A DNA stretch of 64,000 nt, taken from the NCBI RefSeq assembly GCF_023195915.1, contig NZ_JALPRP010000001.1, positions 1,488,001-1,552,000 of the forward strand, written 5' to 3'. Source of the stretch: Methanoculleus sp. 7T. Lineage in GTDB: Archaea; Halobacteriota; Methanomicrobia; Methanomicrobiales; Methanoculleaceae. The position numbers and the translations under genes were made by a program. The notes under the pieces are model-generated. The model made no database searches and had not been told where the DNA came from. It saw nothing but the letters and a program-made list of their open reading frames with translations. Positions 1 to 64,000 of this stretch are shown in pieces; position 1 is the stretch's first letter; every line of letters starts with the position of its first letter.

Positions 1-224
1 CTCTCGATGAGCCCGTCGGAGACGGTGACGACCCGCTCGATATTCATCGGCACCTCGACCGCAACCCCGCGGGAGTCGACGACCGTCCGGTAGCCGTTGT
101 CGTTCGGGCCGGGCTCCGGCGCCGTCCCGCCCTGCCCGGCCCCGACGCATCCTGCGGAGAGGACCAGTAGGGCCGCCAGGAGAAGGGCGGTCCCCACCCG
201 CCGGGAAACCTCCCTCACCGGCAT
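1..224 (-). CDS. ABC importer substrate-binding lipoprotein (iron/cobalamin type), N-terminal fragment
   Basis: Only the first ~74 residues lie in the window; the gene runs off the left edge. The product starts with a basic n-region, a Leu/Ala-rich hydrophobic segment and a lipobox (LSAGC), so it should be a lipid-anchored extracellular solute-binding protein. A Gly/Pro-rich linker follows, then a YRTVVDSRGVAVEVP-type stretch typical of the start of periplasmic-binding domains of ferric-siderophore/cobalamin importers. A GGAGGTGA ribosome-binding site sits 4 nt before the ATG. The start codon overlaps the end of the methyltransferase gene by 10 nt, so it is the last visible gene of the importer operon. 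The exact ligand cannot be told. Confidence 0.75.
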   Translation of the reverse strand, partial: MPVREVSRRVGTALLLAALLVLSAGCVGAGQGGTAPEPGPNDNGYRTVVDSRGVAVEVPMNIERVVTVSDGLIE

Positions 225-1060
225 CCGTTCACCTCCCACCAGAGTTTGACCCGTGTCGTCATCCCCAAATGCAGGAGGCCGTCCCCGCTCTCCGCGAGGG
301 TCGCGGCGAGGTACTCCCGGAGAACCTTCTCCTGCGCCGGAGACGTTATCCGATACTGCTCCCGGAACTCGTCCACGGCGGCGTCGATGTTCGGGAACCT
401 GCGGACATGCTCCATCTGCACCGTCTCCACGTTCGGATAGATCCCCATCGAGTAGAGGACGTTATAGAGGATGTCGGCCTTTGGGCCGAACCGGAACTCC
501 TTCCCGTGCAGCCTCGGCCAGAGGTCGACCATAGCCTGCTCCCAGGTTGTCGCCCCGGCGAACCAGAAGAGGTAAACCGATCCCGAAGATACCTTGCACA
601 TCGCCTCGACCGCGGCCCGGATATTCGGCATCCCGAGCGAGTATGAGGCGACGACGAGGTCGTAGGGACCGTCGAGGTCGGCCGCCGGGTCGACGTCTTC
701 CCAACGCTTCCGCACGATCCTGAGGTTGGATATGCCTTCCTTTGCCGCGTACTCCTCCATAACCTCCGCCATGCCCGCCGCAGGTTCGACGGCGGTCACG
801 CGGGCGGCGCGGCTCGCGAGAGGTACGGCCAACGTGCCGGGTCCGGCACCGATATCCAACACCGTCGAACCCGCCTTGAGCGGGAGACCATCGACGACGT
901 GGCGGATCCGTTCGGGATTCTCACGCGACTGTGCGAGAAAAGCTTGAGCTTTCTCTCGTGAAGCCCATATCGAGGCGCATTCCCCGCTTCCCCGGCATTC
1001 TGCATTCGTCTCGTAGAGATCTCTCCAGACATTGTTCCAGTCGATATCCGTGTATGTCAT
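215..1060 (-). CDS. Class I SAM-dependent methyltransferase in ABC-importer operon
   Basis: 281 residues. Motif I, VLDIGAGPGTLAVPLA (about residues 67-82), with an acidic residue at the end of the next strand (TAVEPA), marks a Rossmann-fold SAM methyltransferase; the rest is not diagnostic of a substrate. It lies between the ATPase and the substrate-binding-protein genes of an iron/cobalamin-type importer, 15 nt after the ATPase and overlapping the next gene, so it is co-transcribed. Inference: it may methylate the imported chelator or corrinoid, or make a metallophore; nothing in the sequence proves which. Confidence 0.8.
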   Translation of the reverse strand: MTYTDIDWNNVWRDLYETNAECRGSGECASIWASREKAQAFLAQSRENPERIRHVVDGLPLKAGSTVLDIGAGPGTLAVPLASRAARVTAVEPAAGMAEVMEEYAAKEGISNLRIVRKRWEDVDPAADLDGPYDLVVASYSLGMPNIRAAVEAMCKVSSGSVYLFWFAGATTWEQAMVDLWPRLHGKEFRFGPKADILYNVLYSMGIYPNVETVQMEHVRRFPNIDAAVDEFREQYRITSPAQEKVLREYLAATLAESGDGLLHLGMTTRVKLWWEVNGCR

Positions 1061-1075
1061 TGTTCATTCTCCGTT

Positions 1076-1927
1076 TCACGACCCGGCATCCGCCTCACTC
1101 CACGCCCTGGCGAAGGGTGTCTCATGGAGGGGGCGGTCGTATTCCTGTTTTCCGTGTCGATCCGCGACACAGCGCGGCATCACCATCCGGACGCCGTCGA
1201 GTCTTCGAACGGCGCATGTGTCCCCGTAGATCGTCGCAAGCACGCCTTCCGAGATCACGTCTTCCGGTTCTCCCTCGGCCACGACCGACCCCGATCCCAC
1301 GACCACCACTCGGTCGCAGAACCACGCGACATGGTTTGGGTCGTGGCTGCAGGCGAGGATCGTCTTTCCCTCCTCCGCGATCTCGCGCATAATCTGCCAG
1401 ATCCGCATCTGGTTCTGGAAGTCGAGCGCGCTCGTGGGTTCGTCAAGGAAGAGGACCGGGGTGTCCTGTGCGATCGCGCGGGCCATGAGCACCATCTGAC
1501 GCTGGCCTCCCGAGAGGTGGTTGTAGGGCCGGTCCGCAAGATCGCTGATCCCGAGGGTGGCGAGCGCGTCCATCGCGATCTCCCGGTCGCGTCTCCTGAT
1601 ACCGAAGAACCCGCCGAGATGAGGTGTCCTGCCCATGAGGACGACTTCCCTCGCGAGGTAGGGGAACGGCGGCCTGTGCTCCTGCGGCACATAGGCGACG
1701 AGTCGCGCGAGTTGCTCGATGGTGCACCGCGAGATGTCTTCGCCGTGCATCACCACGTTTCCCCGCTCCGCACGGAGGAACCGCAGACAGCACTTGAAGA
1801 GCGTCGTTTTTCCCGATCCGTTCGGGCCGAAGAGGCCGCAAAGTTCTCCCTTCCCAACCGAGAAGGAGACCCCCGAGAGTACGGGAAAGCTCCCGTACCG
1901 AAAATGAATATCCTGAACACGAAGCAT
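1076..1927 (-). CDS. ABC transporter ATP-binding protein (FecE/BtuD family)
   Basis: 283 residues, the usual size for a siderophore/cobalamin importer ATPase. Visible motifs in order: Walker A GPNGSGKTT, Q-loop region, signature LSGGQRQ, Walker B VLFLDEPTSALD, and the switch His in ACSHDPNH. It would energise the BtuC/FecD-type permease encoded 5 nt upstream. The frame stays open upstream through the permease gene, but the start MLRVQDIHFRYG fits the family and follows the permease stop, so the longer frame is not real. The C-terminal ~45 residues beyond the switch region are typical of this subfamily. Confidence 0.92.
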   Translation of the reverse strand: MLRVQDIHFRYGSFPVLSGVSFSVGKGELCGLFGPNGSGKTTLFKCCLRFLRAERGNVVMHGEDISRCTIEQLARLVAYVPQEHRPPFPYLAREVVLMGRTPHLGGFFGIRRRDREIAMDALATLGISDLADRPYNHLSGGQRQMVLMARAIAQDTPVLFLDEPTSALDFQNQMRIWQIMREIAEEGKTILACSHDPNHVAWFCDRVVVVGSGSVVAEGEPEDVISEGVLATIYGDTCAVRRLDGVRMVMPRCVADRHGKQEYDRPLHETPFARAWSEADAGS

Positions 1928-1932
1928 GGCAG

Positions 1933-3012
1933 TCACCCGAAGATCACCCTGCCCTTGTTGCGGAGCAGGTAACAGAGATACGGCGCCCCGAGGATGGAGG
2001 TCAGGATCCCGACCGGGATCTCGGCCGTCGTCAACGTCCGGGCCAGGGTGTCGCAGACGACAAGGTAACATCCGCCCATCATCAGGGACGCCGGGATGAC
2101 GAAGCGGTTGTCGGGCCCGAGGAGCATCCGTGCTGCGTGAGGCATCATAAGCCCGACCCACGCGATGATTCCGACGAGCGAGACGGCGAATGCGGTTATG
2201 GCGGTCGCAAGTGCGATGACGATGAACTTGTACTTCTCGGGGTTGACCCCGAGCCCCCGGGCTTCGTCGTCGCCCATCGAGAGGACGTTGAGTTTCCACC
2301 CGAGGGCCCAGAGGACGATGAAACTGAGGAAGACTACGGGAGCGAGGATGCGGACGTCTTCCCAGGTCGCGTAGTAGAACCCGCCCATCAGCCAGAAGAC
2401 GATCTCCCGGAGCGCCGTGTCGTCGGCAAGATACTTGAGGAGCGAGACGAACGCCGAGAAGATCGAGCCGATGATGACGCCGGCGAGGATGAGGGTGACG
2501 ATGGGCGCCTCACCCCTGTTGCGAGCGAGGAGGTAGGCAAAGGCTACGGCGAGCCCGCCGAAGGCGAATGCGGAGACTTGGATCGAGGGAAAGACTGCCG
2601 GAAAGACGATCCCGAGCGCCGCGCCGAATGCGGCTCCCGACGAGACGCCGAGGATGTAGGGCTCGACGAGGGGGTTTCGGAAAACCCCCTGGAAGACGGC
2701 GCCTGCGATGGCGAGCGCCCCGCCGACCGAGACGGCAAGGATGATCCGGGGCACGCGGATGTCCCAGATGATGGTGTTGTGCAGTTTCGGGAGACTACTA
2801 ACGTCGCCGAACGTGAGGTGGACAAGGATCGTCCGATAGACGTCCGTAACGGTGAATCCGTAGGCACCGAGGACGACCGCGACCGAGGCCGTTATGAGGA
2901 GGACGGCGGCGAGGGCGAGAAGAATGATGATCTTTCTCCGTTCGTCGAACCCTCCGGCGGTGTCGTAGCCGAGTTTCGTGAGGAAGTGATTGAAGCCTGT
3001 GGACTCTCTCAT
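1933..3012 (-). CDS. ABC transporter permease (FecCD/BtuC family)
   Basis: 359 residues with about nine to ten hydrophobic segments. The conserved family stretch SLGVNPEKY-like (here RGLGVNPEKYKF) and the GLMMPHAARMLLGPDNR loop identify a FecCD-type permease for iron-siderophore, haem or cobalamin uptake. It is first in the operon permease-ATPase-methyltransferase-binding protein. A GGAGG ribosome-binding site precedes the ATG by 10 nt but lies inside a GC-rich hairpin. Cargo is not determined. Confidence 0.9.
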   Translation of the reverse strand: MRESTGFNHFLTKLGYDTAGGFDERRKIIILLALAAVLLITASVAVVLGAYGFTVTDVYRTILVHLTFGDVSSLPKLHNTIIWDIRVPRIILAVSVGGALAIAGAVFQGVFRNPLVEPYILGVSSGAAFGAALGIVFPAVFPSIQVSAFAFGGLAVAFAYLLARNRGEAPIVTLILAGVIIGSIFSAFVSLLKYLADDTALREIVFWLMGGFYYATWEDVRILAPVVFLSFIVLWALGWKLNVLSMGDDEARGLGVNPEKYKFIVIALATAITAFAVSLVGIIAWVGLMMPHAARMLLGPDNRFVIPASLMMGGCYLVVCDTLARTLTTAEIPVGILTSILGAPYLCYLLRNKGRVIFG

Positions 3013-3019
3013 GCGGTCT

Positions 3020-3035
3020 CCTCCCGCACGGGAGG
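3020..3035 (-). promoter_or_regulatory. Hairpin that contains the Shine-Dalgarno sequence of the importer operon
   Basis: On the transcript this reads CCTCCC-GTGC-GGGAGG, a six-bp GC-rich stem with a tetraloop, 7 nt before the permease ATG. The 3' arm holds the GGAGG Shine-Dalgarno sequence and the 5' arm is its complement. If it folds, ribosome access would be blocked. The fold is a base-pairing inference. Confidence 0.5.
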
Positions 3036-3054
3036 TGCGGATACCTCATTTTTT

Positions 3055-3081
3055 GTAACACCTATTATATAAAAAGTAACA
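3055..3081 (-). promoter_or_regulatory. Importer operon promoter with flanking GTAACA direct repeats
   Basis: A TATA-like stretch (TTTTTATATAATA on the minus strand) lies about 50-60 nt before the permease start. Two direct copies of GTAACA (plus-strand 3055-3060 and 3076-3081), spaced exactly 21 nt, bracket it. Two helical turns around a TATA box suit a dimeric repressor, possibly metal-responsive; this is inference. Confidence 0.4.
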
Positions 3082-3308
3082 ATGGGTATTATCGTGATTT
3101 TCAGTGTTAGTCGTATGTGTAAAACATGCTGCCGATTGTGTTACCAATCTCAGCCACCCATCACGACTTCACGGCACAATGTCCATAGGGCCGGCTCTGC
3201 TCATCGCCTGCCTCTTGTCGTTGGTCTTCTCCTGCAAATGCACGGGTGACGGCGGGGTCAGAACCCCACCCAGAATCGGTATATATCCCCGGCGACAACC
3301 AGACGCTT

Positions 3309-3791
3309 ATGGATTTGATTGAAACCCTCACCGGCGTCCCCGGGATGCTCCGTCCGTTCAAGGCCTACCTTCGCGAGGCGGGGCTTGCCCCCGGCGACCA
3401 AGTCGCCTACTACGGCTGCCCGGGCACCTGCACGCCCTTCATCGAGCTCCTGGGATTCGCCGTCCGGGACCTCCCGGTCGAGCAGGTCTACGTGCCCTAT
3501 GCGGACGAGACCGCGGCAAAGGCGATCCGCCCGGTCGGGGGCGTCGGGATGCAGGTCTCCGGCGGCGTGGTCCGCGTCGACCCGAAGGTGATCGTCCTGA
3601 TGGGCGGGCTTGCGATGCCGGGTGTTCCGGTCACGAAAGAAACGGTCCAGGCAGTCGTCGGCGCCCATGCGGGGGCGAAAGTCGTGGGCGTCTGCTTCAT
3701 GCAGATGTTTGAGAAAGCGGGCTGGCTCGACACCTTTGATTTCGACCTGGTCATCGACGCCGCCCTCGACCCGGTCAGGGTCTGGCGATAA
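3309..3791 (+). CDS. DUF2124 family protein
   Basis: 160 residues. The sequence (YYGCPGTCTPF, VLMGGLAMPG, VVGVCFMQMFEKAGW) matches my recollection of the DUF2124 family, which is almost confined to methanogens and has no assigned reaction. Several cysteines and Gly-rich loops suggest an alpha/beta fold. The frame is open 21 codons further upstream, but a TATATAT box at 3280-3286 lies 26 nt before ATG 3309, so I chose a leaderless start there. Its 3' end overlaps the convergent histidine kinase gene by 17 nt. Confidence 0.8.
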   Translation: MDLIETLTGVPGMLRPFKAYLREAGLAPGDQVAYYGCPGTCTPFIELLGFAVRDLPVEQVYVPYADETAAKAIRPVGGVGMQVSGGVVRVDPKVIVLMGGLAMPGVPVTKETVQAVVGAHAGAKVVGVCFMQMFEKAGWLDTFDFDLVIDAALDPVRVWR

Positions 3792-5190
3792 CCGCCCGGT
3801 TGGGCGGCACCGACGGTCGGTCGCACCTCTGGAGGGTGAACCGGAATGCGGCGCCCTCCTCGGGGCGTCCCGGCACCCGGTCCTCGACCCGGATCCGGCC
3901 GCCGTAGCGCGCAACAAGCATCTTTGTGATGTAGAGCCCAAGCCCTTTCCCGCTCCGGGCGTTTGTTCCCGGCCTGAACCTGGTGAAGAGGAGGGGTTTG
4001 ACCCGGTCGGGCACCCCCGGCCCCGTGTCCTCGACCGAGACCTCGACGGCTCCATCGTCCTCCTCGACGCGGACCCTGACCTCGACTTCGGGATCCCCGA
4101 ACTTGATGCTGTTGCTGATGAGGTTCGTGAAGACTTCCGGGAGGAGGTCGTCGGCCATGACCCAGACGGGTTTTCCCTCATAGGCGATCCCGGCGTCGGG
4201 GTGGTGGGCGATCCCTGCCCTGATGACTGCATCAAGGTCGATGGGTCTCGTAGCGGTCTCTCCTGAGTGCAGCCGCCGGATCGTCGAGACGTTCTGGATG
4301 ATCTCGATGCTACGGCTGATGCCGCTCCGGAGTTTCCGGACCATCTGCTGCTCTGTCCCCTCCAGCACTTCGCCGAGCAGGTCGGCGTAGCCGAGAGCGG
4401 CGACGTTGGCGTTGTTGATGTCATGCACCATGATATCGAGGTAGAGGTTCGCCTCATCGTGGGCCGCCCGTAGTCTCTCCTCGGCTCTGATGCGGTCGGT
4501 GATGTCTGATCCCGAGCCGATGAGCCCGACCGGCCGGCCGTCATCGCCGGTGAGCACGGTGTCCTGCCACGCGAGGATCAACTCCTCTCCGTTCCGGGTG
4601 AAGACTGGGTTCTCACGCCGCCCGGGTGAGACGGGGTCTCCAGCGATTGCGGCATCGAAGACTTGCCGCCTCGCCTCCCGGGAGGCTTCCGGGACGACGG
4701 TTGCAAACCAATCCTTCCCGATCAGTTCCTCTTCCCGATAACCGAGCATCTCGCAGCCGTGGCGGTTGATGAGCCGGACGGTGTGGTCGGCGCCGATGAC
4801 GACGAAGAGGACCCCCGCCACGTCCAGATAGCGCTGTACGAGGTCTCGCTGCTTCTTCACCTCCCGCTCCCGCCCTTTGAGCTGCTCGGAGAGGGAGGCG
4901 ACGACGAAGGCGATGACGACGAACATCAGGACGCGTGCGTAATCGTTCAGGACTAGCGGGTCCGGGCTGAAAGCGAGGGTGCCGACGACGACGAGCCCGC
5001 CGAGGAAGAGAGCGACCGGAATGCTCCGCTTCTCCCACCAGAGCGCGGTCAGGATGATAGGGATGTAGAAGAAGTGCGAAAAGACGGTTCCGAGCATCAG
5101 GATGGCGTGGAAGTAGTAGGTCAAGAAGACTGATACGGCAAGAAGGACCATAAGAACGGCCATCCGCTGCTGTTCGGTAAGGGATGTCAC
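3775..5190 (-). CDS. Membrane-bound PAS-domain sensor histidine kinase
   Basis: 471 residues. The N-terminal ~105 residues hold about four hydrophobic segments, followed by a short charged helix (SEQLKGREREVKKQRD), a PAS domain (about 125-240) and a kinase core. The phospho-acceptor region is YLDIMVHDINNANVAALGY, with the HDINN form of the H-box common in methanogens; then N-box NLISNSIKFG, G1 VEDTGPGVP and G2 GKGLGLYI. It should autophosphorylate in response to a membrane or redox cue. No response regulator is adjacent. The start codon is GTG; an AT-rich TATA element at about 5212-5222 lies ~27 nt upstream, suggesting little or no leader. Confidence 0.9.
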   Translation of the reverse strand: MTSLTEQQRMAVLMVLLAVSVFLTYYFHAILMLGTVFSHFFYIPIILTALWWEKRSIPVALFLGGLVVVGTLAFSPDPLVLNDYARVLMFVVIAFVVASLSEQLKGREREVKKQRDLVQRYLDVAGVLFVVIGADHTVRLINRHGCEMLGYREEELIGKDWFATVVPEASREARRQVFDAAIAGDPVSPGRRENPVFTRNGEELILAWQDTVLTGDDGRPVGLIGSGSDITDRIRAEERLRAAHDEANLYLDIMVHDINNANVAALGYADLLGEVLEGTEQQMVRKLRSGISRSIEIIQNVSTIRRLHSGETATRPIDLDAVIRAGIAHHPDAGIAYEGKPVWVMADDLLPEVFTNLISNSIKFGDPEVEVRVRVEEDDGAVEVSVEDTGPGVPDRVKPLLFTRFRPGTNARSGKGLGLYITKMLVARYGGRIRVEDRVPGRPEEGAAFRFTLQRCDRPSVPPNRAVIARP

Positions 5191-5606
5191 AGTGAGCCCA
5201 CCTTGACTCTCAATATATATAATGTATGAATTATAATAATGTTTACATGGCTCTGATCAACTGATTCTGATGGTATTTCCGGCGATAACCGGGTACGAGA
5301 GACCTCGCCGGAGGCAGATCGGCCGGCACCGAAGACGGCACCCTCTTGTGCGGGACGGGTGTGCGCCCCCCCGGCGTGGGGTGTATCCTGCCCGTATGCC
5401 GCCGATTTTTTGCAAACAACCTATATTTATTAATTCGCAGAACAAAACGTATTCCAACCGCCTGCTTCAGTGAAGCGGCAGCCTTCGGGCCCGCATCGCG
5501 CAACGCACGGCGCCGATGCGCCGCCCTCAACGGTTCTCAAGAGAAGGCTTGAGAGATAGACGTCGGGAGACCCCGGCGCCACGAGAACGCATCCGCTGGT
5601 GAACCC
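5191..5606. other. Divergent intergenic region with promoters and a hairpin-rich leader
   Basis: This 416-nt gap holds the minus-strand kinase promoter near 5212-5222 and a plus-strand TATA box CTATATTTAT at 5421-5430 for the downstream ATPase. The predicted ATPase leader is ~150 nt and contains three dyads: CTGCTTC/GAAGCGG (5462-5478), CGCATCG/CGATGCG (5492-5498 with 5514-5520) and TCTCAAG/CTTGAGA (5535-5554). No coding frame is convincing here. Confidence 0.5.
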
Positions 5607-7910
5607 GTGTCAACTGATCTTACCGAAGCACTAAAAGCGATGGGCTATGCGGATACCGAGATCCCGGCTCTGGTAGAGTCGTTCCCTCCTGCTGTCGTCG
5701 AATACCTGCAGGACTTCCGAACGCAGGAGGTCCGCGACATCATCGAGACGCTCCTCTACATCTACATCGCCCTGAACAGCTCGTCGTCCCGGGGAAAAGG
5801 GGAGGGCGTGGTCGAACAGAGTTGTTACGCCTATACGTCGGGGCCGCTCTTCGCGCTTCGGCAGGTCGGCCTCATCGAGTCCGCCTCCTGGCACGGCACC
5901 ACGTTGATCAAGGCGACTCCCGCCGGAGAATCGATTGCCCGGCCGCTGATGGAGGCCCGGATCCGGGCGCTGGATATCCGAGGCTTGGCCCGCGACATCC
6001 ACGAGGTCGTCCCGGCCCTCCTCGCGGGGACCGTGAAGGGGTCCTACGTCAACAAAACCTTTCCGTCCACGCTCCCCCGCACCGAAGAGACGTTCATCAG
6101 TTTTTTGCTCAACAACAACCCCGCGGTCTTCGAGGAGTGCGAACGGTTCGCCGCCCGGCTCAAGGCCGCCGGGTGCGCCGTCCTCGCCTACGCCTACGAC
6201 CTCGACGGGTTCAGGACCGACGGCGTCGTCTACACCTTCCCGCCCGAGTTCGCGTATATCCTCAAAGGGATGCTCGAGATGACCGATGCTGGGGTCCGGG
6301 AGCACTACGATATGCTCCTTGAGTCGTTCCACTCGACGTTCACTGTCCTGCGCTACCTTGCCTGCGGCGAAGACTACGACCGTATCCGGGCGTCGTCGAA
6401 CCATCGCCGCGAACTTGCACGGGTGCTCGGTCTGCTCGCCGAAGCGGTCTATATTCTGGAGGAGGTGCCCCAGGACGACGGAGTCGACCTTGCCCGGTTC
6501 ATCATCAAGGACCGGGACCTCTACGACGCACGCCTCCGCGACCTCGGGCGGGCGCTGATGGCCGACGTTGCGGAGAAGATCGTCATCGACCGGCCGGCCC
6601 CGCCGGAACCGGCGGTGGAACCCCTGCCCCTCCGCGAAGAGGCGCCGCCTGTCCGGGCGGAGATTTCGCCTATGGAACCCCTGCCCCCGGTGGAAGAGGA
6701 GGCCGAGGAGGAGGAAGAGGATGAGGATGAGTGGGACGACGATCTCTTTGCCGATGAGGAAGAGGAGGCGGTTGAGGAGGAGCCGCTTGCGCCGGTTCCC
6801 GCGCCCCGCCCCGCTCCGGCGGCGAAGCCGCCCCGGCCGGGCGGACTCGACGTCTTCCTCGGCCACGCCCCGGACGGGCGGCGGGTCGACTGGTCGCCGG
6901 GAAGGCTCAACAACGGCCACATGATCATCCTCGGGGGTTCGGGCGCCGGCAAGACCGAGACGATCCGGTGCATCGCCGCGGAACTTGCCGCGCAGGCGAT
7001 GCCTGTCGTCCTGATCGACTTCCACGGGGATATGGCCGCAAGCACCGGCGATATTCGGTCCTACAAGATCCGCGAGGGCGGGCAGTATTACTTCAACCCG
7101 CTGGAACTCGACCCCGCCATCGACGAGATCACCCCGCTCCGGGCTACCTCGGACTTCGTCGATGCGATATCCATCAACTTCCCGACGCTCGGCATCCAGC
7201 AGCGCAGGAAGATCAAGAACATCATCAAGGACTGCTATCGGATGTCGGGGATCACGGGCAACACCGCGACATGGACGCGGGTGCTCGACTTCGACGATAT
7301 CGAAGGGGAGATCATGGCCTGCGAGGACGAGGCGATCCCGGCCTACCTTGAGGACATCTTCGACTACAAACTCTTCTCGGGAGAGGAGAAGATCTCCCTC
7401 CCCACGATCCTCTCCGGCGGGATCACCCATATCAACCTAAACGCCCTCCCTGAGAACCTGCGCTACCTCTTTGCTGATCTCTTCCTCAGGCGTATCTACT
7501 ATACCCTCCAAGCGACGGGGGAGATCCCGCGCGGGACAGATAACGAACGGGAGAAGTTCAGGCTCTTTGTCATCGTCGATGAGGCGAAACTCCTGGTGAG
7601 CCAGAAGAGCGGCTCGAAGACGGCGATCAAGGCGGTGCTGAACAAGTACGCCACCGAGATGCGGAAGTTCGGGGTCTCGCTCATCCTCGCATCCCAGTTG
7701 ATCGCTCACTTCAATGAGGAGATCCTCGCAAACATCGCTGTAAAATTCTGCATGCGCTCCGAGAACAAGAAACAGGCCCAGGAGAACGCCAAGTTCTTCG
7801 AGGTGAGCGAGAAAGACCTCCTCAACTTCCAGCCCGGAGAGGGAATCCTGATCATCGGCTCGGAGAAGATGAACGTCAAAATCGTCCCCACATCCGGGCG
7901 GAAGTTGTAG
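5607..7910 (+). CDS. HerA/FtsK-like P-loop ATPase with acidic linker
   Basis: 767 residues starting at GTG with GGTGA 4-8 nt upstream. The N-terminal ~345 residues form a domain I do not recognise, mostly alpha-helical in character. An extremely acidic Glu/Asp/Pro linker (about 350-405) follows, then a HerA-type motor domain: Walker A LGGSGAGKTET (about 442-452), DFHGDM, and Walker B LFVIVDEAKLL (about 650-661), with RKFGVSLILASQ resembling sensor regions of HerA/VirB4/TraC ATPases. Such motors translocate DNA. No NurA partner is adjacent; instead a LigD-type phosphoesterase and a zinc-finger protein follow on the same strand, suggesting a DNA-repair or DNA-processing role. Confidence 0.85.
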   Translation: MSTDLTEALKAMGYADTEIPALVESFPPAVVEYLQDFRTQEVRDIIETLLYIYIALNSSSSRGKGEGVVEQSCYAYTSGPLFALRQVGLIESASWHGTTLIKATPAGESIARPLMEARIRALDIRGLARDIHEVVPALLAGTVKGSYVNKTFPSTLPRTEETFISFLLNNNPAVFEECERFAARLKAAGCAVLAYAYDLDGFRTDGVVYTFPPEFAYILKGMLEMTDAGVREHYDMLLESFHSTFTVLRYLACGEDYDRIRASSNHRRELARVLGLLAEAVYILEEVPQDDGVDLARFIIKDRDLYDARLRDLGRALMADVAEKIVIDRPAPPEPAVEPLPLREEAPPVRAEISPMEPLPPVEEEAEEEEEDEDEWDDDLFADEEEEAVEEEPLAPVPAPRPAPAAKPPRPGGLDVFLGHAPDGRRVDWSPGRLNNGHMIILGGSGAGKTETIRCIAAELAAQAMPVVLIDFHGDMAASTGDIRSYKIREGGQYYFNPLELDPAIDEITPLRATSDFVDAISINFPTLGIQQRRKIKNIIKDCYRMSGITGNTATWTRVLDFDDIEGEIMACEDEAIPAYLEDIFDYKLFSGEEKISLPTILSGGITHINLNALPENLRYLFADLFLRRIYYTLQATGEIPRGTDNEREKFRLFVIVDEAKLLVSQKSGSKTAIKAVLNKYATEMRKFGVSLILASQLIAHFNEEILANIAVKFCMRSENKKQAQENAKFFEVSEKDLLNFQPGEGILIIGSEKMNVKIVPTSGRKL

Positions 7911-7952
7911 GCCGGGGGACAACCCTTATCCCGGTAGCGCCGGAGTCCATGT

Positions 7953-8540
7953 ATGGATACGCTCGACGATTACCGTGGGAAGCGGGACTTCTCCCGAACG
8001 CCTGAGCCGCCGGGAGAACGGAAGGGTGCGGCTGCCCTGCCTCTCTTCGTCGTCCAGAAACACGACGCGACCACCCTTCACTACGACTTCCGCCTTGAAG
8101 TCGACGGCGTGCTGAAGTCGTGGGCGGTCCCGAAGGGGCCGTCGGCTGACCCGAAGGAGAAACGCCTCGCCGCCCCCACCGAAGATCACCCTCTCGACTA
8201 TGCCGACTTCGAGGGCGTCATACCGGAGGGGAGCTACGGAGCCGGTACGGTCCTTGTCTGGGACCGGGGGACCTACCGGAACCTCACGCAGAAGGGCGGG
8301 CGGGAGGTCCCGGTCGCCGAGGCCCTCACGCGTGGTCACGTATCGGTCTGGCTCGAAGGAGAGAAGGTCCGGGGCGGGTATGCCCTCACCCGCTTCCGGA
8401 CCGGGAAGGGCGAGGCATGGCTCCTCGTGAAGAAGGACGATGCCGAGGCGGACCCCAGCCGGGATCCGGTCGCGGCGGAGCCCCGGTCGGTCGTCTCGGG
8501 GCGCACGATCGAGGAGATCGCGGCGGGGAGGGACGGGTGA
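7953..8540 (+). CDS. DNA ligase D-type 3'-phosphoesterase (PE) domain protein
   Basis: 195 residues, a stand-alone PE domain. The family hallmarks are present: VVQKHDATTLHYDFRLE with catalytic-site His/Asp/Arg, SWAVPKGPS, EDHPLDYADFEGVIPEGSYG and VLVWDRGTY. In bacterial LigD this domain trims 3'-phosphates or ribonucleotides at breaks for end joining; free-standing archaeal versions are known. It starts 43 nt after the HerA-like ATPase. Its TGA overlaps the ATG of the next gene, so the two are translationally coupled. No Ku, polymerase or ligase gene is adjacent. Confidence 0.93.
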   Translation: MDTLDDYRGKRDFSRTPEPPGERKGAAALPLFVVQKHDATTLHYDFRLEVDGVLKSWAVPKGPSADPKEKRLAAPTEDHPLDYADFEGVIPEGSYGAGTVLVWDRGTYRNLTQKGGREVPVAEALTRGHVSVWLEGEKVRGGYALTRFRTGKGEAWLLVKKDDAEADPSRDPVAAEPRSVVSGRTIEEIAAGRDG

Positions 8541-8854
8541 TGGGCGAGCCTCCGCGGAGGAGGGAAGTCCCCGATCTCCCGGTGGAGATGGGCGAGTTCA
8601 TCTGCCCGATCTGCGGCAGACAGTACCCCACCCTCGAAGACCTCCATGCGCACGTCCGGCGCGCGCACCGGCGGCCCGGTGAAGGCATGAAGGGTGCCGC
8701 ATGCCCGGCACACCGCGCCTTGCGGTGTGCGGTACGGGAGACCGTCCGTGCGCGTTGGGAGGGGAGCATACGCGATCCCCGGGCCCTCGCGGGGCGCCGC
8801 AGTAGTCATCGCCCGGCTGCCTTTCGGTCGGGATACTGGCTGGTGCGGGGGTAA
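8540..8854 (+). CDS. Small C2H2 zinc-finger protein
   Basis: 104 residues. A single classical finger, CPICGRQYPTLEDLHAHVRRAH (C-x2-C-x12-H-x4-H spacing), occupies about residues 20-41; the rest is Arg/Ala-rich without a recognisable fold and may be disordered. The start overlaps the phosphoesterase stop (TGATG), arguing for co-expression. A single C2H2 finger could bind DNA or a partner. The frame is open further upstream inside the phosphoesterase gene, but the coupled ATG is the natural start. The C-terminal half could be partly non-native coding, so the end is less certain than the finger. Confidence 0.65.
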   Translation: MGEPPRRREVPDLPVEMGEFICPICGRQYPTLEDLHAHVRRAHRRPGEGMKGAACPAHRALRCAVRETVRARWEGSIRDPRALAGRRSSHRPAAFRSGYWLVRG

Positions 8855-8996
8855 AAATTTTCAAACCGGCACTTAATGCTTTTTCACACACAAAAAGAAA
8901 TCAGGAAACCATACCACAAAAAGGACTATTTTCTATGGCCCGGATCGGCCATGAAAACCCGGAACAGGGACCGCCGGGAAAATTGGGTGCCCTGGA

Positions 8997-9021
8997 TAAT
9001 ATCATACTTGGTGTGATATTA
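8997..9021. repeat. 25-bp inverted repeat
   Basis: Arms TAATATCATAC and GTGTGATATTA pair over 11 bp with one mismatch around a TTG centre. A second dyad, CCCGTT with AACGGG (9025-9030 and 9042-9047), follows at once. Candidate operator or hairpin. Confidence 0.55.
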
Positions 9022-9055
9022 CATCCCGTTTTGGCATACTGAACGGGAAATAGTC

Positions 9056-9110
9056 GACGTAAAGTCATCGATTTGCAAATACGACAAAAATACGACGTAG
9101 AATTATCGAT
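9056..9110. repeat. Pair of 17-bp direct repeats
   Basis: GACGTA-n5-ATCGAT occurs at 9056-9072 and again at 9094-9110, 38 bp apart start to start, with the palindrome ATCGAT at each end. They sit ~65-120 bp before the TATA box of the AdoMet-decarboxylase-like gene and look like tandem protein-binding sites. Confidence 0.5.
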
Positions 9111-9240
9111 ACGCTGGGATTGCTCTGATGTAACTGAGAAATGACGGTTATTTTTCATCGGTATGATGCATAGGTTTAAAATCTGAACTATCGAAAATTA
9201 AAAGATCAAATCGATCAGAGATCCTCTCGAAGGTGAGATC

Positions 9241-9687
9241 ATGGCAAGTAAAGTAATGACAAACAACGCTGTGGCAAACAACGTTATAGCAGAGATGGTA
9301 AGCGACGCAGAGATCGTTGCGCAGTTCAGACAACGCGGGAGCTGGGGGCTGTATACAAGCGTGGACCTGAAGGGTTGCGACCCGGCATCGATCAGGGACC
9401 CGGAGAAGATCCACAGGTTCATCATTGAACTCTGCGACCTGATTGACATGCACAGATTCGGTGAACCGCAGATCATCCACTTCGGACCCAACGAGAGGGT
9501 CGCAGGGTTCTCCATGACCCAGCTCATCGAGACATCGCTGGTCTCCGGCCACTTCGCGAACGAGACGAATGCAGCTTACCTCGATATCTTCAGCTGCAAA
9601 GAATACGAGCCTTCGAAGGCCGCTGAGTTCTGCAGGAACTTTTTTGGAGCACAGTCGGCAACCTACCAGGTACTGTTCAGGGACTGA
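9241..9687 (+). CDS. S-adenosylmethionine decarboxylase-like (SpeD/SpeH family) protein
   Basis: 148 residues. The core resembles bacterial/archaeal AdoMet decarboxylase proenzymes: VDLKGCDP near residue 41, a block TSLVSGHF (98-105) matching the family ESHLSIH cleavage region, and LDIFSCK (115-120) matching VFTCG. Aligned this way the pyruvoyl-forming Ser (S99), catalytic His (H104) and Cys (C119) are kept, but the residue before the cleaved Ser is Thr instead of the usual Glu. AdoMet decarboxylase supplies aminopropyl groups for polyamines. The N-terminal 35 residues are an extension. It is either an active enzyme or a diverged paralogue. It stands alone behind an elaborate upstream region. 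Confidence 0.72.
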   Translation: MASKVMTNNAVANNVIAEMVSDAEIVAQFRQRGSWGLYTSVDLKGCDPASIRDPEKIHRFIIELCDLIDMHRFGEPQIIHFGPNERVAGFSMTQLIETSLVSGHFANETNAAYLDIFSCKEYEPSKAAEFCRNFFGAQSATYQVLFRD

Positions 9688-10149
9688 TACGAACACCGCG
9701 TGCGGCGCTCACTGCCATACCACATAGTGTTGAGAGAGCCACTGCCATCTCCCACCAGTATAAGCGGTAGTGCCGGAGGACTGCCATGAATCACTGGTTC
9801 ATGGTATCAGCCCCTCTCCCATTTGTGATGATCCCCGGGGATCATCGCAAAGACCGGAGGTTCCGAACCGGCGACGGGCCGGAGCTAGAGCATCGCCAGA
9901 TACGGCTTGCTCTCGTTTGTAAAACAGGAGCACGCCAAGTGCGACTTGCAACCGGCGGCATGGCCTATACTGCCGGGCGAGCCCGTGAAAAAATCAGTTC
10001 GGCTAAGAAACCGCGCTCCCTGCAGATTTTCAAGAAGTTCCTCTAAATGCCGATCCTGCTCTCGAGTGAGACGGACTATCCGGCATGCCCTCCGGGAACG
10101 CGATCACGGGCAAAGAGTCTGTCGCTTCGCCGGAAAAAAAGAGAGTGTT
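9688..10149. other. Convergent intergenic region with a 30-bp palindrome
   Basis: The 462-nt gap between the decarboxylase-like gene and frhB (tail to tail) contains a dyad CCATGAA/TTCATGG (9784-9804) and a near-perfect 30-bp palindrome at 9822-9851. An open frame at 9786-10046 has no family features and is probably not a gene. The structures may act as bidirectional terminators. Confidence 0.45.
9822..9851. terminator. 30-bp near-perfect palindrome between convergent genes
   Basis: Arms of 15 nt meet with no spacer at 9836/9837; the inner 20 bp (GATGATCCCC mirrored) are perfect and the outer five pairs have one G-U/T-G mismatch. Position between two gene 3' ends suggests a terminator or RNA-end stabiliser, but a protein-binding palindrome is equally possible. 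Confidence 0.35.
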
Positions 10150-11037
10150 TCAGGGAGACTCGTAGGGGTTCCGGAGACCCTTGGGGGTTCCGTCTGCCTT
10201 GAGTCCGACCGTCTTACGCGCATCCACGTTCTTCTGGTTCTTCGTGATCTTCTCGGTAGCGAGCTTCTTCACGAGGTCGAGACCGGGCTTGACCTGGTCC
10301 ATCGGCTTGGTCTCGAAGAGGCCTGCCTTGATGGCACCGTCCCAGACGTCGTTGCCCTTCATGCTCCGCACGAAGACCGTGCTCCAGCCGTCGGGGCTGC
10401 CCACGGAACCGCTGGAGATGTCGGCGAGGTTCGCGACATAGTCCAAGCAGACGTGGCACCCGGGCTGCACGTACTTATGGATCAACTTCAAGGGCATCTG
10501 GCTGACCGCACCGCGTTCGGTGTAGACCGTGAACTTGCCCTTCCCGATGTCCATCTTCTTGACGGACTCCATCTTCTGGTTGCAGTGGTCCTCGACCATG
10601 GCCTCCAGCGCCTGGTAGGAGAGGTTCTCCATACAGTAGATGCCGAGCGCGAGGGCGATCTTGTCGTCGACGTCCCGCATGCCGATCGGGTAGAGCTGAG
10701 CCTTCCGGACAGCCTGGATCTGGCAGGGCGTACCGACGATACCGACCCTGTCAAGGCCGTAGCTCCGGGTCGCCTCCTTGATCAGGTAGAGGTTCGGGCT
10801 GATGGTATAGCGCGTTCCGGCAGCGGCCAGGAGTTCGGCCTTCGTCGTCGCGACCATAGGCTCAGGTCTCCAGGGCTCGTCGCTCGGGCCCGCGACGATG
10901 GCACCGTCGATGATGCCTTCCTCGAACGCGTAGGCGAAGAGCGTCGTGATAATGCCGCCGTCCTGGGACTTCTTTAGGACATCCTTATCGGTCGAGCGTG
11001 CCGAAATCACGGACTTGTAGTTACCAAGTACATCCAT
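10150..11037 (-). CDS. frhB: Coenzyme F420-reducing hydrogenase, beta subunit
   Basis: 295 residues. FrhB is the iron-sulfur flavoprotein that hands electrons to F420 in the cytoplasmic FrhABG complex. The sequence shows the family's GGIITTLFAYAFEEGIIDGA start, the GTPCQIQAVRKAQ segment and a CHVCLDY cysteine pair. It is the last gene of the operon, 10 nt after frhG; the start MDVLGNYKSV is preceded by GAGGTGA. A twelve-codon upstream extension lies inside frhG and is rejected. Confidence 0.96.
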   Translation of the reverse strand: MDVLGNYKSVISARSTDKDVLKKSQDGGIITTLFAYAFEEGIIDGAIVAGPSDEPWRPEPMVATTKAELLAAAGTRYTISPNLYLIKEATRSYGLDRVGIVGTPCQIQAVRKAQLYPIGMRDVDDKIALALGIYCMENLSYQALEAMVEDHCNQKMESVKKMDIGKGKFTVYTERGAVSQMPLKLIHKYVQPGCHVCLDYVANLADISSGSVGSPDGWSTVFVRSMKGNDVWDGAIKAGLFETKPMDQVKPGLDLVKKLATEKITKNQKNVDARKTVGLKADGTPKGLRNPYESP

Positions 11038-11047
11038 CTTTTTCACC

Positions 11048-12007
11048 TCACTGCATGGCTCCCTTGATGGCATCCATGATGCCCTCGTAGTTGTTCATGA
11101 CGTCGAAGTTGAACCAGCTCCGCGGACACTGCGAGTAGCAGGCACCGCACTTGATACAGAGGTCGCGGTTCACGTTCGGCTTGCCGTACTCCATGGTGAT
11201 GGCACGGACCGGGCAGGTTCCGGCGCAGGTCCCGCATCCCATGCAGAGTCCCTGGTTGATGACATCGTACATCAGGTCGCAGCCGCAGGCCTCGTTGCCG
11301 CGCTGTGCAAGCTGCATCAGCGGCGTCAGGTAGGCGGTCGCGAGTTTCTTCTGCTCGTCGTTGCCCCGAAGCAGCAGGTAGGCCATGACGGCGACGTTCC
11401 TGACTTCCTGGGGGCACGGGGGACACGACGGGATGTAGAGGTCGACATCGACGACCTCGCTGATCGGCACGTACGACTCGTGGCCGGGCTGGTTCCACTG
11501 GCCGCCACGGCAGAATCGGGTGATGTTGCCGTAGGCCGCACAGGCGCCGTAGGCGACAAGCACCTTCGACTTCGCCCTTGCTTCTTTGAGTTCCTCTACC
11601 GAGAGTTTGTCGTCAAGACAGCACGAACCCTCGACCAGGCACACGTCCATCTCGGGCACATGGCGCACATCGACCAGTGTCAGTGCATAGGCCAGGTCCG
11701 CATAATCATCGAGCAGCTTGAAGAGACCCTCGTAGTTATCCGCAAGCGTAACGAGGCATCCCGTACATCCGCTCAGGTGTAATTCACCTATTGAAATCTT
11801 CTCTGCCACAGGCTTTTCCTCCTTTTGTACAACTTCCACCTTTTCTTTCACTATTACATCAGAGGGCTTCACTGCAGGTCTCGTCTGCGGCCGGATCGCT
11901 GCAGGCTTCTCCTCACGTTTACTCTCCGGGTTCATTGCCGGCTTTTCCGGCGGTTTCTCCCGGCGACGCCCAAAGATGCGTTCCTTGATGGTTGATAGCA
12001 GCCCCAT
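11048..12007 (-). CDS. frhG: Coenzyme F420-reducing hydrogenase, gamma (small) subunit with N-terminal extension
   Basis: 319 residues. The hydrogenase small-subunit core starts near residue 70 (ISIGELHLSGCTGC) and carries cysteines for the proximal cluster (SCCLDD, YGACAAYGN, PSCPPCP), followed by a C-terminal two-[4Fe4S] ferredoxin domain (CMGCGTCAGTCP, CIKCGACYSQCP). It relays electrons from the NiFe site in FrhA to FrhB. Unusual is a ~69-residue Lys/Arg/Pro-rich N-terminal extension beginning MGLLSTIKERIFGRRR, whose first 30 codons overlap the 3' end of frhD by 89 nt. A later start at MNPESKRE (11935) would shorten the overlap to 17 nt; either way an extension of 45 residues or more remains. 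Confidence 0.93.
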   Translation of the reverse strand: MGLLSTIKERIFGRRREKPPEKPAMNPESKREEKPAAIRPQTRPAVKPSDVIVKEKVEVVQKEEKPVAEKISIGELHLSGCTGCLVTLADNYEGLFKLLDDYADLAYALTLVDVRHVPEMDVCLVEGSCCLDDKLSVEELKEARAKSKVLVAYGACAAYGNITRFCRGGQWNQPGHESYVPISEVVDVDLYIPSCPPCPQEVRNVAVMAYLLLRGNDEQKKLATAYLTPLMQLAQRGNEACGCDLMYDVINQGLCMGCGTCAGTCPVRAITMEYGKPNVNRDLCIKCGACYSQCPRSWFNFDVMNNYEGIMDAIKGAMQ

Positions 12008-12473
12008 AATCTACCCCAATTTCTTCCAGTACGATACGCACTGTTTTGGGAATGGCCTCCTCAACCTCCTCAGTGAGCCCTAGTTCAAACTCCTGGCTCG
12101 CGACACGCTTCGGCTGGCACCCGATGATCGTGATATCGATGATGTCCTTTAATCGCTGTAGCGGCTCCGAGAGGTCCCACGAGTGGACATCCCGGTAAGC
12201 GCCCGGCGGCAGGTCTTCAGGCCGGAGTTTCGTCACATCACCGGGATTTCCGCCGAAATCGGCGATATCGATGATGATCAGTCTCTTCACCGGCACCTCC
12301 GCATCTTCCATCAGGGTGAAGAGGAAGTGAGGGGCGCCAAGGCCGGCATCGATGACCTTGACGTTGTCGGGCAGCTGTAACTTCTTGAGTTCCTCCACGA
12401 CTGCAGGACCGAACCCGTCGTCTCCGTAGAGGGGGTTGCCGCACCCTGCGATCACGATCTCACGGAATAGCAT
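11919..12473 (-). CDS. frhD: F420 hydrogenase maturation endopeptidase
   Basis: 184 residues. HybD/FrhD-type protease that clips the C-terminus of the large subunit after nickel insertion; it is not part of the final enzyme. The start IVIAGCGNPLYGDDGFGPAV is the conserved nickel-binding opening (GNPLYGDDG), and IIIDIADFGG supplies the second acidic ligand. The C-terminal ~28 residues extend into the frhG gene in a different frame and look like an overlap-driven tail rather than family sequence. It lies 10 nt after frhA. Confidence 0.94.
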   Translation of the reverse strand: MLFREIVIAGCGNPLYGDDGFGPAVVEELKKLQLPDNVKVIDAGLGAPHFLFTLMEDAEVPVKRLIIIDIADFGGNPGDVTKLRPEDLPPGAYRDVHSWDLSEPLQRLKDIIDITIIGCQPKRVASQEFELGLTEEVEEAIPKTVRIVLEEIGVDYGAAINHQGTHLWASPGETAGKAGNEPGE

Positions 12474-12483
12474 GCGTGTACGC

Positions 12484-13851
12484 TCACTGAATGAGTTTCT
12501 GGGCCACTAACCTCTTATCTTCGTCGATCACCAGCATGTGCGTCGCACAGGAGACACAGGGGTCGTATCCGCGCATGACGACTTCCGCGAGCCGCCAGGG
12601 TGCACCCTCAAGCGCACGGCTGCAGGTGGGGAAGTTCCAGGTGGTCGGGACGAGCATCGAGAAGTACTGCACTCTGCCGTCCTTGACCCGGGCAAGGTGG
12701 ACATCTGCGCCACGGGGCGCTTCGTTCGCAGCCCAGCCGAGGGATCCGTCACCCTGCGGGATCTCGTCGGCGACTACCGCTCCGGAGGTGTCGAGCGCAT
12801 CAAGCGCATCGATGATGCCGTAGGCGGTCTCGGGGAACTCCATCTGGCGTGCGATCTGCAGGCCGATGGTGCCCTTCTCGTCGTAGTTCTTGAACTGGAC
12901 CTGGCGTGCACGCGGTCCGACCTCGACCGGCTGACCATCATAGAGCGGGACGCCGGTGCAGGCCTCCATCTGGGGCCAGGCTTTGTTCCCTACGGGTGTG
13001 GTGCCGCCTATCGGGTAGTTCGGGTCGGCCTCGCTGATCTCTACCTCGCCCATATACCAGTCCCAGGGGCGGACTTCGGTGAACCGCTCGGGGAACCAGG
13101 TGGGGTTCTCGTCGAGGCTGGAGCTGCCGTAGACCGGCGCGGTGGCCATGTAGCCCTGGTTGTGGTAGCCGAGATCCTTCGGGATCGGGACTTCGACGCC
13201 GCCGACTTCGGCCCAGTCACGCCTCTGGTAGTTCCGGAAGATCGCGATCATGAACTCCATCTGCTGCTGGGTGAGGACCCGGGCTTCCTTTGCGAGGTCA
13301 TAGATCTTTGCCTTCGCACGCGGGCTTATGTTCTTGTACATGCCGCCGACGCGGGGGTTGCTCGGGTGGATGGCTTCGCCGCCGACGATTTCGCCGATGG
13401 TCTGGCCGATCTCACGGATCCGCTGAATGCGGAGGGCAACGCTCCTGACCGGTTCTTCCTTGGAGAACGGGTTGATCTTGGTATCTGTCCCCGGGAGGTA
13501 CATGTCCGGGAGGGCCAGGATGTTATGCAGGGCGTGGCTGTGCATCCTGTTGGCACACTGCAGGATGTAACGCAGGAGTTTTGCGTCCTCGGGGATTTCG
13601 CACCCGACGGATGCTTCCATCGCTTCGATACCCGCCAAGGTATGCGCGATGGGACAGATACCGCAGACGCGCGATGCGATCTTCGGAACCTGCTCCATCG
13701 TCTTGCCGATAGCGAGCTTCTCAATACCCCTCACCGGGGTGATGCTGAGCCAGTCTCCACGCTCGACGATGCCTTCATCGTTGACTTTCAGAACGAGCTT
13801 CGAGTGGCCTTCATGTCTCGTTGTTGGGGAAATCTCTACAACTTTCGACAA
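12484..13851 (-). CDS. frhA: Coenzyme F420-reducing hydrogenase, alpha (large, NiFe) subunit
   Basis: 455 residues, the usual size. The N-terminal NiFe ligand motif is RVCGICPIAHT (about 61-71) and the C-terminal one is DPCVSCATH; the 15 residues after the final His are the peptide expected to be removed by FrhD. All four ligands are cysteine; there is no in-frame UGA, hence no selenocysteine. The start codon is TTG, supported by GAGG 9 nt upstream and no other in-frame start. First gene of frhADGB, the main H2-dependent source of reduced F420 for methanogenesis. Confidence 0.96.
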   Translation of the reverse strand: MSKVVEISPTTRHEGHSKLVLKVNDEGIVERGDWLSITPVRGIEKLAIGKTMEQVPKIASRVCGICPIAHTLAGIEAMEASVGCEIPEDAKLLRYILQCANRMHSHALHNILALPDMYLPGTDTKINPFSKEEPVRSVALRIQRIREIGQTIGEIVGGEAIHPSNPRVGGMYKNISPRAKAKIYDLAKEARVLTQQQMEFMIAIFRNYQRRDWAEVGGVEVPIPKDLGYHNQGYMATAPVYGSSSLDENPTWFPERFTEVRPWDWYMGEVEISEADPNYPIGGTTPVGNKAWPQMEACTGVPLYDGQPVEVGPRARQVQFKNYDEKGTIGLQIARQMEFPETAYGIIDALDALDTSGAVVADEIPQGDGSLGWAANEAPRGADVHLARVKDGRVQYFSMLVPTTWNFPTCSRALEGAPWRLAEVVMRGYDPCVSCATHMLVIDEDKRLVAQKLIQ

Positions 13852-14076
13852 ATATATCGCCTCATTCCGATATTATGGTGTTCTGAACACTATACCGGTG
13901 TTACCACACAATTTTGTACTGGAAACGTACATGGGTACGTCGAGAAGGAATATGACGAAAACAGAGTTTATATCTTTCGTTTTGGTACATTTTTGGATAC
14001 TACAAAATGTTGAATTCGTAACACTGGATGGTAAAATATGTTAACTTATTATATGTGGCGTAAAATAATATTAGAT
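13852..14076 (-). promoter_or_regulatory. frh operon promoter region with two palindromes
   Basis: On the minus strand a TATA box with purine-rich upstream element (CGAAAGATATAAA, complement of ~13967-13978) would start transcription near 13945, giving a ~95-nt leader. Within that leader lie ACGTAC-n4-GTACGT (13925-13940) and GTGTTC-T-GAACAC (13878-13890). The gap is far more AT-rich than the flanking genes. Confidence 0.5.
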
Positions 14077-15018
14077 TTATAGAGATCCTTCATCCAGTTC
14101 TCCCACGAGTTCGGCTATCGTCGCCTTCCGCTCCGCGTACGCGTCGTGCTGGTGGATACTCTCCTCGTTCGTCTGTTTTATGGTAACAACGGAGTCTCCG
14201 GGGAGATCCCGGAACTGCGCGATTACCTTGCGGGCCATTTCGCGGACGCAGTCTTCAACGAACCGGGGATTTTTGTGGGCTTCCATCACGACGTAACTCT
14301 CGTCGCCGCGCTTGAGGAGTTCGTAGATGCGCGCACTCATGGAGTCCTTCAGGATCTTGATGATCTTCTCGAGGCTGACATGCTGGTCGTCGTCGGTCTC
14401 GATGCAGAGGAACCCGCGCCCGCGCTGGTTGTGCGTGGCCATCGGCACCTCCTCGAAGAACGCGTCGATCTTATCATCCGGGACGCCGAGGTTCTCGAGA
14501 ACGTGCAGGGCATGGTCCTTCATGATGTTCTGGGCGCAGGGGCAGGCGGTCATTCCGGTCACTTCTGCGCCGATGCTCTTCCGGATGATCGGGTTCCCGT
14601 CGTTGCGCTGAGCAATCGCGCTCGCGTGGACGTTCACCACCTCATGGCAGCCGGTCTCGCTGACAGGCGTCTCCCGCCGGACCATGAACTGGCTGCGCAT
14701 CCGGACCTCGGTTCGCTCTGCGTACTCGTGCCGATCGAGGAGTTTCCTCGCCACCGCGCTGCAGAGTTCCTCGATCACCTTTACCTCTCCGTCGATGGCT
14801 TGCTGCAGCACGTCATCAATCACCTCGAAGTTCCGGGAGAGATTCGCCCCTTTGAGGCTTCCCGGCAGGTCGACGAAGACGTCGAAGTTGGATATGAAAA
14901 TGACCGGCCGTTTGCCGGGTCTGGCGACTTCGACGAGTTTTTGGACGTTTTTCACACCCACCCTGGTCAGATTGATGCGGACTTCCGGCAGGCTGGACTG
15001 GACATCTGGCAGTTCCAT
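14077..15018 (-). CDS. mptA: GTP cyclohydrolase MptA (FolE2 family)
   Basis: 313 residues. MptA converts GTP to 7,8-dihydroneopterin 2',3'-cyclic phosphate, the first pterin step of tetrahydromethanopterin synthesis, using Fe(II). Features: SRNFEVIDDVLQ, the metal-site region TGMTACPCAQN with the catalytic Cys, and MATHNQRGRG. The Met start lies just inside an AT-rich stretch. It is transcribed away from ilvC and towards frhA but separated from the latter by the frh promoter. Confidence 0.95.
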   Translation of the reverse strand: MELPDVQSSLPEVRINLTRVGVKNVQKLVEVARPGKRPVIFISNFDVFVDLPGSLKGANLSRNFEVIDDVLQQAIDGEVKVIEELCSAVARKLLDRHEYAERTEVRMRSQFMVRRETPVSETGCHEVVNVHASAIAQRNDGNPIIRKSIGAEVTGMTACPCAQNIMKDHALHVLENLGVPDDKIDAFFEEVPMATHNQRGRGFLCIETDDDQHVSLEKIIKILKDSMSARIYELLKRGDESYVVMEAHKNPRFVEDCVREMARKVIAQFRDLPGDSVVTIKQTNEESIHQHDAYAERKATIAELVGELDEGSL

Positions 15019-15142
15019 CTCAAATCCTCAATAGTGTATAGAGAGTAAGGTTTCTCTTCATCAAACTTAAAATGACCCTCCCGGCAACAGTGAGTCCTCC
15101 GATATAATGTTTATCAGGTTTGCTGTCCAACCGGGAAAGTGA

Positions 15143-16138
<996 letters not shown>

Positions 16139-16193
16139 TATCCCTTTTTTTCCGGCCGATACCGGTTTATGCTCTCCGGCGCTACCTTCCGGT

Positions 16194-16718
16194 ATGTCCG
16201 TCTGCATCATCTATCACTCCGAGACCGGGAATACCCGGGCAGTGGCCGAACGGTTCGCTGCCGTGACCGGCGGCGATCTCGTCGAGGTACGCGACCTCAC
16301 CGGCTACTCGAAAGCCGGGATGTATCTCAAGGGCGCTCCGCGGGCCGTGCGTGGCGAGAGGGCTGCTATCCGGCCGGATATCATCGACGTCTCCGGCTAC
16401 GATGCCGTCGCCGTCGGATGCCCGGTATGGGCGTTCAACCCGACGCCTGCCGCCAACGCCGCCGTCGCAGCCCTGCAAGGCGTCGAGGGGAAGGCCGCAG
16501 CCGTTTTCTGCACATCTCGCGGGGCGCCGGGGAAGACCCTTGAGCGGCTGCAGGCGATGCTTGCGGACCGGGGCGCCGACGTCTGGGGAGGAGTCTCGTT
16601 CACGGAGCGGGACCTGCAGAAGGCTGAGATGGTGGAGGCCCTGGCCGCTCTCATCCGGCCGCAGGTAAAAGAGAAGGGAGATTCGGTCAGAACCGCATCA
16701 ACCGGGTCGTCGAGGTGA
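16194..16718 (+). CDS. Flavodoxin family protein
   Basis: 174 residues. The FMN phosphate loop [13 protein letters not shown] is at residues 7-19, and [11 protein letters not shown] (about 79-89) and FCTSRGAPG (about 109-117) are the two other FMN-contact loops of flavodoxins. It likely carries electrons in the cytoplasm. Its last 32 nt overlap the convergent purL gene, and the tail after KEKGDS is low-complexity, suggesting the natural end may have drifted into purL. Confidence 0.88.
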
Positions 16719-18759
16719 GCGTCGTCTCGAGTTCCCCGGGCGTGATGACGACCATCCCGTCCCTCAGCTGGAGGGTGAGGGCATCGCCCCCGACCGTGCC
16801 GATAATCCGGTGCTCTACCCCGGCAAGGGCCGACTCATCCTTGACCGCGACTAGGAACCTGCCGTAGGTCTCGGAGAAGAGTTCTTCGAGGGGGTCTCCG
16901 GCGAGGTTGACGTCGGCCCGCGGCGCGACTTTGACGAGCGCCGCAAGGAGCCCGCCCCGGGAGAGGTCGGTGGCGGCGGTGACCCGGCCGCCCCTGACGA
17001 GGTCGCGCACGACGCCGACGACGGCCGGGTCGGCCATGGCGGGCGCGGGGCCCCCGCACTCGGTGACGGCGTCGAGGACCGATCCCCCGAAGTCGGGCAA
17101 CGTCCTCCCGATCAGGGCGAGGAGCTCGCCTTCGGCCGGGGCCGTCCACTGCCGGACCTCGCCCCGCCCCACCATGCCGAGCGACGGCGTGGGCTTGATC
17201 TGCGTCTCGAACTCGTCGCTCTCGTTATAGAGCGAGACGTTGCCGCCGACGATCGGGATCGCCATCTTCCGAGCCGCATCCCCGAGGCCGAGCACGCACT
17301 GTTCGAGCTGCCAGTAGGTCTCCGGGTGCTCGGGGCTCGCGAAGTTGAGGCAGTTGACGAGGCAGAGCGGGTCGGCACCGAGGCAGGCAAGGTTGCTCGC
17401 GTTCTCGATGACGGCGTTTGCCGTCCCCTCAAAGGGCTTTAAATAGATGTGCCTTGGGTTGCACCCGCAGGAGAAGACGAGGGCCTTGTCCTCCAGGCGG
17501 AGCACCGCGGCGTCGTGGCGGACCGAGACCGTCCGGAGCTGGACGTCTTTGTCGTACTGCTCGTAGACCCAGTCCTTGTTCGCCACGTCCGGGTGCGCGA
17601 GGATCGCGAGCGCGATGTCCTTTATCGCGGTCTTCGGGCGGACAAACGGTGTCTCCGCCGAGTAGGGGGCTTTGTCCCATGCACAGAGCGGCGCCCCGCC
17701 GACCAAGAGGTCGACCGGAAGGTCGGCAACGACCTCGCCGTGGAACTTCACGATGTAGCGGGGCTCGGTGATCACCTCGCCGATGTCGCTCCAGCGGAGG
17801 TCGTACTTCTCTGCGATCGCGCCCATCCGGGCGACGTCCTCGGGGGCCACCTCGATGAGCATCCGCTCCTGGGACTCGGCCAGCATGATCTCTCGGGGCA
17901 CCATCCCGGTCTCACGGAGGTGGACCCGGTCCGCATAGATGACCGCCCCGAAGGTGCTTGCCATCTCGCTCGACGCTCCGGCAAGCCCCGCCGCTCCGAG
18001 GTCGCGGCAGGAGAGGACCTTCCCGGTCTCCGCCATCTCGAGGATGGCGTCGATGAGGAGTTTCTCCGTGTAGGGGTCGCCGACCTGGACGCTCGGGCGG
18101 TCCGCGGCCTCCGCGTCCTCGGCAAGGTCGCGGGAGGCGAACGACGCCCCGCCGAGGCCGTCCCGGCCGGTCGAGGAGCCGATCAGCACCAAGTGGTTGC
18201 CGGGCCGTTTCACCCGTGCGGTGATGTAGCGGTCGGGGTCTACGGTCCCGACGCAGACGACGTTCACGAGCGGGTTTCCCGAGTAGGCGTGATCGAAGAC
18301 GAGTTCGCCCCTGACCACCGGCACCCCGATACAGTTGCCGTAATCTCCGATGCCGGCGACGATGTGCTCGAAGAGGTAGCGGTTCTTCTCTCTCTCGAGG
18401 GGCCCGAAGTAGAGCGGGTCCATCAGGGCGATGGGGCGGGCGCCCATGGAGAGGATGTCGCGGACGATCCCGCCGACGCCGGTCGCGGCACCGTCGTAGG
18501 GGTCCACGTAACTCGGGTGGTTGTGGCTCTCCATCCCGATTGCGAGGGCACAGGTATCGCTGAACCGCACGATCGCGGCATCATCCCCAGGCCCGAGCAG
18601 CACCTCGCTCCCTTCTGTGGGCAGCGTCCGCAGGAGAGGCTTGGTGGACCGGTAACTGCAGTGTTCGCTCCAGAGATTTTCAAAGCAGGCGATCTCAACG
18701 TCGGTCGGGTCGCGTCCGAGGGCTTTTCGCAGCAATGCAAGGTCCTGAGCCGATAACAT
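16687..18759 (-). CDS. purL: Phosphoribosylformylglycinamidine synthase subunit PurL
   Basis: 690 residues: the small, archaeal/Gram-positive form that works with separate PurS and PurQ (neither nearby). It turns FGAR, ATP and glutamine-derived ammonia into FGAM. Visible features: [38 protein letters not shown], and [11 protein letters not shown] in the second half. TATA elements are not obvious in the 93-nt gap it shares with the divergent aIF2-beta gene. Confidence 0.96.
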
Positions 18760-18852
18760 ACTGTAAAACTGGTGGGTTGCCTATCTACATAAGCGTGTGC
18801 AAGCCCGGTACGAGGTATCCACTTTTTGACGTGGCGCGACCAATAGTGGGGT

Positions 18853-19470
18853 ATGACCCCGTCATATGAAGACCTCCTCAAGGAGGCATATACCAATATC
18901 ACGGAGCCGACGGAGTTTGAAGATCGGTTCGTCGTTCCTGCCGCCCGCGCCTTCATCGAGGGGAAGACCACGGTCCTCGAGAACTTCGCCGAGATCGCAA
19001 GCACCCTCCGGCGCGACCCCGACCACCTGATGAAGCATCTCCTCGGCGAGCTCGGCACAGCCGGCAAGATCGAGGGGAACCGAGCCGTCTTCTCCGGGAA
19101 GTTCGAACAGGAGCAGATCAACACGATCATCCACGGCTACGTCGAGGATTACGTCATCTGCTCGGAGTGCGGAAAACCCGATACCCGTCTCGTCAAGAGC
19201 GACCGGGTCCTGATGCTCCGGTGCGACGCCTGCGGCGGCCACCGGCCGGTCAGGAAGCGGAAAGCGACTGCGGACTCCTCTGCGGCGTCGAAGCCTACCG
19301 AGGGCGCCATTATGGACGTGACGCCGCAGTTCCTCTCGAAGCGCGGCGACGGCGTGGTGAAGATCGACCGCTACACGATGTATGTCGCGAACGCAAAACC
19401 GGGCCAGACGGTGAAGGTAAAGATCACCCGGATAGCCGGGACGATCATCTTCACCGAGCGCGTCGACTAA
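18853..19470 (+). CDS. Translation initiation factor aIF2 beta with C-terminal TRAM domain
   Basis: 205 residues. The first ~135 residues are aIF2-beta: helical N-domain ([12 protein letters not shown]), central domain ([18 protein letters not shown]) and zinc ribbon [11 protein letters not shown]...LRCDACGG. The last ~65 residues ([30 protein letters not shown]) form a TRAM domain, an RNA-binding beta-barrel. The beta/TRAM fusion is known in some methanogens. It helps deliver initiator tRNA in the aIF2 trimer. The stop overlaps the convergent methyltransferase stop by 4 nt. Confidence 0.93.
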
Positions 19471-20096
19471 ATTGGGGTCGGATCCTTTCGGATCTCCACC
19501 CACATCCCTGCTTCTTCTTCCCGGATACGAGAGAGGGCGACGCCGCTTGCCGCAAGTTCGCGGCGGAGCGTCTCGGCAGTCGCCCACCCGCTCCGCCGGG
19601 CGATATCGCGGTCCCAGTCCGGGTTCCGCCGCCGCATCTCTGCAAAAATCGTCTTCCGGAGCGCAGCGGTCCCGAAGCTGCCGCCGACGAACGCAACGCC
19701 GCCGGGCCGGAGAACCCGCTCGATCTCCCGGAACGCACGCACCCGGTCTTCCCAGAAGTAGATGGAGCCGCGGCTGACAACGAGCGATGCGGTATTGTCC
19801 TTGACCGGCATGCGGTGGACGTCGGCGACGACCGGGTTTACTCGGTCCGCGCAGCCGTGTCCATCTGCGGTCTCCCGGGCGAACCGGGCCATCGCAGGGT
19901 CGGCGTCGAGCGCAATGACGGAGAGGCCGCTCTTCTCGGCGAGCGCGGCCGAGAGGAGGCCGGGGCCGCTCCCGAGGTCCATACAGATCCCGTCCCGTAT
20001 CCCGGACCACGCGAGCACCTGCTCTGCGATGACGGGGTAGATCGGGGCAAAGACTTCCCGGGCAATCCGGGTGAAGCCCTCGGCGCTCTTCTTCAT
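19467..20096 (-). CDS. Class I SAM-dependent methyltransferase (UbiE/Methyltransf_11 type)
   Basis: 209 residues. Motif [21 protein letters not shown], acidic post-I loop [10 protein letters not shown], motif II region [22 protein letters not shown] and post-motif [16 protein letters not shown] place it in the Methyltransf_11/UbiE group. Substrate unknown. It starts 6 nt after the rpoL stop and is therefore co-transcribed with RNA polymerase subunit L, though that linkage need not be functional. Confidence 0.85.
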
Positions 20097-20102
20097 AACG
20101 AT

Positions 20103-20387
20103 CTACGCGGTTTCGAGGGCTTCCATCTGCTGGAGGAGTTCGCCGGCGTAGCCGGAGAGCCGCTTTGCCGCGTCCGTGATTGCGAGAAGGGGTGACCGGC
20201 CGCCGATCGTGGTGACGATCAGTTCGGGGTCTGTGAACCGGAATGCCTGTTTACGCTGCGCAACGTCCACCTCGGGATCGTTGAGGAGTTCGTCGGCGAG
20301 CGCGTTGATATAAGTATTGCCTTCGCCTTCAAAGAGGATCCGGGCCTTGTCGTCAGTCAACTCCAGGAGTTTGAGTTTCATGGCCAT
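20103..20387 (-). CDS. rpoL: DNA-directed RNA polymerase subunit L
   Basis: 94 residues (start MAMKLKLLEL; the second Met is equally possible). The archaeal RpoL/Rpb11 fold is indicated by GEGNTYINALADELLNDPEVDVAQ near residues 21-44 and a C-terminal amphipathic helix. It pairs with RpoD in the assembly platform. A TATA box (TATATAAG on plus strand 20415-20422, read on minus) lies ~31 nt before the start, so the mRNA has little or no leader; the open frame beyond it crosses the promoter and is not coding. Confidence 0.93.
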   Translation of the reverse strand: MAMKLKLLELTDDKARILFEGEGNTYINALADELLNDPEVDVAQRKQAFRFTDPELIVTTIGGRSPLLAITDAAKRLSGYAGELLQQMEALETA

Positions 20388-20539
20388 ACGCACCTTATGG
20401 TTGGTTCCGGGAGGGGTATATAAGTATTGTAGGGGGCGGGGACCCGTTCCAACTCCGCGTAATGCCGAACGCCACGCCGCGGGCCGCGATGGCCGGGAAG
20501 AGGCTCCAAAGGATTGGATGGAAGGAGATCCCGCCATCC

Positions 20540-20995
20540 CTACCGGATATCGAGGTCTCCGCGCGCCGAGGCGCTCTTGGAGTCCTCACTGCACGTGAGC
20601 TCCCAGTGGTACGTACCGGGACCCTCAGGCGTGAAGTCCACCGACAACGTTCCCTCCCAGTTGTTGTTGAAGATAGGGATGTCCCATATGGATTTTGTAT
20701 CTACGGTGCCGTCCGGCCCCTCCAGCCTGAATTGGGCCGTCTGTCCGATTGCATCGTTGCCGTCCTTGTATTCGCAGTACACGACGATCCGGTAGGTTGT
20801 TCCCGAGATGTAGGGACCCATGTATATGCCGGGCGACGCGGTGCAGTCGGTGCCCCCGGTCTCGTCGATCAGGAGCCGGCCCCCGACAATGGTCAGGGTT
20901 TCCTCCGCGCCGACCGGGGCAACCGTCGTCGTGCAGAGAAGGAGCAGGCCGACGAGGGCGGCGGCACATGGTCCAAACCTATTTTTCTGTCTCAT
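20540..20995 (-). CDS. Exported protein of unknown function
   Basis: 151 residues. A signal peptide (basic start, hydrophobic ALVGLLLLCTTTVAPVGA) is followed by a ~120-residue beta-rich domain with four cysteines (GGTDCTAS, VVYCEYK, ELTCSED), perhaps two disulfides. FTPEGPGTYHWELTC suggests an Ig-like beta-sandwich. I do not recognise a family. It opens an accessory stretch of exported genes (20.5-23.6 kb). Confidence 0.6.
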   Translation of the reverse strand: MRQKNRFGPCAAALVGLLLLCTTTVAPVGAEETLTIVGGRLLIDETGGTDCTASPGIYMGPYISGTTYRIVVYCEYKDGNDAIGQTAQFRLEGPDGTVDTKSIWDIPIFNNNWEGTLSVDFTPEGPGTYHWELTCSEDSKSASARGDLDIR

Positions 20996-21489
20996 GTCTT
21001 CTCACCTTCGTTCACAAGTATCCCAGGAGATCGTGGAGTCGCGACGGTTATCCCTGATGGCGGATCTCGCTCCGGTAGCCCCCGGACATGCTGTGGAGCC
21101 GGAATCCGACGCTAATCGGACTCCCCGGCTTCCGTGGGATACCGAGAGCGGTATCGCCGATGGAGACGTCGGCGTTCCTCGCCATAACCTTTCTGTGCAT
21201 ACTCTTGAACCGTCACTGCAGTTCTAGGCCGACCCAATCCCTTGATCTACAGCGATATGCTTGATTTGTGAGTGGGACGGCCAATCTCCAGTCGAAATTG
21301 ACCATGATCGCCATTTCACGGGCTTGAGGGCATACTCCTGCCTACAACCCATATATGTCCCATGGATATCGAAACCCAGTGATATCGCAGGCCTGCTTCC
21401 GGTGCGGCTCCCCGACCGGAGTGAAATGCGCGCAGCGGTGCGCCGGGGGCCGGATAGGCGCCACACCAAAATCGCCTATCGGTCGAACC
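20996..21489. other. Non-coding stretch with two hairpins
   Basis: 494 nt without a convincing gene. GATACCG-agag-CGGTATC (21138-21155) and GATAGGCG/CGCCTATC (21453-21480) are the clearest structures. Short frames here show no protein-like composition. Confidence 0.45.
21453..21480 (-). terminator. Candidate terminator hairpin after the lipoprotein gene
   Basis: An 8-bp perfect stem GATAGGCG/CGCCTATC with a 12-nt A-rich loop begins 10 nt past the lipoprotein stop codon on the minus strand. Position and stem suggest 3'-end formation or mRNA stabilisation. Confidence 0.4.
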
Positions 21490-22095
21490 TCACGGCAAAG
21501 GGTTTGATTCTACAACTCCCGCACGACCATGATCCGGTCCGAGGAAGAAACTCCTCCCAACCTCCCATCCCGCACCCTCCATCCAGACAACGATCGCCTC
21601 TGCCGGTATGGTTCGGTTGTTCAGGGCGGCCAGATGCATCTTGAGGCGCACCTTCTCCCCCGCCTGAAGGGTGAAGGAGTCCGGGACATAGGAGACGCAT
21701 ACATCATCGGGCAGCCCGTCGGTCCGAACGACCCTGACATCAACACCGGTATCGGCCTCCGAGGAGACGACGATCGGGAGGGTTGCCGATGCATTCGATC
21801 CCAGAATGAGTGTCGGCGCCCCCGGGCGGTCGGCCCTGACTTCCTCAAAGCCTGAGGAGTTCCCTGTATCGAACTCGAAGAGGAAAGGAGGAGCCCCTTC
21901 CTCTCCAGCAGGAGCGTTGATGATCGGTTTATCCAAGATGTCGGGCTGGAACGTGGGAGGGGTCGGTACCGGAGTCACGCTGTCAGGTCCTCCCTCGTTC
22001 GTACACCCGGCCATAAGAAGGAGACACCCCAGAATAGCAAGAGAGAGCAAAGGGGCCGATACTATCTTTTTAAGCCTGCTCCTTTCCTTTTTCAT
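21490..22095 (-). CDS. Lipoprotein of unknown function
   Basis: 201 residues from MKKERSRLKK. A signal peptide ends in a lipobox (LLLMAGC), followed by a Thr/Pro linker (TPVPTPPTF) and a domain of ~150 residues with two beta-rich halves; TLPIVVSSEADTGVDVRV and SFTLQAGEKVRLKMHL resemble an Ig/cupredoxin-like extracellular domain. No family name recognised. The frame stays open 63 codons upstream with a CPHC motif but no signal-like order, so I chose the start directly before the signal peptide. Confidence 0.65.
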   Translation of the reverse strand: MKKERSRLKKIVSAPLLSLAILGCLLLMAGCTNEGGPDSVTPVPTPPTFQPDILDKPIINAPAGEEGAPPFLFEFDTGNSSGFEEVRADRPGAPTLILGSNASATLPIVVSSEADTGVDVRVVRTDGLPDDVCVSYVPDSFTLQAGEKVRLKMHLAALNNRTIPAEAIVVWMEGAGWEVGRSFFLGPDHGRAGVVESNPLP

Positions 22096-22737
22096 TGTCT
22101 CTTCACGCATCCTGCTACGGGAACGTACGAAGTCGTCCCGTGAACGAACGTGCTTGAGGGCCATCACGACCGTATCGTGCCCGGAGTTATCATACCCAAA
22201 GAAATTGGTGCAGTGCGGACACACCGGGGCGGCCTGCGCGCAGTGAATGAAGAGAGGGGCTCTGCACCGGATCTGCTGGAACATCCCTGCTCATACTGGC
22301 GATACTATTGTCATCGGGAGGGAATTTCTTCGGGACGCGTCAGCCGCAGAGGATACCATTACGGTGATCATAGGGCGTTAGAACTGCTCTTTTTTAGAAG
22401 AGAAGGTTTCGAGTTGGTGTTTGTCCCAGAAAAGGTATATCTCAAAACTGACCAGTGAACAATTGTAGGTGCCGCAAGCGGCGCCTGGCAACAGTGCGGA
22501 GGTTCACCCGGCCGGTTTGCCAAACGTCCGGGTGAACGTCCCACATGCCCGGAGGCAACGGGGACGCACACGTTTTGCATACTAAAATGTGTGCCTCTCC
22601 TGTCTTTAAGGGGCACTTGGAAGAAAGTAACTGGAAACACGAAGATGCGGGCACTCTCCATGTTCATGACAGTTACCCGGTGAATGCGGGTGTCATCCCG
22701 GCGGGCTATGGATTCCAATCATGGTTTGGGTGAAGAG
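22096..22737. other. Long intergenic region with candidate structured RNA
   Basis: 642 nt between divergent genes. Left part: upstream of the lipoprotein, no clear gene. Right part: a plus-strand TATA (GGTATATC, 22435-22442) followed by at least three strong hairpins up to ~22594, then the exported-protein gene at 22738 with GGGTGA just before its ATG. Confidence 0.5.
22460..22620 (+). ncRNA. Candidate structured RNA or leader (hairpin array)
   Basis: Predicted stems in order: AGGTGCCGC/GCGGCGCCT (22467-22486, one G-U pair); GTTCACCCGG/CCGGGTGAAC (22502-22511 with 22528-22537, perfect) enclosing a GTTT/AAAC inner helix; TGCC/GGCA (22546-22557); GCACACGTTTT/AAAATGTGTGC (22566-22594, one G-U pair, 7-nt loop). 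A TATA box at 22435-22442 predicts a transcript start near 22465, right at the first stem. It could be a free small RNA or a ~270-nt leader of the exported protein downstream. Pairing was found by eye only. Confidence 0.4.
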
Positions 22738-23577
22738 ATGAAGAATAAGCGGCTCACGGCAGCATTTGTTGTACTCATGCTGACGGTATCGGTCTTCCCG
22801 GGGTTTGCTTCCGCGGTCCTGGTTGCTGATGAGTGCGGCACCGATATCGAACAAGGAGAACGAACGAACAGCGTCGAGCTCCTGAAGGCCGGTTTGAACA
22901 AGCGAGAGCCCGTCACCATCACACTCGGAGGGCTTCCTTTCTCAAAGGGTGGACGGAACGCATCGTATTCCGACCTGGAGAACTTCACGGCCGCCACGTG
23001 GGGCCTGATACGGGAGCGCTACCTCTCTCCCAACGGGCCTGTCATCGGTTTCGGCTACGACGTCGATGGGTATCTCCGTGTGAGTCTCTGGAACGGCCCG
23101 TCTCCGCCGGAAAACGCCTCTTCCGTGGACTCATTGCACACGATGCTTGATGAACGGGCGAAGGAGATGGGAATCGAGAATATCCCGGTGAAGTTCATGG
23201 TATTCGCCTCTCCTCCGCGGTTGGTCCTTGATTGCGATCGGTTGAACCCCTCGGATCGTACCTCCTGCACGCAGCCTCCGGAGAACTGCCCGGAAAAAGT
23301 CACTTCCCTTGATGCATTGACCGTGGCGCTTCGCGATCCTGGGGTCATCGGGTTGCTGAAGAACAAGAGTATCGAGACGATCAGGTTCTCAAAGGGTACC
23401 TATGCCGACAGAAACATGAATTACACCCAGATGGTCTTCCGCACGGAGGACCCGGACCCCGACGACTGCACGACCGCTCCGACGATCATGGTTCAGGTTA
23501 ACGAGTCGTGCGGGGTTTATGCCGCCTACGAGACCTACCCTTCGTATATTCCGGGCTACAGGGGAAGAGCCCGATGA
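22738..23577 (+). CDS. Exported protein of unknown function
   Basis: 279 residues from MKNKRLTAAF; GGGTGAAGAG supplies the ribosome-binding site. A typical signal peptide (VVLMLTVSVFPGFASA) precedes a mature region with several cysteines (ECGTD, LDCDRL, SCTQPPENC, DDCTTAP, ESCGVY) and NxS/T sites. The middle (GPVIGFGYDVDGYLRVSLW, LHTMLDERAKEMGIENIPVKF) looks like a small alpha/beta domain repeated loosely. No family recognised. It may be preceded by a long structured leader. Confidence 0.65.
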   Translation: MKNKRLTAAFVVLMLTVSVFPGFASAVLVADECGTDIEQGERTNSVELLKAGLNKREPVTITLGGLPFSKGGRNASYSDLENFTAATWGLIRERYLSPNGPVIGFGYDVDGYLRVSLWNGPSPPENASSVDSLHTMLDERAKEMGIENIPVKFMVFASPPRLVLDCDRLNPSDRTSCTQPPENCPEKVTSLDALTVALRDPGVIGLLKNKSIETIRFSKGTYADRNMNYTQMVFRTEDPDPDDCTTAPTIMVQVNESCGVYAAYETYPSYIPGYRGRAR

Positions 23578-24303
23578 TCACCAGCAGAACGTCTCCATGT
23601 CGTATCCGGCATGCGGCATGTCCGGCGGGACCAGGTGGCTCATGTGAACGCACCGGTAGTCCCGTGGTCCGATGTCGCGGACGAACCTGACCGCCTCGGC
23701 GTAGTTCATGTGCTTGCTGATATTGTAGCCCTCGGGGGCGATGGCGTCCACGAAGAGGAGGTCGATATCGGTGCCGAGGAGGAGGTCTCGGCTCGCTTTC
23801 GGGATATCCTCCCGTGTGTCGGCGGTGTAGGCCACCGTGACGCCGTCGTGCTCGATCAGGAGCCCGCAGGTGTAGACCGGCGGGTGGTTCACCTCAAAAA
23901 ACGTAAAGGTCACGCCGAAGAGGTCGAACGGCTCGTACACCGGGACCGGGTGCTTCTCGAACGGCAGAAAATGGAGATAGCCGGAGCAGTAGTCTGACAC
24001 CGGCGGCGCCGCATAGGCCGGCGGCACCTTCTGCACCCGGTAGAACTCCCCAAACCCGATGAAGTGGTCGTAGTGGCCGTGCGACCAGAGGACCGCGTCG
24101 ATATGGGGGGAGCAGGCCCGGAGGAGCTGCTGCCGCAGGTCCGGCGACGACTCAATAAGGATGTGCTTTCCCTCGGTCTCGATGAGGAGGGACGTCCGGA
24201 GCCTTGATCTCCCCGCCGCCGTCATCGCCCGGCAGTTCTCGCAGTCGCACCCCACCTTCGGCGTCCCGATGGCGTCGCCGGTCCCAAGCAGCGTTATCTG
24301 CAT
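23578..24303 (-). CDS. MBL-fold metal-dependent hydrolase (PhnP/RNase Z-like group)
   Basis: 241 residues from MQITLLGTGDA. Metallo-beta-lactamase landmarks: TLLGTGDAIGTP start, zinc motif SHGHYDHFIG (H-x-H-x-D-H), AYTADTRED and a late His in VHMSHLVPP. GCDCENCRA near residue 20 matches the structural zinc site of PhnP-like phosphodiesterases, which hydrolyse cyclic phosphates. The ATG starts 1 nt from the stop of the AAA+ ATPase gene, so they form one operon. Confidence 0.88.
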   Translation of the reverse strand: MQITLLGTGDAIGTPKVGCDCENCRAMTAAGRSRLRTSLLIETEGKHILIESSPDLRQQLLRACSPHIDAVLWSHGHYDHFIGFGEFYRVQKVPPAYAAPPVSDYCSGYLHFLPFEKHPVPVYEPFDLFGVTFTFFEVNHPPVYTCGLLIEHDGVTVAYTADTREDIPKASRDLLLGTDIDLLFVDAIAPEGYNISKHMNYAEAVRFVRDIGPRDYRCVHMSHLVPPDMPHAGYDMETFCW

Positions 24304-24304
24304 A

Positions 24305-25594
24305 TCAGTATCCGGTGCCGCGGATGACGTTGCGCTCCTCGACCCTGAGGAGGCCCTGCTCGATGTCCGCCGGATCAAGATGGCGCCGGTCTTCCATCAG
24401 CGCCGACATCACCGCCTCTTTTATCATCATCCGGAGGTCGGAGCCCGAGAACCCCTCCGTCCGGGCGGCGAGGTCCGCGAAGTCGCAGTCGCAGTCGATG
24501 GTCGCGGCGATCTTCTCAAGGATCGCTTGGCGCATCGCTAGGTCCGGGAGCGGGAACTCCACCACCTCGTCGAACCGCCGCCACGCCGCCTCGTCGAGGA
24601 TGCGGGGATGGTTCGTCGCCCCGATGAGGAGGACGCCGTTCTTGACGAAACTGATCTGGTCGATGTTCTTCAGAAGCATGTTCACCGCACGCTTCATTGC
24701 GCCGTGGTCGTCGCTGACCCGGGTCTTCGCGACGAAGTCGAACTCGTCGATGAAGAGGATGCAGGGGGCGAGTTTCTTTGCGAGGTCGAAGATTCGGTCG
24801 ATATTCTTCGATGTCTCGCCCAAGTATTGCGAGGTGACCATCGCGAGACGGACCTCGAGCACCGGCATGTGAAGTTCCCGGGACATCGCGAGCGCAAGCG
24901 ACGTCTTCCCGGTTCCGGGCGGGCCGACGAAGAGGAGCCTGCCGAACTCGTAGATCCCGTGCTGCTTCAAGTAGTCCCGGTGTTCGAGGGCGACGCCGAT
25001 CTTTCTGATGATCTCCTCTTGCCGCGAGGTGCAGACCAGTTTTTCAAGCGAGAACTCGACCTCGCTCGGCGCGCTGATGATGATCAGGTCGCGCGCCTCC
25101 CGCATCTCCTCGTTCTCCCCGATGAGGCGGGAGACCTTCGCCTCCATGTATTCCTTCGTATCCTCAAACCTGGGGTTCTTCGCCCGGACGTCTTGGTACT
25201 TGACCGAAACGCCGTCCTTCCCCTCGAAATAACAGGCGAGGGCGGGGTTTCCCTCGACCCGGGAACCGCCGCCCTTCTTGAGGAACCATCCCGCCGCTGC
25301 GTCGAGCGAGGGCAGGCTCAGGCGCTGCCCGAACTCCTCGTAGCCGACGAACGGGTTCTGTCGGACAGCCTGGCAGACGCTATCGGGGCTGCCGAGCACC
25401 TTTTTGATCGCTCCCTCGCTCACGATCAGCGGGCGCTTCACCTCGGTGCTCCCGCCGCTCCCGACACCAAAGAACTCCCGGCAGCGCGGGCGAAGGTCGT
25501 TGATGCCGAGGTCCTGGTTCCGGTTGAAGATCTCCGCGGTGAGCAGGAGTTCCATGATGGCGAGGACGTCATGCGTACCCGTATCGGTGGTCAT
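24305..25594 (-). CDS. AAA+ ATPase with novel N-terminal domain
   Basis: 429 residues. The C-terminal half is a single AAA module: Walker A FVGPPGTGKTS (about 221-231), Walker B CILFIDEFD, sensor 1 LLIGATNHPRIL, second-region Arg in AAWRRFDEVVEFPLP and GFSGSDLRMMIKEA, most like the VPS4/FtsH/Cdc48 group. The first ~200 residues include a repeated-looking alpha/beta domain I do not recognise and a helical stretch (EYMEAKVSRLIGENEEMREARD) that may form a coiled coil. The domain plan suggests substrate remodelling. It is followed by an MBL hydrolase and preceded by peptidases on the same strand. Confidence 0.87.
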   Translation of the reverse strand: MTTDTGTHDVLAIMELLLTAEIFNRNQDLGINDLRPRCREFFGVGSGGSTEVKRPLIVSEGAIKKVLGSPDSVCQAVRQNPFVGYEEFGQRLSLPSLDAAAGWFLKKGGGSRVEGNPALACYFEGKDGVSVKYQDVRAKNPRFEDTKEYMEAKVSRLIGENEEMREARDLIIISAPSEVEFSLEKLVCTSRQEEIIRKIGVALEHRDYLKQHGIYEFGRLLFVGPPGTGKTSLALAMSRELHMPVLEVRLAMVTSQYLGETSKNIDRIFDLAKKLAPCILFIDEFDFVAKTRVSDDHGAMKRAVNMLLKNIDQISFVKNGVLLIGATNHPRILDEAAWRRFDEVVEFPLPDLAMRQAILEKIAATIDCDCDFADLAARTEGFSGSDLRMMIKEAVMSALMEDRRHLDPADIEQGLLRVEERNVIRGTGY

Positions 25595-25638
25595 ATCTAT
25601 GAGCAGACATATTGGCGCGCGGCATCAATAAGCGTAAC

Positions 25639-26520
25639 TCACCGGGTGGTGACCTCGCATCCGTCGGCCGTGACGATCAGGGTATGCTCCGCCTGCGAGA
25701 CGAACGACCCCGGCACATCGTGCAGCACCGGGAAGGGATGAAGGATTCCGGACCGTACAAGGGTCGCAAGCCCGATCTCGACTTTGTCGCCCGGGACCCA
25801 GCGGCGGGAGAAGGGGAGACCCCTCCGCGGCCGGGCCGTCTCGAGGACCCGCTTCGCCGACGGCAGGCGGGCGGGGCGGGCCGCGATCTGCTGGTAGATC
25901 TCTACGCGCGTCGCCTCGCTGATCCTCCCCGACCCCGTGGTGGCGAAGGGCTCGATCGCGAAGACCATCCCCTCCTCGATGAAGGCCCCGCCGACCATGG
26001 CGATGTTCGGAATGGTGGGTTTCGTGTGGAGGTCGTAACGGTCTAGGCCGTGCCCGGTGAGGTTTGCGACCGGTTTGTAGCCGCTCTCCTCGATCTTCGC
26101 CTGGATGACCGCCCCAAGCTCTCCGGCGGTGATCCCCGGGCGGACGGTGGCGATCGCCGCCTCGAGGGCCGCCCGGGACGCCTCGACGAGTTCCGCATGG
26201 TCGCCGAGGTCGACGGTCATGGCTGTGTCGGCGATGTAGCCGTCGACCTGCACCCCGAGGTCGACCTTGACGAGGTCGCCCCGGGAAAACGTCCGCTCGT
26301 CCCCGGGCATGGCGGTGTCGTGGGCCGCGGCTTCGTTTAGGGAGACGTTGAGGGGGAAGGCGAGCTGCGCCCCCTCATCGATCACCATCGCTTCCGTCTC
26401 TTCAACCATCTCGAGGAGGCTTGCCCCCTCCTTCACGAGCCCCGCACCCCGGCGGAGCACCTTCCGTGCCAGCGCCCCTGCTTTCCGGTAGGCGTCGTAG
26501 ACTTCGTCGTCCATGATCAT
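25639..26520 (-). CDS. map: Methionine aminopeptidase, type II
   Basis: 293 residues, the archaeal type-II size with the helical insert. Removes N-terminal methionine from nascent proteins. Metal and catalytic positions visible: AAHDTAMPGD, KVDLGVQVDGYIADTAMTV (two Asp ligands), TGHGLDRYDLH (His), VFAIEPFAT (Glu) and SQAEHTLIV (second Glu). Its ATG overlaps the stop of the M24 peptidase gene (ATGA). A second Met two codons later is an alternative start. Confidence 0.95.
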   Translation of the reverse strand: MIMDDEVYDAYRKAGALARKVLRRGAGLVKEGASLLEMVEETEAMVIDEGAQLAFPLNVSLNEAAAHDTAMPGDERTFSRGDLVKVDLGVQVDGYIADTAMTVDLGDHAELVEASRAALEAAIATVRPGITAGELGAVIQAKIEESGYKPVANLTGHGLDRYDLHTKPTIPNIAMVGGAFIEEGMVFAIEPFATTGSGRISEATRVEIYQQIAARPARLPSAKRVLETARPRRGLPFSRRWVPGDKVEIGLATLVRSGILHPFPVLHDVPGSFVSQAEHTLIVTADGCEVTTR

Positions 26521-27647
26521 ATGGTTAGCCCTTCCCCGTATTGGGTGAACCGGTCAAACCCGGTCCCGGTCACCGCGCCCATATCCTCGAGGCGGACACC
26601 GCCGATCCCGGGGTAGTAGAGCCCGGGCTCGACGGTGACGACGTTTCCGGCGACGAGTTCCCCTCCCTGCGGTCCGAGCGACGGTTCTTCGTGGACCTCG
26701 AGCCCGACGCCGTGGCCGAGGCTGTGGGTGAACCCCCGCGTGTTGCTCTCGTAGCCGCGTTCGCCGAAGAGGTCCACCACCGCACGATAGAGGTCGGCAC
26801 CGACGGCGCCGGCCTTGACCATCGATGCGCCGAGGATCTTTGCGTCTCTGACGGCCTCGTACATCTCCCGGATCGCTGGCGACGGCTCGCCTTTCACCAC
26901 TGTCCGGGTCATGTCGGCGTGGTAGCCGGTCAGTTCGTCCTGCGGGAAGACGTCGATGACGATCGGTTCGTTCTCCAGGAGCGGCCCGGTGCCGAGGTTG
27001 TGCGGGAGGGCGGTATCGGGGCCGCAGGAGACGATGGTGTCTATCCCCCGGCACCCGTGGGCGAGGAGGAAGGCGTGCATCTCCGCCCGGACTGCTTCCG
27101 AGGTGAGGGGCCGGCCGTCCCGGTGGAGGACGCCGCCTTTCGGGCTGGAGGACCGGATGAGCGCGATCCCCCGCTCCATCGCCGCCTCGGTGACCCGCTG
27201 CACCGAGCGTATCTGCTCGATCTCTTCAGGCGTCTTGACCGCCCGCATCCCCTCGACCGTCCCTTTGCTGTCGAGGAGGACCGGGTGGAACGACTCGAGT
27301 TCCCGGGCGAGGGCCAGGGGGAAGTTGGCCGGGACCAGCACGGGGCCGGCGGCAAGGTCGGCGAGCATGTGGGCGGTCGCCCGCCAGCGCGGCTCTCCGG
27401 CCTTGATGTAGTCGAGGTATCCGGCGTCGGCGCGGGTGACGACCGCCGCGATTGATTCTCGGACCGCCCGCTCGTGCTCCATCTGCGGAACGATCAGCAT
27501 GCCGCGCTCACCGGGCTTTGCCACGTAGACCACGGGGTCGGTGGTGCGGAACCGGGTCAGGTAGAGCACGTTGGCATCTGCGGACGAACCGTAGGCAACG
27601 TATGCTGCTGCTCCGGCGTCCCGGATAGCAGAATCCAGTCCATTCAT
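26517..27647 (-). CDS. M24 family Xaa-Pro peptidase
   Basis: 376 residues from MNGLDSAIRD. N-terminal creatinase-like domain to about 150, then the pita-bread fold: IDVFPQDELTGYHADMTRTV (two Asp), SLGHGVGLEVHEEPSLG (His), VVTVEPGLYYPGIGGVRLED (two Glu). It should cleave X-Pro dipeptides. It overlaps the map gene by 4 nt, so two related metallopeptidases are co-expressed. The upstream frame crosses the promoter region of the divergent small membrane gene and is rejected as coding. Confidence 0.92.
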   Translation of the reverse strand: MNGLDSAIRDAGAAAYVAYGSSADANVLYLTRFRTTDPVVYVAKPGERGMLIVPQMEHERAVRESIAAVVTRADAGYLDYIKAGEPRWRATAHMLADLAAGPVLVPANFPLALARELESFHPVLLDSKGTVEGMRAVKTPEEIEQIRSVQRVTEAAMERGIALIRSSSPKGGVLHRDGRPLTSEAVRAEMHAFLLAHGCRGIDTIVSCGPDTALPHNLGTGPLLENEPIVIDVFPQDELTGYHADMTRTVVKGEPSPAIREMYEAVRDAKILGASMVKAGAVGADLYRAVVDLFGERGYESNTRGFTHSLGHGVGLEVHEEPSLGPQGGELVAGNVVTVEPGLYYPGIGGVRLEDMGAVTGTGFDRFTQYGEGLTI

Positions 27648-27706
27648 TTTATCAACTCTTCTGTTGAAACCACAAGTACTTTTACCACCGCGTTCAAGTA
27701 TGAATA

Positions 27707-27940
27707 ATGGATGAGGCAACCAAACAGGTCTTCAAAGGCAAGTTTATCGTGCTGACGGTCATGCTGAACGTCATCATCCTCTGTTTCGCCATGGCCGTCT
27801 TCGTCCTCCTCCGGTTCGCGCCCGAAGGAACCCTCGGCCTTGGGATCGGCGTTCTCCTCCTCGCCGTCGGGGCGGCCTTCTCCGTCTCGTTCCGAAAGCG
27901 GTATTACCAGACGAAGGCATGGCTGTACGAACAGCCGTAA
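27707..27940 (+). CDS. Small two-helix membrane protein
   Basis: 77 residues. A short charged N-terminus (MDEATKQVFKGK) precedes two hydrophobic segments (about 13-36 and 42-60), ending in a basic tail (SFRKRYYQTKAWLYEQP). No family recognised. It is followed 13 nt later by a small winged-helix gene and the two probably form a unit. Confidence 0.75.
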   Translation: MDEATKQVFKGKFIVLTVMLNVIILCFAMAVFVLLRFAPEGTLGLGIGVLLLAVGAAFSVSFRKRYYQTKAWLYEQP

Positions 27941-27953
27941 CGCGCATGAACCC

Positions 27954-28265
27954 ATGAAGGCGGATATGCTGGCGAAATTGAAGTCCGAGATCGAACTCGT
28001 ATCGAGGCACCTTGAGGTTATCCGGGCGGTCGTGGAGTACCAGCCCATCGGCATCATGAAACTCTCAGATATCCTCGACCTTCCCTACCACCGGGTCCGC
28101 TACTCGCTGCGGATCCTCGAGCAGGAGGGGTATATCCGCGCCTCTCCGGCCGGCGCGGTGGCCACGCCCCTCGCCGCCGACCTCCTCGACGGTCTGGAGG
28201 GGCAGGTCGACGACCTGATCGATCTCCTGCAGACCATCAAACAGGAGAATTCCCGTAATCTTTAA
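27954..28265 (+). CDS. Small winged-helix DNA-binding protein
   Basis: 103 residues. A clear winged helix-turn-helix (EYQPIGIMKLSDILDLPYHR, then VRYSLRILEQEGYIRAS) is flanked by amphipathic helices that may dimerise (N-terminal KLKSEIELVSRHLEVIRAV and C-terminal GLEGQVDDLIDLLQTIK). Similar small HTH proteins in methanogens are annotated only as putative regulators. It shares an apparent transcript with the small membrane protein and ends just before tRNA-Asn. Confidence 0.78.
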   Translation: MKADMLAKLKSEIELVSRHLEVIRAVVEYQPIGIMKLSDILDLPYHRVRYSLRILEQEGYIRASPAGAVATPLAADLLDGLEGQVDDLIDLLQTIKQENSRNL

Positions 28266-28303
28266 TAGGGTTCAAGCGAGACATTATAGAGCACTTATCC
28301 CGT

Positions 28304-28376
28304 GCCGCCATAACTCAGTTGGTAGAGTGGCTGGCTGTTAACCAGCATGTCACAGGTTCGAGTCCTGTTGGCGGCG
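28304..28376 (+). tRNA. tRNA-Asn (GTT)
   Basis: 73 nt. Acceptor GCCGCCA pairs with TGGCGGC; anticodon arm GCTGG-CTGTTAA-CCAGC gives anticodon GTT; T-arm ACAGG-TTCGAGT-CCTGT is canonical. Discriminator base G. CCA is not encoded. No intron. Confidence 0.96.
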
Positions 28377-28580
28377 CTTCCTTTTTCCTAACAACTCTTG
28401 GGTTTTTAGATACCGTTATTCTGCGAGCTTTGCGTCGCTCTTTTGACCTGCCGAACTACGTTTGCACCGGCGCCCGTGATGCGTTCCATCACCGCTCTGC
28501 CTGTCAATTCCGTCCAATCCCCTCGCCCGGCGTCGCACGGTTCCGACGTGCTAATATACCCCTATAGGACATCACATAGT

Positions 28581-28922
28581 ATGAGAAACGGCATCCTCAT
28601 GCTGGGCCTGATTGCGGTCCTTGTTCTCGCGTCCGGGTGTATGGGGCTCGTGGGCCCGAACCCCAAGGTGGTGCAGGACTCCGCGACCATGGATATCAGC
28701 CTCTCCAAAGGGCTTGTGTATACGATCGACGCACAGATCAAAAACGACGGGGCCGACGGCGACGTCACGGTAACGGCGGAGTTGATCGACGCGGAGAAGG
28801 GGTTCGTCCGGGATAAAGCGTCGAGAAAGGTCTTCATCCCGTCGGGAGAGACTCGGAAGGTCAGCTTCACGCTGGACGGGGAAGTGAGCAGGGACTACCA
28901 GTACCGCATCGAAGCACGGTAA
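28581..28922 (+). CDS. Small lipoprotein of unknown function
   Basis: 113 residues from MRNGILMLGL. Signal peptide with lipobox (VLASGC) then a ~90-residue domain (VYTIDAQIKNDGADGDVTVTA, GETRKVSFTLDGEV) resembling the FxLYD/CARDB-type beta-sandwich found in archaeal surface proteins. A TATA-like TAATATACC (28551-28559) lies ~25 nt upstream, so translation is near-leaderless. Confidence 0.75.
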   Translation: MRNGILMLGLIAVLVLASGCMGLVGPNPKVVQDSATMDISLSKGLVYTIDAQIKNDGADGDVTVTAELIDAEKGFVRDKASRKVFIPSGETRKVSFTLDGEVSRDYQYRIEAR

Positions 28923-29043
28923 CGGCCCCCTATCGGGCTCGTCCCGACGTTTGTGTTCTCCCCCAAGGAGATCCGTCGGCGAACAGAGGCGGCGGGGCGG
29001 CCCGCCGAAACCTACATCCTATGAAGCGCCATTTATAGATTGA

Positions 29044-29904
29044 ATGAACCGCTGGGGGCGTGATACTATCCTAAATAACCGACAGAGATGCCCGGCAGTC
29101 CTAGTCCACGGCTGGAGGAGCCATCCCGGCATCTGGAACCGGCTCGCCCCGGGGCTCTCCGGCTCGGCGGTGCCCTGCTGGAACTTCGACCACACAACGA
29201 TGCGGAATGCCGGGACGGAGACGATCGCCGTCGCCCTCCAAGACTACATCCGTGCGAAGCGCCGAGAGACCGGGTACGGCGGCCCGGTCGACCTCGTCTG
29301 CCACTCGATGGGGACCTGCATCGCCCGGTATCTCCTCGAGGTCCTCGACGGCGACGCACGGGAAGAGCAGGTCCGGCTTCTGGTCGGGATCGGCCCGCCG
29401 AACAACGGCTCATCGATGGCCGAACTCTTCAACGACCCCGAACGCGGCCCGGAGGTGATCCGGAGCCTTGCAGGCGTCTTCGTGCCGGAAGGCTACGACC
29501 CCCACGACGACACCATCGTGCAGGAGTTCCGTCCCGGAAGCAGGACCATTGCGGCACTCCGGGCCGCCGGAACCCGCGACGACGTCGCCTACCGGATTAT
29601 CCTGACCGCCAACATCACCGGAACGCCGGCGTTCTTCCCGGCATTCGACGGCAAGACCTGGGAACTCGCCCCGGACGGTGAGTGGCGGACGACCTACGCC
29701 GGCGACGGCATCGTCCCCCATACCGACTCATACCTTCCCGGAGCAGGCCTCGATATCCTTCCGACGGACTCCGGGAACCTGGCCCGGCACCCGGAGCACT
29801 ACTGCCACACCGGACTGCCGAGAAACCCCGAGGTGATCGCTCGGGTCACGGAGTATCTCTGCAACCCGGATGCCGGCCCGAGCAGGGTCTGCCCGGACCT
29901 ATAG
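29044..29904 (+). CDS. Alpha/beta-hydrolase, triacylglycerol lipase/esterase-like
   Basis: 286 residues. The opening PAVLVHGWRSHPGIW carries the HG oxyanion motif, the nucleophile elbow is CHSMG (about 87-91), followed by IGPPNNGSSMAEL typical of EstA/PGAP1-type lipases. A late His (HPEHYCHTGLP) is the probable triad member. No signal peptide, so intracellular. The substrate is not evident. A TATA-like element sits only ~12 nt before the ATG, so the promoter is uncertain. Confidence 0.82.
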   Translation: MNRWGRDTILNNRQRCPAVLVHGWRSHPGIWNRLAPGLSGSAVPCWNFDHTTMRNAGTETIAVALQDYIRAKRRETGYGGPVDLVCHSMGTCIARYLLEVLDGDAREEQVRLLVGIGPPNNGSSMAELFNDPERGPEVIRSLAGVFVPEGYDPHDDTIVQEFRPGSRTIAALRAAGTRDDVAYRIILTANITGTPAFFPAFDGKTWELAPDGEWRTTYAGDGIVPHTDSYLPGAGLDILPTDSGNLARHPEHYCHTGLPRNPEVIARVTEYLCNPDAGPSRVCPDL

Positions 29905-29938
29905 AGCGCTCGAAGGCACCCTACGGCCCCGAGGCCGC

Positions 29939-30229
29939 TCACCGCCTCCGCAAGGCCTGCCGTGCGGACTCTGCCCAGGCGTTGATTGCCCGCTCCAAAT
30001 CTTCTCCGGCTTTTCGTGCCGCCTGTTCGATATGCTCGTGCCCTTCGGGCGTCCCGAGCAGGTGGTGGCCGGCGCTCACCACGTCGGTGACCGCCTTCCG
30101 AACCGACTGAGAAGCCTCGTGCACGCGTTCTTCGACGGTGGGGGCGGCCTGTTCCGGCTCCGGCTCCGGTGTGGGTTCAGGGTCGAGAACCCATCGCCCC
30201 CGCTCAAAGTGTCCTTTCGTCTCGCTCAT
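29939..30229 (-). CDS. Small hydrophilic protein, paralogue A (GHFE-GRWV family)
   Basis: 96 residues. It opens SETKGHFERGRWVLDPEP, has a Pro/Glu linker and a helical second half (SQSVRKAVTDVVSAGHHLL, HIEQAARKAGEDLERAINAWAESA). A paralogue with the same layout lies at 30964-31236; the two flank a membrane-protein gene on the other strand. I know no function; the amphipathic helices could bind membrane or another protein. A TTTTATTC TATA element ~26 nt upstream supports the start. Confidence 0.7.
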   Translation of the reverse strand: MSETKGHFERGRWVLDPEPTPEPEPEQAAPTVEERVHEASQSVRKAVTDVVSAGHHLLGTPEGHEHIEQAARKAGEDLERAINAWAESARQALRRR

Positions 30230-30335
30230 AAGCGGAGATAGATCAGCCTTGAATAAAAATTCTGGCTTTTGCACCAACGCCTCCCCGTCCGACCGGTTGT
30301 GGGGATGTCTGCAGGTGAGGGACCGCGGGCATCCG

Positions 30336-30947
30336 ATGCGTAAGTTCATCTACTCCCGGCACTACAAAAGTAGCACGATGATTCGGGTTGCCGCCGTCGA
30401 GGAATGCGAGCGCAAGATCTCCCCCGAAGCCTGCCGGCTGCGGATCGCGCGATCCGTCGGGTCCGTGATCCTCTTTCTTCTGGTAGTACCTCACCTCCTC
30501 GGCCTCGCTTTCGGCGTACCCCTGCCGGCGGTCTTCACCCTCACGATGTCGACGCTCCTCCTTCAAGCAGCCGCAGCCGTCGTCGGTTTGGGGCTCGGGC
30601 TGCACCCGGCGGTCGTCCTTCTCTTCCTGACGTCGGTGGCGGTTGCCGTCATGATCGGCATCCTCGAGATCTGCGACCTCTTCGCCGAGCGCTCCCGGCT
30701 GATCCAGCGGTTGCTCACAAAAATCGACGCAAAAACGGGAAGGATCGAGTACCTGAAGCGTTACGGCGCCCTGATGCTCATCCCGATCATTTGGATCCCC
30801 GGGATCGCCCTCTACGGGGCCCCCGTCGTCGCGTGGCTCTTCCAGTATCCGAGAAGCACCTCCCTCCTCTGCATGGCCGCCGGATGGGCAATTGCGGTCA
30901 TCGCAGTCATGGCGGCGGCGCTGGGGCTCGTCAGTCTGGCCTTCTAA
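30336..30947 (+). CDS. Multi-pass membrane protein (possible COG2426 small exporter-like)
   Basis: 203 residues from MRKFIYSRHY; a second start at MIRVAAVEEC (30378) is possible and is preceded by a TATA-like ACAAAAGTA too close to choose. At least four hydrophobic segments, with a cytoplasmic loop RLIQRLLTKIDAKTGRIEYLKRYG leading into LMLIPIIWIPGIALYGAP, a layout recalling the COG2426/Sm_multidrug_ex family. Weak assignment. It lies between two paralogous small genes on the opposite strand. Confidence 0.55.
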   Translation: MRKFIYSRHYKSSTMIRVAAVEECERKISPEACRLRIARSVGSVILFLLVVPHLLGLAFGVPLPAVFTLTMSTLLLQAAAAVVGLGLGLHPAVVLLFLTSVAVAVMIGILEICDLFAERSRLIQRLLTKIDAKTGRIEYLKRYGALMLIPIIWIPGIALYGAPVVAWLFQYPRSTSLLCMAAGWAIAVIAVMAAALGLVSLAF

Positions 30948-30963
30948 TAAGGAGTCGGCCTGA

Positions 30964-31236
30964 TCAGCGGCGCTTCAGCGCACGCCGGGCCGATTCCGCA
31001 ACATCGTTGACCGCCCGAGAGAGATCGGCACCGGCCGCCCGCGCCGTACGCTCGATGTGTTCCCGCCCTTCCGCCGTCCCGAAAAGGTGGCGGCCGAGCC
31101 CGAAGACGTCGTCGATCGCCTTCCGAACCGATTGGGAGGTCTCTTGGATCCGTTCCCCGATAGCCGGGGCATCCGTCGCGGGTTCGGGGTCCTCGACCCA
31201 CCGACCCTGCTCGAAGTGGCCCTGTGGTTCGCTCAT
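30964..31236 (-). CDS. Small hydrophilic protein, paralogue B (GHFE-GRWV family)
   Basis: 90 residues. SEPQGHFEQGRWVEDPEP at the start and SQSVRKAIDDVFGLGRHLFG plus HIERTARAAGADLSRAVNDV later mirror the protein at 29939-30229, with a shorter linker. Both end in a basic RRALKRR/RQALRRR tail. A GTTTTTATCC promoter element ~30 nt before the ATG suggests independent transcription. Function unknown. Confidence 0.7.
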   Translation of the reverse strand: MSEPQGHFEQGRWVEDPEPATDAPAIGERIQETSQSVRKAIDDVFGLGRHLFGTAEGREHIERTARAAGADLSRAVNDVAESARRALKRR

Positions 31237-31347
31237 AAACTAAGAATTACGACGATTCGGGATAAAAACCTGATTTTTCAGCCGATCTCTATCTCGACCG
31301 GGGAGCAGGAACACTTTTTCCCTGCCGGGATAAGGTATCCTGGAGCC

Positions 31348-32139
31348 ATGAACAACGACCTGAAGGCGGCCGTCCTAGAGCGGTGCCGGAGGATGGAGAT
31401 CCCGCTTGTGGGGGTCGCAAGCACGGACCGGTGGGAAAACCCGCCGTTCCGGCCATGGATGCCGGAGGAGTTCTACCCGCAGTCGATCTTTCCCGAAGCC
31501 CGGTCGGTGATCGTCATCGGCCTCCCGGTCCACCTCCCGGTGCTCGAGACCTCCCCCTCGATCTACTACCACGAGTTGTATAAGACCGTCAACACCCTGC
31601 TCGACCAGTACACCTACCGGCTCGCATCGTTCCTCAACGACCGCGGCTACCCTTCGGTCTTCGTACCCCGCGACGGCTACGGGAGCATCGAGGTCCTCCT
31701 GAAGAACCCCGTCGCCTTCTTCTCGCACCGGCACGCCGCGCTCCTTGCGGGGCTCGGGACCTTCGGCGTGAACAACACCCTCATCACCCCCGAATACGGC
31801 CCCCGGGTCAGGTTCGGCTCGGTCCTCACCGCCGCAGACCTCCCGCCCGACCCTCTGCTCGCGGAGGGCCTCTGCACCCGGTGCATGCGGTGTGTCAAGG
31901 CCTGCCCTGTGAGGGCGCTCGACGGGCGGGACTACCCCGAGGGCCTGACCGACATGGCCGCCTGTGCCCGAAACAGCGCTGCCCTCGCCCGGCGCCACAT
32001 CTCTCCCTGCGGCATCTGCATCAAGGTCTGCCCTGTGGGGGAAGACAGGCGGCACTACGGCCGGGACACCCCTGCCGGCGATGAAGACCCGCGCCGCCAC
32101 CGGGCCCGGGAACACGTGCAGAAGTACGGCGGGCTGTAA
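31348..32139 (+). CDS. Iron-sulfur protein related to epoxyqueuosine reductase (QueG/COG1600)
   Basis: 263 residues. The N-terminal domain (MEIPLVGVASTDRWE, VIVIGLPVHLP, VFVPRDGYG) resembles the corrinoid-binding half of QueG-type proteins, and the C-terminal part carries two [4Fe4S] motifs: CTRCMRCVKACPVRAL and CGICIKVCPVGEDRRHYG. Archaea do not make queuosine by the bacterial route, so the substrate is open; a corrinoid-linked reduction is the family-based guess. A long open extension upstream runs antisense through the small paralogue gene and is not coding. Confidence 0.8.
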   Translation: MNNDLKAAVLERCRRMEIPLVGVASTDRWENPPFRPWMPEEFYPQSIFPEARSVIVIGLPVHLPVLETSPSIYYHELYKTVNTLLDQYTYRLASFLNDRGYPSVFVPRDGYGSIEVLLKNPVAFFSHRHAALLAGLGTFGVNNTLITPEYGPRVRFGSVLTAADLPPDPLLAEGLCTRCMRCVKACPVRALDGRDYPEGLTDMAACARNSAALARRHISPCGICIKVCPVGEDRRHYGRDTPAGDEDPRRHRAREHVQKYGGL

Positions 32140-32158
32140 GCCCGCCAATAAAGATTGG

Positions 32159-32857
32159 TTATTCCTGTTTCATTCTGCCCATCAACCGGTCCATGATCTC
32201 CGGCGCCCGGTCCCGGAGACCGAAACCGACGATGATGGCGATTGCCGCGCCGACGCCGAGCCCGATCCCCCAAGCGAGCGGGATGACCAAAACATAGATG
32301 ATCGAGAGGTCGAGCAGGAGTTGCTGGAGTGCAAGGACGACGACGATGAAGTAGAAGAATGCCCGGAGCGCCAGCGCGATCACTCCGAAGCCCTGGACCC
32401 TCTGTGTCTCCCCCATGCCCTCGAGGAAGTCCATGAGCCAGTCGATCAGGATGACACCGACGACCAAGATCAGGATGAACGCGATGATGTTCGGGATGTA
32501 GGCTACGATAACGCCGACCGCCGTCGTCAGGGACGGGATCTGGAGGACGCTGACAGCCGCGAGGATCGCGAGGAGGTAGATGATCCAGCGGACGATGAGT
32601 TCGAATAGGTGGACGATGCTCACCCGCGATCGTTCGATGTAGGCCCCGGCCGAGGTCCTCCTGAGGGCGTCGTCGACGCCGGTTCGGTCAACAATCTCTG
32701 CGGCGACCCTTCCGAGAACACGTCCCAGAATCCAGCCGATGATAAGAATGATGATTGCTGCGATGATGTTTGGCAGAAACAGAATGATGTTGCGTGTTAA
32801 TTCTTGGAGAGGTGCGAACGGCGCAAATATCTGCGCTACGAGGTCTCCTTTTGCCAC
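32159..32857 (-). CDS. Conserved TM-helix protein, mechanosensitive-channel related
   Basis: 232 residues from GTG (a TTG six codons upstream, at 32875, is an alternative). Five or so hydrophobic segments; repeated LPNIIAAIIILIIGWILGRVLG and IPNIIAFILILVVGVILIDWL match the 'conserved TM helix' repeats found in MscS-related proteins. There is no clear MscS beta-domain at the end. A TATA element (TTAATATAG, about 32890-32898) predicts a start of transcription near 32868, favouring GTG 32857. The start region overlaps a perfect 9-bp inverted repeat. Confidence 0.72.
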   Translation of the reverse strand: MAKGDLVAQIFAPFAPLQELTRNIILFLPNIIAAIIILIIGWILGRVLGRVAAEIVDRTGVDDALRRTSAGAYIERSRVSIVHLFELIVRWIIYLLAILAAVSVLQIPSLTTAVGVIVAYIPNIIAFILILVVGVILIDWLMDFLEGMGETQRVQGFGVIALALRAFFYFIVVVLALQQLLLDLSIIYVLVIPLAWGIGLGVGAAIAIIVGFGLRDRAPEIMDRLMGRMKQE

Positions 32858-32875
32858 GGTATACCACCGTGGCAA
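32851..32875. promoter_or_regulatory. Inverted repeat over the start of the channel-like gene
   Basis: TTGCCACGG and CCGTGGCAA, perfect 9-bp arms around 7 nt, lie exactly over the predicted transcription start and first codons. Candidate operator for a dimeric repressor, or an mRNA hairpin hiding the start codon. Confidence 0.45.
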
Positions 32876-32966
32876 GGTATGGTAGGTACTATATTAACCT
32901 GATGTGCCTGCCGCCGGGCCGTGGTGCCGGCGGAGGCGACAGACAGGGAATCCTCCCGGAGCCCGA

Positions 32967-35219
32967 TCAGGTCAGATTTGCGGCCGGGCTTCGGGAACGT
33001 TTGGTGTAGCGGTGCATCAGCGCAAGGATCGCCGGCATGACGACGATCGCACCCACGAGCGAGAACCCCACCGATATGACCGTCACGATCCCGAAGTTGC
33101 TGGTGATGTTGAACGTCGAGAGGGTGAGCGCCGCGAACCCGAAGACCGTCGTCAGCCCCGAGACCGTCACCGCGGTCCCGATCTTCTGCACGGCCGTCTG
33201 GATGGCGTCGAGGAACTCCATGCCCCGGGCAAGTTCCTCCTCGCACCGCTCCATGATCAGGATGGTGTACTCCGAGGCCACCCCGATCGTCATCGACCCG
33301 AGGACGGCGGTCAGCGGCGTGTAGTCGAGGCCGAGGAAGTACATGATCGCCCCGTTCCAGCCCACGATGAAGACGATCGGGATGACCGGCGAGACGGCGT
33401 TGGTCTTCCTGTAGACGAGGAGCAGAAATCCGAGGATGAAGGTGAACCCGAGCACGGTCATCAGCGTTCTCGACTCGCTGATGTCGTCCATGACGGCGGC
33501 GAACATCTCAAGGCCGCCCGTCACCTTCACCGTCACGCCGGCCGGAGGCTCGTTCCAAACCGCATCCCTCTGCATCCTCCCGATGAGGGACTTGGCGACA
33601 TCCATCTCCATCGAGATCGTGGAGAACTCAAGCACCGCTTCCATGTTCCCGTTGAGGTAGCGTTTTTTGGTCGGCGCCGGAATCCTGTCGAGGATCTCGG
33701 CGATCTCTCCGCTCGTCTCGGGCAGGACTCCGTTGTTGTTGTCTGCAATCAGGGTTGCAATGCTCGTAACCCCGATTATCTTGTCGTTGCGTTCCAGTTC
33801 ATACGCTCCGAACCGGGCTATCCACGCAAGTGTCTCACGGTCGAGGACGTTCTCGCCGGTCACGATGATCGGGATGGTGCTCGTCGCCCCCATGGTCCGG
33901 GTGATCTTCTCCATATCCTGGAGTGCGGGCATATCGTCGGGGACGAAGGTCTTCTCGTCCGCACTGATGGGGACGCTCCGGTCGAGGTAGAAGCCTCCAG
34001 CCGCGACCACCGCAAAGAGCAGGATGACGGGGAACGGGTGTTTTGCAACCGTATAGGCCAACCGGCCGAGGAGACGGTCATACCGCTCGAGGAGAGAGTT
34101 CCCGGACTCCGGGGCAGGGTCGGAAGGCCTTGCTTCTCTCTTCGGCCGGTATTTCATGATGACCGCAAAGACCGGGACGATGACGAGCGCCGCGATGTAA
34201 CAGGAGACCACCCCGATGGTGCAGACCATCCCGAAGTCGGCCACCATCGGCACCGGGGCAAAGAACATCGCGATGAACCCAAGCGACGTTGCGGCCATGG
34301 CGATGAGGACCGAGGGGCCGGACCGGGCGACGGCGGCCGTTACGGCTTTTGGGATCGTACTGTTCCGGACCTCCTCGTCGAACCGGGAATGAAGTTGGAT
34401 CGCGTAGTCGATCCCGATCCCGATCAGCACCGGGAACGCGCCGATCACCGTCATGCTGACCGGGATCCCGAAGAGGCCCATGAACCCGAAGGTCATGATC
34501 AGCCCGACGGCCACGACCGCGACGGGGAGAAGGCGGTAGCGGACGTGGGAGAAGAGGAGCGAGACCGCGAGGACCATGAGCACCATGGCCGCAAGGATCA
34601 GCACGCCCATCTCGGTCCCCATCGCCTCCCCCATCTCCTTCGAGAACGCCGGGTTCCCGGAGACCGTGACCGCGAGGCCCGGCGGAGGCTCCGATATGCG
34701 GATGGCGGACTCGATGTTTTCAAGAACCTGCTGCTGGGCATCCGTGGAGACGCCCGGCTCAAGGGTGATGACGCCGATGGTCATGAGGTCCGAGGGCAGC
34801 ATCCGCTCGACGAGTTCCGGCGGAGCCTGTCCGATGATCCCGTCTATCTCCGCCGTGGACGAGGGCAGGGTGCCGCCGTTCGCCTGTTTGAGGAGATCGA
34901 CGACCCCGGAGACCCCGGTGACGTAACGTTCGTTCCTGAGGTCTTCGTGGAGGTTGTCGATATATCTGAGGACGTCGGGACTCCTGACGCTGTCCGCCTC
35001 ATAGATGAGCATGATCGCATCGGAACCGTAAGTGTCCTTGTAGTGGGCAAGGAGCGCACCTCTGGGAGTGGTCTTGTCGAGATACGTATCGTCGCCGGTC
35101 TCCATCGTCACCATCGAGAGCCCGAAGAACGCGAGGACGAAGACGGCTGCGGCAACCCCGGCGACGGCCCAGGTGTGGCTGTTGATCGTCTCGGCGAGCC
35201 ACTCGTAGGGGTTCTTCAT
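32967..35219 (-). CDS. RND superfamily exporter (MMPL/HAE3-type)
   Basis: 750 residues. Two repeats of a hydrophobic helix, ~170-residue extracellular domain and five-helix bundle. Landmarks: IGIGIDYAIQLHSRFDEE and the matching second-half TIGVASEYTILIMERCEEE, which are the SSD/MMPL TM4 segments. HAE3-type RND proteins in archaea are thought to export hydrophobic compounds or lipids. The ATG overlaps the stop of the upstream small gene (ATGA), so the pair is co-translated. Confidence 0.92.
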   Translation of the reverse strand: MKNPYEWLAETINSHTWAVAGVAAAVFVLAFFGLSMVTMETGDDTYLDKTTPRGALLAHYKDTYGSDAIMLIYEADSVRSPDVLRYIDNLHEDLRNERYVTGVSGVVDLLKQANGGTLPSSTAEIDGIIGQAPPELVERMLPSDLMTIGVITLEPGVSTDAQQQVLENIESAIRISEPPPGLAVTVSGNPAFSKEMGEAMGTEMGVLILAAMVLMVLAVSLLFSHVRYRLLPVAVVAVGLIMTFGFMGLFGIPVSMTVIGAFPVLIGIGIDYAIQLHSRFDEEVRNSTIPKAVTAAVARSGPSVLIAMAATSLGFIAMFFAPVPMVADFGMVCTIGVVSCYIAALVIVPVFAVIMKYRPKREARPSDPAPESGNSLLERYDRLLGRLAYTVAKHPFPVILLFAVVAAGGFYLDRSVPISADEKTFVPDDMPALQDMEKITRTMGATSTIPIIVTGENVLDRETLAWIARFGAYELERNDKIIGVTSIATLIADNNNGVLPETSGEIAEILDRIPAPTKKRYLNGNMEAVLEFSTISMEMDVAKSLIGRMQRDAVWNEPPAGVTVKVTGGLEMFAAVMDDISESRTLMTVLGFTFILGFLLLVYRKTNAVSPVIPIVFIVGWNGAIMYFLGLDYTPLTAVLGSMTIGVASEYTILIMERCEEELARGMEFLDAIQTAVQKIGTAVTVSGLTTVFGFAALTLSTFNITSNFGIVTVISVGFSLVGAIVVMPAILALMHRYTKRSRSPAANLT

Positions 35220-35698
35220 GCGCGCTCCTCCGGTATCTTCTCTCTATACTCGCCGATGATCGCGAGGGTCACCGCATGGGCAATCTCATCATCGTCTCTG
35301 CCGGCGGGCTCGATGCCGTACTCCTCCGCGATGCGCCGAAGCCTCCCGGAGTCTAGGATCCGGTAACTCCCCCGGGCCCCCGGGTGCGGCCCGGAAGTCT
35401 CCCCTGCCGCTGTGAGGGCATTCGAGAGCAGGGATGCTGCCGGTTCCTCTTCCATGGCAAGACGATGGAGCAGGGTCACTGCCTGCCGGTAACTTGCCGG
35501 GGGAAGAAACCCGGCCTCGGTCCAAACCTCGCCGGTCTCCTCCGAAAACGACTTCTTATGGCGTGCCGGCCTCCGGCACGGCGGTTCTTCGGGACTCCGC
35601 CGGTGCCCGGTGTTGCAGGTGGTTGCGCAGTTCACGGTTATCCTCACTATTCTAGATGGCTCATCTGCAGGAGGTATCATTTCAAAGGGATCGGACAT
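35216..35698 (-). CDS. Small protein with a CO-dehydrogenase (CooS)-like segment
   Basis: 160 residues from the ATG at 35698; a GTG at 35635 with GAGG 6 nt upstream would give 139 residues and is a good alternative. The C-terminal ~45 residues (SYRILDSGRLRRIAEEYGIE followed by Gly-Arg-x-Asp-acidic-Ile-Ala) resemble the helical N-terminal region of CooS, but the cluster-binding cysteines of CooS are absent. It could be a degraded remnant or a re-used helical domain. It overlaps the RND exporter start, so it is expressed with it. Function unknown. Confidence 0.5.
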   Translation of the reverse strand: MSDPFEMIPPADEPSRIVRITVNCATTCNTGHRRSPEEPPCRRPARHKKSFSEETGEVWTEAGFLPPASYRQAVTLLHRLAMEEEPAASLLSNALTAAGETSGPHPGARGSYRILDSGRLRRIAEEYGIEPAGRDDDEIAHAVTLAIIGEYREKIPEERA

Positions 35699-35869
35699 GA
35701 ATCTGCTGCAACCCGGGCGGGGAGCGGTTTTGCGACGTTGCGCCTGAGTGCGATTCATTGCAGCCGGTTTTTGTGCTCTCTGCATTACGATCATTATTGG
35801 AGAACTCGGGGGTTCAAGACTCTCCCGTACAGGTACGGGTTTTATAAACGGCAGGACCCCACGCGAGGT

Positions 35870-36556
35870 ATGCGCAAGATGATCGTCGAAATCTGCCCGA
35901 AAGATCTCCCGATGATGGACGTGCCCGCCGGCGCTCAGGACCTCAACCGGGCGGCGGAGCGATTCATGGGCCGGGTCGAATCCGTAAAAGTCCTCGACAT
36001 TCTCAAGATAGATTTTGAGCGGGGGGAGCAGGCCTTGGTGTGCGAGATCACGATGCAAGAAGGATATACTCTGGACGATCTCGAATTACTGCGAATCCTA
36101 GGGTCTTTTGAGGTACTCAGGGCCGACGGCAGGACCTACACCTGCTTTCTGCGGTGTGTGGTCAGGGACGAATTCCTGCTGCGGAAGATGCGCGAGTTCG
36201 ACCTGGACATCATATGGGCATCCCCCATGTACAAGTCACGCGACCTGCACGTCTACACCTGCATCGGGGACGCTGAGAACCTCAGCAGGGTCCTCCGTCT
36301 CATGTCCACCTACGGAGAGGTCAGGAACGTCATCTTCGAGGAGATCTCGTTCTCCGGACATGATCCGCTCTCGCGCCTCACGGCGAGGCAACGAGACCTC
36401 CTGGTCGCGGCGAAGCGGTACGGCTACTACGAGTATCCTCGCAGGATCACCAGTCGGCAACTGGCGGAGAAACTCGGTATCAGCAAATCCACTGCAATCG
36501 AGCACCTGCGCAGGGGTGAAGCGCGGGTCATCTCCGCACTCCTCGCCGGCTATTGA
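35870..36556 (+). CDS. Bacterio-opsin activator-type HTH regulator
   Basis: 228 residues from MRKMIVEICP. The C-terminal HTH_10 domain is clear: LTARQRDLLVAAKRYGYYEY, then RRITSRQLAEKLGISKSTA and IEHLRRGEARVI. The ~150-residue N-terminal half is the ligand or partner domain typical of archaeal Bat-like regulators. A TTTATAAA box at 35841-35848 lies 25 nt before the ATG, indicating a leaderless mRNA and ruling out the longer upstream frame. It is divergent from the RND-exporter pair and may regulate it. Confidence 0.85.
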   Translation: MRKMIVEICPKDLPMMDVPAGAQDLNRAAERFMGRVESVKVLDILKIDFERGEQALVCEITMQEGYTLDDLELLRILGSFEVLRADGRTYTCFLRCVVRDEFLLRKMREFDLDIIWASPMYKSRDLHVYTCIGDAENLSRVLRLMSTYGEVRNVIFEEISFSGHDPLSRLTARQRDLLVAAKRYGYYEYPRRITSRQLAEKLGISKSTAIEHLRRGEARVISALLAGY

Positions 36557-36589
36557 CGGTGGGCGCCGTCTCTCTTGGGTGATAACAGT

Positions 36590-36625
36590 GGCGGCGGCGA
36601 GACCACGCCTGAATCCGCCGCCGCC
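36590..36625 (+). terminator. GC-rich hairpin after the HTH gene
   Basis: GGCGGCGGCG and CGCCGCCGCC form a perfect 10-bp stem with a 16-nt loop, 33 nt past the HTH stop codon and just before a strong ribosome-binding site. Terminator or attenuator-like element. Confidence 0.4.
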
Positions 36626-36652
36626 GGCCGGGTACGCTCAAGGAGGCATTTG

Positions 36653-36712
36653 ATGAAGGAGGTTTCCGGTGTCTGGGTGTTCTCATCGGGGTATCCGACA
36701 CCGCGTTCGTGA
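36653..36712 (+). CDS. Candidate 19-residue peptide
   Basis: ATG six nt after AAGGAGG, the strongest Shine-Dalgarno sequence noticed in this part of the window; the peptide is MKEVSGVWVFSSGYPTPRS, ending in TGA. It sits just after a 10-bp GC hairpin. The length makes chance possible; only the ribosome-binding site supports it. Confidence 0.2.
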   Translation: MKEVSGVWVFSSGYPTPRS

Positions 36713-36973
36713 TCTATTGGTTCAGGTGCTGTTCTCTTGCGTGCTGCTCTCTTCGGTCCTCGCCGCAACGAACCATCGTCAGGGGTGGGAGAGATGCCCG
36801 GCCGCCTTCGGCCTTGAGCGTGGGATACCGGGTCGTCGATGAATACCTCGTAGGCTACGGGACCCCGGCGTGGACTGTTGCGGGGACTCTTTGCGAGGAG
36901 ATACGTTCTCTCTCGCCGATGCATCAGTCTCTCTTCGGAAACCATAAGTGTGTTGCAACTAAATTGAGGTGCA

Positions 36974-37732
36974 ATGACTTTGGAGATTATCCCAAGACTC
37001 CGAGCTCTCGGGATGAACGAGTACGAGGCGAACGTCTACTCCACGCTCGTCGGCCTGCAGAAAGCGACCGCACGGGACATTCATGAGGTGAGCGGGGTTC
37101 CCCGAGGAAGGATCTACGAGATCTTAAACGACCTTGCCCGGCGGGGGTTCATCGGGGTTGAGGAAGGGTCTCCGACCTCCTACTATGTGCTCGACATCGA
37201 TCAGGTCTTCGACCGGCTGAGGGCCGACTACATCCACTCCCTTGAGGAGACCCGCGAGGCGCTCAAGAGCCTCTCGATAAAACCCCGTCTCCCACCGGTC
37301 TCGTTCTTCATCCTCCGGAGCGGCTGGGCAATCGAGAACCATATCGCCTCGCTCTTCCGGCGGGTGAAGAAGAGCATGGTCCTCCTCTGTTACAGCAAGG
37401 AGTTTCTCCAGAAACACTACGGCCTCATCAAGCCGCTCGAGCGGAAGATTGACCTCTATGTGGTCGTGCGGAGAAAAGAGGAGTACGCCGGCATCAATCT
37501 CCCGATCTACGAGGCTCGTGGGACTGTGATCGAGCTCCTGGACGCTCGACAGGGGATGAGCGAGATCGGGCCTGACAGCGTAGTCCAGGATGAGTGCTCG
37601 ATCCTGGTTGACGGCCAGGACTTCTTCACCATCGTGGTCGCGGGATCCGAGCGGTACGCGGTGATCGGCTCCGACATGCCGATCATCGGTTACCTGCAGA
37701 AGACGGTCGTCGAGCGGCTCGAAGATGTGTGA
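36974..37732 (+). CDS. TrmB-family transcriptional regulator
   Basis: 252 residues. N-terminal winged helix (LRALGMNEYEANVYSTLVGL, TARDIHEVSGVPRGRIYEIL, NDLARRGFI) followed by a helix and a C-terminal PLD-like/TrmB effector domain (about 100-250). TrmB proteins bind sugars or other metabolites and repress or activate promoters. The start overlaps TTGCA-n13-TGCAA, a possible autoregulatory site. Targets unknown; the serpin gene lies tail-to-tail downstream. Confidence 0.9.
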   Translation: MTLEIIPRLRALGMNEYEANVYSTLVGLQKATARDIHEVSGVPRGRIYEILNDLARRGFIGVEEGSPTSYYVLDIDQVFDRLRADYIHSLEETREALKSLSIKPRLPPVSFFILRSGWAIENHIASLFRRVKKSMVLLCYSKEFLQKHYGLIKPLERKIDLYVVVRRKEEYAGINLPIYEARGTVIELLDARQGMSEIGPDSVVQDECSILVDGQDFFTIVVAGSERYAVIGSDMPIIGYLQKTVVERLEDV

Positions 37733-37757
37733 AGGGGCCTGGGCGGCCCCCATCCCT

Positions 37758-39029
37758 TTATGAGATTTGCGGGTTTACGACCCGTCCCATGAAGAGGACC
37801 GCCCCGGATTCCTTCTCGGTGATGAGGAAGACGAACGGGTGGTCCGCCCGGAAGACGGGCACGGCATCGGGGCGTGCACTCTTTATGTCCATGACGACCC
37901 CGGTCGCCGCCGCAGCTTCGGTGCCCTCCTCGTTGACGTCGACAAACGCCTTATGGACGATATCGCTGACGAAGAGATACTGGGTGCCGTCCATCCCCGA
38001 GAAGTCGGCGTCCATGGAGAAGGCCGCCGGCATCCCCATCGCCGCAAGCGCTCCCGGGAGGCTGTACTCCGCTTCAAGCGTAACCTTCGGGAAGGCGACG
38101 TTGACGCGCTTGGAGACGAGCGACCGCTGCAGGTCCGCAATCTTCTCCGGGTCGAGCGCCTCCTCGGCCGCCGTCAGGTTATCCCCTCTGGGGAGGAGGA
38201 CGAGCATCGCAAGGCCGCTCCCGCTCTCGTGGGCATACGGCATCTCGAGCACCTGGAGGGTCTCGGTCTCTGCGTAGCCGTAGACCGCGTCCTCGTCGGC
38301 CCGGTGCATCATCGGGACGGCCACGGTCTCGTTCGGGGCAACCCGGAACGCCTCCTCCCACGTCTCGTTCGCGTCGAACTGCTTGACCCAGGTGCCCTTG
38401 AAGTAGATTGCGTTCGTGATCACGAGCGCGGTCATGGAATCGACCGAACCGGGCGGGAGGAGGCCTTTGATCTTCTCTTCGGTCTGCTCCTCCACCCAGC
38501 GGTTGATCGTCTGCCGCGACGCCTCGGCGTTGCCGGCAAAGTCGAGGTTCGTGGCGTTTGCCTCATACCAGCGTCCGGCCGTATCGATGTACTCCGGGAG
38601 GAACGGGTACGTCTTCTCCGCCCAGAGGGCGTTTGCCGTGCGCAGGGTGTAGTTCGCGTCCCCGCGGTTCAGGGCGGCGTTGAGATCAGAGAATCCCTCC
38701 CGCCGGAGGGTATCGTTCCTTGGGAGGTGGAGCACCTTTTGGATCTCGTCGGCGGTCGTGCCGCGGGCGCCCTCGTAGGTGATCGCGAGGGCCGACGAGA
38801 TGCTGTAGGGCGAGAAGAAGAGGTTGCGCCCAGCGTATGCCGGGTCGGCGGCGAGGTGCCGGTAGAGGTCGACCGCGAACTGATTGTTCCCGGCCGTCAC
38901 GTTGCCGACGTCGTCGGCCGGCGGGGTGGGATCCGCAGACGTCGTTCCCGGCATGTCGGTGCACCCGGCGGCGATGCAGCTGAGCGCGACGAGAGATACC
39001 AGGAACAACATGATGTTTTTCCTGTCCAT
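37758..39029 (-). CDS. Serpin lipoprotein (serine protease inhibitor)
   Basis: 423 residues. A signal peptide with lipobox CIAAGC (Cys23) and a Pro/Thr linker anchor a full serpin domain (about 48-423; FFSPYSISSALAITYEGARG near the start). The reactive-centre hinge reads EEGTEAAAATGVV (367-379), fully matching the inhibitory consensus of small residues at P15-P9. Counting from it, P1-P1' is Lys383-Ser384, predicting trypsin-like targets. The distal motif FRADHPFVFLI is intact. It should act outside the membrane, against either host or environmental proteases. Archaeal serpins are rare. Confidence 0.95.
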   Translation of the reverse strand: MDRKNIMLFLVSLVALSCIAAGCTDMPGTTSADPTPPADDVGNVTAGNNQFAVDLYRHLAADPAYAGRNLFFSPYSISSALAITYEGARGTTADEIQKVLHLPRNDTLRREGFSDLNAALNRGDANYTLRTANALWAEKTYPFLPEYIDTAGRWYEANATNLDFAGNAEASRQTINRWVEEQTEEKIKGLLPPGSVDSMTALVITNAIYFKGTWVKQFDANETWEEAFRVAPNETVAVPMMHRADEDAVYGYAETETLQVLEMPYAHESGSGLAMLVLLPRGDNLTAAEEALDPEKIADLQRSLVSKRVNVAFPKVTLEAEYSLPGALAAMGMPAAFSMDADFSGMDGTQYLFVSDIVHKAFVDVNEEGTEAAAATGVVMDIKSARPDAVPVFRADHPFVFLITEKESGAVLFMGRVVNPQIS

Positions 39030-39246
39030 GACGTGCGATATGGCATGCCGATAGTTAAACCATGCGTTATTATGATCCCCTTCGAAATTTCACCGCACGA
39101 CAGGCGGTCCCTTGCGGAGCGCATCCGGATGCCGGGGTTTGAACGGCAGAACTACCGTGCCTGGACCGGCACTCCTATTCAATCTTGGGAATGAAGGTCG
39201 CGCATCTTCGGAGCGACCCGGAGAGGAGCAACCATAAAATAAGGAA

Positions 39247-39319
39247 GGCCAGGGCCGAGATTCGAACCCGGGTCGAGGGATCCACAGTCCCTTAGGATAA
39301 CCGACTACCCCACCCTGGC
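39247..39319 (-). tRNA. tRNA-His (GTG)
   Basis: 73 nt on the minus strand. Acceptor GCCAGGG/CCCTGGC; anticodon arm AGGGA-CTGTGGA-TCCCT with anticodon GTG; T-arm CCGGG-TTCGAAT-CTCGG. The discriminator is C. The base before position 1 is T, so the His-specific G-1 is not encoded and must be added after transcription. Confidence 0.95.
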
Positions 39320-39681
39320 AATTGTACTCATTCTAGTTGGCAGTCGGATTTGATTAAGGTATCTCTTCATCACCACCGCACCCTCTCTCGCTCCCGGCGA
39401 TCCCGGATGCACGCCGGGCCGGAATCGCCGGCGACTCGGGTTTGCCGCGCATCCGAGTGCCGGGTTGTCGGGTTCGGCCGTCCCCTGCCGGAGCAGGGTG
39501 AGTGTCCGGGAGAATCATTAATAGACCCCATGCTCTATAACGTACCAGCGTTCCGGGCGCCGGAGGACGCCCCAAGGGTAGGGGAATCGCCCGATAAAAA
39601 GTGTGATTCGGAAAAAACGGTCAATATTCCATATTTTTGGGAATTGTTCGTCTATAACTCATATACCGGATGGTGATTATC
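39320..39681. other. Intergenic region before aIF5B
   Basis: 362 nt with no convincing gene. Near its right end a TATA-like CTATAACTC (39652-39660) lies ~27 nt before ATG 39682. A second TATA-like element, GCTCTATAAC, occurs near 39532-39541. The left part holds the tRNA-His promoter on the minus strand. Confidence 0.4.
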
Positions 39682-41463
39682 ATGGCAAAGCAATCAAAGA
39701 TCAGAACCCCCATTGTCTGCGTGATGGGCCATGTCGACCACGGCAAGACATCTCTTCTGGATAGGATCCGGGGCTCATCCGTGACGTCGACCGAGGCGGG
39801 CGCGATCACACAGCATATCGGCGCCACGCTCGTCCCCATCGACGCGATCACCCGCATGAGCGGAGCCTTGAGCAAGGTCAGCGTCAACGTCCCGGGCCTC
39901 CTCTTCATCGACACTCCCGGGCACCACGCCTTCACCACCCTCCGTGCGCGCGGCGGGGCGCTCGCCGATATGGCAATCGTCGTGGTGGATATCAACGAGG
40001 GCTTCCGCCCCCAGACGATCGAGGCGCTCCAGATCCTGCGCAACTACAAGACGCCGTTCGTTATCGCGGCAAACAAAGTCGACCGCATCCATGGGTGGCG
40101 CGTTCAAGAAGGCCAGCCATTCCTGAAGACGTTCGCGAAGCAGAACGAGCGTGTCCAGGGCACACTTGAGACGAAGGTCTACGAACTCGTCGGCAAACTC
40201 TCGGACCTCGGGTTCAACTCCGAGCGGTTCGACCGGGTCTCCGACTTCGCGCGGAACATCTGCATCGTGCCGACGAGCGCCCTCACCGGCGAGGGCATCC
40301 CCGACGTCCTCATGGTGCTGATCGGGCTTGCCCAGCGCTACATGACCGAGAGCCTCAAGGTCAGCGCCGACGGCCCCGGCGCCGGCACCGTGCTCGAGGT
40401 GAAGGAGGAGCGGGGGCTCGGGATGACGCTCGACGTCATCCTCTACGACGGGACCCTCGCGGTCGGGGACGAGATCGTCGTCGCAGGAAACGAGGAGATC
40501 ATCGGGACCAAAGTGCGGTCCCTCTTAAAGCCCCGGCCCATGAGCGAGATCCTGACCGAAGAGCGGTTCGAGCGGGTCAAGTCCGTCACCGCCGCCGCGG
40601 GTATCAAGGTGGCAGCCCCGAAACTCGACGGCGTCATCGCGGGGTCCCCTTTGCGGGTTGTCAGGGGCGGCAACCGGGACGAGGTGGCAGAACAGGTCCG
40701 CCACGAGGTCCAGGACATTCAGGTGAACCTCTCCGATATCGGGGTCATCATCAGGGCCGATACCATCGGTGCCCTCGAAGCGCTCTCGAAGGAACTGGAG
40801 GGACACCAGATCCAGGTGATGCGGGCCACCGTCGGCCCGGTCACCCGCCACGACGTCATTGAGGCCGGAACGATCAAGGACCCGCTCTACAGCGCGATCA
40901 TCGCCTTCAACACCCCGGTCCTGCCTGACGCGGTCGACACCCTGGCGGACGCCTCGATGTCGCATGTCAGCATATTCGAGGGCGGGGTCATCTACCAGCT
41001 CCTCGACGATTACGTGGAGTGGCGCGATGCGAAGAAGCAGGAGCTTGAGCGGCAGCAGTTCGAGAAACTGATCATGCCGGCAAAGATCCGGATCCTCCCG
41101 AACTGCGTCTTCCGGCAGAGCAACCCGGCGGTCGTCGGCGTCCGTGTCCTCGGAGGAAAACTCCAGAGCGATGTCGATCTGATCCTCCCGAACGGCAAAA
41201 AGGTGGGTCATCTCAAGCAGATCCAGGCGAAGAACGAGACGGTTCAAGAGGTCGACGCCGGCAAGGAGGTGGCGATCTCCATCGAGGGACCGACGGTCGG
41301 CCGCCAGATCAACGTCGACGACGACCTCTATGTGGATGTCCCGGAGCGGCATGTGAAGGTGATCGAGCGGGAGATGCTCGAGCACTTGAACTCAAGCCTG
41401 CGGGAGACCCTCGAGGAGTTCACCTCCCTCAAACGCCGAGACGACCCCTTCTGGGGGAAGTGA
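39682..41463 (+). CDS. infB: Translation initiation factor aIF5B (IF-2 homologue)
   Basis: 593 residues from MAKQSKIRTP. GTPase motifs: G1 GHVDHGKTS, G2 region ITQHIGAT, G3 DTPGH, G4 NKVD, G5 SALTGEG; then domain II, the long helix and domain IV (RILPNCVFRQSNPAVVGVRVLGG). It joins the ribosomal subunits at initiation. An ATG four codons upstream (39670) is open, but the TATA spacing favours 39682. The C-terminus is the usual length; no intein. Confidence 0.95.
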   Translation: MAKQSKIRTPIVCVMGHVDHGKTSLLDRIRGSSVTSTEAGAITQHIGATLVPIDAITRMSGALSKVSVNVPGLLFIDTPGHHAFTTLRARGGALADMAIVVVDINEGFRPQTIEALQILRNYKTPFVIAANKVDRIHGWRVQEGQPFLKTFAKQNERVQGTLETKVYELVGKLSDLGFNSERFDRVSDFARNICIVPTSALTGEGIPDVLMVLIGLAQRYMTESLKVSADGPGAGTVLEVKEERGLGMTLDVILYDGTLAVGDEIVVAGNEEIIGTKVRSLLKPRPMSEILTEERFERVKSVTAAAGIKVAAPKLDGVIAGSPLRVVRGGNRDEVAEQVRHEVQDIQVNLSDIGVIIRADTIGALEALSKELEGHQIQVMRATVGPVTRHDVIEAGTIKDPLYSAIIAFNTPVLPDAVDTLADASMSHVSIFEGGVIYQLLDDYVEWRDAKKQELERQQFEKLIMPAKIRILPNCVFRQSNPAVVGVRVLGGKLQSDVDLILPNGKKVGHLKQIQAKNETVQEVDAGKEVAISIEGPTVGRQINVDDDLYVDVPERHVKVIEREMLEHLNSSLRETLEEFTSLKRRDDPFWGK

Positions 41464-41600
41464 ACACCCCCTGGACTCAATCGGCGGGAGCCACCGAAGC
41501 CCCTCGGCCTCTTGTGCTCCTGCTCCGAGAGCCCTGTCAAGGTAGGCTTTTAATAGCATATTATCAAATTGTATAGGTACTTTCGAAGGAGTCGTCAACA

Positions 41601-41999
41601 ATGGCAGATTTCAAAATCATCCTATCAGACCCGGAAACCGGGCGTTCATACAAGATTGATGCGACCGGTCCCGCCGCAGGAGCGCTCATCGGCAAGCGCA
41701 TCGGTGACGAGATCGACGGGGGCGCTCTCGGGCTTGCGGGCTACACGATCCAGATCACCGGCGGCACGGACAAGACCGGCATCCCGGCACGCCGCGACCT
41801 CCCCGGACCTGCACGGAGGAGACTCCTGCTCTCCGAGGGTGTCGGGTTCCACCCGGTCATGGAAGGTGAGCGCCGCAGGAAGTCGGTACGCGGGAGCGAG
41901 ATCAGCGCCGACTTTGTTCAGGTCAACGCAGCCGTGAAGCAGCACGGAGCAAAACCCCTGGCCGAATACTTCGAACAGCCCGAGGCGGCGGCTGAATAA
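41601..41999 (+). CDS. rps6e: Ribosomal protein S6e
   Basis: 132 residues, the normal archaeal length. Features: FKIILSDPETGRSYKID start, the GKRIGDEIDGG turn and GYTIQITGGTDKTGIPARRD, followed by the conserved RRRLLLSEGVGF stretch. TATA (CTTTTAATAG, 41547-41556) and GGAG ahead of the ATG give a ~25-nt leader. Just after the stop is the 12-bp palindrome TTTCTTAAGAAA within a T-rich run, a likely terminator. Confidence 0.97.
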   Translation: MADFKIILSDPETGRSYKIDATGPAAGALIGKRIGDEIDGGALGLAGYTIQITGGTDKTGIPARRDLPGPARRRLLLSEGVGFHPVMEGERRRKSVRGSEISADFVQVNAAVKQHGAKPLAEYFEQPEAAAE

Positions 42000-42541
42000 A
42001 TCAGCACCCATCTTTTCTTAAGAAATTTCGGCTTTGTTGAAATCCGTTTTCGGGATGAAGTAACCTATTTTGTACCTCTGGGGCTCGAACTCTGGTAACT
42101 GTTGCTATGGGGAGCGGTTGCCGGATGTTCTATTATCAGATCCGGTACGCTTTTCATGTCTTCTGGGTACGCGCCAAATTCGCATGAATCGCTTGGGGGC
42201 CGTGGCTGATGAAACCTCCCAACAACGAAAATCCCGGTACACTGGACCGTGGCGGATATCATCTCCGGGGGTGGGGACAGGGGAGGGGGGCAGGCCCCCC
42301 CCCCGTCAGCCCCTCCCCCAAGGACGATACCCCTAGGAAGCCGTGCTCGGGGCAGCAAGATCACATCCTTGTTTTCACGCTCTTTCAGAGCCTTGTTCCT
42401 CGAAATCCTTCGGTATCCCGGACCTCTGTTTCAGCATCCGCTCTCCCTTGATGCAATAACCGCTGGACGTCTGATCCGGGCTGCGAAAAGGTAGAATCGT
42501 CCGAACGGCAAAACGGCCGGTATGGCGGGCGCCTTACCGCC
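42000..42541. other. Intergenic region with G-run/C-run structure
   Basis: 542 nt between convergent genes. No credible coding frame. Dominant feature is a G-tract block (42267-42290) followed by C-tracts (42295-42319) that can pair with it. The rest is ordinary composition. Confidence 0.5.
42267..42319. other. G-quadruplex motif and competing GC hairpin
   Basis: Four G runs of 5, 4, 4 and 6 separated by loops T, ACA and A fit the intramolecular quadruplex rule with very short loops. Downstream C runs include CCCCTCCCC, which is complementary to GGGGAGGGG, so a hairpin can compete. Located between gene 3' ends. Confidence 0.55.
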
Positions 42542-43003
42542 CTACCGCACCTTTGCGACCGACCGCTCCAGAGCGGCCAGTTTATCCTCGAACGGAACGC
42601 CGTACTTCTTGGCGAGGACGACCACCGCCGCCTCCACGCGGAGGTTGCCGTCGAAGTGGTCGACGACCTGGTGGAGTTCCGCGACGACATCCTGCGGCGG
42701 TTTCCCGGTTGCGGCGGCGATCCGTCCGATCAACTCCTCGTAGGGGCTCTCCGCAACGAGGACGTCGGAGGTTGGCTTGAACCCGAGCGGTATCGAGACC
42801 TCCGCGACGTCGAAGAGCGGTCGGATGGTGCCGCCGTCCATCTCGACGAGCCCCTCTGACATCGCCCGCTCAAGGAGCTGGTTCGCCTGCTCCTTGTTCA
42901 TCCACTTCCGGTCGATGGCGATGTAGAAGACGAACTCGCTCCTCTGCAGCCGGTCCTTGCGCATGTGCTTGAACGGCGCGGCAACGGCAATCTTTACGCT
43001 CAC
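42542..43003 (-). CDS. DUF2240 family protein
   Basis: 153 residues from GTG 43003 (SVKIAVAAPFKHMRKDRLQ). The first ~70 residues form a winged-helix-like unit (RKWMNKEQANQLLERAMSEG), the rest a helical domain (PYEELIGRIAAATGKPPQDVV). The pattern matches my memory of DUF2240, a methanogen/halophile family without known function. GTGA overlap with the stop of the upstream gene fixes the start. Confidence 0.7.
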   Translation of the reverse strand: MSVKIAVAAPFKHMRKDRLQRSEFVFYIAIDRKWMNKEQANQLLERAMSEGLVEMDGGTIRPLFDVAEVSIPLGFKPTSDVLVAESPYEELIGRIAAATGKPPQDVVAELHQVVDHFDGNLRVEAAVVVLAKKYGVPFEDKLAALERSVAKVR

Positions 43004-43422
43004 TCGCAGGCACCTTTCAGTATTCTTCGCAGATCCATCGCATCCATGTCGCCGTGACGGCCTTCCTTCGCGACAAAACACTCGGTCACCGGGCCCTTAT
43101 CGACGACCCGAAGGAAGAAGACATTCTCTGCGACCGGCAGCCGTGCATTGGGAGTAAGCAGCGTCCTCTGGAGGGCGACCCGGAAATCCGCCACCTCGGT
43201 CACCTTCTCGGAGAGCAGCGGCAGGGCGCCGAGGTCCACAAACTGTGTTCGCTCATCTGCGATCTGGATGAGGGCGCGCTCCTTGACGAGGCCTTCTGGT
43301 CCCTGCCTGGTCGTGTGGGTGTTATGCATCTGCGCTATGCATGAGAGGACGTCCCGGAACGGCCGGGAGAGTTCAAAATCGAGGTCGATGGATTGGGGAA
43401 AACGGTGGTATATCCTGCGCAT
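43000..43422 (-). CDS. Conserved hypothetical protein
   Basis: 140 residues from MRRIYHRFPQ. Mixed alpha/beta composition: a helical N-terminal third (FRDVLSCIAQMHNTHTTRQG) and a strand-rich remainder (ENVFFLRVVDKGPVTECFVAK). No family recognised. It is the first gene of a two-gene unit with the DUF2240 protein (4-nt overlap). A CTTTTTACG element ~30 nt before the ATG supports the start. Confidence 0.65.
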   Translation of the reverse strand: MRRIYHRFPQSIDLDFELSRPFRDVLSCIAQMHNTHTTRQGPEGLVKERALIQIADERTQFVDLGALPLLSEKVTEVADFRVALQRTLLTPNARLPVAENVFFLRVVDKGPVTECFVAKEGRHGDMDAMDLRRILKGACE

Positions 43423-43543
43423 CACTAGAGTTGAGGTGCGCGGAACGTAAAAAGGATATGATCCCGTTGAGCGCCCGTTCCCCCGGCCACGCAAAGGTTT
43501 TTACACCCCCGCCCCTCCATTGCACCCGGTTACGGAGGAGAAT

Positions 43544-44983
43544 ATGACGGAACAGATCACGCTCCTGCAGATGAACGACTCGCACGGCTATCTGGAACCG
43601 CATCAAGAACTCTTCTATGCCCCCGGCCGGGCCGAGTACCGAACGGCCGGCGGGTATGCCCGGATAGCCGCGCTCCTTGACGCGGTGCGGGATGCGCGGC
43701 CGGGAAGAGTCCTTGCGTTCGACTGCGGCGACACCATCCACGGGACCTATCCTGCCGTCCAATCGAAGGGCGAGGCGCTCGTCCCGGTCCTCAACGCCCT
43801 TGGGTTCGACGCCATGACCGCCCACTGGGAGTTCGCCTACGGGCCGGAGCAGTTCCGGAAGGTGGCCCGCGGCCTCGACTACCCGGTCCTCGCCATCAAC
43901 TGCTACGACGACGCGACCGGCGACCTCGTCTTTCCGCCCTACACGGTCTGCGAGACCGAAGGGCTGCAGGTGGGCGTCATCGGCATCGCCGCCACGATCG
44001 TCGACAAGGTGATGCCGAAGTCCTTCTCGGAGGGGATCCGGTTCACTCTAGGTAACGAGGAACTCCCGGGATACATCTCACGGCTCCGTGACGACGAGGG
44101 CGTGGACCTGGTCGTGGTGGTATCGCACCTCGGTTTTCCTCAAGAGGTGAAACTCGCCCGGGAGGTGGACGGGATCGACGTCCTCCTCTCGGGGCACACC
44201 CACAACCGCCTCTTTGAGCCGGCGGTTGTGAACGACACCATCATCATCCAGTCCGGCTGCCACGGCTCCTTCCTCGGGCGGCTCGACCTCACGGTTGAGA
44301 ACCGGCGGGTGAAGCGCTTCGACCACGACCTCATCGTCGTCGGCGAGGCGATCCGCCCCCATCCCGAGGTCGAAGAGAAGGTCTCGGCGGTCATGGACCC
44401 CCACCGCGAGCGCCTCTCCCGGGTCGTCGGCGAGGCTCGGACCCCCCTCAACCGGAACACGGTCCTCGAAGCCACCATGGACAACTTCCTCCTTCAAGCG
44501 CTCATCGACGTCACCGATGCTGATATGGCATTCTCGAACGGCTGGCGCTACGGCGCCCCGGTGCCCCCGGGTCCGGTCACGGTAAACGACCTCTGGAACA
44601 TCATCCCGGTCAACCCTCCGGTCTCGACGGTCGAGATCACAGGCCGGGAACTCCGGGCGATGATGGAGGAGAATCTGGAACGGACCTTTGCGCGGGATCC
44701 CTACGAGCAGATGGGCGGCTACGTGAAGCGCTGTGCTGGGGTCAGCCTCTACTGCAAACTCGAGAACCCGCCCGGGCTCCGCATCCAAGAGTTTTTTGCG
44801 GGAGGGAAGAGGCTCGACCCGGACGCCGCCTACCAAGCCGCGTTCGTCACCGAGCAGGGCGTGCCTGCGAAGTACGGCGAGAACCGGGAGGCCCTGGATA
44901 TCCGTGCAATCGAGGTGCTCGAGCGCTACCTCGCGCGAGGCCCCGTCAGGGCCGACCTTGTCGGGAGCGTGACGGCGATATGA
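43544..44983 (+). CDS. 5'-nucleotidase/SoxB-type metallophosphatase
   Basis: 479 residues. Two-domain 5'-nucleotidase family: metallophosphatase domain with LLQMNDSHGY (first metal ligands), FDCGDTIHG and LLSGHTHN, then the C-terminal substrate domain (PVNPPVSTVEITGRELRAMM). The usual GNHEFDYG ligand block reads AHWEFAYG, with the Asn ligand replaced; a similar HWEF-YG block is, to my recollection, found in SoxB thiosulfohydrolases. No signal peptide, so cytoplasmic. It overlaps a DsrE-like gene by 4 nt, which fits a sulfur-related rather than nucleotide role; this is inference. Confidence 0.82.
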   Translation: MTEQITLLQMNDSHGYLEPHQELFYAPGRAEYRTAGGYARIAALLDAVRDARPGRVLAFDCGDTIHGTYPAVQSKGEALVPVLNALGFDAMTAHWEFAYGPEQFRKVARGLDYPVLAINCYDDATGDLVFPPYTVCETEGLQVGVIGIAATIVDKVMPKSFSEGIRFTLGNEELPGYISRLRDDEGVDLVVVVSHLGFPQEVKLAREVDGIDVLLSGHTHNRLFEPAVVNDTIIIQSGCHGSFLGRLDLTVENRRVKRFDHDLIVVGEAIRPHPEVEEKVSAVMDPHRERLSRVVGEARTPLNRNTVLEATMDNFLLQALIDVTDADMAFSNGWRYGAPVPPGPVTVNDLWNIIPVNPPVSTVEITGRELRAMMEENLERTFARDPYEQMGGYVKRCAGVSLYCKLENPPGLRIQEFFAGGKRLDPDAAYQAAFVTEQGVPAKYGENREALDIRAIEVLERYLARGPVRADLVGSVTAI

Positions 44984-45324
44984 CGCCCAGATACCGTGTC
45001 GTCATCCATGCAAGCGAGCGCGACAGGGCGGCCCTCGCCCTGAACAACGCGAAGAACCTGATCGCCGGCCTCGGGGCGGAGAGGGTCGAGGCTGAGGTGG
45101 TGGCCTACGCCGACGGCGTGGAGGGCCTCCGTGCCGGCGGCCCGAACGCCGCCCTCATGGACCTGCTCGCGAGTTACGGCACCCGATTCGTTGTCTGCGC
45201 AAACACCCTCCGCTCCCGGAATTTGACTGCGAAGGACTTTCCCGGTTATGTGGAGACGGTCCCGTCCGGCGTCGTGGAACTGGTCGTCAGACAGGCTGAG
45301 GGCTGGTGCTACATCCGGCCGTAA
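44980..45324 (+). CDS. DsrE/DsrF-like protein
   Basis: 114 residues, complete. YRVVIHASERDRAALALNNAKNL and AEVVAYADGVEGLRAG match the opening of DsrE/TusD-like sulfur-carrier folds, with a single Cys in FVVCANTLRSRNL at the usual position of the sulfur-binding or structural Cys, and a second in GWCYIRP. ATGA overlap with the metallophosphatase gene implies co-translation and a shared pathway. Confidence 0.82.
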   Translation: MTPRYRVVIHASERDRAALALNNAKNLIAGLGAERVEAEVVAYADGVEGLRAGGPNAALMDLLASYGTRFVVCANTLRSRNLTAKDFPGYVETVPSGVVELVVRQAEGWCYIRP

Positions 45325-45349
45325 AGAAGTCTACGAGAAAAAAGGATTC

Positions 45350-45727
45350 TTACCCGAGCAGGACCGCGTTGACAACGCCGTCCTGACCGGGTCTGCTGAC
45401 GATCCGTGCGCGTCCCATGTCCGTCTTGATGACGGCGCCCTTGGTCAGGAGGCTCCGCCGGACGTAGTTCGGGTTGGCGCTGTTTGCTTCGACCGCCTCG
45501 ATCTTCGCCTTCCGGGTCTCGCCGGTTGCGGGGTTTGCGACCGTCGCGTAGTCCAGACGGAGTGCGCGGACCTTCTGGTTGCCCCCGTAGGTGCGGACGA
45601 TCTTCTTGCGTTCTTCACCGATATGCGTCTCTGCCGGAGCTCTTCCGATCTCCGACCGCTTCTTGCCCTGGGAGGCGTGGTAGCGTCCGCCCGATGGCTT
45701 CCGTACTGATCTTCCTTGCCACTGCAT
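45350..45727 (-). CDS. rps8e: Ribosomal protein S8e
   Basis: 125 residues, normal for archaea. MQWQGRSVRKPSGGRYH, RKIVRTYGGNQKVRALR-type core and the C-terminal KTDMGRARIVSRPGQDG identify it. Small-subunit protein. It ends 25 nt from the convergent DsrE-like gene. Confidence 0.96.
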   Translation of the reverse strand: MQWQGRSVRKPSGGRYHASQGKKRSEIGRAPAETHIGEERKKIVRTYGGNQKVRALRLDYATVANPATGETRKAKIEAVEANSANPNYVRRSLLTKGAVIKTDMGRARIVSRPGQDGVVNAVLLG

Positions 45728-45832
45728 GTGACCACCGAAATACTCTGTTGAGGACGCGATACCCGTCGCGGGATTGCAATCTCTCGTTAAAGTGCTATAA
45801 CTATTCGGGACGAAGGTATTTAACTGTGCTGA

Positions 45833-46480
45833 TCAAGCGAGGATCGCGTCCAGCAGTTCCCGAATCCCGTCTCCCGTCTTCATGTTCGTCCGGAAGATCT
45901 GCATCTCCGGGTTGTATCGGCGCATATCCTGCTCCATCCGGTCAAGATTGGCGCCGACGAACGGGGCAAGGTCGACCTTGTTGATGACGCCGATGGTGCT
46001 GCCGCGGAACATCATCGGGTGTTTGTTCACCACATCGTCCCCTTCGGTTGAGCTGACGACGACGATCCTCTTCTCGGCGCCCAGCCGGAAATCGGTCGGG
46101 CAGATCATATTGCCGACGTTCTCGATGAAGAGGATGTCGATATCGTCGAGCGGCAGGTGGTCGATGGCATGTTCCACCAGGTGCGCGTCGAGGTGACACT
46201 CTTTCCCGGTATTCGCGTTATAGGCCGGGATGCCGAGGGCGACGATCCGCTTGAAATCGTCGTCGCCGTAGACGTCTCCTGCGATGGCGCCGACACGGAG
46301 CCCCCGCTCACGGATAAGGGGTGCAAGACGCTCGATCGTGGCTGTCTTCCCCGATCCGATAGCGCCGAGGAGGTCGAACGCCCGAATGCCGTGGCTTTTG
46401 AGGAGTTTTGCGTTGGCATCTGCGATGCGGTTATTGACGTCGTAGATGTCCTTCTCCACATGGACGTCGATATGGTGCAT
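45833..46480 (-). CDS. hypB: Hydrogenase nickel-incorporation GTPase HypB
   Basis: 215 residues, the archaeal short form without a His-rich N-terminus. G1 LLGAIGSGKTAT, metal-binding NTGKECHLDAHLV, G3/switch LFIENVGNMICP and G4 NKVD are present. It delivers nickel to NiFe hydrogenases, here most likely FrhA and related enzymes. HypA is not adjacent. It is divergent from the SRP19 gene across a 55-nt AT-rich gap. Confidence 0.96.
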   Translation of the reverse strand: MHHIDVHVEKDIYDVNNRIADANAKLLKSHGIRAFDLLGAIGSGKTATIERLAPLIRERGLRVGAIAGDVYGDDDFKRIVALGIPAYNANTGKECHLDAHLVEHAIDHLPLDDIDILFIENVGNMICPTDFRLGAEKRIVVVSSTEGDDVVNKHPMMFRGSTIGVINKVDLAPFVGANLDRMEQDMRRYNPEMQIFRTNMKTGDGIRELLDAILA

Positions 46481-46535
46481 GGTTAATACTATTGATCATG
46501 ATCTGTTTATAGGTTAACACCCCAACAGTACGGCA

Positions 46536-46808
46536 ATGAGCGCGGAGCGCATCCTGTATCCCTGTTATTTCGATGCCACGCTAGAGCGGCGGGAGGGGCG
46601 TCGTGTCCCGAAGAACCTCGGCGTAAAAGCCCCGGACCTCCCTGCTATCGAGGCCGTCCTCCGGAAGATGAAGGTCCAGTACCGGGTGGAGGAACACCAC
46701 CATCCCGCCCGGTGGTCGGAGCGCGAGGGCCGGATCGTGGCTGAATGGGAGGGGAGCAAGGAAGACCTGATTCGGCGGGTCGCAAAGGGCCTCGGAGACC
46801 GGAAGTGA
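46536..46808 (+). CDS. srp19: Signal recognition particle 19 kDa protein
   Basis: 90 residues, typical for archaea. ILYPCYFDATLERREGRRVP is the RNA-binding start, followed by KAPDLPAIEAVLRKMKVQYR and KEDLIRRVAKGL. It promotes SRP54 binding to 7S RNA. The next gene starts 5 nt after its stop (or overlaps it by 4 nt from GTG 46805). Confidence 0.95.
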   Translation: MSAERILYPCYFDATLERREGRRVPKNLGVKAPDLPAIEAVLRKMKVQYRVEEHHHPARWSEREGRIVAEWEGSKEDLIRRVAKGLGDRK

Positions 46809-46813
46809 CCGGA

Positions 46814-47458
46814 ATGTACGACCTGCACACCCATACCATCCTCTCCGACGGCGACCTGCTCCCGACGGAGCTCGTTCGGCGGGCGGCCGTGCTCGGCTAC
46901 AAGACGCTTGCCGTCACCGACCACGCGGACGCATCAAACCTCGCGCATCTCGTGGAGGCTGTGAGCGAGGTCCGTGATTCGGCGCAGTGTTACGGCGTGG
47001 ACCTGCTCGTCGGCGTGGAACTCACTCACGTCCCGCCGTCCCGGATCCCGGGGCTTGCGCGCGAAGCAAAACGGCGCGGTGCCGACATCGTCGTGGTCCA
47101 CGGCGAGACGGTGGTGGAGCCGGTCGCGCCGGGAACCAACCGGGCCGCCTGCACGTGCGAGTACGTGGACGTACTCGGCCACCCGGGGCTCATATCGGTT
47201 GAGGATGCGCTGGAAGCGGCTGATCATGGAATTGCGCTTGAGATAACGTCGCGTGCCGGGCACAACCGGACGAACGGCCACGTTGTCCGGGTGGCGCGGG
47301 AGGCCGGTTGTCTTCTCACGGTCGATTCAGACACGCATGCGCCGTCGGATCTCATGTCGAAAGAGTCACGATGGGCGGTTGCGCTCGGCGCCGGGTTGAC
47401 GGAAGCGGAATCCCGAGAAATTCTCTCTCTGGATGTAAAACAGCTCCTCCATATGTGA
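46814..47458 (+). CDS. PHP-domain phosphoesterase (histidinol-phosphatase-like)
   Basis: 214 residues. PHP metal motifs: MYDLHTHTILSDGDL (H-x-H), AVTDHAD, VGVELTH, VVHGETV, LGHPG and VDSDTHAP. Close to the short PHP proteins annotated as histidinol phosphatase or RNase P subunit p30-like; the H-x-H...D-x-H set argues for an active metal-dependent phosphoesterase. A GTG three codons upstream is an alternative start and would overlap srp19. Gar1 and TFB follow, an archaeal RNA-processing neighbourhood. Confidence 0.85.
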   Translation: MYDLHTHTILSDGDLLPTELVRRAAVLGYKTLAVTDHADASNLAHLVEAVSEVRDSAQCYGVDLLVGVELTHVPPSRIPGLAREAKRRGADIVVVHGETVVEPVAPGTNRAACTCEYVDVLGHPGLISVEDALEAADHGIALEITSRAGHNRTNGHVVRVAREAGCLLTVDSDTHAPSDLMSKESRWAVALGAGLTEAESREILSLDVKQLLHM

Positions 47459-47560
47459 TATGGAGTATTTATATTTTAGCAAAAGGTTTTTATACCCGCG
47501 GCGTCAATATATATACGTTACTAAATATATCCAACTATAGTATCCCCTAGAGGTTGCAGT

Positions 47561-47785
47561 TTGCGGTTAATCGGACGTTCTGTAAGTGTTTGTGGTAATC
47601 GCTTGTTAATCTTGCGATGTGATGCTGCACAGTTGCCCCGCCTCTACGGTGAGGTTGTAGATCGCCGGTTAAAACCCGTAGGGAAGGTAGTCGACATCTT
47701 TGGGAATATATCATCTCCCTATGCCGTAGTCCTCTGCTACAACGGCTGTTCCGTGCAGGTTGGCGAGAAGGTCTTTGCAAAATAG
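47561..47785 (+). CDS. gar1: H/ACA RNA-protein complex protein Gar1
   Basis: 74 residues. The single beta-barrel is evident in GEVVDRRLKPVGKVVDIFG then VVLCYNGCSVQVGEKVF. Gar1 serves the Cbf5 pseudouridine synthase complex. The start is TTG, 6 nt after GAGGT; a TAAATATATC box ~30 nt upstream of the predicted start site fits. It ends 11 nt before the TFB gene, as often in euryarchaea. Confidence 0.9.
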   Translation: MRLIGRSVSVCGNRLLILRCDAAQLPRLYGEVVDRRLKPVGKVVDIFGNISSPYAVVLCYNGCSVQVGEKVFAK

Positions 47786-47796
47786 GTGAATAATCG

Positions 47797-48810
47797 ATGG
47801 CAGAAGTTGAAAAATTAAAACAGCTGCAGTTGCAGCGCGAAGCCCTCAAGAAGAGAGGGGAGCAGAAGGTCAAAGAGAAGGAGAAGAAGCGTACCGAGGA
47901 GACCGTCCAGTCGGTCTGTCCCGAGTGCGGCAGCCGCCAACTCGTCCACGATTACGAGCGTGCGGAACTCGTATGCCAGAGTTGCGGTCTCGTTATCGAC
48001 GAGGAGTTCATCGACCGCGGCCCCGAGTGGCGTGCCTTCGACCACGACCAGCGCATGAAGCGCTCCCGTGTCGGCGCACCGATGACGTTCACGATCCACG
48101 ACAAGGGTCTCTCGACGATGATCGACTGGAGGAACCGTGACTCCTACGGCCGTGCGATCTCGAGCAAGAACCGCGCCCAGCTTTATCGGCTCCGCAAGTG
48201 GCAGCGGCGTATCCGGGTCTCGAACGCGACCGAGCGGAACTTAGCGTTCGCACTCTCGGAACTGGACCGGATGGCGTCCGCGCTCGGCCTGCCCCGGAAC
48301 GTGCGCGAGACCGCGGCGGTGGTCTACCGCGATGCGGTTGACAAGAACCTGATCCGCGGCCGGAGCATTGAGGGTGTCGCCGCAGCGGCACTGTACGCGG
48401 CATGCCGTCAGTGCAGCGTCCCCCGTACGCTCGATGAGATCGCAGAGGTCTCCCGTGTGTCGAGGAAGGAGATCGGGCGCACCTACCGGTTCATCTCGCG
48501 CGAGCTCGGGCTCAAACTCCTGCCGACGTCCCCGATCGATTATGTACCGCGCTTCTGCTCGGGCCTGAACCTGAAGGGTGAGGTCCAGAGCCGGGCGGTC
48601 GAGATCCTCAGGCAGGCCGGCGAGCGTGAACTTACGAGCGGCAGAGGCCCGACGGGCGTCGCAGCGGCCGCCATTTACATCTCGTCGATCCTCGGCGGCG
48701 AGCGGCGCACCCAGCGTGAGGTCGCCGAAGTTGCAGGCGTGACCGAGGTCACGATCAGGAACAGATATAAGGAACTGGCAGAAAAATTAGATATCGAGAT
48801 CATACTCTGA
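47797..48810 (+). CDS. tfb: Transcription initiation factor B (TFB)
   Basis: 337 residues. Zinc ribbon CPECGSRQL...[11 protein letters not shown] (about 41-67), B-finger region and two cyclin repeats (about 130-220 and 225-335) ending in [14 protein letters not shown]. It recruits RNA polymerase to TATA-bound TBP. The N-terminal ~38 residues before the ribbon are strongly charged ([20 protein letters not shown]) and longer than in most TFBs, predicted helical. Directly followed by tRNA-Ala. Confidence 0.97.
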
Positions 48811-48822
48811 TCTCATATCTTT

Positions 48823-48894
48823 GGGCCTGTAGATCAGGGGTAGATCGCTACGTTCGCAACGTAGAGGCCGCGGGTTCAAATCCCGCCGGGTCCA
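48823..48894 (+). tRNA. tRNA-Ala (CGC)
   Basis: 72 nt. Acceptor GGGCCTG/CGGGTCC includes the G3-U70 pair that marks alanine tRNAs; anticodon arm CTACG-TTCGCAA-CGTAG has anticodon CGC; T-arm GCGGG-TTCAAAT-CCCGC; discriminator A. Its 3' third is duplicated 134 bp downstream. Confidence 0.96.
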
Positions 48895-48895
48895 T
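48863..48895 (+). repeat. Direct repeat copy 1 (tRNA-Ala 3' end, att-like)
   Basis: 33 bp from the end of the anticodon arm through the discriminator base plus one T, identical to 48997-49029. Integrating elements commonly leave such duplications of tRNA 3' ends. Confidence 0.7.
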
Positions 48896-48996
48896 CTGTT
48901 CTTTCTTACTTTTTCCATGGGATTCATCTGTTCATAGGCGGCCGCAGGTTGCCGGGGGTTTGCGAAAGGGGCAAAGCCCCTTCGGTCCGCAAAAGC

Positions 48997-49029
48997 AGAG
49001 GCCGCGGGTTCAAATCCCGCCGGGTCCAT
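48997..49029 (+). repeat. Direct repeat copy 2 (tRNA-Ala 3' end)
   Basis: Exact 33-bp copy of the tRNA-Ala 3' end without the 5' half of a tRNA. The 100 bp between the copies contain a small inverted structure (GGGGCAAAGCCCC, 48969-48981). Confidence 0.7.
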
Positions 49030-49069
49030 TCTTTTTGTTCATCTCTCGTTTCTCAAGGATTGACCCTCT

Positions 49070-50230
49070 CTATCCGCGCCGTTTCCTTGCGAGGATTGCC
49101 GTTACACCGATGAATCCCGCGATCCCGATGAGCGCACCCGCCCCATCGGCGGTGGTGGGCGTGGCCGCGGGTGAGGGTGCGGATGCGGCATTCTCCGTGG
49201 GTCCCGCCTGTGGCACCGGCACGTCGGCCGTCCGGAAGATGAAGGCCTGTTCTCCTGCGCCCGCGGCGAGGTAGTCGCCGATCTCCGAGATGGCGACCGC
49301 CCCGACGGGCGCGCCGGCGTCGAACGACCAGCGCTCGGTCCCGTCACCGCTCCAGAGATGCACGAATCCCTCGGCGGTCCCGGCCGCGACGACTTCTCCC
49401 CGCCGGGACACGTCGACCGCGAGGACATCGCTCTCCGTCCGGTTCGCCCAGAGGAGGGCTTCATTCGGCCGGTAGCACTCGATGTCGCCGCCCTCCTTGC
49501 CTACGGCCACGACGCGCCCGTCCTCGGAGAGAGCGAGCGTGAGGATCGGCGCTCCCGTGGGGACCGCCCAGGGGAGCCCCCCGGCCCGGCCGTAGACCTG
49601 GAGGACGCGGTCCCTGCTCCCCGCAGCGACGACCGACCCGTCTTGGGAGACGTCGACTGCGGTGACGGCGTCACGGGCGAGCGCCTGCCAGATAACGTTC
49701 CCTCGCCTGCTGATGAAATAGATGGTCCCGCTATCGCTCCCGGCGACGATGTAGTTGCCGTCAGCCGTGAAAGCGACGGACGGCACGCCCGCCTTCGTGG
49801 AGAGGGTCCACTGCTCCTCACCCCGGTGGTCGAAGAGGGTGACGCGGTCGCTTCCCACCGCGAGGAACCGGGCGTCGCCAGAGAAGGCGATGTCGCGGAC
49901 CGGCCCGCTCACGTTTGCCGTCCAGTAACGGTTGCCGTTTCGGTCGAGGAGGATCACGCCGCCCGTAGCGGTCCCGGCGGCGACGTACCCGCCGGCGTCT
50001 GCAACCGTGGTTACGGCGCTCCCTGCGCTCACGTTCCACGGGACCCTCCCGTCCCGTTGCAGGCAGACGATGCCGCCGCTCTCGGTCCCGACGACCATAT
50101 ATTTGCCGTCTGCGGCGATTGCGACGTCGTTGACGACGCCTCCGGGTGAGAGGGTCTGGTAGGCGGCCTCCGCCCCGACCGCCGGGATCAGGACGGCAAG
50201 CAGGGCGATGATCAGTGCTGTTCTTCTCAT
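49070..50230 (-). CDS. Membrane-anchored extracellular beta-propeller protein
   Basis: 386 residues. Signal peptide (LIIALLAVLIPAVGAEA), then about seven ~40-residue repeats of the type AVSxDGxxVAAGSxDGxIxLxDRxGxxxW (WD40/PQQ-like propeller), a Pro/Thr/Ala linker (about 340-360) and a C-terminal hydrophobic helix ending in RKRRG. The tail resembles archaeosortase-processed anchors but lacks a PGF motif. Surface-exposed, binding role likely, ligand unknown. It lies between the tRNA-Ala repeats and the degenerate third copy, so it may be cargo of a former integrated element. Confidence 0.85.
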   Translation of the reverse strand: MRRTALIIALLAVLIPAVGAEAAYQTLSPGGVVNDVAIAADGKYMVVGTESGGIVCLQRDGRVPWNVSAGSAVTTVADAGGYVAAGTATGGVILLDRNGNRYWTANVSGPVRDIAFSGDARFLAVGSDRVTLFDHRGEEQWTLSTKAGVPSVAFTADGNYIVAGSDSGTIYFISRRGNVIWQALARDAVTAVDVSQDGSVVAAGSRDRVLQVYGRAGGLPWAVPTGAPILTLALSEDGRVVAVGKEGGDIECYRPNEALLWANRTESDVLAVDVSRRGEVVAAGTAEGFVHLWSGDGTERWSFDAGAPVGAVAISEIGDYLAAGAGEQAFIFRTADVPVPQAGPTENAASAPSPAATPTTADGAGALIGIAGFIGVTAILARKRRG

Positions 50231-50315
50231 GATGACTCTCTTCTCCAGACGTCTATTTTCACGGCCGGGTTCTTAAACTGTTCCGGCTGAGCCCCTCCGG
50301 CGGCGAAACGGGTTC

Positions 50316-50341
50316 CGGTATTCAAACCCTGCCGAGTCCAT
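50316..50341 (+). repeat. Degenerate third copy of the tRNA-Ala 3' end
   Basis: GGTATTCAAACCCTGCCGAG followed by TCCAT resembles the T-arm and acceptor end of the tRNA-Ala with a few changes. Downstream, CCCTTCGGTGCGCAAAC echoes CCCCTTCGGTCCGCAAAA near 48978-48994, so the flank was duplicated too, though in a different order. Confidence 0.5.
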
Positions 50342-50425
50342 CGGTGCATGTTTATGTTTCCATCGGCGACTGCAGAGTCCCTTCGGTGCGCAAACGTTGA
50401 AGGCCCGTGTTGCCGATTACCTCGT

Positions 50426-50902
50426 ATGGAGAAGAGATCGGAAGAAGCGGTCTCCCGCTTCATGCGGGGCTACAACTGCGCACAGGCGGTCAGTTCCGTC
50501 TTTGCGGCAGATGTCGGGGTGCCTGAAGAGGTTATCCTCCGGGCGGCCACCGGGTTCGGCGGCGGGATGGGGCACACCGGGGGTGCCTGCGGGGCAGTTT
50601 CGGGTGCGGTCCTCGTCCTCGGGCTCCTGTTCGGGAGCACCGGTCCTGACGGGAAAGCGGCGAAGGATGAGACCTACGCGCTCGTCCGGGAGTTCATGAC
50701 CCGGTTTGCCCTCCGGAACGGCGCCGCATCGTGCACCGAACTCCTCGGGTGCGATCTCTCCACCGATGAGGGGCTGGCGCGGGCTCGCGAGCAGAACCTC
50801 ACCCGGACCATCTGCCCCCGATATGTCCGGGATGCGGTGGAGATCCTCGAGGAGATCGTGGGGCCCCGGGATGTCACTTCCGGGCCGCTTCAGGCCCGGT
50901 GA
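50426..50902 (+). CDS. C_GCAxxG_C_C family redox protein
   Basis: 158 residues. The family's spaced cysteines are all visible: GYNCAQAV (about 18-25), GGACGAVSGA, ELLGCDL and TICPRYV. The conserved GCAxxG-like block (here ACGAVSG) and helical hydrophobic core match this family of small, possibly redox-active or metal-binding proteins of anaerobes. No signal peptide. The frame is open upstream into the degenerate tRNA repeat, which I exclude. Its end overlaps the convergent acyltransferase gene by 29 nt. Confidence 0.85.
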   Translation: MEKRSEEAVSRFMRGYNCAQAVSSVFAADVGVPEEVILRAATGFGGGMGHTGGACGAVSGAVLVLGLLFGSTGPDGKAAKDETYALVREFMTRFALRNGAASCTELLGCDLSTDEGLARAREQNLTRTICPRYVRDAVEILEEIVGPRDVTSGPLQAR

Positions 50903-51965
50903 CGGCTTCCTGCAGCCCGAGCATCCGCCGCAGGCTGCCTACGTCGAGGTTCTTCATTCCGAGCGCCCGCTTCTCGATCGCGTGCCAAGAGAGGAACGCC
51001 AGGGGGAGCGTCAGCAGGAACGAGAGCCCGCAGAGCGCAGGGAGGAGGAGGGTGTTCCCCGAGACCTGGATGAGTACCTGCTGGACCGGGTAGTGGTAGA
51101 CGTACATCCCGTAGGAGAAGTCTCCCGGCCTCCCGAAGTTGTTCAGGAGCGGGATCGGGAGGTGCGCGGCGTAGAGGACGAGGTAGGGGAGGCAGACCAC
51201 CCCGGCGACGGAGGAGTAGGGCGTCGCCGTCGAGAGCCCGAGCACCAGAAGCAGGGCTCCCGCGACGAGCGGCCGGTAGGTGATGCGCCGGTGGTGAAGG
51301 GAGAGGTACGCCCCAATGAGGAAATAAAGAGTAAACCGGATCTTCGCCATCCGGGCGTCGTCGAACCAAGCCATCCAGAGTAGGACATTTACGGCGGCAA
51401 GGCCGAGGATGGCGGATTTGTGCCGCAGGAGCCCTGTGAGCCCAAGGAGGGCAACGACCCCGTACATCGCGACCTCGACCGGTATCGTCCAGAGCGAGCC
51501 GTTCACGTACGGCACCGGGTTCTGCTGGAAGAGGCCGATGACTCCCCCGTTCTCAAAGAACGGAGCCGCGGCAATCCCTGCTGGTGAGAAGAGAGCGGCA
51601 ACGTAGTCTTCCATGGAGAGGGTCGTCATCAACGGGCCGATAACGAAGAGCGTGAGGAAGATTGCGGGAACGAGAGCCGGGACGATCCGGAGGAATCGCT
51701 TCCAGGCGAACCGAAGCGGCGATGCGGTCGCCTCCCAACTTGCCGTAATCAGGTAACCGCTGGTGACGAAGAGGACGCCAAGCGCCGCCTGTCCGATGAG
51801 TGTGACGGGGTCGTAGAGCCAGATATTGGCGTAACCGAGCCTGAGCGCGTAGGCGTGCGTGACGATGATCACCGCCGCAGCGGCGAACCGCAGGAAGTCG
51901 AAGTTATTCGAGAACCGGGCCGCACCTCGGTGAATGCTCCCGCCTTCCGAGTGCTCGGTATTCAT
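50874..51965 (-). CDS. Membrane acyltransferase 3 (OafA/NodX type)
   Basis: 363 residues, about ten transmembrane helices. FDFLRFAAAAVIIVTHAYALR holds the catalytic-type His of acyltransferase family 3, and FVTSGYLITASWE and SLWTIPVEVAMYG are conserved. Such enzymes O-acetylate cell-surface glycans. No polysaccharide genes adjoin it except a glycosyltransferase 6 kb away. Confidence 0.9.
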   Translation of the reverse strand: MNTEHSEGGSIHRGAARFSNNFDFLRFAAAAVIIVTHAYALRLGYANIWLYDPVTLIGQAALGVLFVTSGYLITASWEATASPLRFAWKRFLRIVPALVPAIFLTLFVIGPLMTTLSMEDYVAALFSPAGIAAAPFFENGGVIGLFQQNPVPYVNGSLWTIPVEVAMYGVVALLGLTGLLRHKSAILGLAAVNVLLWMAWFDDARMAKIRFTLYFLIGAYLSLHHRRITYRPLVAGALLLVLGLSTATPYSSVAGVVCLPYLVLYAAHLPIPLLNNFGRPGDFSYGMYVYHYPVQQVLIQVSGNTLLLPALCGLSFLLTLPLAFLSWHAIEKRALGMKNLDVGSLRRMLGLQEAVTGPEAARK

Positions 51966-52035
51966 GGCAATCGGGATATCCTCTTCACTTGTGCATTGAC
52001 AAGAGTTAAATAGTTAGTCATAACACCCCCTGCGC

Positions 52036-52809
52036 ATGGACCCACTGGTTGTCGTCACGTTCGCCGTCGTCGCCCTGCTTGAGATCGCCGTTCCGCTCGT
52101 GCTCGGCTACTGGATTGTCCGGAGGTTCGGCGTCCCGTGGCGTATCTTCGGGCTCGGCGCCCTCTTCTTCATCGCCGTGCAGGTCATCCACACCCCGCTC
52201 GTCCTCGTAACGCAGGCCCCGCTCTACCTCGCCTTCCTGCCGATGGGCACGACGGCGGCCGTTGCGGTCCTCGCCGTCTACCTCGGCCTCCTTGCCGGGC
52301 TCTTCGAGGAGCTCGGCCGCTACCTCGTCTATCGCTACTACTTCAGGCGGCGGGGTATCGCTCTCACCCGAGAGAACGGCCTCCAGTTCGGGGCCGGGTG
52401 GGGCGGCGTCGAGAGCATGCTTGTCGCACTCATCGTCATCTCGGGCATGCTCTCCTACATCGCCCTCACCGGCGACGGGTGGTCGCTCTTCGTCCCCGAC
52501 GACCCTGCGGTCCAGGCCCAGGTAGAGGCCCTCCGGAGCCTCACCCCGCTCGACATCCTGCCCGGGCTTGCCGAGCGGATGATGACGATAACCCTGCACA
52601 TCGCGTGGTCGCTCTTGGTCCTCGCCGCAGTCGTTTACGGCAAAAAGTTGCTTCTCGTCCTCGCCGTGCTCTGGCACGCCGCCGTGGACGCCGCGGCCGT
52701 CTACCTCGTCCAGACGCAGGGGATTTTTGTGACCGAGGCGGCGGTCTTCGTCTTTGCCGTGCTCGGCCTTGCGTATATCCTGTGGGAGTGGAGGCGGCCG
52801 GCCTCTTAA
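52036..52809 (+). CDS. YhfC-type intramembrane metalloprotease homologue
   Basis: 257 residues with about eight hydrophobic segments. GLLAGLFEELGRYLVYRYYF carries the EExxR motif, and a later VLWHAAVDAAAVY supplies His/Asp, as in YhfC/CPBP-type membrane proteases. FGAGWGGVESMLV is also typical. Substrate unknown. The mature length is normal and no signal peptide is needed. Confidence 0.85.
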   Translation: MDPLVVVTFAVVALLEIAVPLVLGYWIVRRFGVPWRIFGLGALFFIAVQVIHTPLVLVTQAPLYLAFLPMGTTAAVAVLAVYLGLLAGLFEELGRYLVYRYYFRRRGIALTRENGLQFGAGWGGVESMLVALIVISGMLSYIALTGDGWSLFVPDDPAVQAQVEALRSLTPLDILPGLAERMMTITLHIAWSLLVLAAVVYGKKLLLVLAVLWHAAVDAAAVYLVQTQGIFVTEAAVFVFAVLGLAYILWEWRRPAS

Positions 52810-52834
52810 CCCATCGAGCCGTCTTTTGGGAGCA

Positions 52835-53725
52835 TCACCGGGACGCCGGCGGGACAGGCGTTACCTCTCCACGCTTCTCGCGGAACCTCACGATAGCATC
52901 CTCGGCCGCCCTCCGGACCACCGGATCGCTGTCCGAGAGCGACCGGGTGAGGGGTTCCTCCGCCCGAGGGTCGGCGATCTCGCCGAGGATGGCGGCCGCG
53001 TAGGCACGCCGAAGCCCCCGCCTCGTCCCGGCGTCCCAGACCATGCCGGGCGGAGGGGCCTCCGCCCTGACACCTGCCGCCCCGACCTCGGGGAAGAGGG
53101 CCTCGTGCTCCTTCACGCCGCGAGGACCGGCAAGGAGGTCGTGTTGAGCCAGGACCCTGTGCTGAAGGGCCCTCTTCTCGGGGGGTATGCCCTCGGGGCC
53201 GGCGAGAAGGTCGTGCTGGGTGATCCCTTCTTCCTCCTCCTCAAGGGCCCGCCGCCCGCGGGCTCGTCTGATATCCTCCGGGCCGCCGAGTATATCGTGC
53301 TGCGTAAGACCACCCATGTGCCGGAGACTCCTCTTTTCAGGCGGTATGCCCTCGGGGCCGGCAAGAAGGTCAAACTGCGTAAGCCCCTCCCTAGACACTT
53401 TCCGGGGGAGTTCATACCTCTCCGAGACCTCTGGGTGGAGAAGCAGGTCGGTCAACGGCTCGACCGCCGGTGTCCCGATCATGACAAGCGCGTTCGCCGC
53501 CCCCTCCCGGACACCCTGCACCGGATCGGCAAGAGCGCCGATGAGCGGGTCGACTGCCCTCCACTCGCCGAGCCTGCCGAGGCCCAAGGCGGCGCTCCGG
53601 CGGACAGTTGAATCGCCGCTCCGCAGCGCTTCGATCAGGCCGTCGACGTCCCGCTCCGACGCCATAAGGTCGACGTCATACCGCTTCTCCTCTGTTGAAA
53701 TATCCCTTCTCTGCACCACAATCAC
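52835..53725 (-). CDS. HEAT-repeat protein with inserted TQHDLLAGP peptide repeats
   Basis: 296 residues from GTG (starts at 53716 or ATG 53665 also possible). HEAT repeats at both ends (RRSAALGLGRLGEWRAVDPL, REGAANALVMIGTPAVEPL; later RAYAAAILGEIADPRAEEPL and VRRAAEDAIVRF). Between them (about 113-206) lie four copies of a ~19-residue motif: GLTQFDLLAGPEGIPPEKR, GLTQHDILGGPED, GITQHDLLAGPEGIPPEKR, VLAQHDLLAGPRG, spaced 24-28 residues, with an all-acidic EEEEE stretch. I know no family with this insert. A TATTATATAT promoter lies ~30 nt upstream. Scaffold or docking role is a guess. Confidence 0.75.
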   Translation of the reverse strand: MIVVQRRDISTEEKRYDVDLMASERDVDGLIEALRSGDSTVRRSAALGLGRLGEWRAVDPLIGALADPVQGVREGAANALVMIGTPAVEPLTDLLLHPEVSERYELPRKVSREGLTQFDLLAGPEGIPPEKRSLRHMGGLTQHDILGGPEDIRRARGRRALEEEEEGITQHDLLAGPEGIPPEKRALQHRVLAQHDLLAGPRGVKEHEALFPEVGAAGVRAEAPPPGMVWDAGTRRGLRRAYAAAILGEIADPRAEEPLTRSLSDSDPVVRRAAEDAIVRFREKRGEVTPVPPASR

Positions 53726-53883
53726 CTCTGGATAGGGCGCTATAACAGACCCTCGATATATAATACTATGTATAAAAAACGACAGATGGGATATCCGGGA
53801 TCGGGACCGTTCTGTACGTGGTTACTCTGACAAGAAAGGGGAACTGCAGGTATTTAACTCCACACGGCAAGGAGGATAGTATC

Positions 53884-56325
53884 ATGCCGGAGGAGAAGAA
53901 GAAGGCTGAACTGAAGATCTCGGGGATGCACTGTGCATCCTGTGCCTTGAACATAGAACGCGCCCTCCGTGACCGGGACGACGTCTACGACGCCCGGGTG
54001 AATCTTGCGGCCGAGACCGCCGTCGTCGAGTACGACCCGACGAAGGCCACCCTCGCAGACCTCGAACGGACGGTCGGCGACGCCGGCTACGAGATCGTCC
54101 GGAACGAGGTCACCGTCAAGATCGGCGGGATGGTCTGCGCGAGTTGCGCCCAGGTGATCGAGCTCTCGCTCACCGACCTCGACGGAGTCTATGCTGCCCG
54201 GGTCAACCTCGCCACCGAGACCGCGCACGTCGTCTACAACCCTGCGCTCGTCGGCATATCCGATATCAGGACAGCGGTCGAGGATGCCGGCTACCAGTAT
54301 CTGGGGCTTCTTGAGGAGGTCTCGGAGGACGCGGAAGCCCGGATGCGGGAAGAAGACCTCCGGGACAAGTTCCGGCGTTTCACCATCGGGTTTGCGGTGA
54401 GCATCCCGCTCTTCTTCGTCATGCTCTTCCGGGTGCCGGAGATGGTCGCTCTTCCGGTCTCGATCAACCTCATCATGCTCGTCATCACCGCTCCGGTCTT
54501 CCTCTATGTCGGCGCCCCCATCTTCAGGGCGGCCGCCGCCGCGCTCCGGAACCGGGCGCTGACGATGGACGTCATGTATGCGATGGGCATCGGCGTCGCC
54601 TACGGCGCAAGCATCCTCGGGACCTTCGAGATCGTCCTCACCCCGGCGTTCAACTTCTACGACACCGCGGTGATGCTCGCCTCATTCCTGACGCTGGGCC
54701 GCTATCTGGAGGCCCGGGCGAAGGGCAGGACTTCGGAGGCCATCAAGAGTCTGATCGGTCTCCGACCCAAGACCGCGACGGTGATCCGGGACGGGCGGGA
54801 GGTCGAGGTCCCGGTCGAGGATGTTGTCGTCGGCGACACCATCCTTGTCAGGCCGGGGGAGAAGGTGCCGGTGGACGGCACGGTCGTCGGCGGCGAGAGT
54901 TCGGTCGATGAGTCGATGATCACCGGCGAGCCCATCCCGGCCGACAAGCGGGAGGGCGACGGGGTCGTCGGCGGCACCCTGAACGTGAACGGCGTCCTCC
55001 GGGTCAGGGCCGAGAAGATCGGGAAGGACATGGTGCTCTCGCAGATCATCAAACTGGTTCGGGACGCTCAGGGTTCGAAGCCCCCGGTGGAGCGGATCGC
55101 CGACGTCGCGGTCTCCTACTTCATCCCGGTCGTCCTCGCGATAGCGACCGCGGCGTTTCTCATCTGGTACGTGGGGGCGGGCGCTTCCCTCCTCTTCTCG
55201 CTCACGGTGTTGATCTCGGTTCTGGTCGTCGCCTGCCCCTGTGCGCTCGGGCTCGCCACCCCGACCGCAGTGACCGTCGGGATCGGCCGGGGCGCCGAAC
55301 TCGGGGTGCTGATCCGGAACGGCGAGGCGCTTGAGGTCTCCGAGAGCCTGACCGCGGTCGTCTTCGACAAGACCGGGACGCTCACCCGGGGAAAACCGGA
55401 CGTCACCGACGTCGTCGCGTTCGGGATGCCGGAGGACCGGCTTCTCGCGCTCACGGCGGCGGTCGAGAAGAACTCGCAGCACCCGCTTGCGGCGGCGGTC
55501 GTGCGCCGGGCGGAGAGTGCCGGCGCCGCAATCCCGGGATCGGAGCGGTTCACGACCTTCGGCGGCAGGGGGGTCAGCGCAGTCGTGGAGGGCAACGAGG
55601 TGCTGATCGGGAACCAGCCGTTCCTTCTCGAGCATCGCATCGCCGTCCCGGCGGAGGCGGAGAGGAGGATAGCGGCCCTCCAAGACGAGGGGAAGACCGC
55701 GGTCCTGGTCGCAGTCGGGGCCGAACTTGCAGGCATCCTCGCCATCGCCGATACCCTCAAGGCAACGACGAAAGCCGCCGTCGCGGACCTGAAAAGGATG
55801 GGTTTAGAGGTGACGATGATCACGGGCGACAACGAGCGGACGGCAAACGCCATCGCTCGCGAGGTCGGGATCGAGCATGTCCATGCCGGGGTGCTGCCGC
55901 ATGAGAAGGCCCGGGAGGTGAAAGCCCTCCAGGAGCGCGGAGAGGTCGTGGCGTTCGTGGGCGACGGGATCAACGACGCCCCTGCGCTTGCACAGGCGGA
56001 CGTCGGCATCGCCATCGGGAGCGGGACCGACGTCGCTATCGAGAGCGGGGATATCGTCCTCATCCGTGACGATCTGATCGACGCCGTCGCGGCCATCGAA
56101 CTCTCCCGAAAGGTGATGTCGCGGATCAAGCAGAACCTCTTCTGGGCGTTCGCCTACAACGCGGCCCTCATCCCCCTCGCCGCGGGCGTGCTCTATCCCT
56201 TCTTCGGCATAACGTTCCGTCCGGAACTTGCGGCGCTTGCCATGGCGCTCTCGTCGGTGACGGTCGTCTCGCTCTCCCTAATGCTCAAGACATATATACC
56301 TCCGGCGAAGAGAGAGGCAGTATAG
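53884..56325 (+). CDS. copA: Copper-exporting P1B-type ATPase
   Basis: 813 residues. Two N-terminal HMA domains with [11 protein letters not shown] and [11 protein letters not shown], then the P-type core: CPC metal motif [19 protein letters not shown]-equivalent SMITGEPIP, phosphorylation site [17 protein letters not shown] (HP locus), MITGDN and [10 protein letters not shown]. It pumps Cu(I) out of the cytoplasm. TATTTAAC at 53851-53858 lies ~29 nt before the ATG, so the message is near-leaderless and the longer upstream frame is not used. A small YHS-domain gene follows after 14 nt. Confidence 0.96.
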
Positions 56326-56339
56326 CAGGAGGAGACAAG

Positions 56340-56489
56340 ATGGCGATCGATCCGGTATGCAAGATGGATGTCGACGAGGCGACCGCGAAGTACACCGCCG
56401 AGTATCAGGGCAAGACCTACTATTTCTGCGCCCCGGGGTGCAAGAAACTCTTCGAGCGGAACCCGGAAGCGTATCTGAAGAAGGCATAA
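56340..56489 (+). CDS. 49-residue YHS-domain protein
   Basis: Begins MAIDPVCKMDVDEATAKY and continues to YYFCAPGCKKLFERNP, the complete YHS metal-binding fold (Cys in PVCKM, then C-x3-C). AGGAGGAGAC supplies an excellent ribosome-binding site 6 nt before the ATG. Immediately downstream of copA, it is probably a copper-binding partner that hands metal to, or takes it from, the ATPase. In other genomes YHS is often fused to the ATPase; here it is a separate tiny gene. Confidence 0.93.
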   Translation: MAIDPVCKMDVDEATAKYTAEYQGKTYYFCAPGCKKLFERNPEAYLKKA

Positions 56490-56686
56490 CAACTTTTTGC
56501 GGCAGGGCGCCCCGGACAGGCACACTCGTTCCGAAAGGAGATCGGAAGAGTGATATACTCAAAGGAAAATACAGTATTATCGAAACAGAGCGATAACTGC
56601 AGGCTTTTTTGGTATAGCACTATATGGTTTACGTCCGGTGCGCACTGTCGCTCCCCGGTCGACCCTAGAGAGAAAACAGGTCCGGC

Positions 56687-56706
56687 CCCACCTCATCAGA
56701 GGTGGG
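56687..56706 (-). terminator. Hairpin after the HD-nuclease gene
   Basis: CCCACCTC-atca-GAGGTGGG, a perfect 8-bp stem with a tetraloop, lies 8 nt past the minus-strand stop codon at 56715. Likely 3'-end structure. Confidence 0.5.
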
Positions 56707-56714
56707 AACAATCA

Positions 56715-57701
56715 TTAAAACCGATAGACCTGCCCGCCGGTCCGTGCCCCTTGCCGCTCTTCCCCCGGCGCAAGGTCCGCGGTGTCGTCGCAGGCCGCCC
56801 GGAGGGTGGCGCTGGCATTGTCGGCAAAGTGGACCGCCCAGGCCTCAGGGGTCCGGGGCAGGACCTCGCCGTGGGGGCCGTGGTGGGACATCAGGATGTG
56901 GAGGATGTGGGCAAACCGCGACGGGTCGACCCCGGCGGAGTGCCGCAGGAGCACAGCCGCGCCGAGCGTCGTATGCCCGACAAGGGTGTACTCGGGGAGC
57001 GCGACGAACGAGAAACCCTGGCGGCGGAAACACAACGCCTTGCCGATGTCGTGGAGGAGCGCTCCGGCGAGGAGCACGTCGGTATCCATCTCGGACCGGT
57101 TGACCGTATCCGCGAGAGAGAGCGCAATCTTTGCGGTCTCAAGGGTGTGCTCCGCAAGGCCGCCCATGTAGGCGTGGTGCCGACGTTTCGCTGCGGGCGC
57201 TTCAAGGAACCCCGCCGTGGTGTTCATAACCCCGGAGACAAGAGCGTATATGCCGGGGTCCGCGATCTTCGCGGTCATACGCCCCAGTTCTTCGCAGACG
57301 CATTCACGGTCGACGGGTGCGTACATAAACCACGAGGGGTCGACCGAGTCCGCCGGAACCGGGGTCGAGAGGCCGACGATCCCGTCGTTCACGTTGACCT
57401 CGCAGGAGCCGTTGAAGACCTTCGCGTACCCCTGGATGCGATAGACCTCGCCGGGCCGGATCGCACGGCAGAACGCCTCGATCTGCTCCACACTCAGGTC
57501 GGGCGTCCCCCATACCTTACAGGTTCCCCGGCCTGTCCGGTCGGAGATGGTAAGTTGGATGTACTTGCCGCCCCGTTTCTCCCGCAAATCCGCAGCATCC
57601 ACCACGAAGGGCGCATCGACCTGCACCCCGCCGCTGATCCCCTCCACGAAGACCGTCTTCTCAAACACCAAACCACGCTCTAATAAAGTCCATTCGCGCA
57701 C
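56715..57701 (-). CDS. OB-fold/HD-domain 3'-5' exoribonuclease (YhaM-like)
   Basis: 328 residues. N-terminal OB-fold (about 10-110: KYIQLTISDRTGRGTCKVWG) followed by an HD domain: HHAYMGGLAEHTLETAKIAL, LLAGALLHDIGKA, and later HILMSHHGPHGE. This order matches YhaM/CBF1-type exonucleases. The start is GTG; a second GTG at 57668 is possible because a TTTTAAGG TATA element lies only ~10 nt before the first. Role in RNA or DNA end trimming is inferred from the family. Confidence 0.87.
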   Translation of the reverse strand: MREWTLLERGLVFEKTVFVEGISGGVQVDAPFVVDAADLREKRGGKYIQLTISDRTGRGTCKVWGTPDLSVEQIEAFCRAIRPGEVYRIQGYAKVFNGSCEVNVNDGIVGLSTPVPADSVDPSWFMYAPVDRECVCEELGRMTAKIADPGIYALVSGVMNTTAGFLEAPAAKRRHHAYMGGLAEHTLETAKIALSLADTVNRSEMDTDVLLAGALLHDIGKALCFRRQGFSFVALPEYTLVGHTTLGAAVLLRHSAGVDPSRFAHILHILMSHHGPHGEVLPRTPEAWAVHFADNASATLRAACDDTADLAPGEERQGARTGGQVYRF

Positions 57702-57751
57702 ACGACCTTAAAACCCGGCGGTTTGTTCCGGAGAGCATGAGAGACGGCGGG

Positions 57752-58462
57752 TTACCCGAACCGGAGGCGGACCATGCCGAGGAGCATCTCCTTCGCATCC
57801 GACGCCCCTACTTTGGACTCGTCCCGGTTCTCCCAAGTAATCGGGACCTCTTCCACCCGGTAGCCGCTTCGCCGCAGCCGCCAGAGGAGTTCGACGTCGA
57901 ACTCGAACCCGATCGACCGAATGGAGGAGAGAACCGTATCGAGCGCCTCCTTCCTGAAGGCCTTGGCGCCGCACTGGGTATCCCGGTAATCAAGCCCGAA
58001 GAGGAGCCGAACAAGGAGGTTGAAGAGGCGGCTCTCGGCCCGGCGCCGGAAGCCCTGCCTCACCGTCAGCACGGATCCGGGGACCCAGCGTGAACCGATG
58101 GCGCCGTCTACGGTTGCCAGGCGGTCGAAGAGGCGCCCCATCTCGGCGAGGGATGTCGAGCCGTCGGCGTCCATGTAGCCGACGAATGGCGTGGACGCCG
58201 CCTTCATGCCGGCAACAACGCCTCCCCCTTTGCCGAGGCGGGCCGGAAACGTCAGGCACCGGATGCGGAGCGACGGGTGATCGTCCGCAAACGCACCGAT
58301 GACGGCTGGGGTGGCGTCGGTCCCGTCGCAGACGAAGATCAGGTCGCCGGGGAATCCCGAGATATCCTCAAGGAGCGACCGAATCCTCTTTTCTTCGTTG
58401 TATGCGGGGATTACCAGGCTACAATCCGCCCGGTCCACGCCGTCTTCGGTATCGGTCAGCAT
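57752..58462 (-). CDS. Glycosyltransferase family 2 (dolichyl-phosphate sugar synthase-like)
   Basis: 236 residues. SLVIPAYNEEKRIRSLL opens the GT-A fold, GYMDADGSTSLAEMGRL holds the D-x-D, and DYRDTQCGAKAFRKEAL is the hallmark of Alg5/AglD-type dolichyl-phosphate glucosyl- or mannosyltransferases. No C-terminal membrane helices, so it may be membrane-associated only through its substrate. It supplies sugars for glycan assembly. Its start overlaps the DJ-1 gene stop by 7 nt. Confidence 0.9.
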   Translation of the reverse strand: MLTDTEDGVDRADCSLVIPAYNEEKRIRSLLEDISGFPGDLIFVCDGTDATPAVIGAFADDHPSLRIRCLTFPARLGKGGGVVAGMKAASTPFVGYMDADGSTSLAEMGRLFDRLATVDGAIGSRWVPGSVLTVRQGFRRRAESRLFNLLVRLLFGLDYRDTQCGAKAFRKEALDTVLSSIRSIGFEFDVELLWRLRRSGYRVEEVPITWENRDESKVGASDAKEMLLGMVRLRFG

Positions 58463-58971
58463 TCTAGTTTCGTGATGATGGTATCGGCAAACTGGGCGGC
58501 AGCCCGGGGGCCGTTTGCGGTCACGACCTGCAGGTCGGCGACGACGGGAATCTTCTGGAGGTGCGCTCCGGCCTTCTCCAGTTCCTTTATTGCCGCGGGG
58601 CTCGGGTATACCGTCGCCTGCCGCCCGGAGAGGATGCCGGCACGTGCAAGCACGACCGGCGCAAGACAGATGGCGGCAACAACCTTACCCTCCTCGAAGA
58701 ACGCCCGGACAAGGTCCTGAAGCCTTTTGCTGCCCCAGAGATAGTCCTGTGAACCGGCGCCGCCCACCACCACGATCCCGGCGTAGTCATCGGGGTCCAC
58801 TTCGTCAAACGTCATGCCCGCCTCCGCAACGGCGCCGAGCATCCCCGTGCATGTGCCGGCGGCCGTCGAGGCGATATCGACGCCGATGCCCGCTTCCTCA
58901 AAGGCCTTCTTCGGGATATCCAGTTCTTCGTCCCTGAACTGTTCCGGTGCAATCACGAGCAAGAGCTTCAT
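58456..58971 (-). CDS. DJ-1/PfpI family protein
   Basis: 171 residues. MKLLLVIAPEQFRDEELDIP, GIVVVGGAGSQDYLWG and the nucleophile elbow VVAAICLAPVVLARAG (Cys near 106) are typical. Family members are deglycases, chaperones or proteases; the Leu-Ala-Pro after the Cys replaces the more common His-Gly-Pro, so peptidase activity is less likely. First gene of a pair with the glycosyltransferase. Confidence 0.9.
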   Translation of the reverse strand: MKLLLVIAPEQFRDEELDIPKKAFEEAGIGVDIASTAAGTCTGMLGAVAEAGMTFDEVDPDDYAGIVVVGGAGSQDYLWGSKRLQDLVRAFFEEGKVVAAICLAPVVLARAGILSGRQATVYPSPAAIKELEKAGAHLQKIPVVADLQVVTANGPRAAAQFADTIITKLEC

Positions 58972-59406
58972 ACCGGTCTCCTATCAAGGGTTTGTTCATA
59001 AGCGTATTGATGGTTGTGGGCAGATGGGGTGCGGCGGCAGAGCGGGGTCGTCCGGGGCCGTGAAGGCGTAGGGCAAGGCCCCGCCCTATGGACGGAATAT
59101 CCGGCGACCGCACCGGGAATTATCCCCTGTCTCCGGGAGGAATACGACGCGTCAGGTTTCGTAAGGAATCAGGTTCTTTCGGCCCGCCATCGCACCTATG
59201 TTTTTGAAATAAGATTATTATATTAGCACCACTATTAAAGCGCAAACCCCGCGGGCCATGATTTCCAAGGCTCTGCAGGAGACCCAACCTCCAACTGACG
59301 GACCCACGTATCACGGCGGATCCGTAAAACACGAGAGACCGAGGTGCCTAGGGCATCCGCACCGACCATAACGCGCCCGCCCGGGGAGACGACCTGAGGT
59401 AAACCT
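58972..59406. other. Intergenic region with surface-protein promoter and long leader
   Basis: 435 nt. Left part: upstream of the DJ-1 gene. Right part: AT-rich promoter (59210-59254) and ~150-nt leader of the surface-protein gene, ending with GAGGT before the ATG. GGTGC/GCACC (59342-59362) pair in the leader. No coding frame is credible. Confidence 0.45.
59210..59254 (+). promoter_or_regulatory. Surface-gene promoter, copy 1
   Basis: ATTATTATATTAG, then CTATTAAAG (TATA-like), then AAACCCCGCGGG. The same order of AT-run, TATA and CCCC/GCGG box recurs before the two other exported-protein genes in this cluster (near 62101 and 62939). Confidence 0.45.
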
Positions 59407-62010
59407 ATGCAACGCGGCATATATTATGGAGTTATTCTCCTCTCGGCACTCGCGCTCATCGTGGTCGCAGGAACGGCGGCGGGAGATTATACCGTTATCT
59501 GGAACCGGACATACGGAGAACCGGATGCCGAGGAGGCGGCGTACGCGATCGTCGCCGACCCCGGAGGAACAGGGTTCTTCCTCGCCGGGGAGAGGAAGGC
59601 AAACGCCCGGGTGGTCGGGCTGACACCGGAGGGTAGCGAAGTATGGAACATGACCTACGGCGGAGAGGGGAACGCCACCGCCCGGTCCATCATCCGGACC
59701 GGCGACGGCAACCTCCTCTTCGTCGGGGACCTCGCCGCCAACAAGACGGAGTTGAAGACCGATGCGTGGGTCGTGAAGATCAACCCCACAGGCAGCGAGG
59801 TCTGGAACCGGACCTACGGCAGGCCGGACGTCAATGCATCGGCAAACGCGGTGGTCGAGACCGATGACGGCGGCTACCTCTTCGTCGGATCCGTAACCCC
59901 TTGGAGAGGGGAGGGGTCTGACGCATGGGTGGTCAGGCTGAACGAATCGGGAGACGAGGTCTGGAACAGGACGTTCGGCGGGGCCGGAAACGAGACCGCA
60001 AACGCCGTCACCCGGCTTCCCGGCGGAGACTTCGCCTTTGCCGGCAGCACCGATTCTTCGGGTGCGGGCATGACCGACGTCTGGGTGGTCAGGCTGGACG
60101 GGTCGGGAGATGAAGTCTGGAATAGGACGTTCGGGAGTCCCGACGACGATGTCGCCCGGGCAGTGCTCAACACCTCGGACGGCAACCTGCTTGTCGCCGG
60201 CACGTTCACGGAGAGGCCCGACAACGCAACGGTCGATACCGACGCCCTCCTCATCAAACTCACGCCCGCCGGTGATATCGTCTGGAACTGGATCTACGGG
60301 GACATCGGTGTCGACGAGTCGGCGGATGCGGTCATCGAGACCGCTGACGGGGGCTACCTCTTCGCCGGGGAGACCGGGTTCCCCGGCACCGACGACACCG
60401 ACGCTTGGCTCGTCGTGACCGACGCCGAAGGAGCGGTGGCGTGGAGCAAGACCTTCGGCGGCAAAAACCCCGGCGACCGGGCGGCCTCGGTTCTGCAACT
60501 CGCAGAAGGCGGATATGTCTTTGCAGGGACGTTCAATGCCACGGAGAGTGAAGGACCGGTAAATACGGATGCATGGGTCGTGCGACTGGGAATCATCCCT
60601 GAACCGACGCCGACTGCGACCGCCACCCCGACGCCCGGACCCACGGCGGCGCCCGTAAAGCCCCCGAAAGCACCGGCGGTGCACCAGAAGCCGCCAACGA
60701 CGACCCCGGTGCCGGCGGCAACGACCCCGATGACGACCACAGCCCCGACAAAGCCCCCGACGGAGAAACCCACCAAGACCGCAAGGCCGACAGAGGAGCC
60801 GACTCCGACCCCGACTGTGACGCCGACTCCGACCCCGACTGTGACGCCGACACCGACCCCAACCCCCACTCCGACTGTGACGCCGACTGCGACGCCGACG
60901 CCGAATAACCATGACGGGGACGATCATGATGATGACGGGAGCAGCGGACCGCTGTCCGGGACGGTCTGGTACGACCTGAACGCGGACGGCAACCGTGACC
61001 CCGGCGAGCCGGGCATCCCGGGCATCAGCGTGCGGCTGATCGGCCACCGGACCATGCTCGGCTATACGACCACCGGCACGGACGGGTCGTACCGGTTCGC
61101 AACCATCCCCTCCGGCAGCTACGCCGGCGTTGAGTTCCTCATGCCTGACGGATATTCCTGCACCCTCCCGGGCCGGGATAGCGACGCCCGCCCGACCGGC
61201 GGGGACGTAGCATTCGCGGAAGGCGATGATTCCCGGCACACCTTGAACGCAGGGTTCGTCGGGGGGTACCAAGCCGGAACCCCGGGTGCGGCCTACGGAT
61301 GGGTGCGCGGCACAGTCTGGAGCGACGGTAACCGGGACGGGGTCCAAGACGAGAGCTACGGCCTGACCGGTGTCGAGGTCCGCCTCCTGGACGCAGGCGG
61401 TGATGTGGTGGCATCGGCCCGCACTGGATACCATGACCGCTACACCTCCATGTACCTCTTCGGCCCCCTCCTGCCTGGGGAATACTCCCTTACGTTCACC
61501 GCGCCGGAGAACTACATCTTCACAGACCCGGGCGGGGACAGCTATGCCGACCCGCTGACCGGCACAACAGCCCCCTTCACGGTCGGCGGAGGCGATACGG
61601 TCGTTAGGGATGCAGGGCTGATTCTCTCGCTGGCCCCGGTCCGACCCCTGCCTCCGGGGGAGACCAACGAGCCTGATGAGGGAATCGGCGATATCAAGGA
61701 GCGGGATGACGTCGACGATGCGATAGAGGAACAGAGCGAACCGGACGAGGAGGTTGATGACGTCGACGATGCGATAGAGGAGCAGAGCGAACCGGACGAG
61801 GAGGTTGATGACGTCGACGATGCGGCGGAGGAGGAGCGTGAAGAGCAGGTCGTAACCGATGAGCGGCAGGAGCTGGATGGTGAAGCCTCCGGCGTCCCAC
61901 GGGAGGAGTCGGAGGATGACGACGACGGACCTGACAGGGAGAAGAAGAGCAAGGACCGGGACGACCGTCACAAGCCCGGAGAAGACCGGCCGAAGCAGGA
62001 AGATGATTGA
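59407..62010 (+). CDS. Large exported protein: seven-bladed propeller, PT linker, SdrD-B-like domains, acidic repeat tail
   Basis: 867 residues. Signal peptide (VILLSALALIVVAGTAAG); seven ~52-residue repeats ending in (T)DAWVVxLxxxGxEVWNRT(Y/F)GG (about 28-398), a predicted beta-propeller; a Thr/Pro-rich linker (about 398-500); two SdrD/Cna-B-like domains (SGTVWYDLNADGNRDPGE and RGTVWSDGNRDGVQDESYG); then a very acidic tail with a 17-residue tandem repeat. Many NxT/S sites. No membrane anchor at the C-terminus, so secretion or non-covalent surface attachment. The next two genes encode related modules. GAGGT precedes the ATG. Confidence 0.88.
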   Translation: MQRGIYYGVILLSALALIVVAGTAAGDYTVIWNRTYGEPDAEEAAYAIVADPGGTGFFLAGERKANARVVGLTPEGSEVWNMTYGGEGNATARSIIRTGDGNLLFVGDLAANKTELKTDAWVVKINPTGSEVWNRTYGRPDVNASANAVVETDDGGYLFVGSVTPWRGEGSDAWVVRLNESGDEVWNRTFGGAGNETANAVTRLPGGDFAFAGSTDSSGAGMTDVWVVRLDGSGDEVWNRTFGSPDDDVARAVLNTSDGNLLVAGTFTERPDNATVDTDALLIKLTPAGDIVWNWIYGDIGVDESADAVIETADGGYLFAGETGFPGTDDTDAWLVVTDAEGAVAWSKTFGGKNPGDRAASVLQLAEGGYVFAGTFNATESEGPVNTDAWVVRLGIIPEPTPTATATPTPGPTAAPVKPPKAPAVHQKPPTTTPVPAATTPMTTTAPTKPPTEKPTKTARPTEEPTPTPTVTPTPTPTVTPTPTPTPTPTVTPTATPTPNNHDGDDHDDDGSSGPLSGTVWYDLNADGNRDPGEPGIPGISVRLIGHRTMLGYTTTGTDGSYRFATIPSGSYAGVEFLMPDGYSCTLPGRDSDARPTGGDVAFAEGDDSRHTLNAGFVGGYQAGTPGAAYGWVRGTVWSDGNRDGVQDESYGLTGVEVRLLDAGGDVVASARTGYHDRYTSMYLFGPLLPGEYSLTFTAPENYIFTDPGGDSYADPLTGTTAPFTVGGGDTVVRDAGLILSLAPVRPLPPGETNEPDEGIGDIKERDDVDDAIEEQSEPDEEVDDVDDAIEEQSEPDEEVDDVDDAAEEEREEQVVTDERQELDGEASGVPREESEDDDDGPDREKKSKDRDDRHKPGEDRPKQEDD
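61705..61825 (+). repeat. 51-bp tandem repeat in surface-protein gene
   Basis: Units at 61705-61755 and 61756-61806 are identical except one base; a third, broken unit begins at 61807. Each encodes DDVDDAIEEQSEPDEEV. Unit length is a multiple of three, so copy number can vary without frameshift. Confidence 0.85.
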
Positions 62011-62100
62011 ACGCAACGGCACTGATGACAGCAGGGGGCATAACGCGAAATTCGGCCGGCTTGGAGCTCAATGTTGATAAAAACCTCCGCATGAAATATA

Positions 62101-62148
62101 AAAATATTGATATATTATAAAGGCTATTCCGGGTCGGAACCCCGAAGC
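62101..62148 (+). promoter_or_regulatory. Surface-gene promoter, copy 2
   Basis: AATATTGATATATTATAAAGG (broken here as AATATTGATAT and ATTATAAAGG) followed by GGAACCCCGAAGCCGG. Shares the AT-run, TATA and CCCC-box order with 59210 and 62939. Predicted leader ~130 nt. Confidence 0.4.
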
Positions 62149-62276
62149 CGGCACCGGAACTGGAAAATCCCGGACCGCCCGGCCGCCGGAGGGGGACGCA
62201 GACGGATACTGCACCCCTCCGTGGGGGTTACGCACCCGGACAGCCCCATGAGCGTCCGGAAAATGAGGTGAACCGA

Positions 62277-62759
62277 TTGAGAGAGATCAGCATTCTTGTA
62301 GCCGTCATCGTATCAGCGTTCGTGTTCGGTTCGATCGCAAGCGCGGCGGCCTACGTCCCGCCGGGACCGGGAGGAGAGAAAACCATCGGCACCATCGGAG
62401 GAACAGTCTGGCTGGATTCCAATGCCGACGGCGTGCAGGACCCCGGGGAGCGGGGCATGAGCGGCATCACCGTCTACCTCTTCAATGCTACCGGCGGAAA
62501 GGTCGCAACGACTGAGACATTCTCCCATGCCTGTGAAGGGCTCTACATCTTCAGCGGCGTCAGCCCGGGGAACTATACCGTCGAGGTCGTTCCGCCCGAG
62601 GGGTATGCCTTCACCGTCCAAGGCCGGGGCACACCCAGGGATACGGTCAGCACTATCGACCCGATCAACGGAACAGCCGTCATCAACCTGACCGATGAGC
62701 TTGTGGTGGAGACGGACCTCGTCGTCAGGGACGCCGGGCTGGTGCCGGTCGGGAACTGA
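62277..62759 (+). CDS. Exported SdrD-B-like single-domain protein
   Basis: 160 residues from TTG 62277, chosen because GAGGTGA sits 5 nt upstream; the GTG at 62268 lies inside that ribosome-binding site. Signal peptide (ILVAVIVSAFVFGSIASAAA), then one SdrD/Cna-B-like domain: GTVWLDSNADGVQDPGERG, ITVYLFNATGGKVA, LYIFSGVSPGNYTVEVVPP, ending in a VVRDAGLV strand as in the preceding gene's B-domains. No anchor. Possibly an interacting or accessory partner of the large neighbour. Confidence 0.83.
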   Translation: MREISILVAVIVSAFVFGSIASAAAYVPPGPGGEKTIGTIGGTVWLDSNADGVQDPGERGMSGITVYLFNATGGKVATTETFSHACEGLYIFSGVSPGNYTVEVVPPEGYAFTVQGRGTPRDTVSTIDPINGTAVINLTDELVVETDLVVRDAGLVPVGN

Positions 62760-63150
62760 CGCGGGCGTACCGCACGGCGGCACGCCGGCCCCTTTTTTTC
62801 GCGTCGTTGCGGTGCCGCCCGCTCCGCTCCGTCTGAGGCGGCAAGAGAGTTGCCTTCTTCCTTGAGGGCTTCTGCAGGCCGGACCTTAAAAACTCGCCCG
62901 ATGAACCGGGGTGCCGACCGCCGAGCAATTCATAACAACATTATTATAATAATCTAGCAATTATAGTGAACCCCCCCGCGGATAGCACCGACAACATCGC
63001 TGTAGTGTTGAACACAGACCGTCGAAAATAGAGATACCGCATCCAGCGGCCGTAACCCGGCACCCCATCTACATTCTTCAGTCACGCGGGCAGGCAAGCG
63101 ATCGTAAGTGTGGAGCGCGTGAGGGGCGGCAATCAGCATGGAGACGTAGT
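62760..63150. other. Intergenic region with third surface-gene promoter
   Basis: 391 nt without a gene. A promoter-like block at 62939-62983 is followed by a ~165-nt leader containing short dyads; GGAG lies 7 nt before the next ATG. Confidence 0.45.
62939..62983 (+). promoter_or_regulatory. Surface-gene promoter, copy 3
   Basis: CATTATTATAATAATC, AATTATAGTG (TATA-like), then AACCCCCCCGCGG. Closest in sequence to the block at 59210-59254. Confidence 0.45.
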
Positions 63151-64000
63151 ATGAGACGGAATCTTGGTTTGATAGTGGTGGTGTTGCTGGCATGCACGCT
63201 TGCCGCGACGTCGAGCGCGGCCGCAGTGGATTTCTCGGTCGTCTGGAACAAGACCTACGGCGGCCCGGACGCAAACGAATCGGCATATGCTCTTCTCCAG
63301 TCACCCGACGGAAGAGGCTACCTCTTCGCCGGGGACACCGAGTCGTTTGGGGCCGGAGAACGTGACGCTTGGGCGGTCAACCTGACCGGAACCGGTGACG
63401 AGCGCTGGAACAGGACGTTCGGCGCCGGCGAAGCGGATACGGCTCGGGCACTGATCAACACAACCGACGGGAACTACCTCTTCGCAGGGTCGCTCACCTA
63501 CGTGACCGGAGGCACACGGAAAGATACCGATATCTGGGTGGTGAAATTCGACCCCAAAGGAGAGATCGTCTGGAACAAGACGTTCGGCGGCGCCGAGGTC
63601 AACGCATCGGCATACGCGGCCGCAAAGACCAGTGACGGCGGTTACGTCGTCGCCGGGACGGTCGCAGCTTGGGGGTCCCCGGATACCGATGTCTGGGTGA
63701 TCAAACTCAACGCCACCGGGGACGAGGAGTGGAACCGGACCTTCGGAGAGCCGGGCTCCTCCGATGCCGCATACTCGGTCATTGAGACGACCGACGGCAA
63801 CGTTGCCGTCGCGGGGAGCACGGAGTCGTTTGAAGCGTTCGCCGCCGACGCGTGGGTCGCGAAACTCGATCCTGCAGGGAACGAGGTCTGGAACAAGACG
63901 TTCGGCGGCCCGGAGAACGATACCGCCCGGGCACTCACGGCAACCCCGGACGGGGGCCTCGTCTTTGCCGGGAGTTACATGAGCAGGGATGCGGCCAACC
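63151..64000 (+). CDS. Exported beta-propeller surface protein, N-terminal part (runs off window)
   Basis: At least 283 residues; no stop before the window ends. Signal peptide MRRNLGLIVVVLLACTLAAT followed by Ser/Ala-rich cleavage region. Repeats VWNKTYGGPDANESAYALL, GDERWNRTFGAGEADTARAL, GEIVWNKTFGG, GDEEWNRTFGEP, GNEVWNKTFGGPENDTARAL match the propeller of the gene at 59407, so the two are paralogues. Probably the same plan with C-terminal domains beyond the window. Confidence 0.88.
   Translation, partial: MRRNLGLIVVVLLACTLAATSSAAAVDFSVVWNKTYGGPDANESAYALLQSPDGRGYLFAGDTESFGAGERDAWAVNLTGTGDERWNRTFGAGEADTARALINTTDGNYLFAGSLTYVTGGTRKDTDIWVVKFDPKGEIVWNKTFGGAEVNASAYAAAKTSDGGYVVAGTVAAWGSPDTDVWVIKLNATGDEEWNRTFGEPGSSDAAYSVIETTDGNVAVAGSTESFEAFAADAWVAKLDPAGNEVWNKTFGGPENDTARALTATPDGGLVFAGSYMSRDAAN

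Follow-up and report, generated by a model that had tools for sequence, protein, structure and literature searches.

Disordered scaffolds such as EPYC1 and CsoS2 repeat a short binding motif along a flexible chain and thereby bind multivalently. Among solved structures, the nearest in fold and sequence to the HEAT part of the protein described here are the alpha-Reps (e.g., 3ltj and 4xl5), which are artificial HEAT-like binders. Archaeal HEAT_PBS proteins are numerous, mostly of no known function. One of them is OE2401F, a Halobacterium taxis protein that was recovered with CheD and OE2402F in pull-downs (PMC2666748). The present protein, encoded by gene 1 on the minus strand of the window (the whole 64-kb stretch of DNA that was analysed), is likewise an archaeal HEAT_PBS protein, and OE2401F acts between other proteins (PMC2666748). 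In gene 1, this known fold is combined with a motif array that matches no known family among those searched. Related loci in GTDB were found in Methanoculleus (M. sediminis, M. chikugoensis, and metagenome-assembled genomes [MAGs]).

Gene 1 and the architecture of its product

Positions 52835-53725 of the minus strand form a single open frame of 296 codons. A broken frame was rejected, since gene 1 reads through without interruption in the window as well as in almost every orthologue. The observation of an inserted array was confirmed. Translation more likely starts at the GTG at 53716, codon 4 of the frame (three codons in), because it is closely preceded by a Shine-Dalgarno-like sequence and corresponds to an ATG in many orthologues; this placement came from the aligned upstream regions of ~32 orthologues. 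The same region suggests that gene 1 has its own TATA-like box and leader (Table 1). At the N terminus of the gene 1 protein of G005 (M. chikugoensis, L035), the stretch DIEHTASREDVD is duplicated around a Gly/Pro-rich linker.

Table 1. Positions of gene 1, its parts, and its neighbours, numbered within the window
Feature	Position	Strand	Remarks
C_GCAxxG_C_C putative redox-active protein (PF09719)	50348-50902	+	
YhfC-type intramembrane metalloprotease gene	52036-52809	+	convergent with gene 1
Gene 1, array-bearing HEAT protein	52835..53716	-	open frame; 293 aa; orthologues in 34 genomes including that of the window
Gene 1 stop codon	52835-52837	-	
C-terminal HEAT part, aa 229-282	52871..53032	-	AF2 helices, pLDDT mostly >90; alignment to longer proteins
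Motif-array loop, aa 110-207, four copies, between two HEAT repeats	53096..53389	-	pLDDT mostly <50; profile match coordinates
Repeat 4 (last) core QHDLLAGP, aa 191-198	53124..53146	-	best conserved copy
Repeat 3 core QHDLLAGP, aa 167-174	53196..53218	-	
Repeat 2 core QHDILGGP, aa 139-146	53280..53302	-	
Repeat 1 core QFDLLAGP, aa 114-121	53355..53377	-	
N-terminal HEAT repeats, aa 15-102	53411..53674	-	Pfam HEAT_2 1.1e-23; AF2 helices, pLDDT mostly >90
Shine-Dalgarno-like AGGTGAT (stretch GAGGTGAT)	53721..53727	-	kept in almost every orthologue
TATA-box-like element upstream of gene 1	53771..53779	-	conserved in orthologues (aligned upstream regions); putative promoter element
CopA-type copper P-type ATPase, two HMA domains, CPC motif	53884..56325	+	Pfam; divergent from gene 1

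The gene 1 protein consists of N-terminal HEAT repeats, an insert of ~100 amino acids, and a C-terminal HEAT part. It scored 83.8 bits against Pfam HEAT_2 (PF13646; cut-off, 27.7) and 48 against HEAT_PBS (PF03130; cut-off, 20.9), and thus by the curated sequence cut-offs is a member of both. The tandem antiparallel helix pairs of a HEAT solenoid were present in the predicted (AF2) model, and Foldseek aligned the HEAT rod with alpha-Rep and other HEAT-like folds. AF2 was applied to two homologues, the window protein and the longer protein of the sister genus; the HEAT helices had pLDDT values above 90 and the loop mostly below 50, and short helices occurred at several of the cores. The loop is therefore predicted to be disordered, a call made from a shallow alignment (31-42 rows) in which a structured element could be missed. 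Membership among the phycobilin lyases CpcE/F and NblB was rejected, as the protein reached 46 bits against an equivalog cut-off of 330, with similar shortfalls elsewhere.

Pfam, PHROGs, and PDB sequences contained no credible match to the array, and no paper was found for the motif strings. Thus, both parts of the original prediction on this point, a HEAT fold split by a peptide array and an array of no known family, were upheld by the HEAT_2 match, the AF2 model, and these searches. A second solenoid formed by the array itself, as a degenerate leucine-rich repeat (LRR), is barely credible. It would account for a weak profile match to the Leptospira LRR protein 4u08 (E value of 0.0016 for the whole sequence and 0.19 for the best single stretch), which has a similar period of 23 residues. 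However, the spacing of the array varies from 23 to 29, the inner leucines and conserved Asn of the LxxLxLxxN consensus are absent when the repeats are read, no Pfam LRR family matches, and both AF2 models leave the array disordered and free of strands; the LRR assignment was therefore rejected.

Repeats, copy number, and constraint

The four inserted repeats originally described were recovered, with the core refined to [LI]-[TA]-Q-H-D-x-[LF]-[GA]-G-P and a true repeat length of ~23-29 amino acids. Self-similarity of the insert was far above chance, the best 14-residue window scoring 75 against a maximum of 42 in 300 shuffles. A degenerate DNA pattern of the core matched four times in the window versus 0.02 expected from shuffles, and in the whole 2.6-Mb genome it matched only these four sites in gene 1. 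In the last repeat, H186, Q191, H192, D193, G197, P198, and H204 were invariant across 31 aligned orthologues, although the motif expression used for the column statistics forces Q, G, and P, so that their full conservation is partly by construction.

Copies 1 and 3, which had been taken as a recent duplication or conversion, are indeed alike (89% identical in protein), and EGIPPEKR occurs in these two copies only, in the window protein as well as in the matching copies of near relatives. Recency was not fully borne out: over 18 codons the two copies are 81% identical in DNA, and their likeness is common to the relatives G002, G025, and G018. Because ~10 of 54 bases differ and the likeness is shared by these relatives, the event is older. 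These data fit an old exchange followed by occasional homogenisation better than a fresh duplication in the window's genome. In G002, where the two copies are 93% alike in DNA, homogenisation may still be going on.

An array profile search detected the gene, once per genome, in 34 of the 232 genomes of the order, namely, in 32 of 35 Methanoculleus genomes and in two genomes of a sister genus, g3, and nowhere else among the 232. The array was likewise not found in any further genus among 393 genomes sampled from the phylum. Across the order, the QHDxxxGP DNA pattern fell almost exclusively within gene 1; two other genomes had single matches, probably by chance. Gene 1 is absent from G012 and G031 and decayed in G034 (L044), where copA has an intact start and the remnant next to it has stops, frame breaks, and a single degenerate repeat. 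IMG/VR viral contigs, phage records, and plasmid records contained no credible match to the array, and an origin from a virus or mobile element was unsupported.

A comparison of copy number between strains had been proposed; the close equivalent carried out here, between species, revealed two to five copies. Complete Methanoculleus genes carried two copies in G021, G022, G023, and G024, three in G005 and G006, four in seven genomes including that of the window, and five in 18 genomes; both g3 genes also carried five, and the gene of G029, cut by a contig end, stands outside these counts. Copy number differs by entire repeats from the interior of the array, and the end repeats are mostly kept: the first is of the Q-V/I/F-D type in most Methanoculleus, the last is of the LAQHD...EHEAL type, and both are generally retained.

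Such whole-unit changes between species, together with the similarity of copies 1 and 3 in one clade, would be expected of a minisatellite spacer that is neutral or under weak constraint and gains and loses units by recombination. We regard this explanation as highly improbable and already largely contradicted, because constraint is tighter on the cores than on the HEAT scaffold and looser on the spacers, and the array has been kept across two genera despite silent-site divergence (pS of ~0.33-0.65 among Methanoculleus species). For pooled Methanoculleus pairs, pN/pS was lowest in the cores (0.12-0.22), against 0.25-0.40 for the HEAT repeats and 0.30-0.43 for the spacers; these figures are relative measures, as the pairs are non-independent and the expression forces Q and GP. 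The contrast between core and spacer was consistent in every repeat tested. This result indicated that purifying selection is stronger on the cores than on the spacers or the HEAT repeats.

The array-free paralogue and the neighbouring CopA gene

Methanoculleus has two HEAT genes. Gene 1 bears the array; gene 2 is full length and lacks it, with a short TGPGG-TWE linker at the corresponding site. Members of g3 have a single longer gene (431-432 amino acids, ~eight HEAT-like repeats) that bears the array, and G001, from another genus, has a full-length HEAT gene beside copA with a short linker and no array. The C-terminal part of the gene 1 protein aligns to repeat 4 and then to the last repeat of the long proteins, so that ~123 residues are skipped. 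It is therefore apparently a fusion of these two repeats of the sister-genus and paralogue proteins, and relative to both, gene 1 appears to have lost ~four HEAT repeats in frame. Hence, the HEAT parts are ordinary, as first described, in being confidently predicted HEAT repeats but not in their apparent loss of ~four repeats. In a maximum-likelihood tree, the array proteins of both genera grouped together (98% UFBoot). Despite this, the AU test rejected no alternative order of events (p = 0.66, 0.35, and 0.35), and duplication before and after the split of Methanoculleus and g3 are therefore both compatible with the data.

The apparent shortening of the rod also bears on whether the cores might dock in cis, or homotypically, on the HEAT groove of their own or another copy, leading to autoinhibition or self-assembly. 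Alpha-solenoid grooves commonly bind peptides, and within the window's genome the motif occurs only in the gene 1 protein, so partner and motif may share one protein. Against this, the cores lack high confidence in both AF2 models, and the rod that would receive them has itself apparently been shortened; on balance we think such docking unlikely.

Gene 2 was seen in 28 of the 32 genomes with gene 1, the four exceptions being incomplete MAGs, whereas the three genomes that lack an intact gene 1 (G012, G031, and G034) yielded no gene 2; a crude, hand-calculated Fisher test that ignores phylogeny gave p ~0.005 for this co-occurrence. It follows soon after gene 1 in most relatives and lies ~233 kb away in the window's genome. 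In G014 (L019 / L042; minus strand, 128-1996), gene 1 has a frameshift close to its end, so that a single frame of 623 amino acids runs on into gene 2; this may reflect either faulty assembly or a natural joining of the HEAT genes. The gene 1, gene 2, and g3 proteins share a proline-rich tail that closes with P-[AT]-S-R or similar (e.g., VPPASR, SPPTSR, PPPTSR) and may be another short motif.

In the related loci compared, the CopA gene adjoins gene 1 divergently across genera. A literature search found no paper linking an archaeal HEAT-like repeat with a copper ATPase. This conserved neighbour raises the question of whether the array, with its histidines, serves the CopA exporter by binding or buffering a metal (copper?), and six of the seven histidines of the window protein indeed sit in the loop, with H186, H192, and H204 of the last repeat invariant in 31 orthologues. 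Several features disagree with such a role, however. The loop has no Cys and few Met; the core His gives way to V, I, or F in the majority of first repeats and to Q in certain copies, whereas Q, D, G, and P are kept; and gene 1 apparently has its own TATA box, with no shared palindrome or copper operator for gene 1 and copA identified by eye in the aligned intergenic region. CopA is also present in genomes without gene 1, and any link between gene 1 and CopA is therefore optional. A metal-binding loop thus seems rather improbable.

A candidate docking loop and its relation to known systems

The reading that we prefer, with a rough probability of 0.55, is that the HEAT scaffold carries a multivalent linear-motif loop that serves for docking and is specific to this lineage; anatomy, selection, and disorder were computed, and docking is what we infer from them. 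Gene 1 would encode a short HEAT alpha-solenoid, with the disordered loop of ~100 amino acids projecting from a turn between two HEAT repeats and bearing two to five copies of the [LI][TA]QHDx[LF][GA]GP motif. Each core would form a short helix with GGP as its cap and would dock as a peptide on a single surface of the partner. The copies would act multivalently, with the HEAT rod as a scaffold or tether and avidity tuned by copy number. The docking role originally suggested for QHDLLAGP is thus plausible, since the cores are more constrained than their surroundings and the region is predicted to be disordered. The most likely candidate partners are a soluble domain of the neighbouring CopA or the full-length paralogue encoded by gene 2, a gene that is usually nearby and that was seen in no genome lacking an intact gene 1. 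Points against a docking loop are that G012 and G031 manage without gene 1, that the G034 copy has decayed, and that no known linear motif was matched in the protein-family, structure, and literature searches.

A fuller history, which we offer tentatively and consider doubtful as a whole, is that a HEAT scaffold was duplicated, and that one copy kept or gained the array, lost HEAT repeats, and now assembles a complex with the paralogue or CopA, the number of motif copies setting the stoichiometry. Gene 1 could give an archaeal HEAT family a first function. The variants with two, three, four, and five copies, the paralogue without an array as a control, the outgroup G001, and the genomes that have lost gene 1 form a natural test set, useful for studying the origin and tuning of scaffolds with multivalent linear motifs in archaea.

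Compared with the described systems, gene 1 is familiar in its fold and distinct in its loop. The HEAT_2 and HEAT_PBS models match its N- and C-terminal parts significantly, in agreement with the paired helices of the AF2 model, but leave the disordered motif array, about a third of the protein, uncovered. Alpha-Reps, unlike gene 1, are designed proteins without a loop array. For OE2401F, the consulted part of the report mentions no array and places the gene in a che/fla context, in contrast to copA for gene 1 (PMC2666748). The feature that marks EPYC1-like scaffolds, a repeated conserved core within a predicted disordered region, was found in the gene 1 loop. The loop would work like EPYC1 and CsoS2, an analogy in the way of working, with no sequence relation known.
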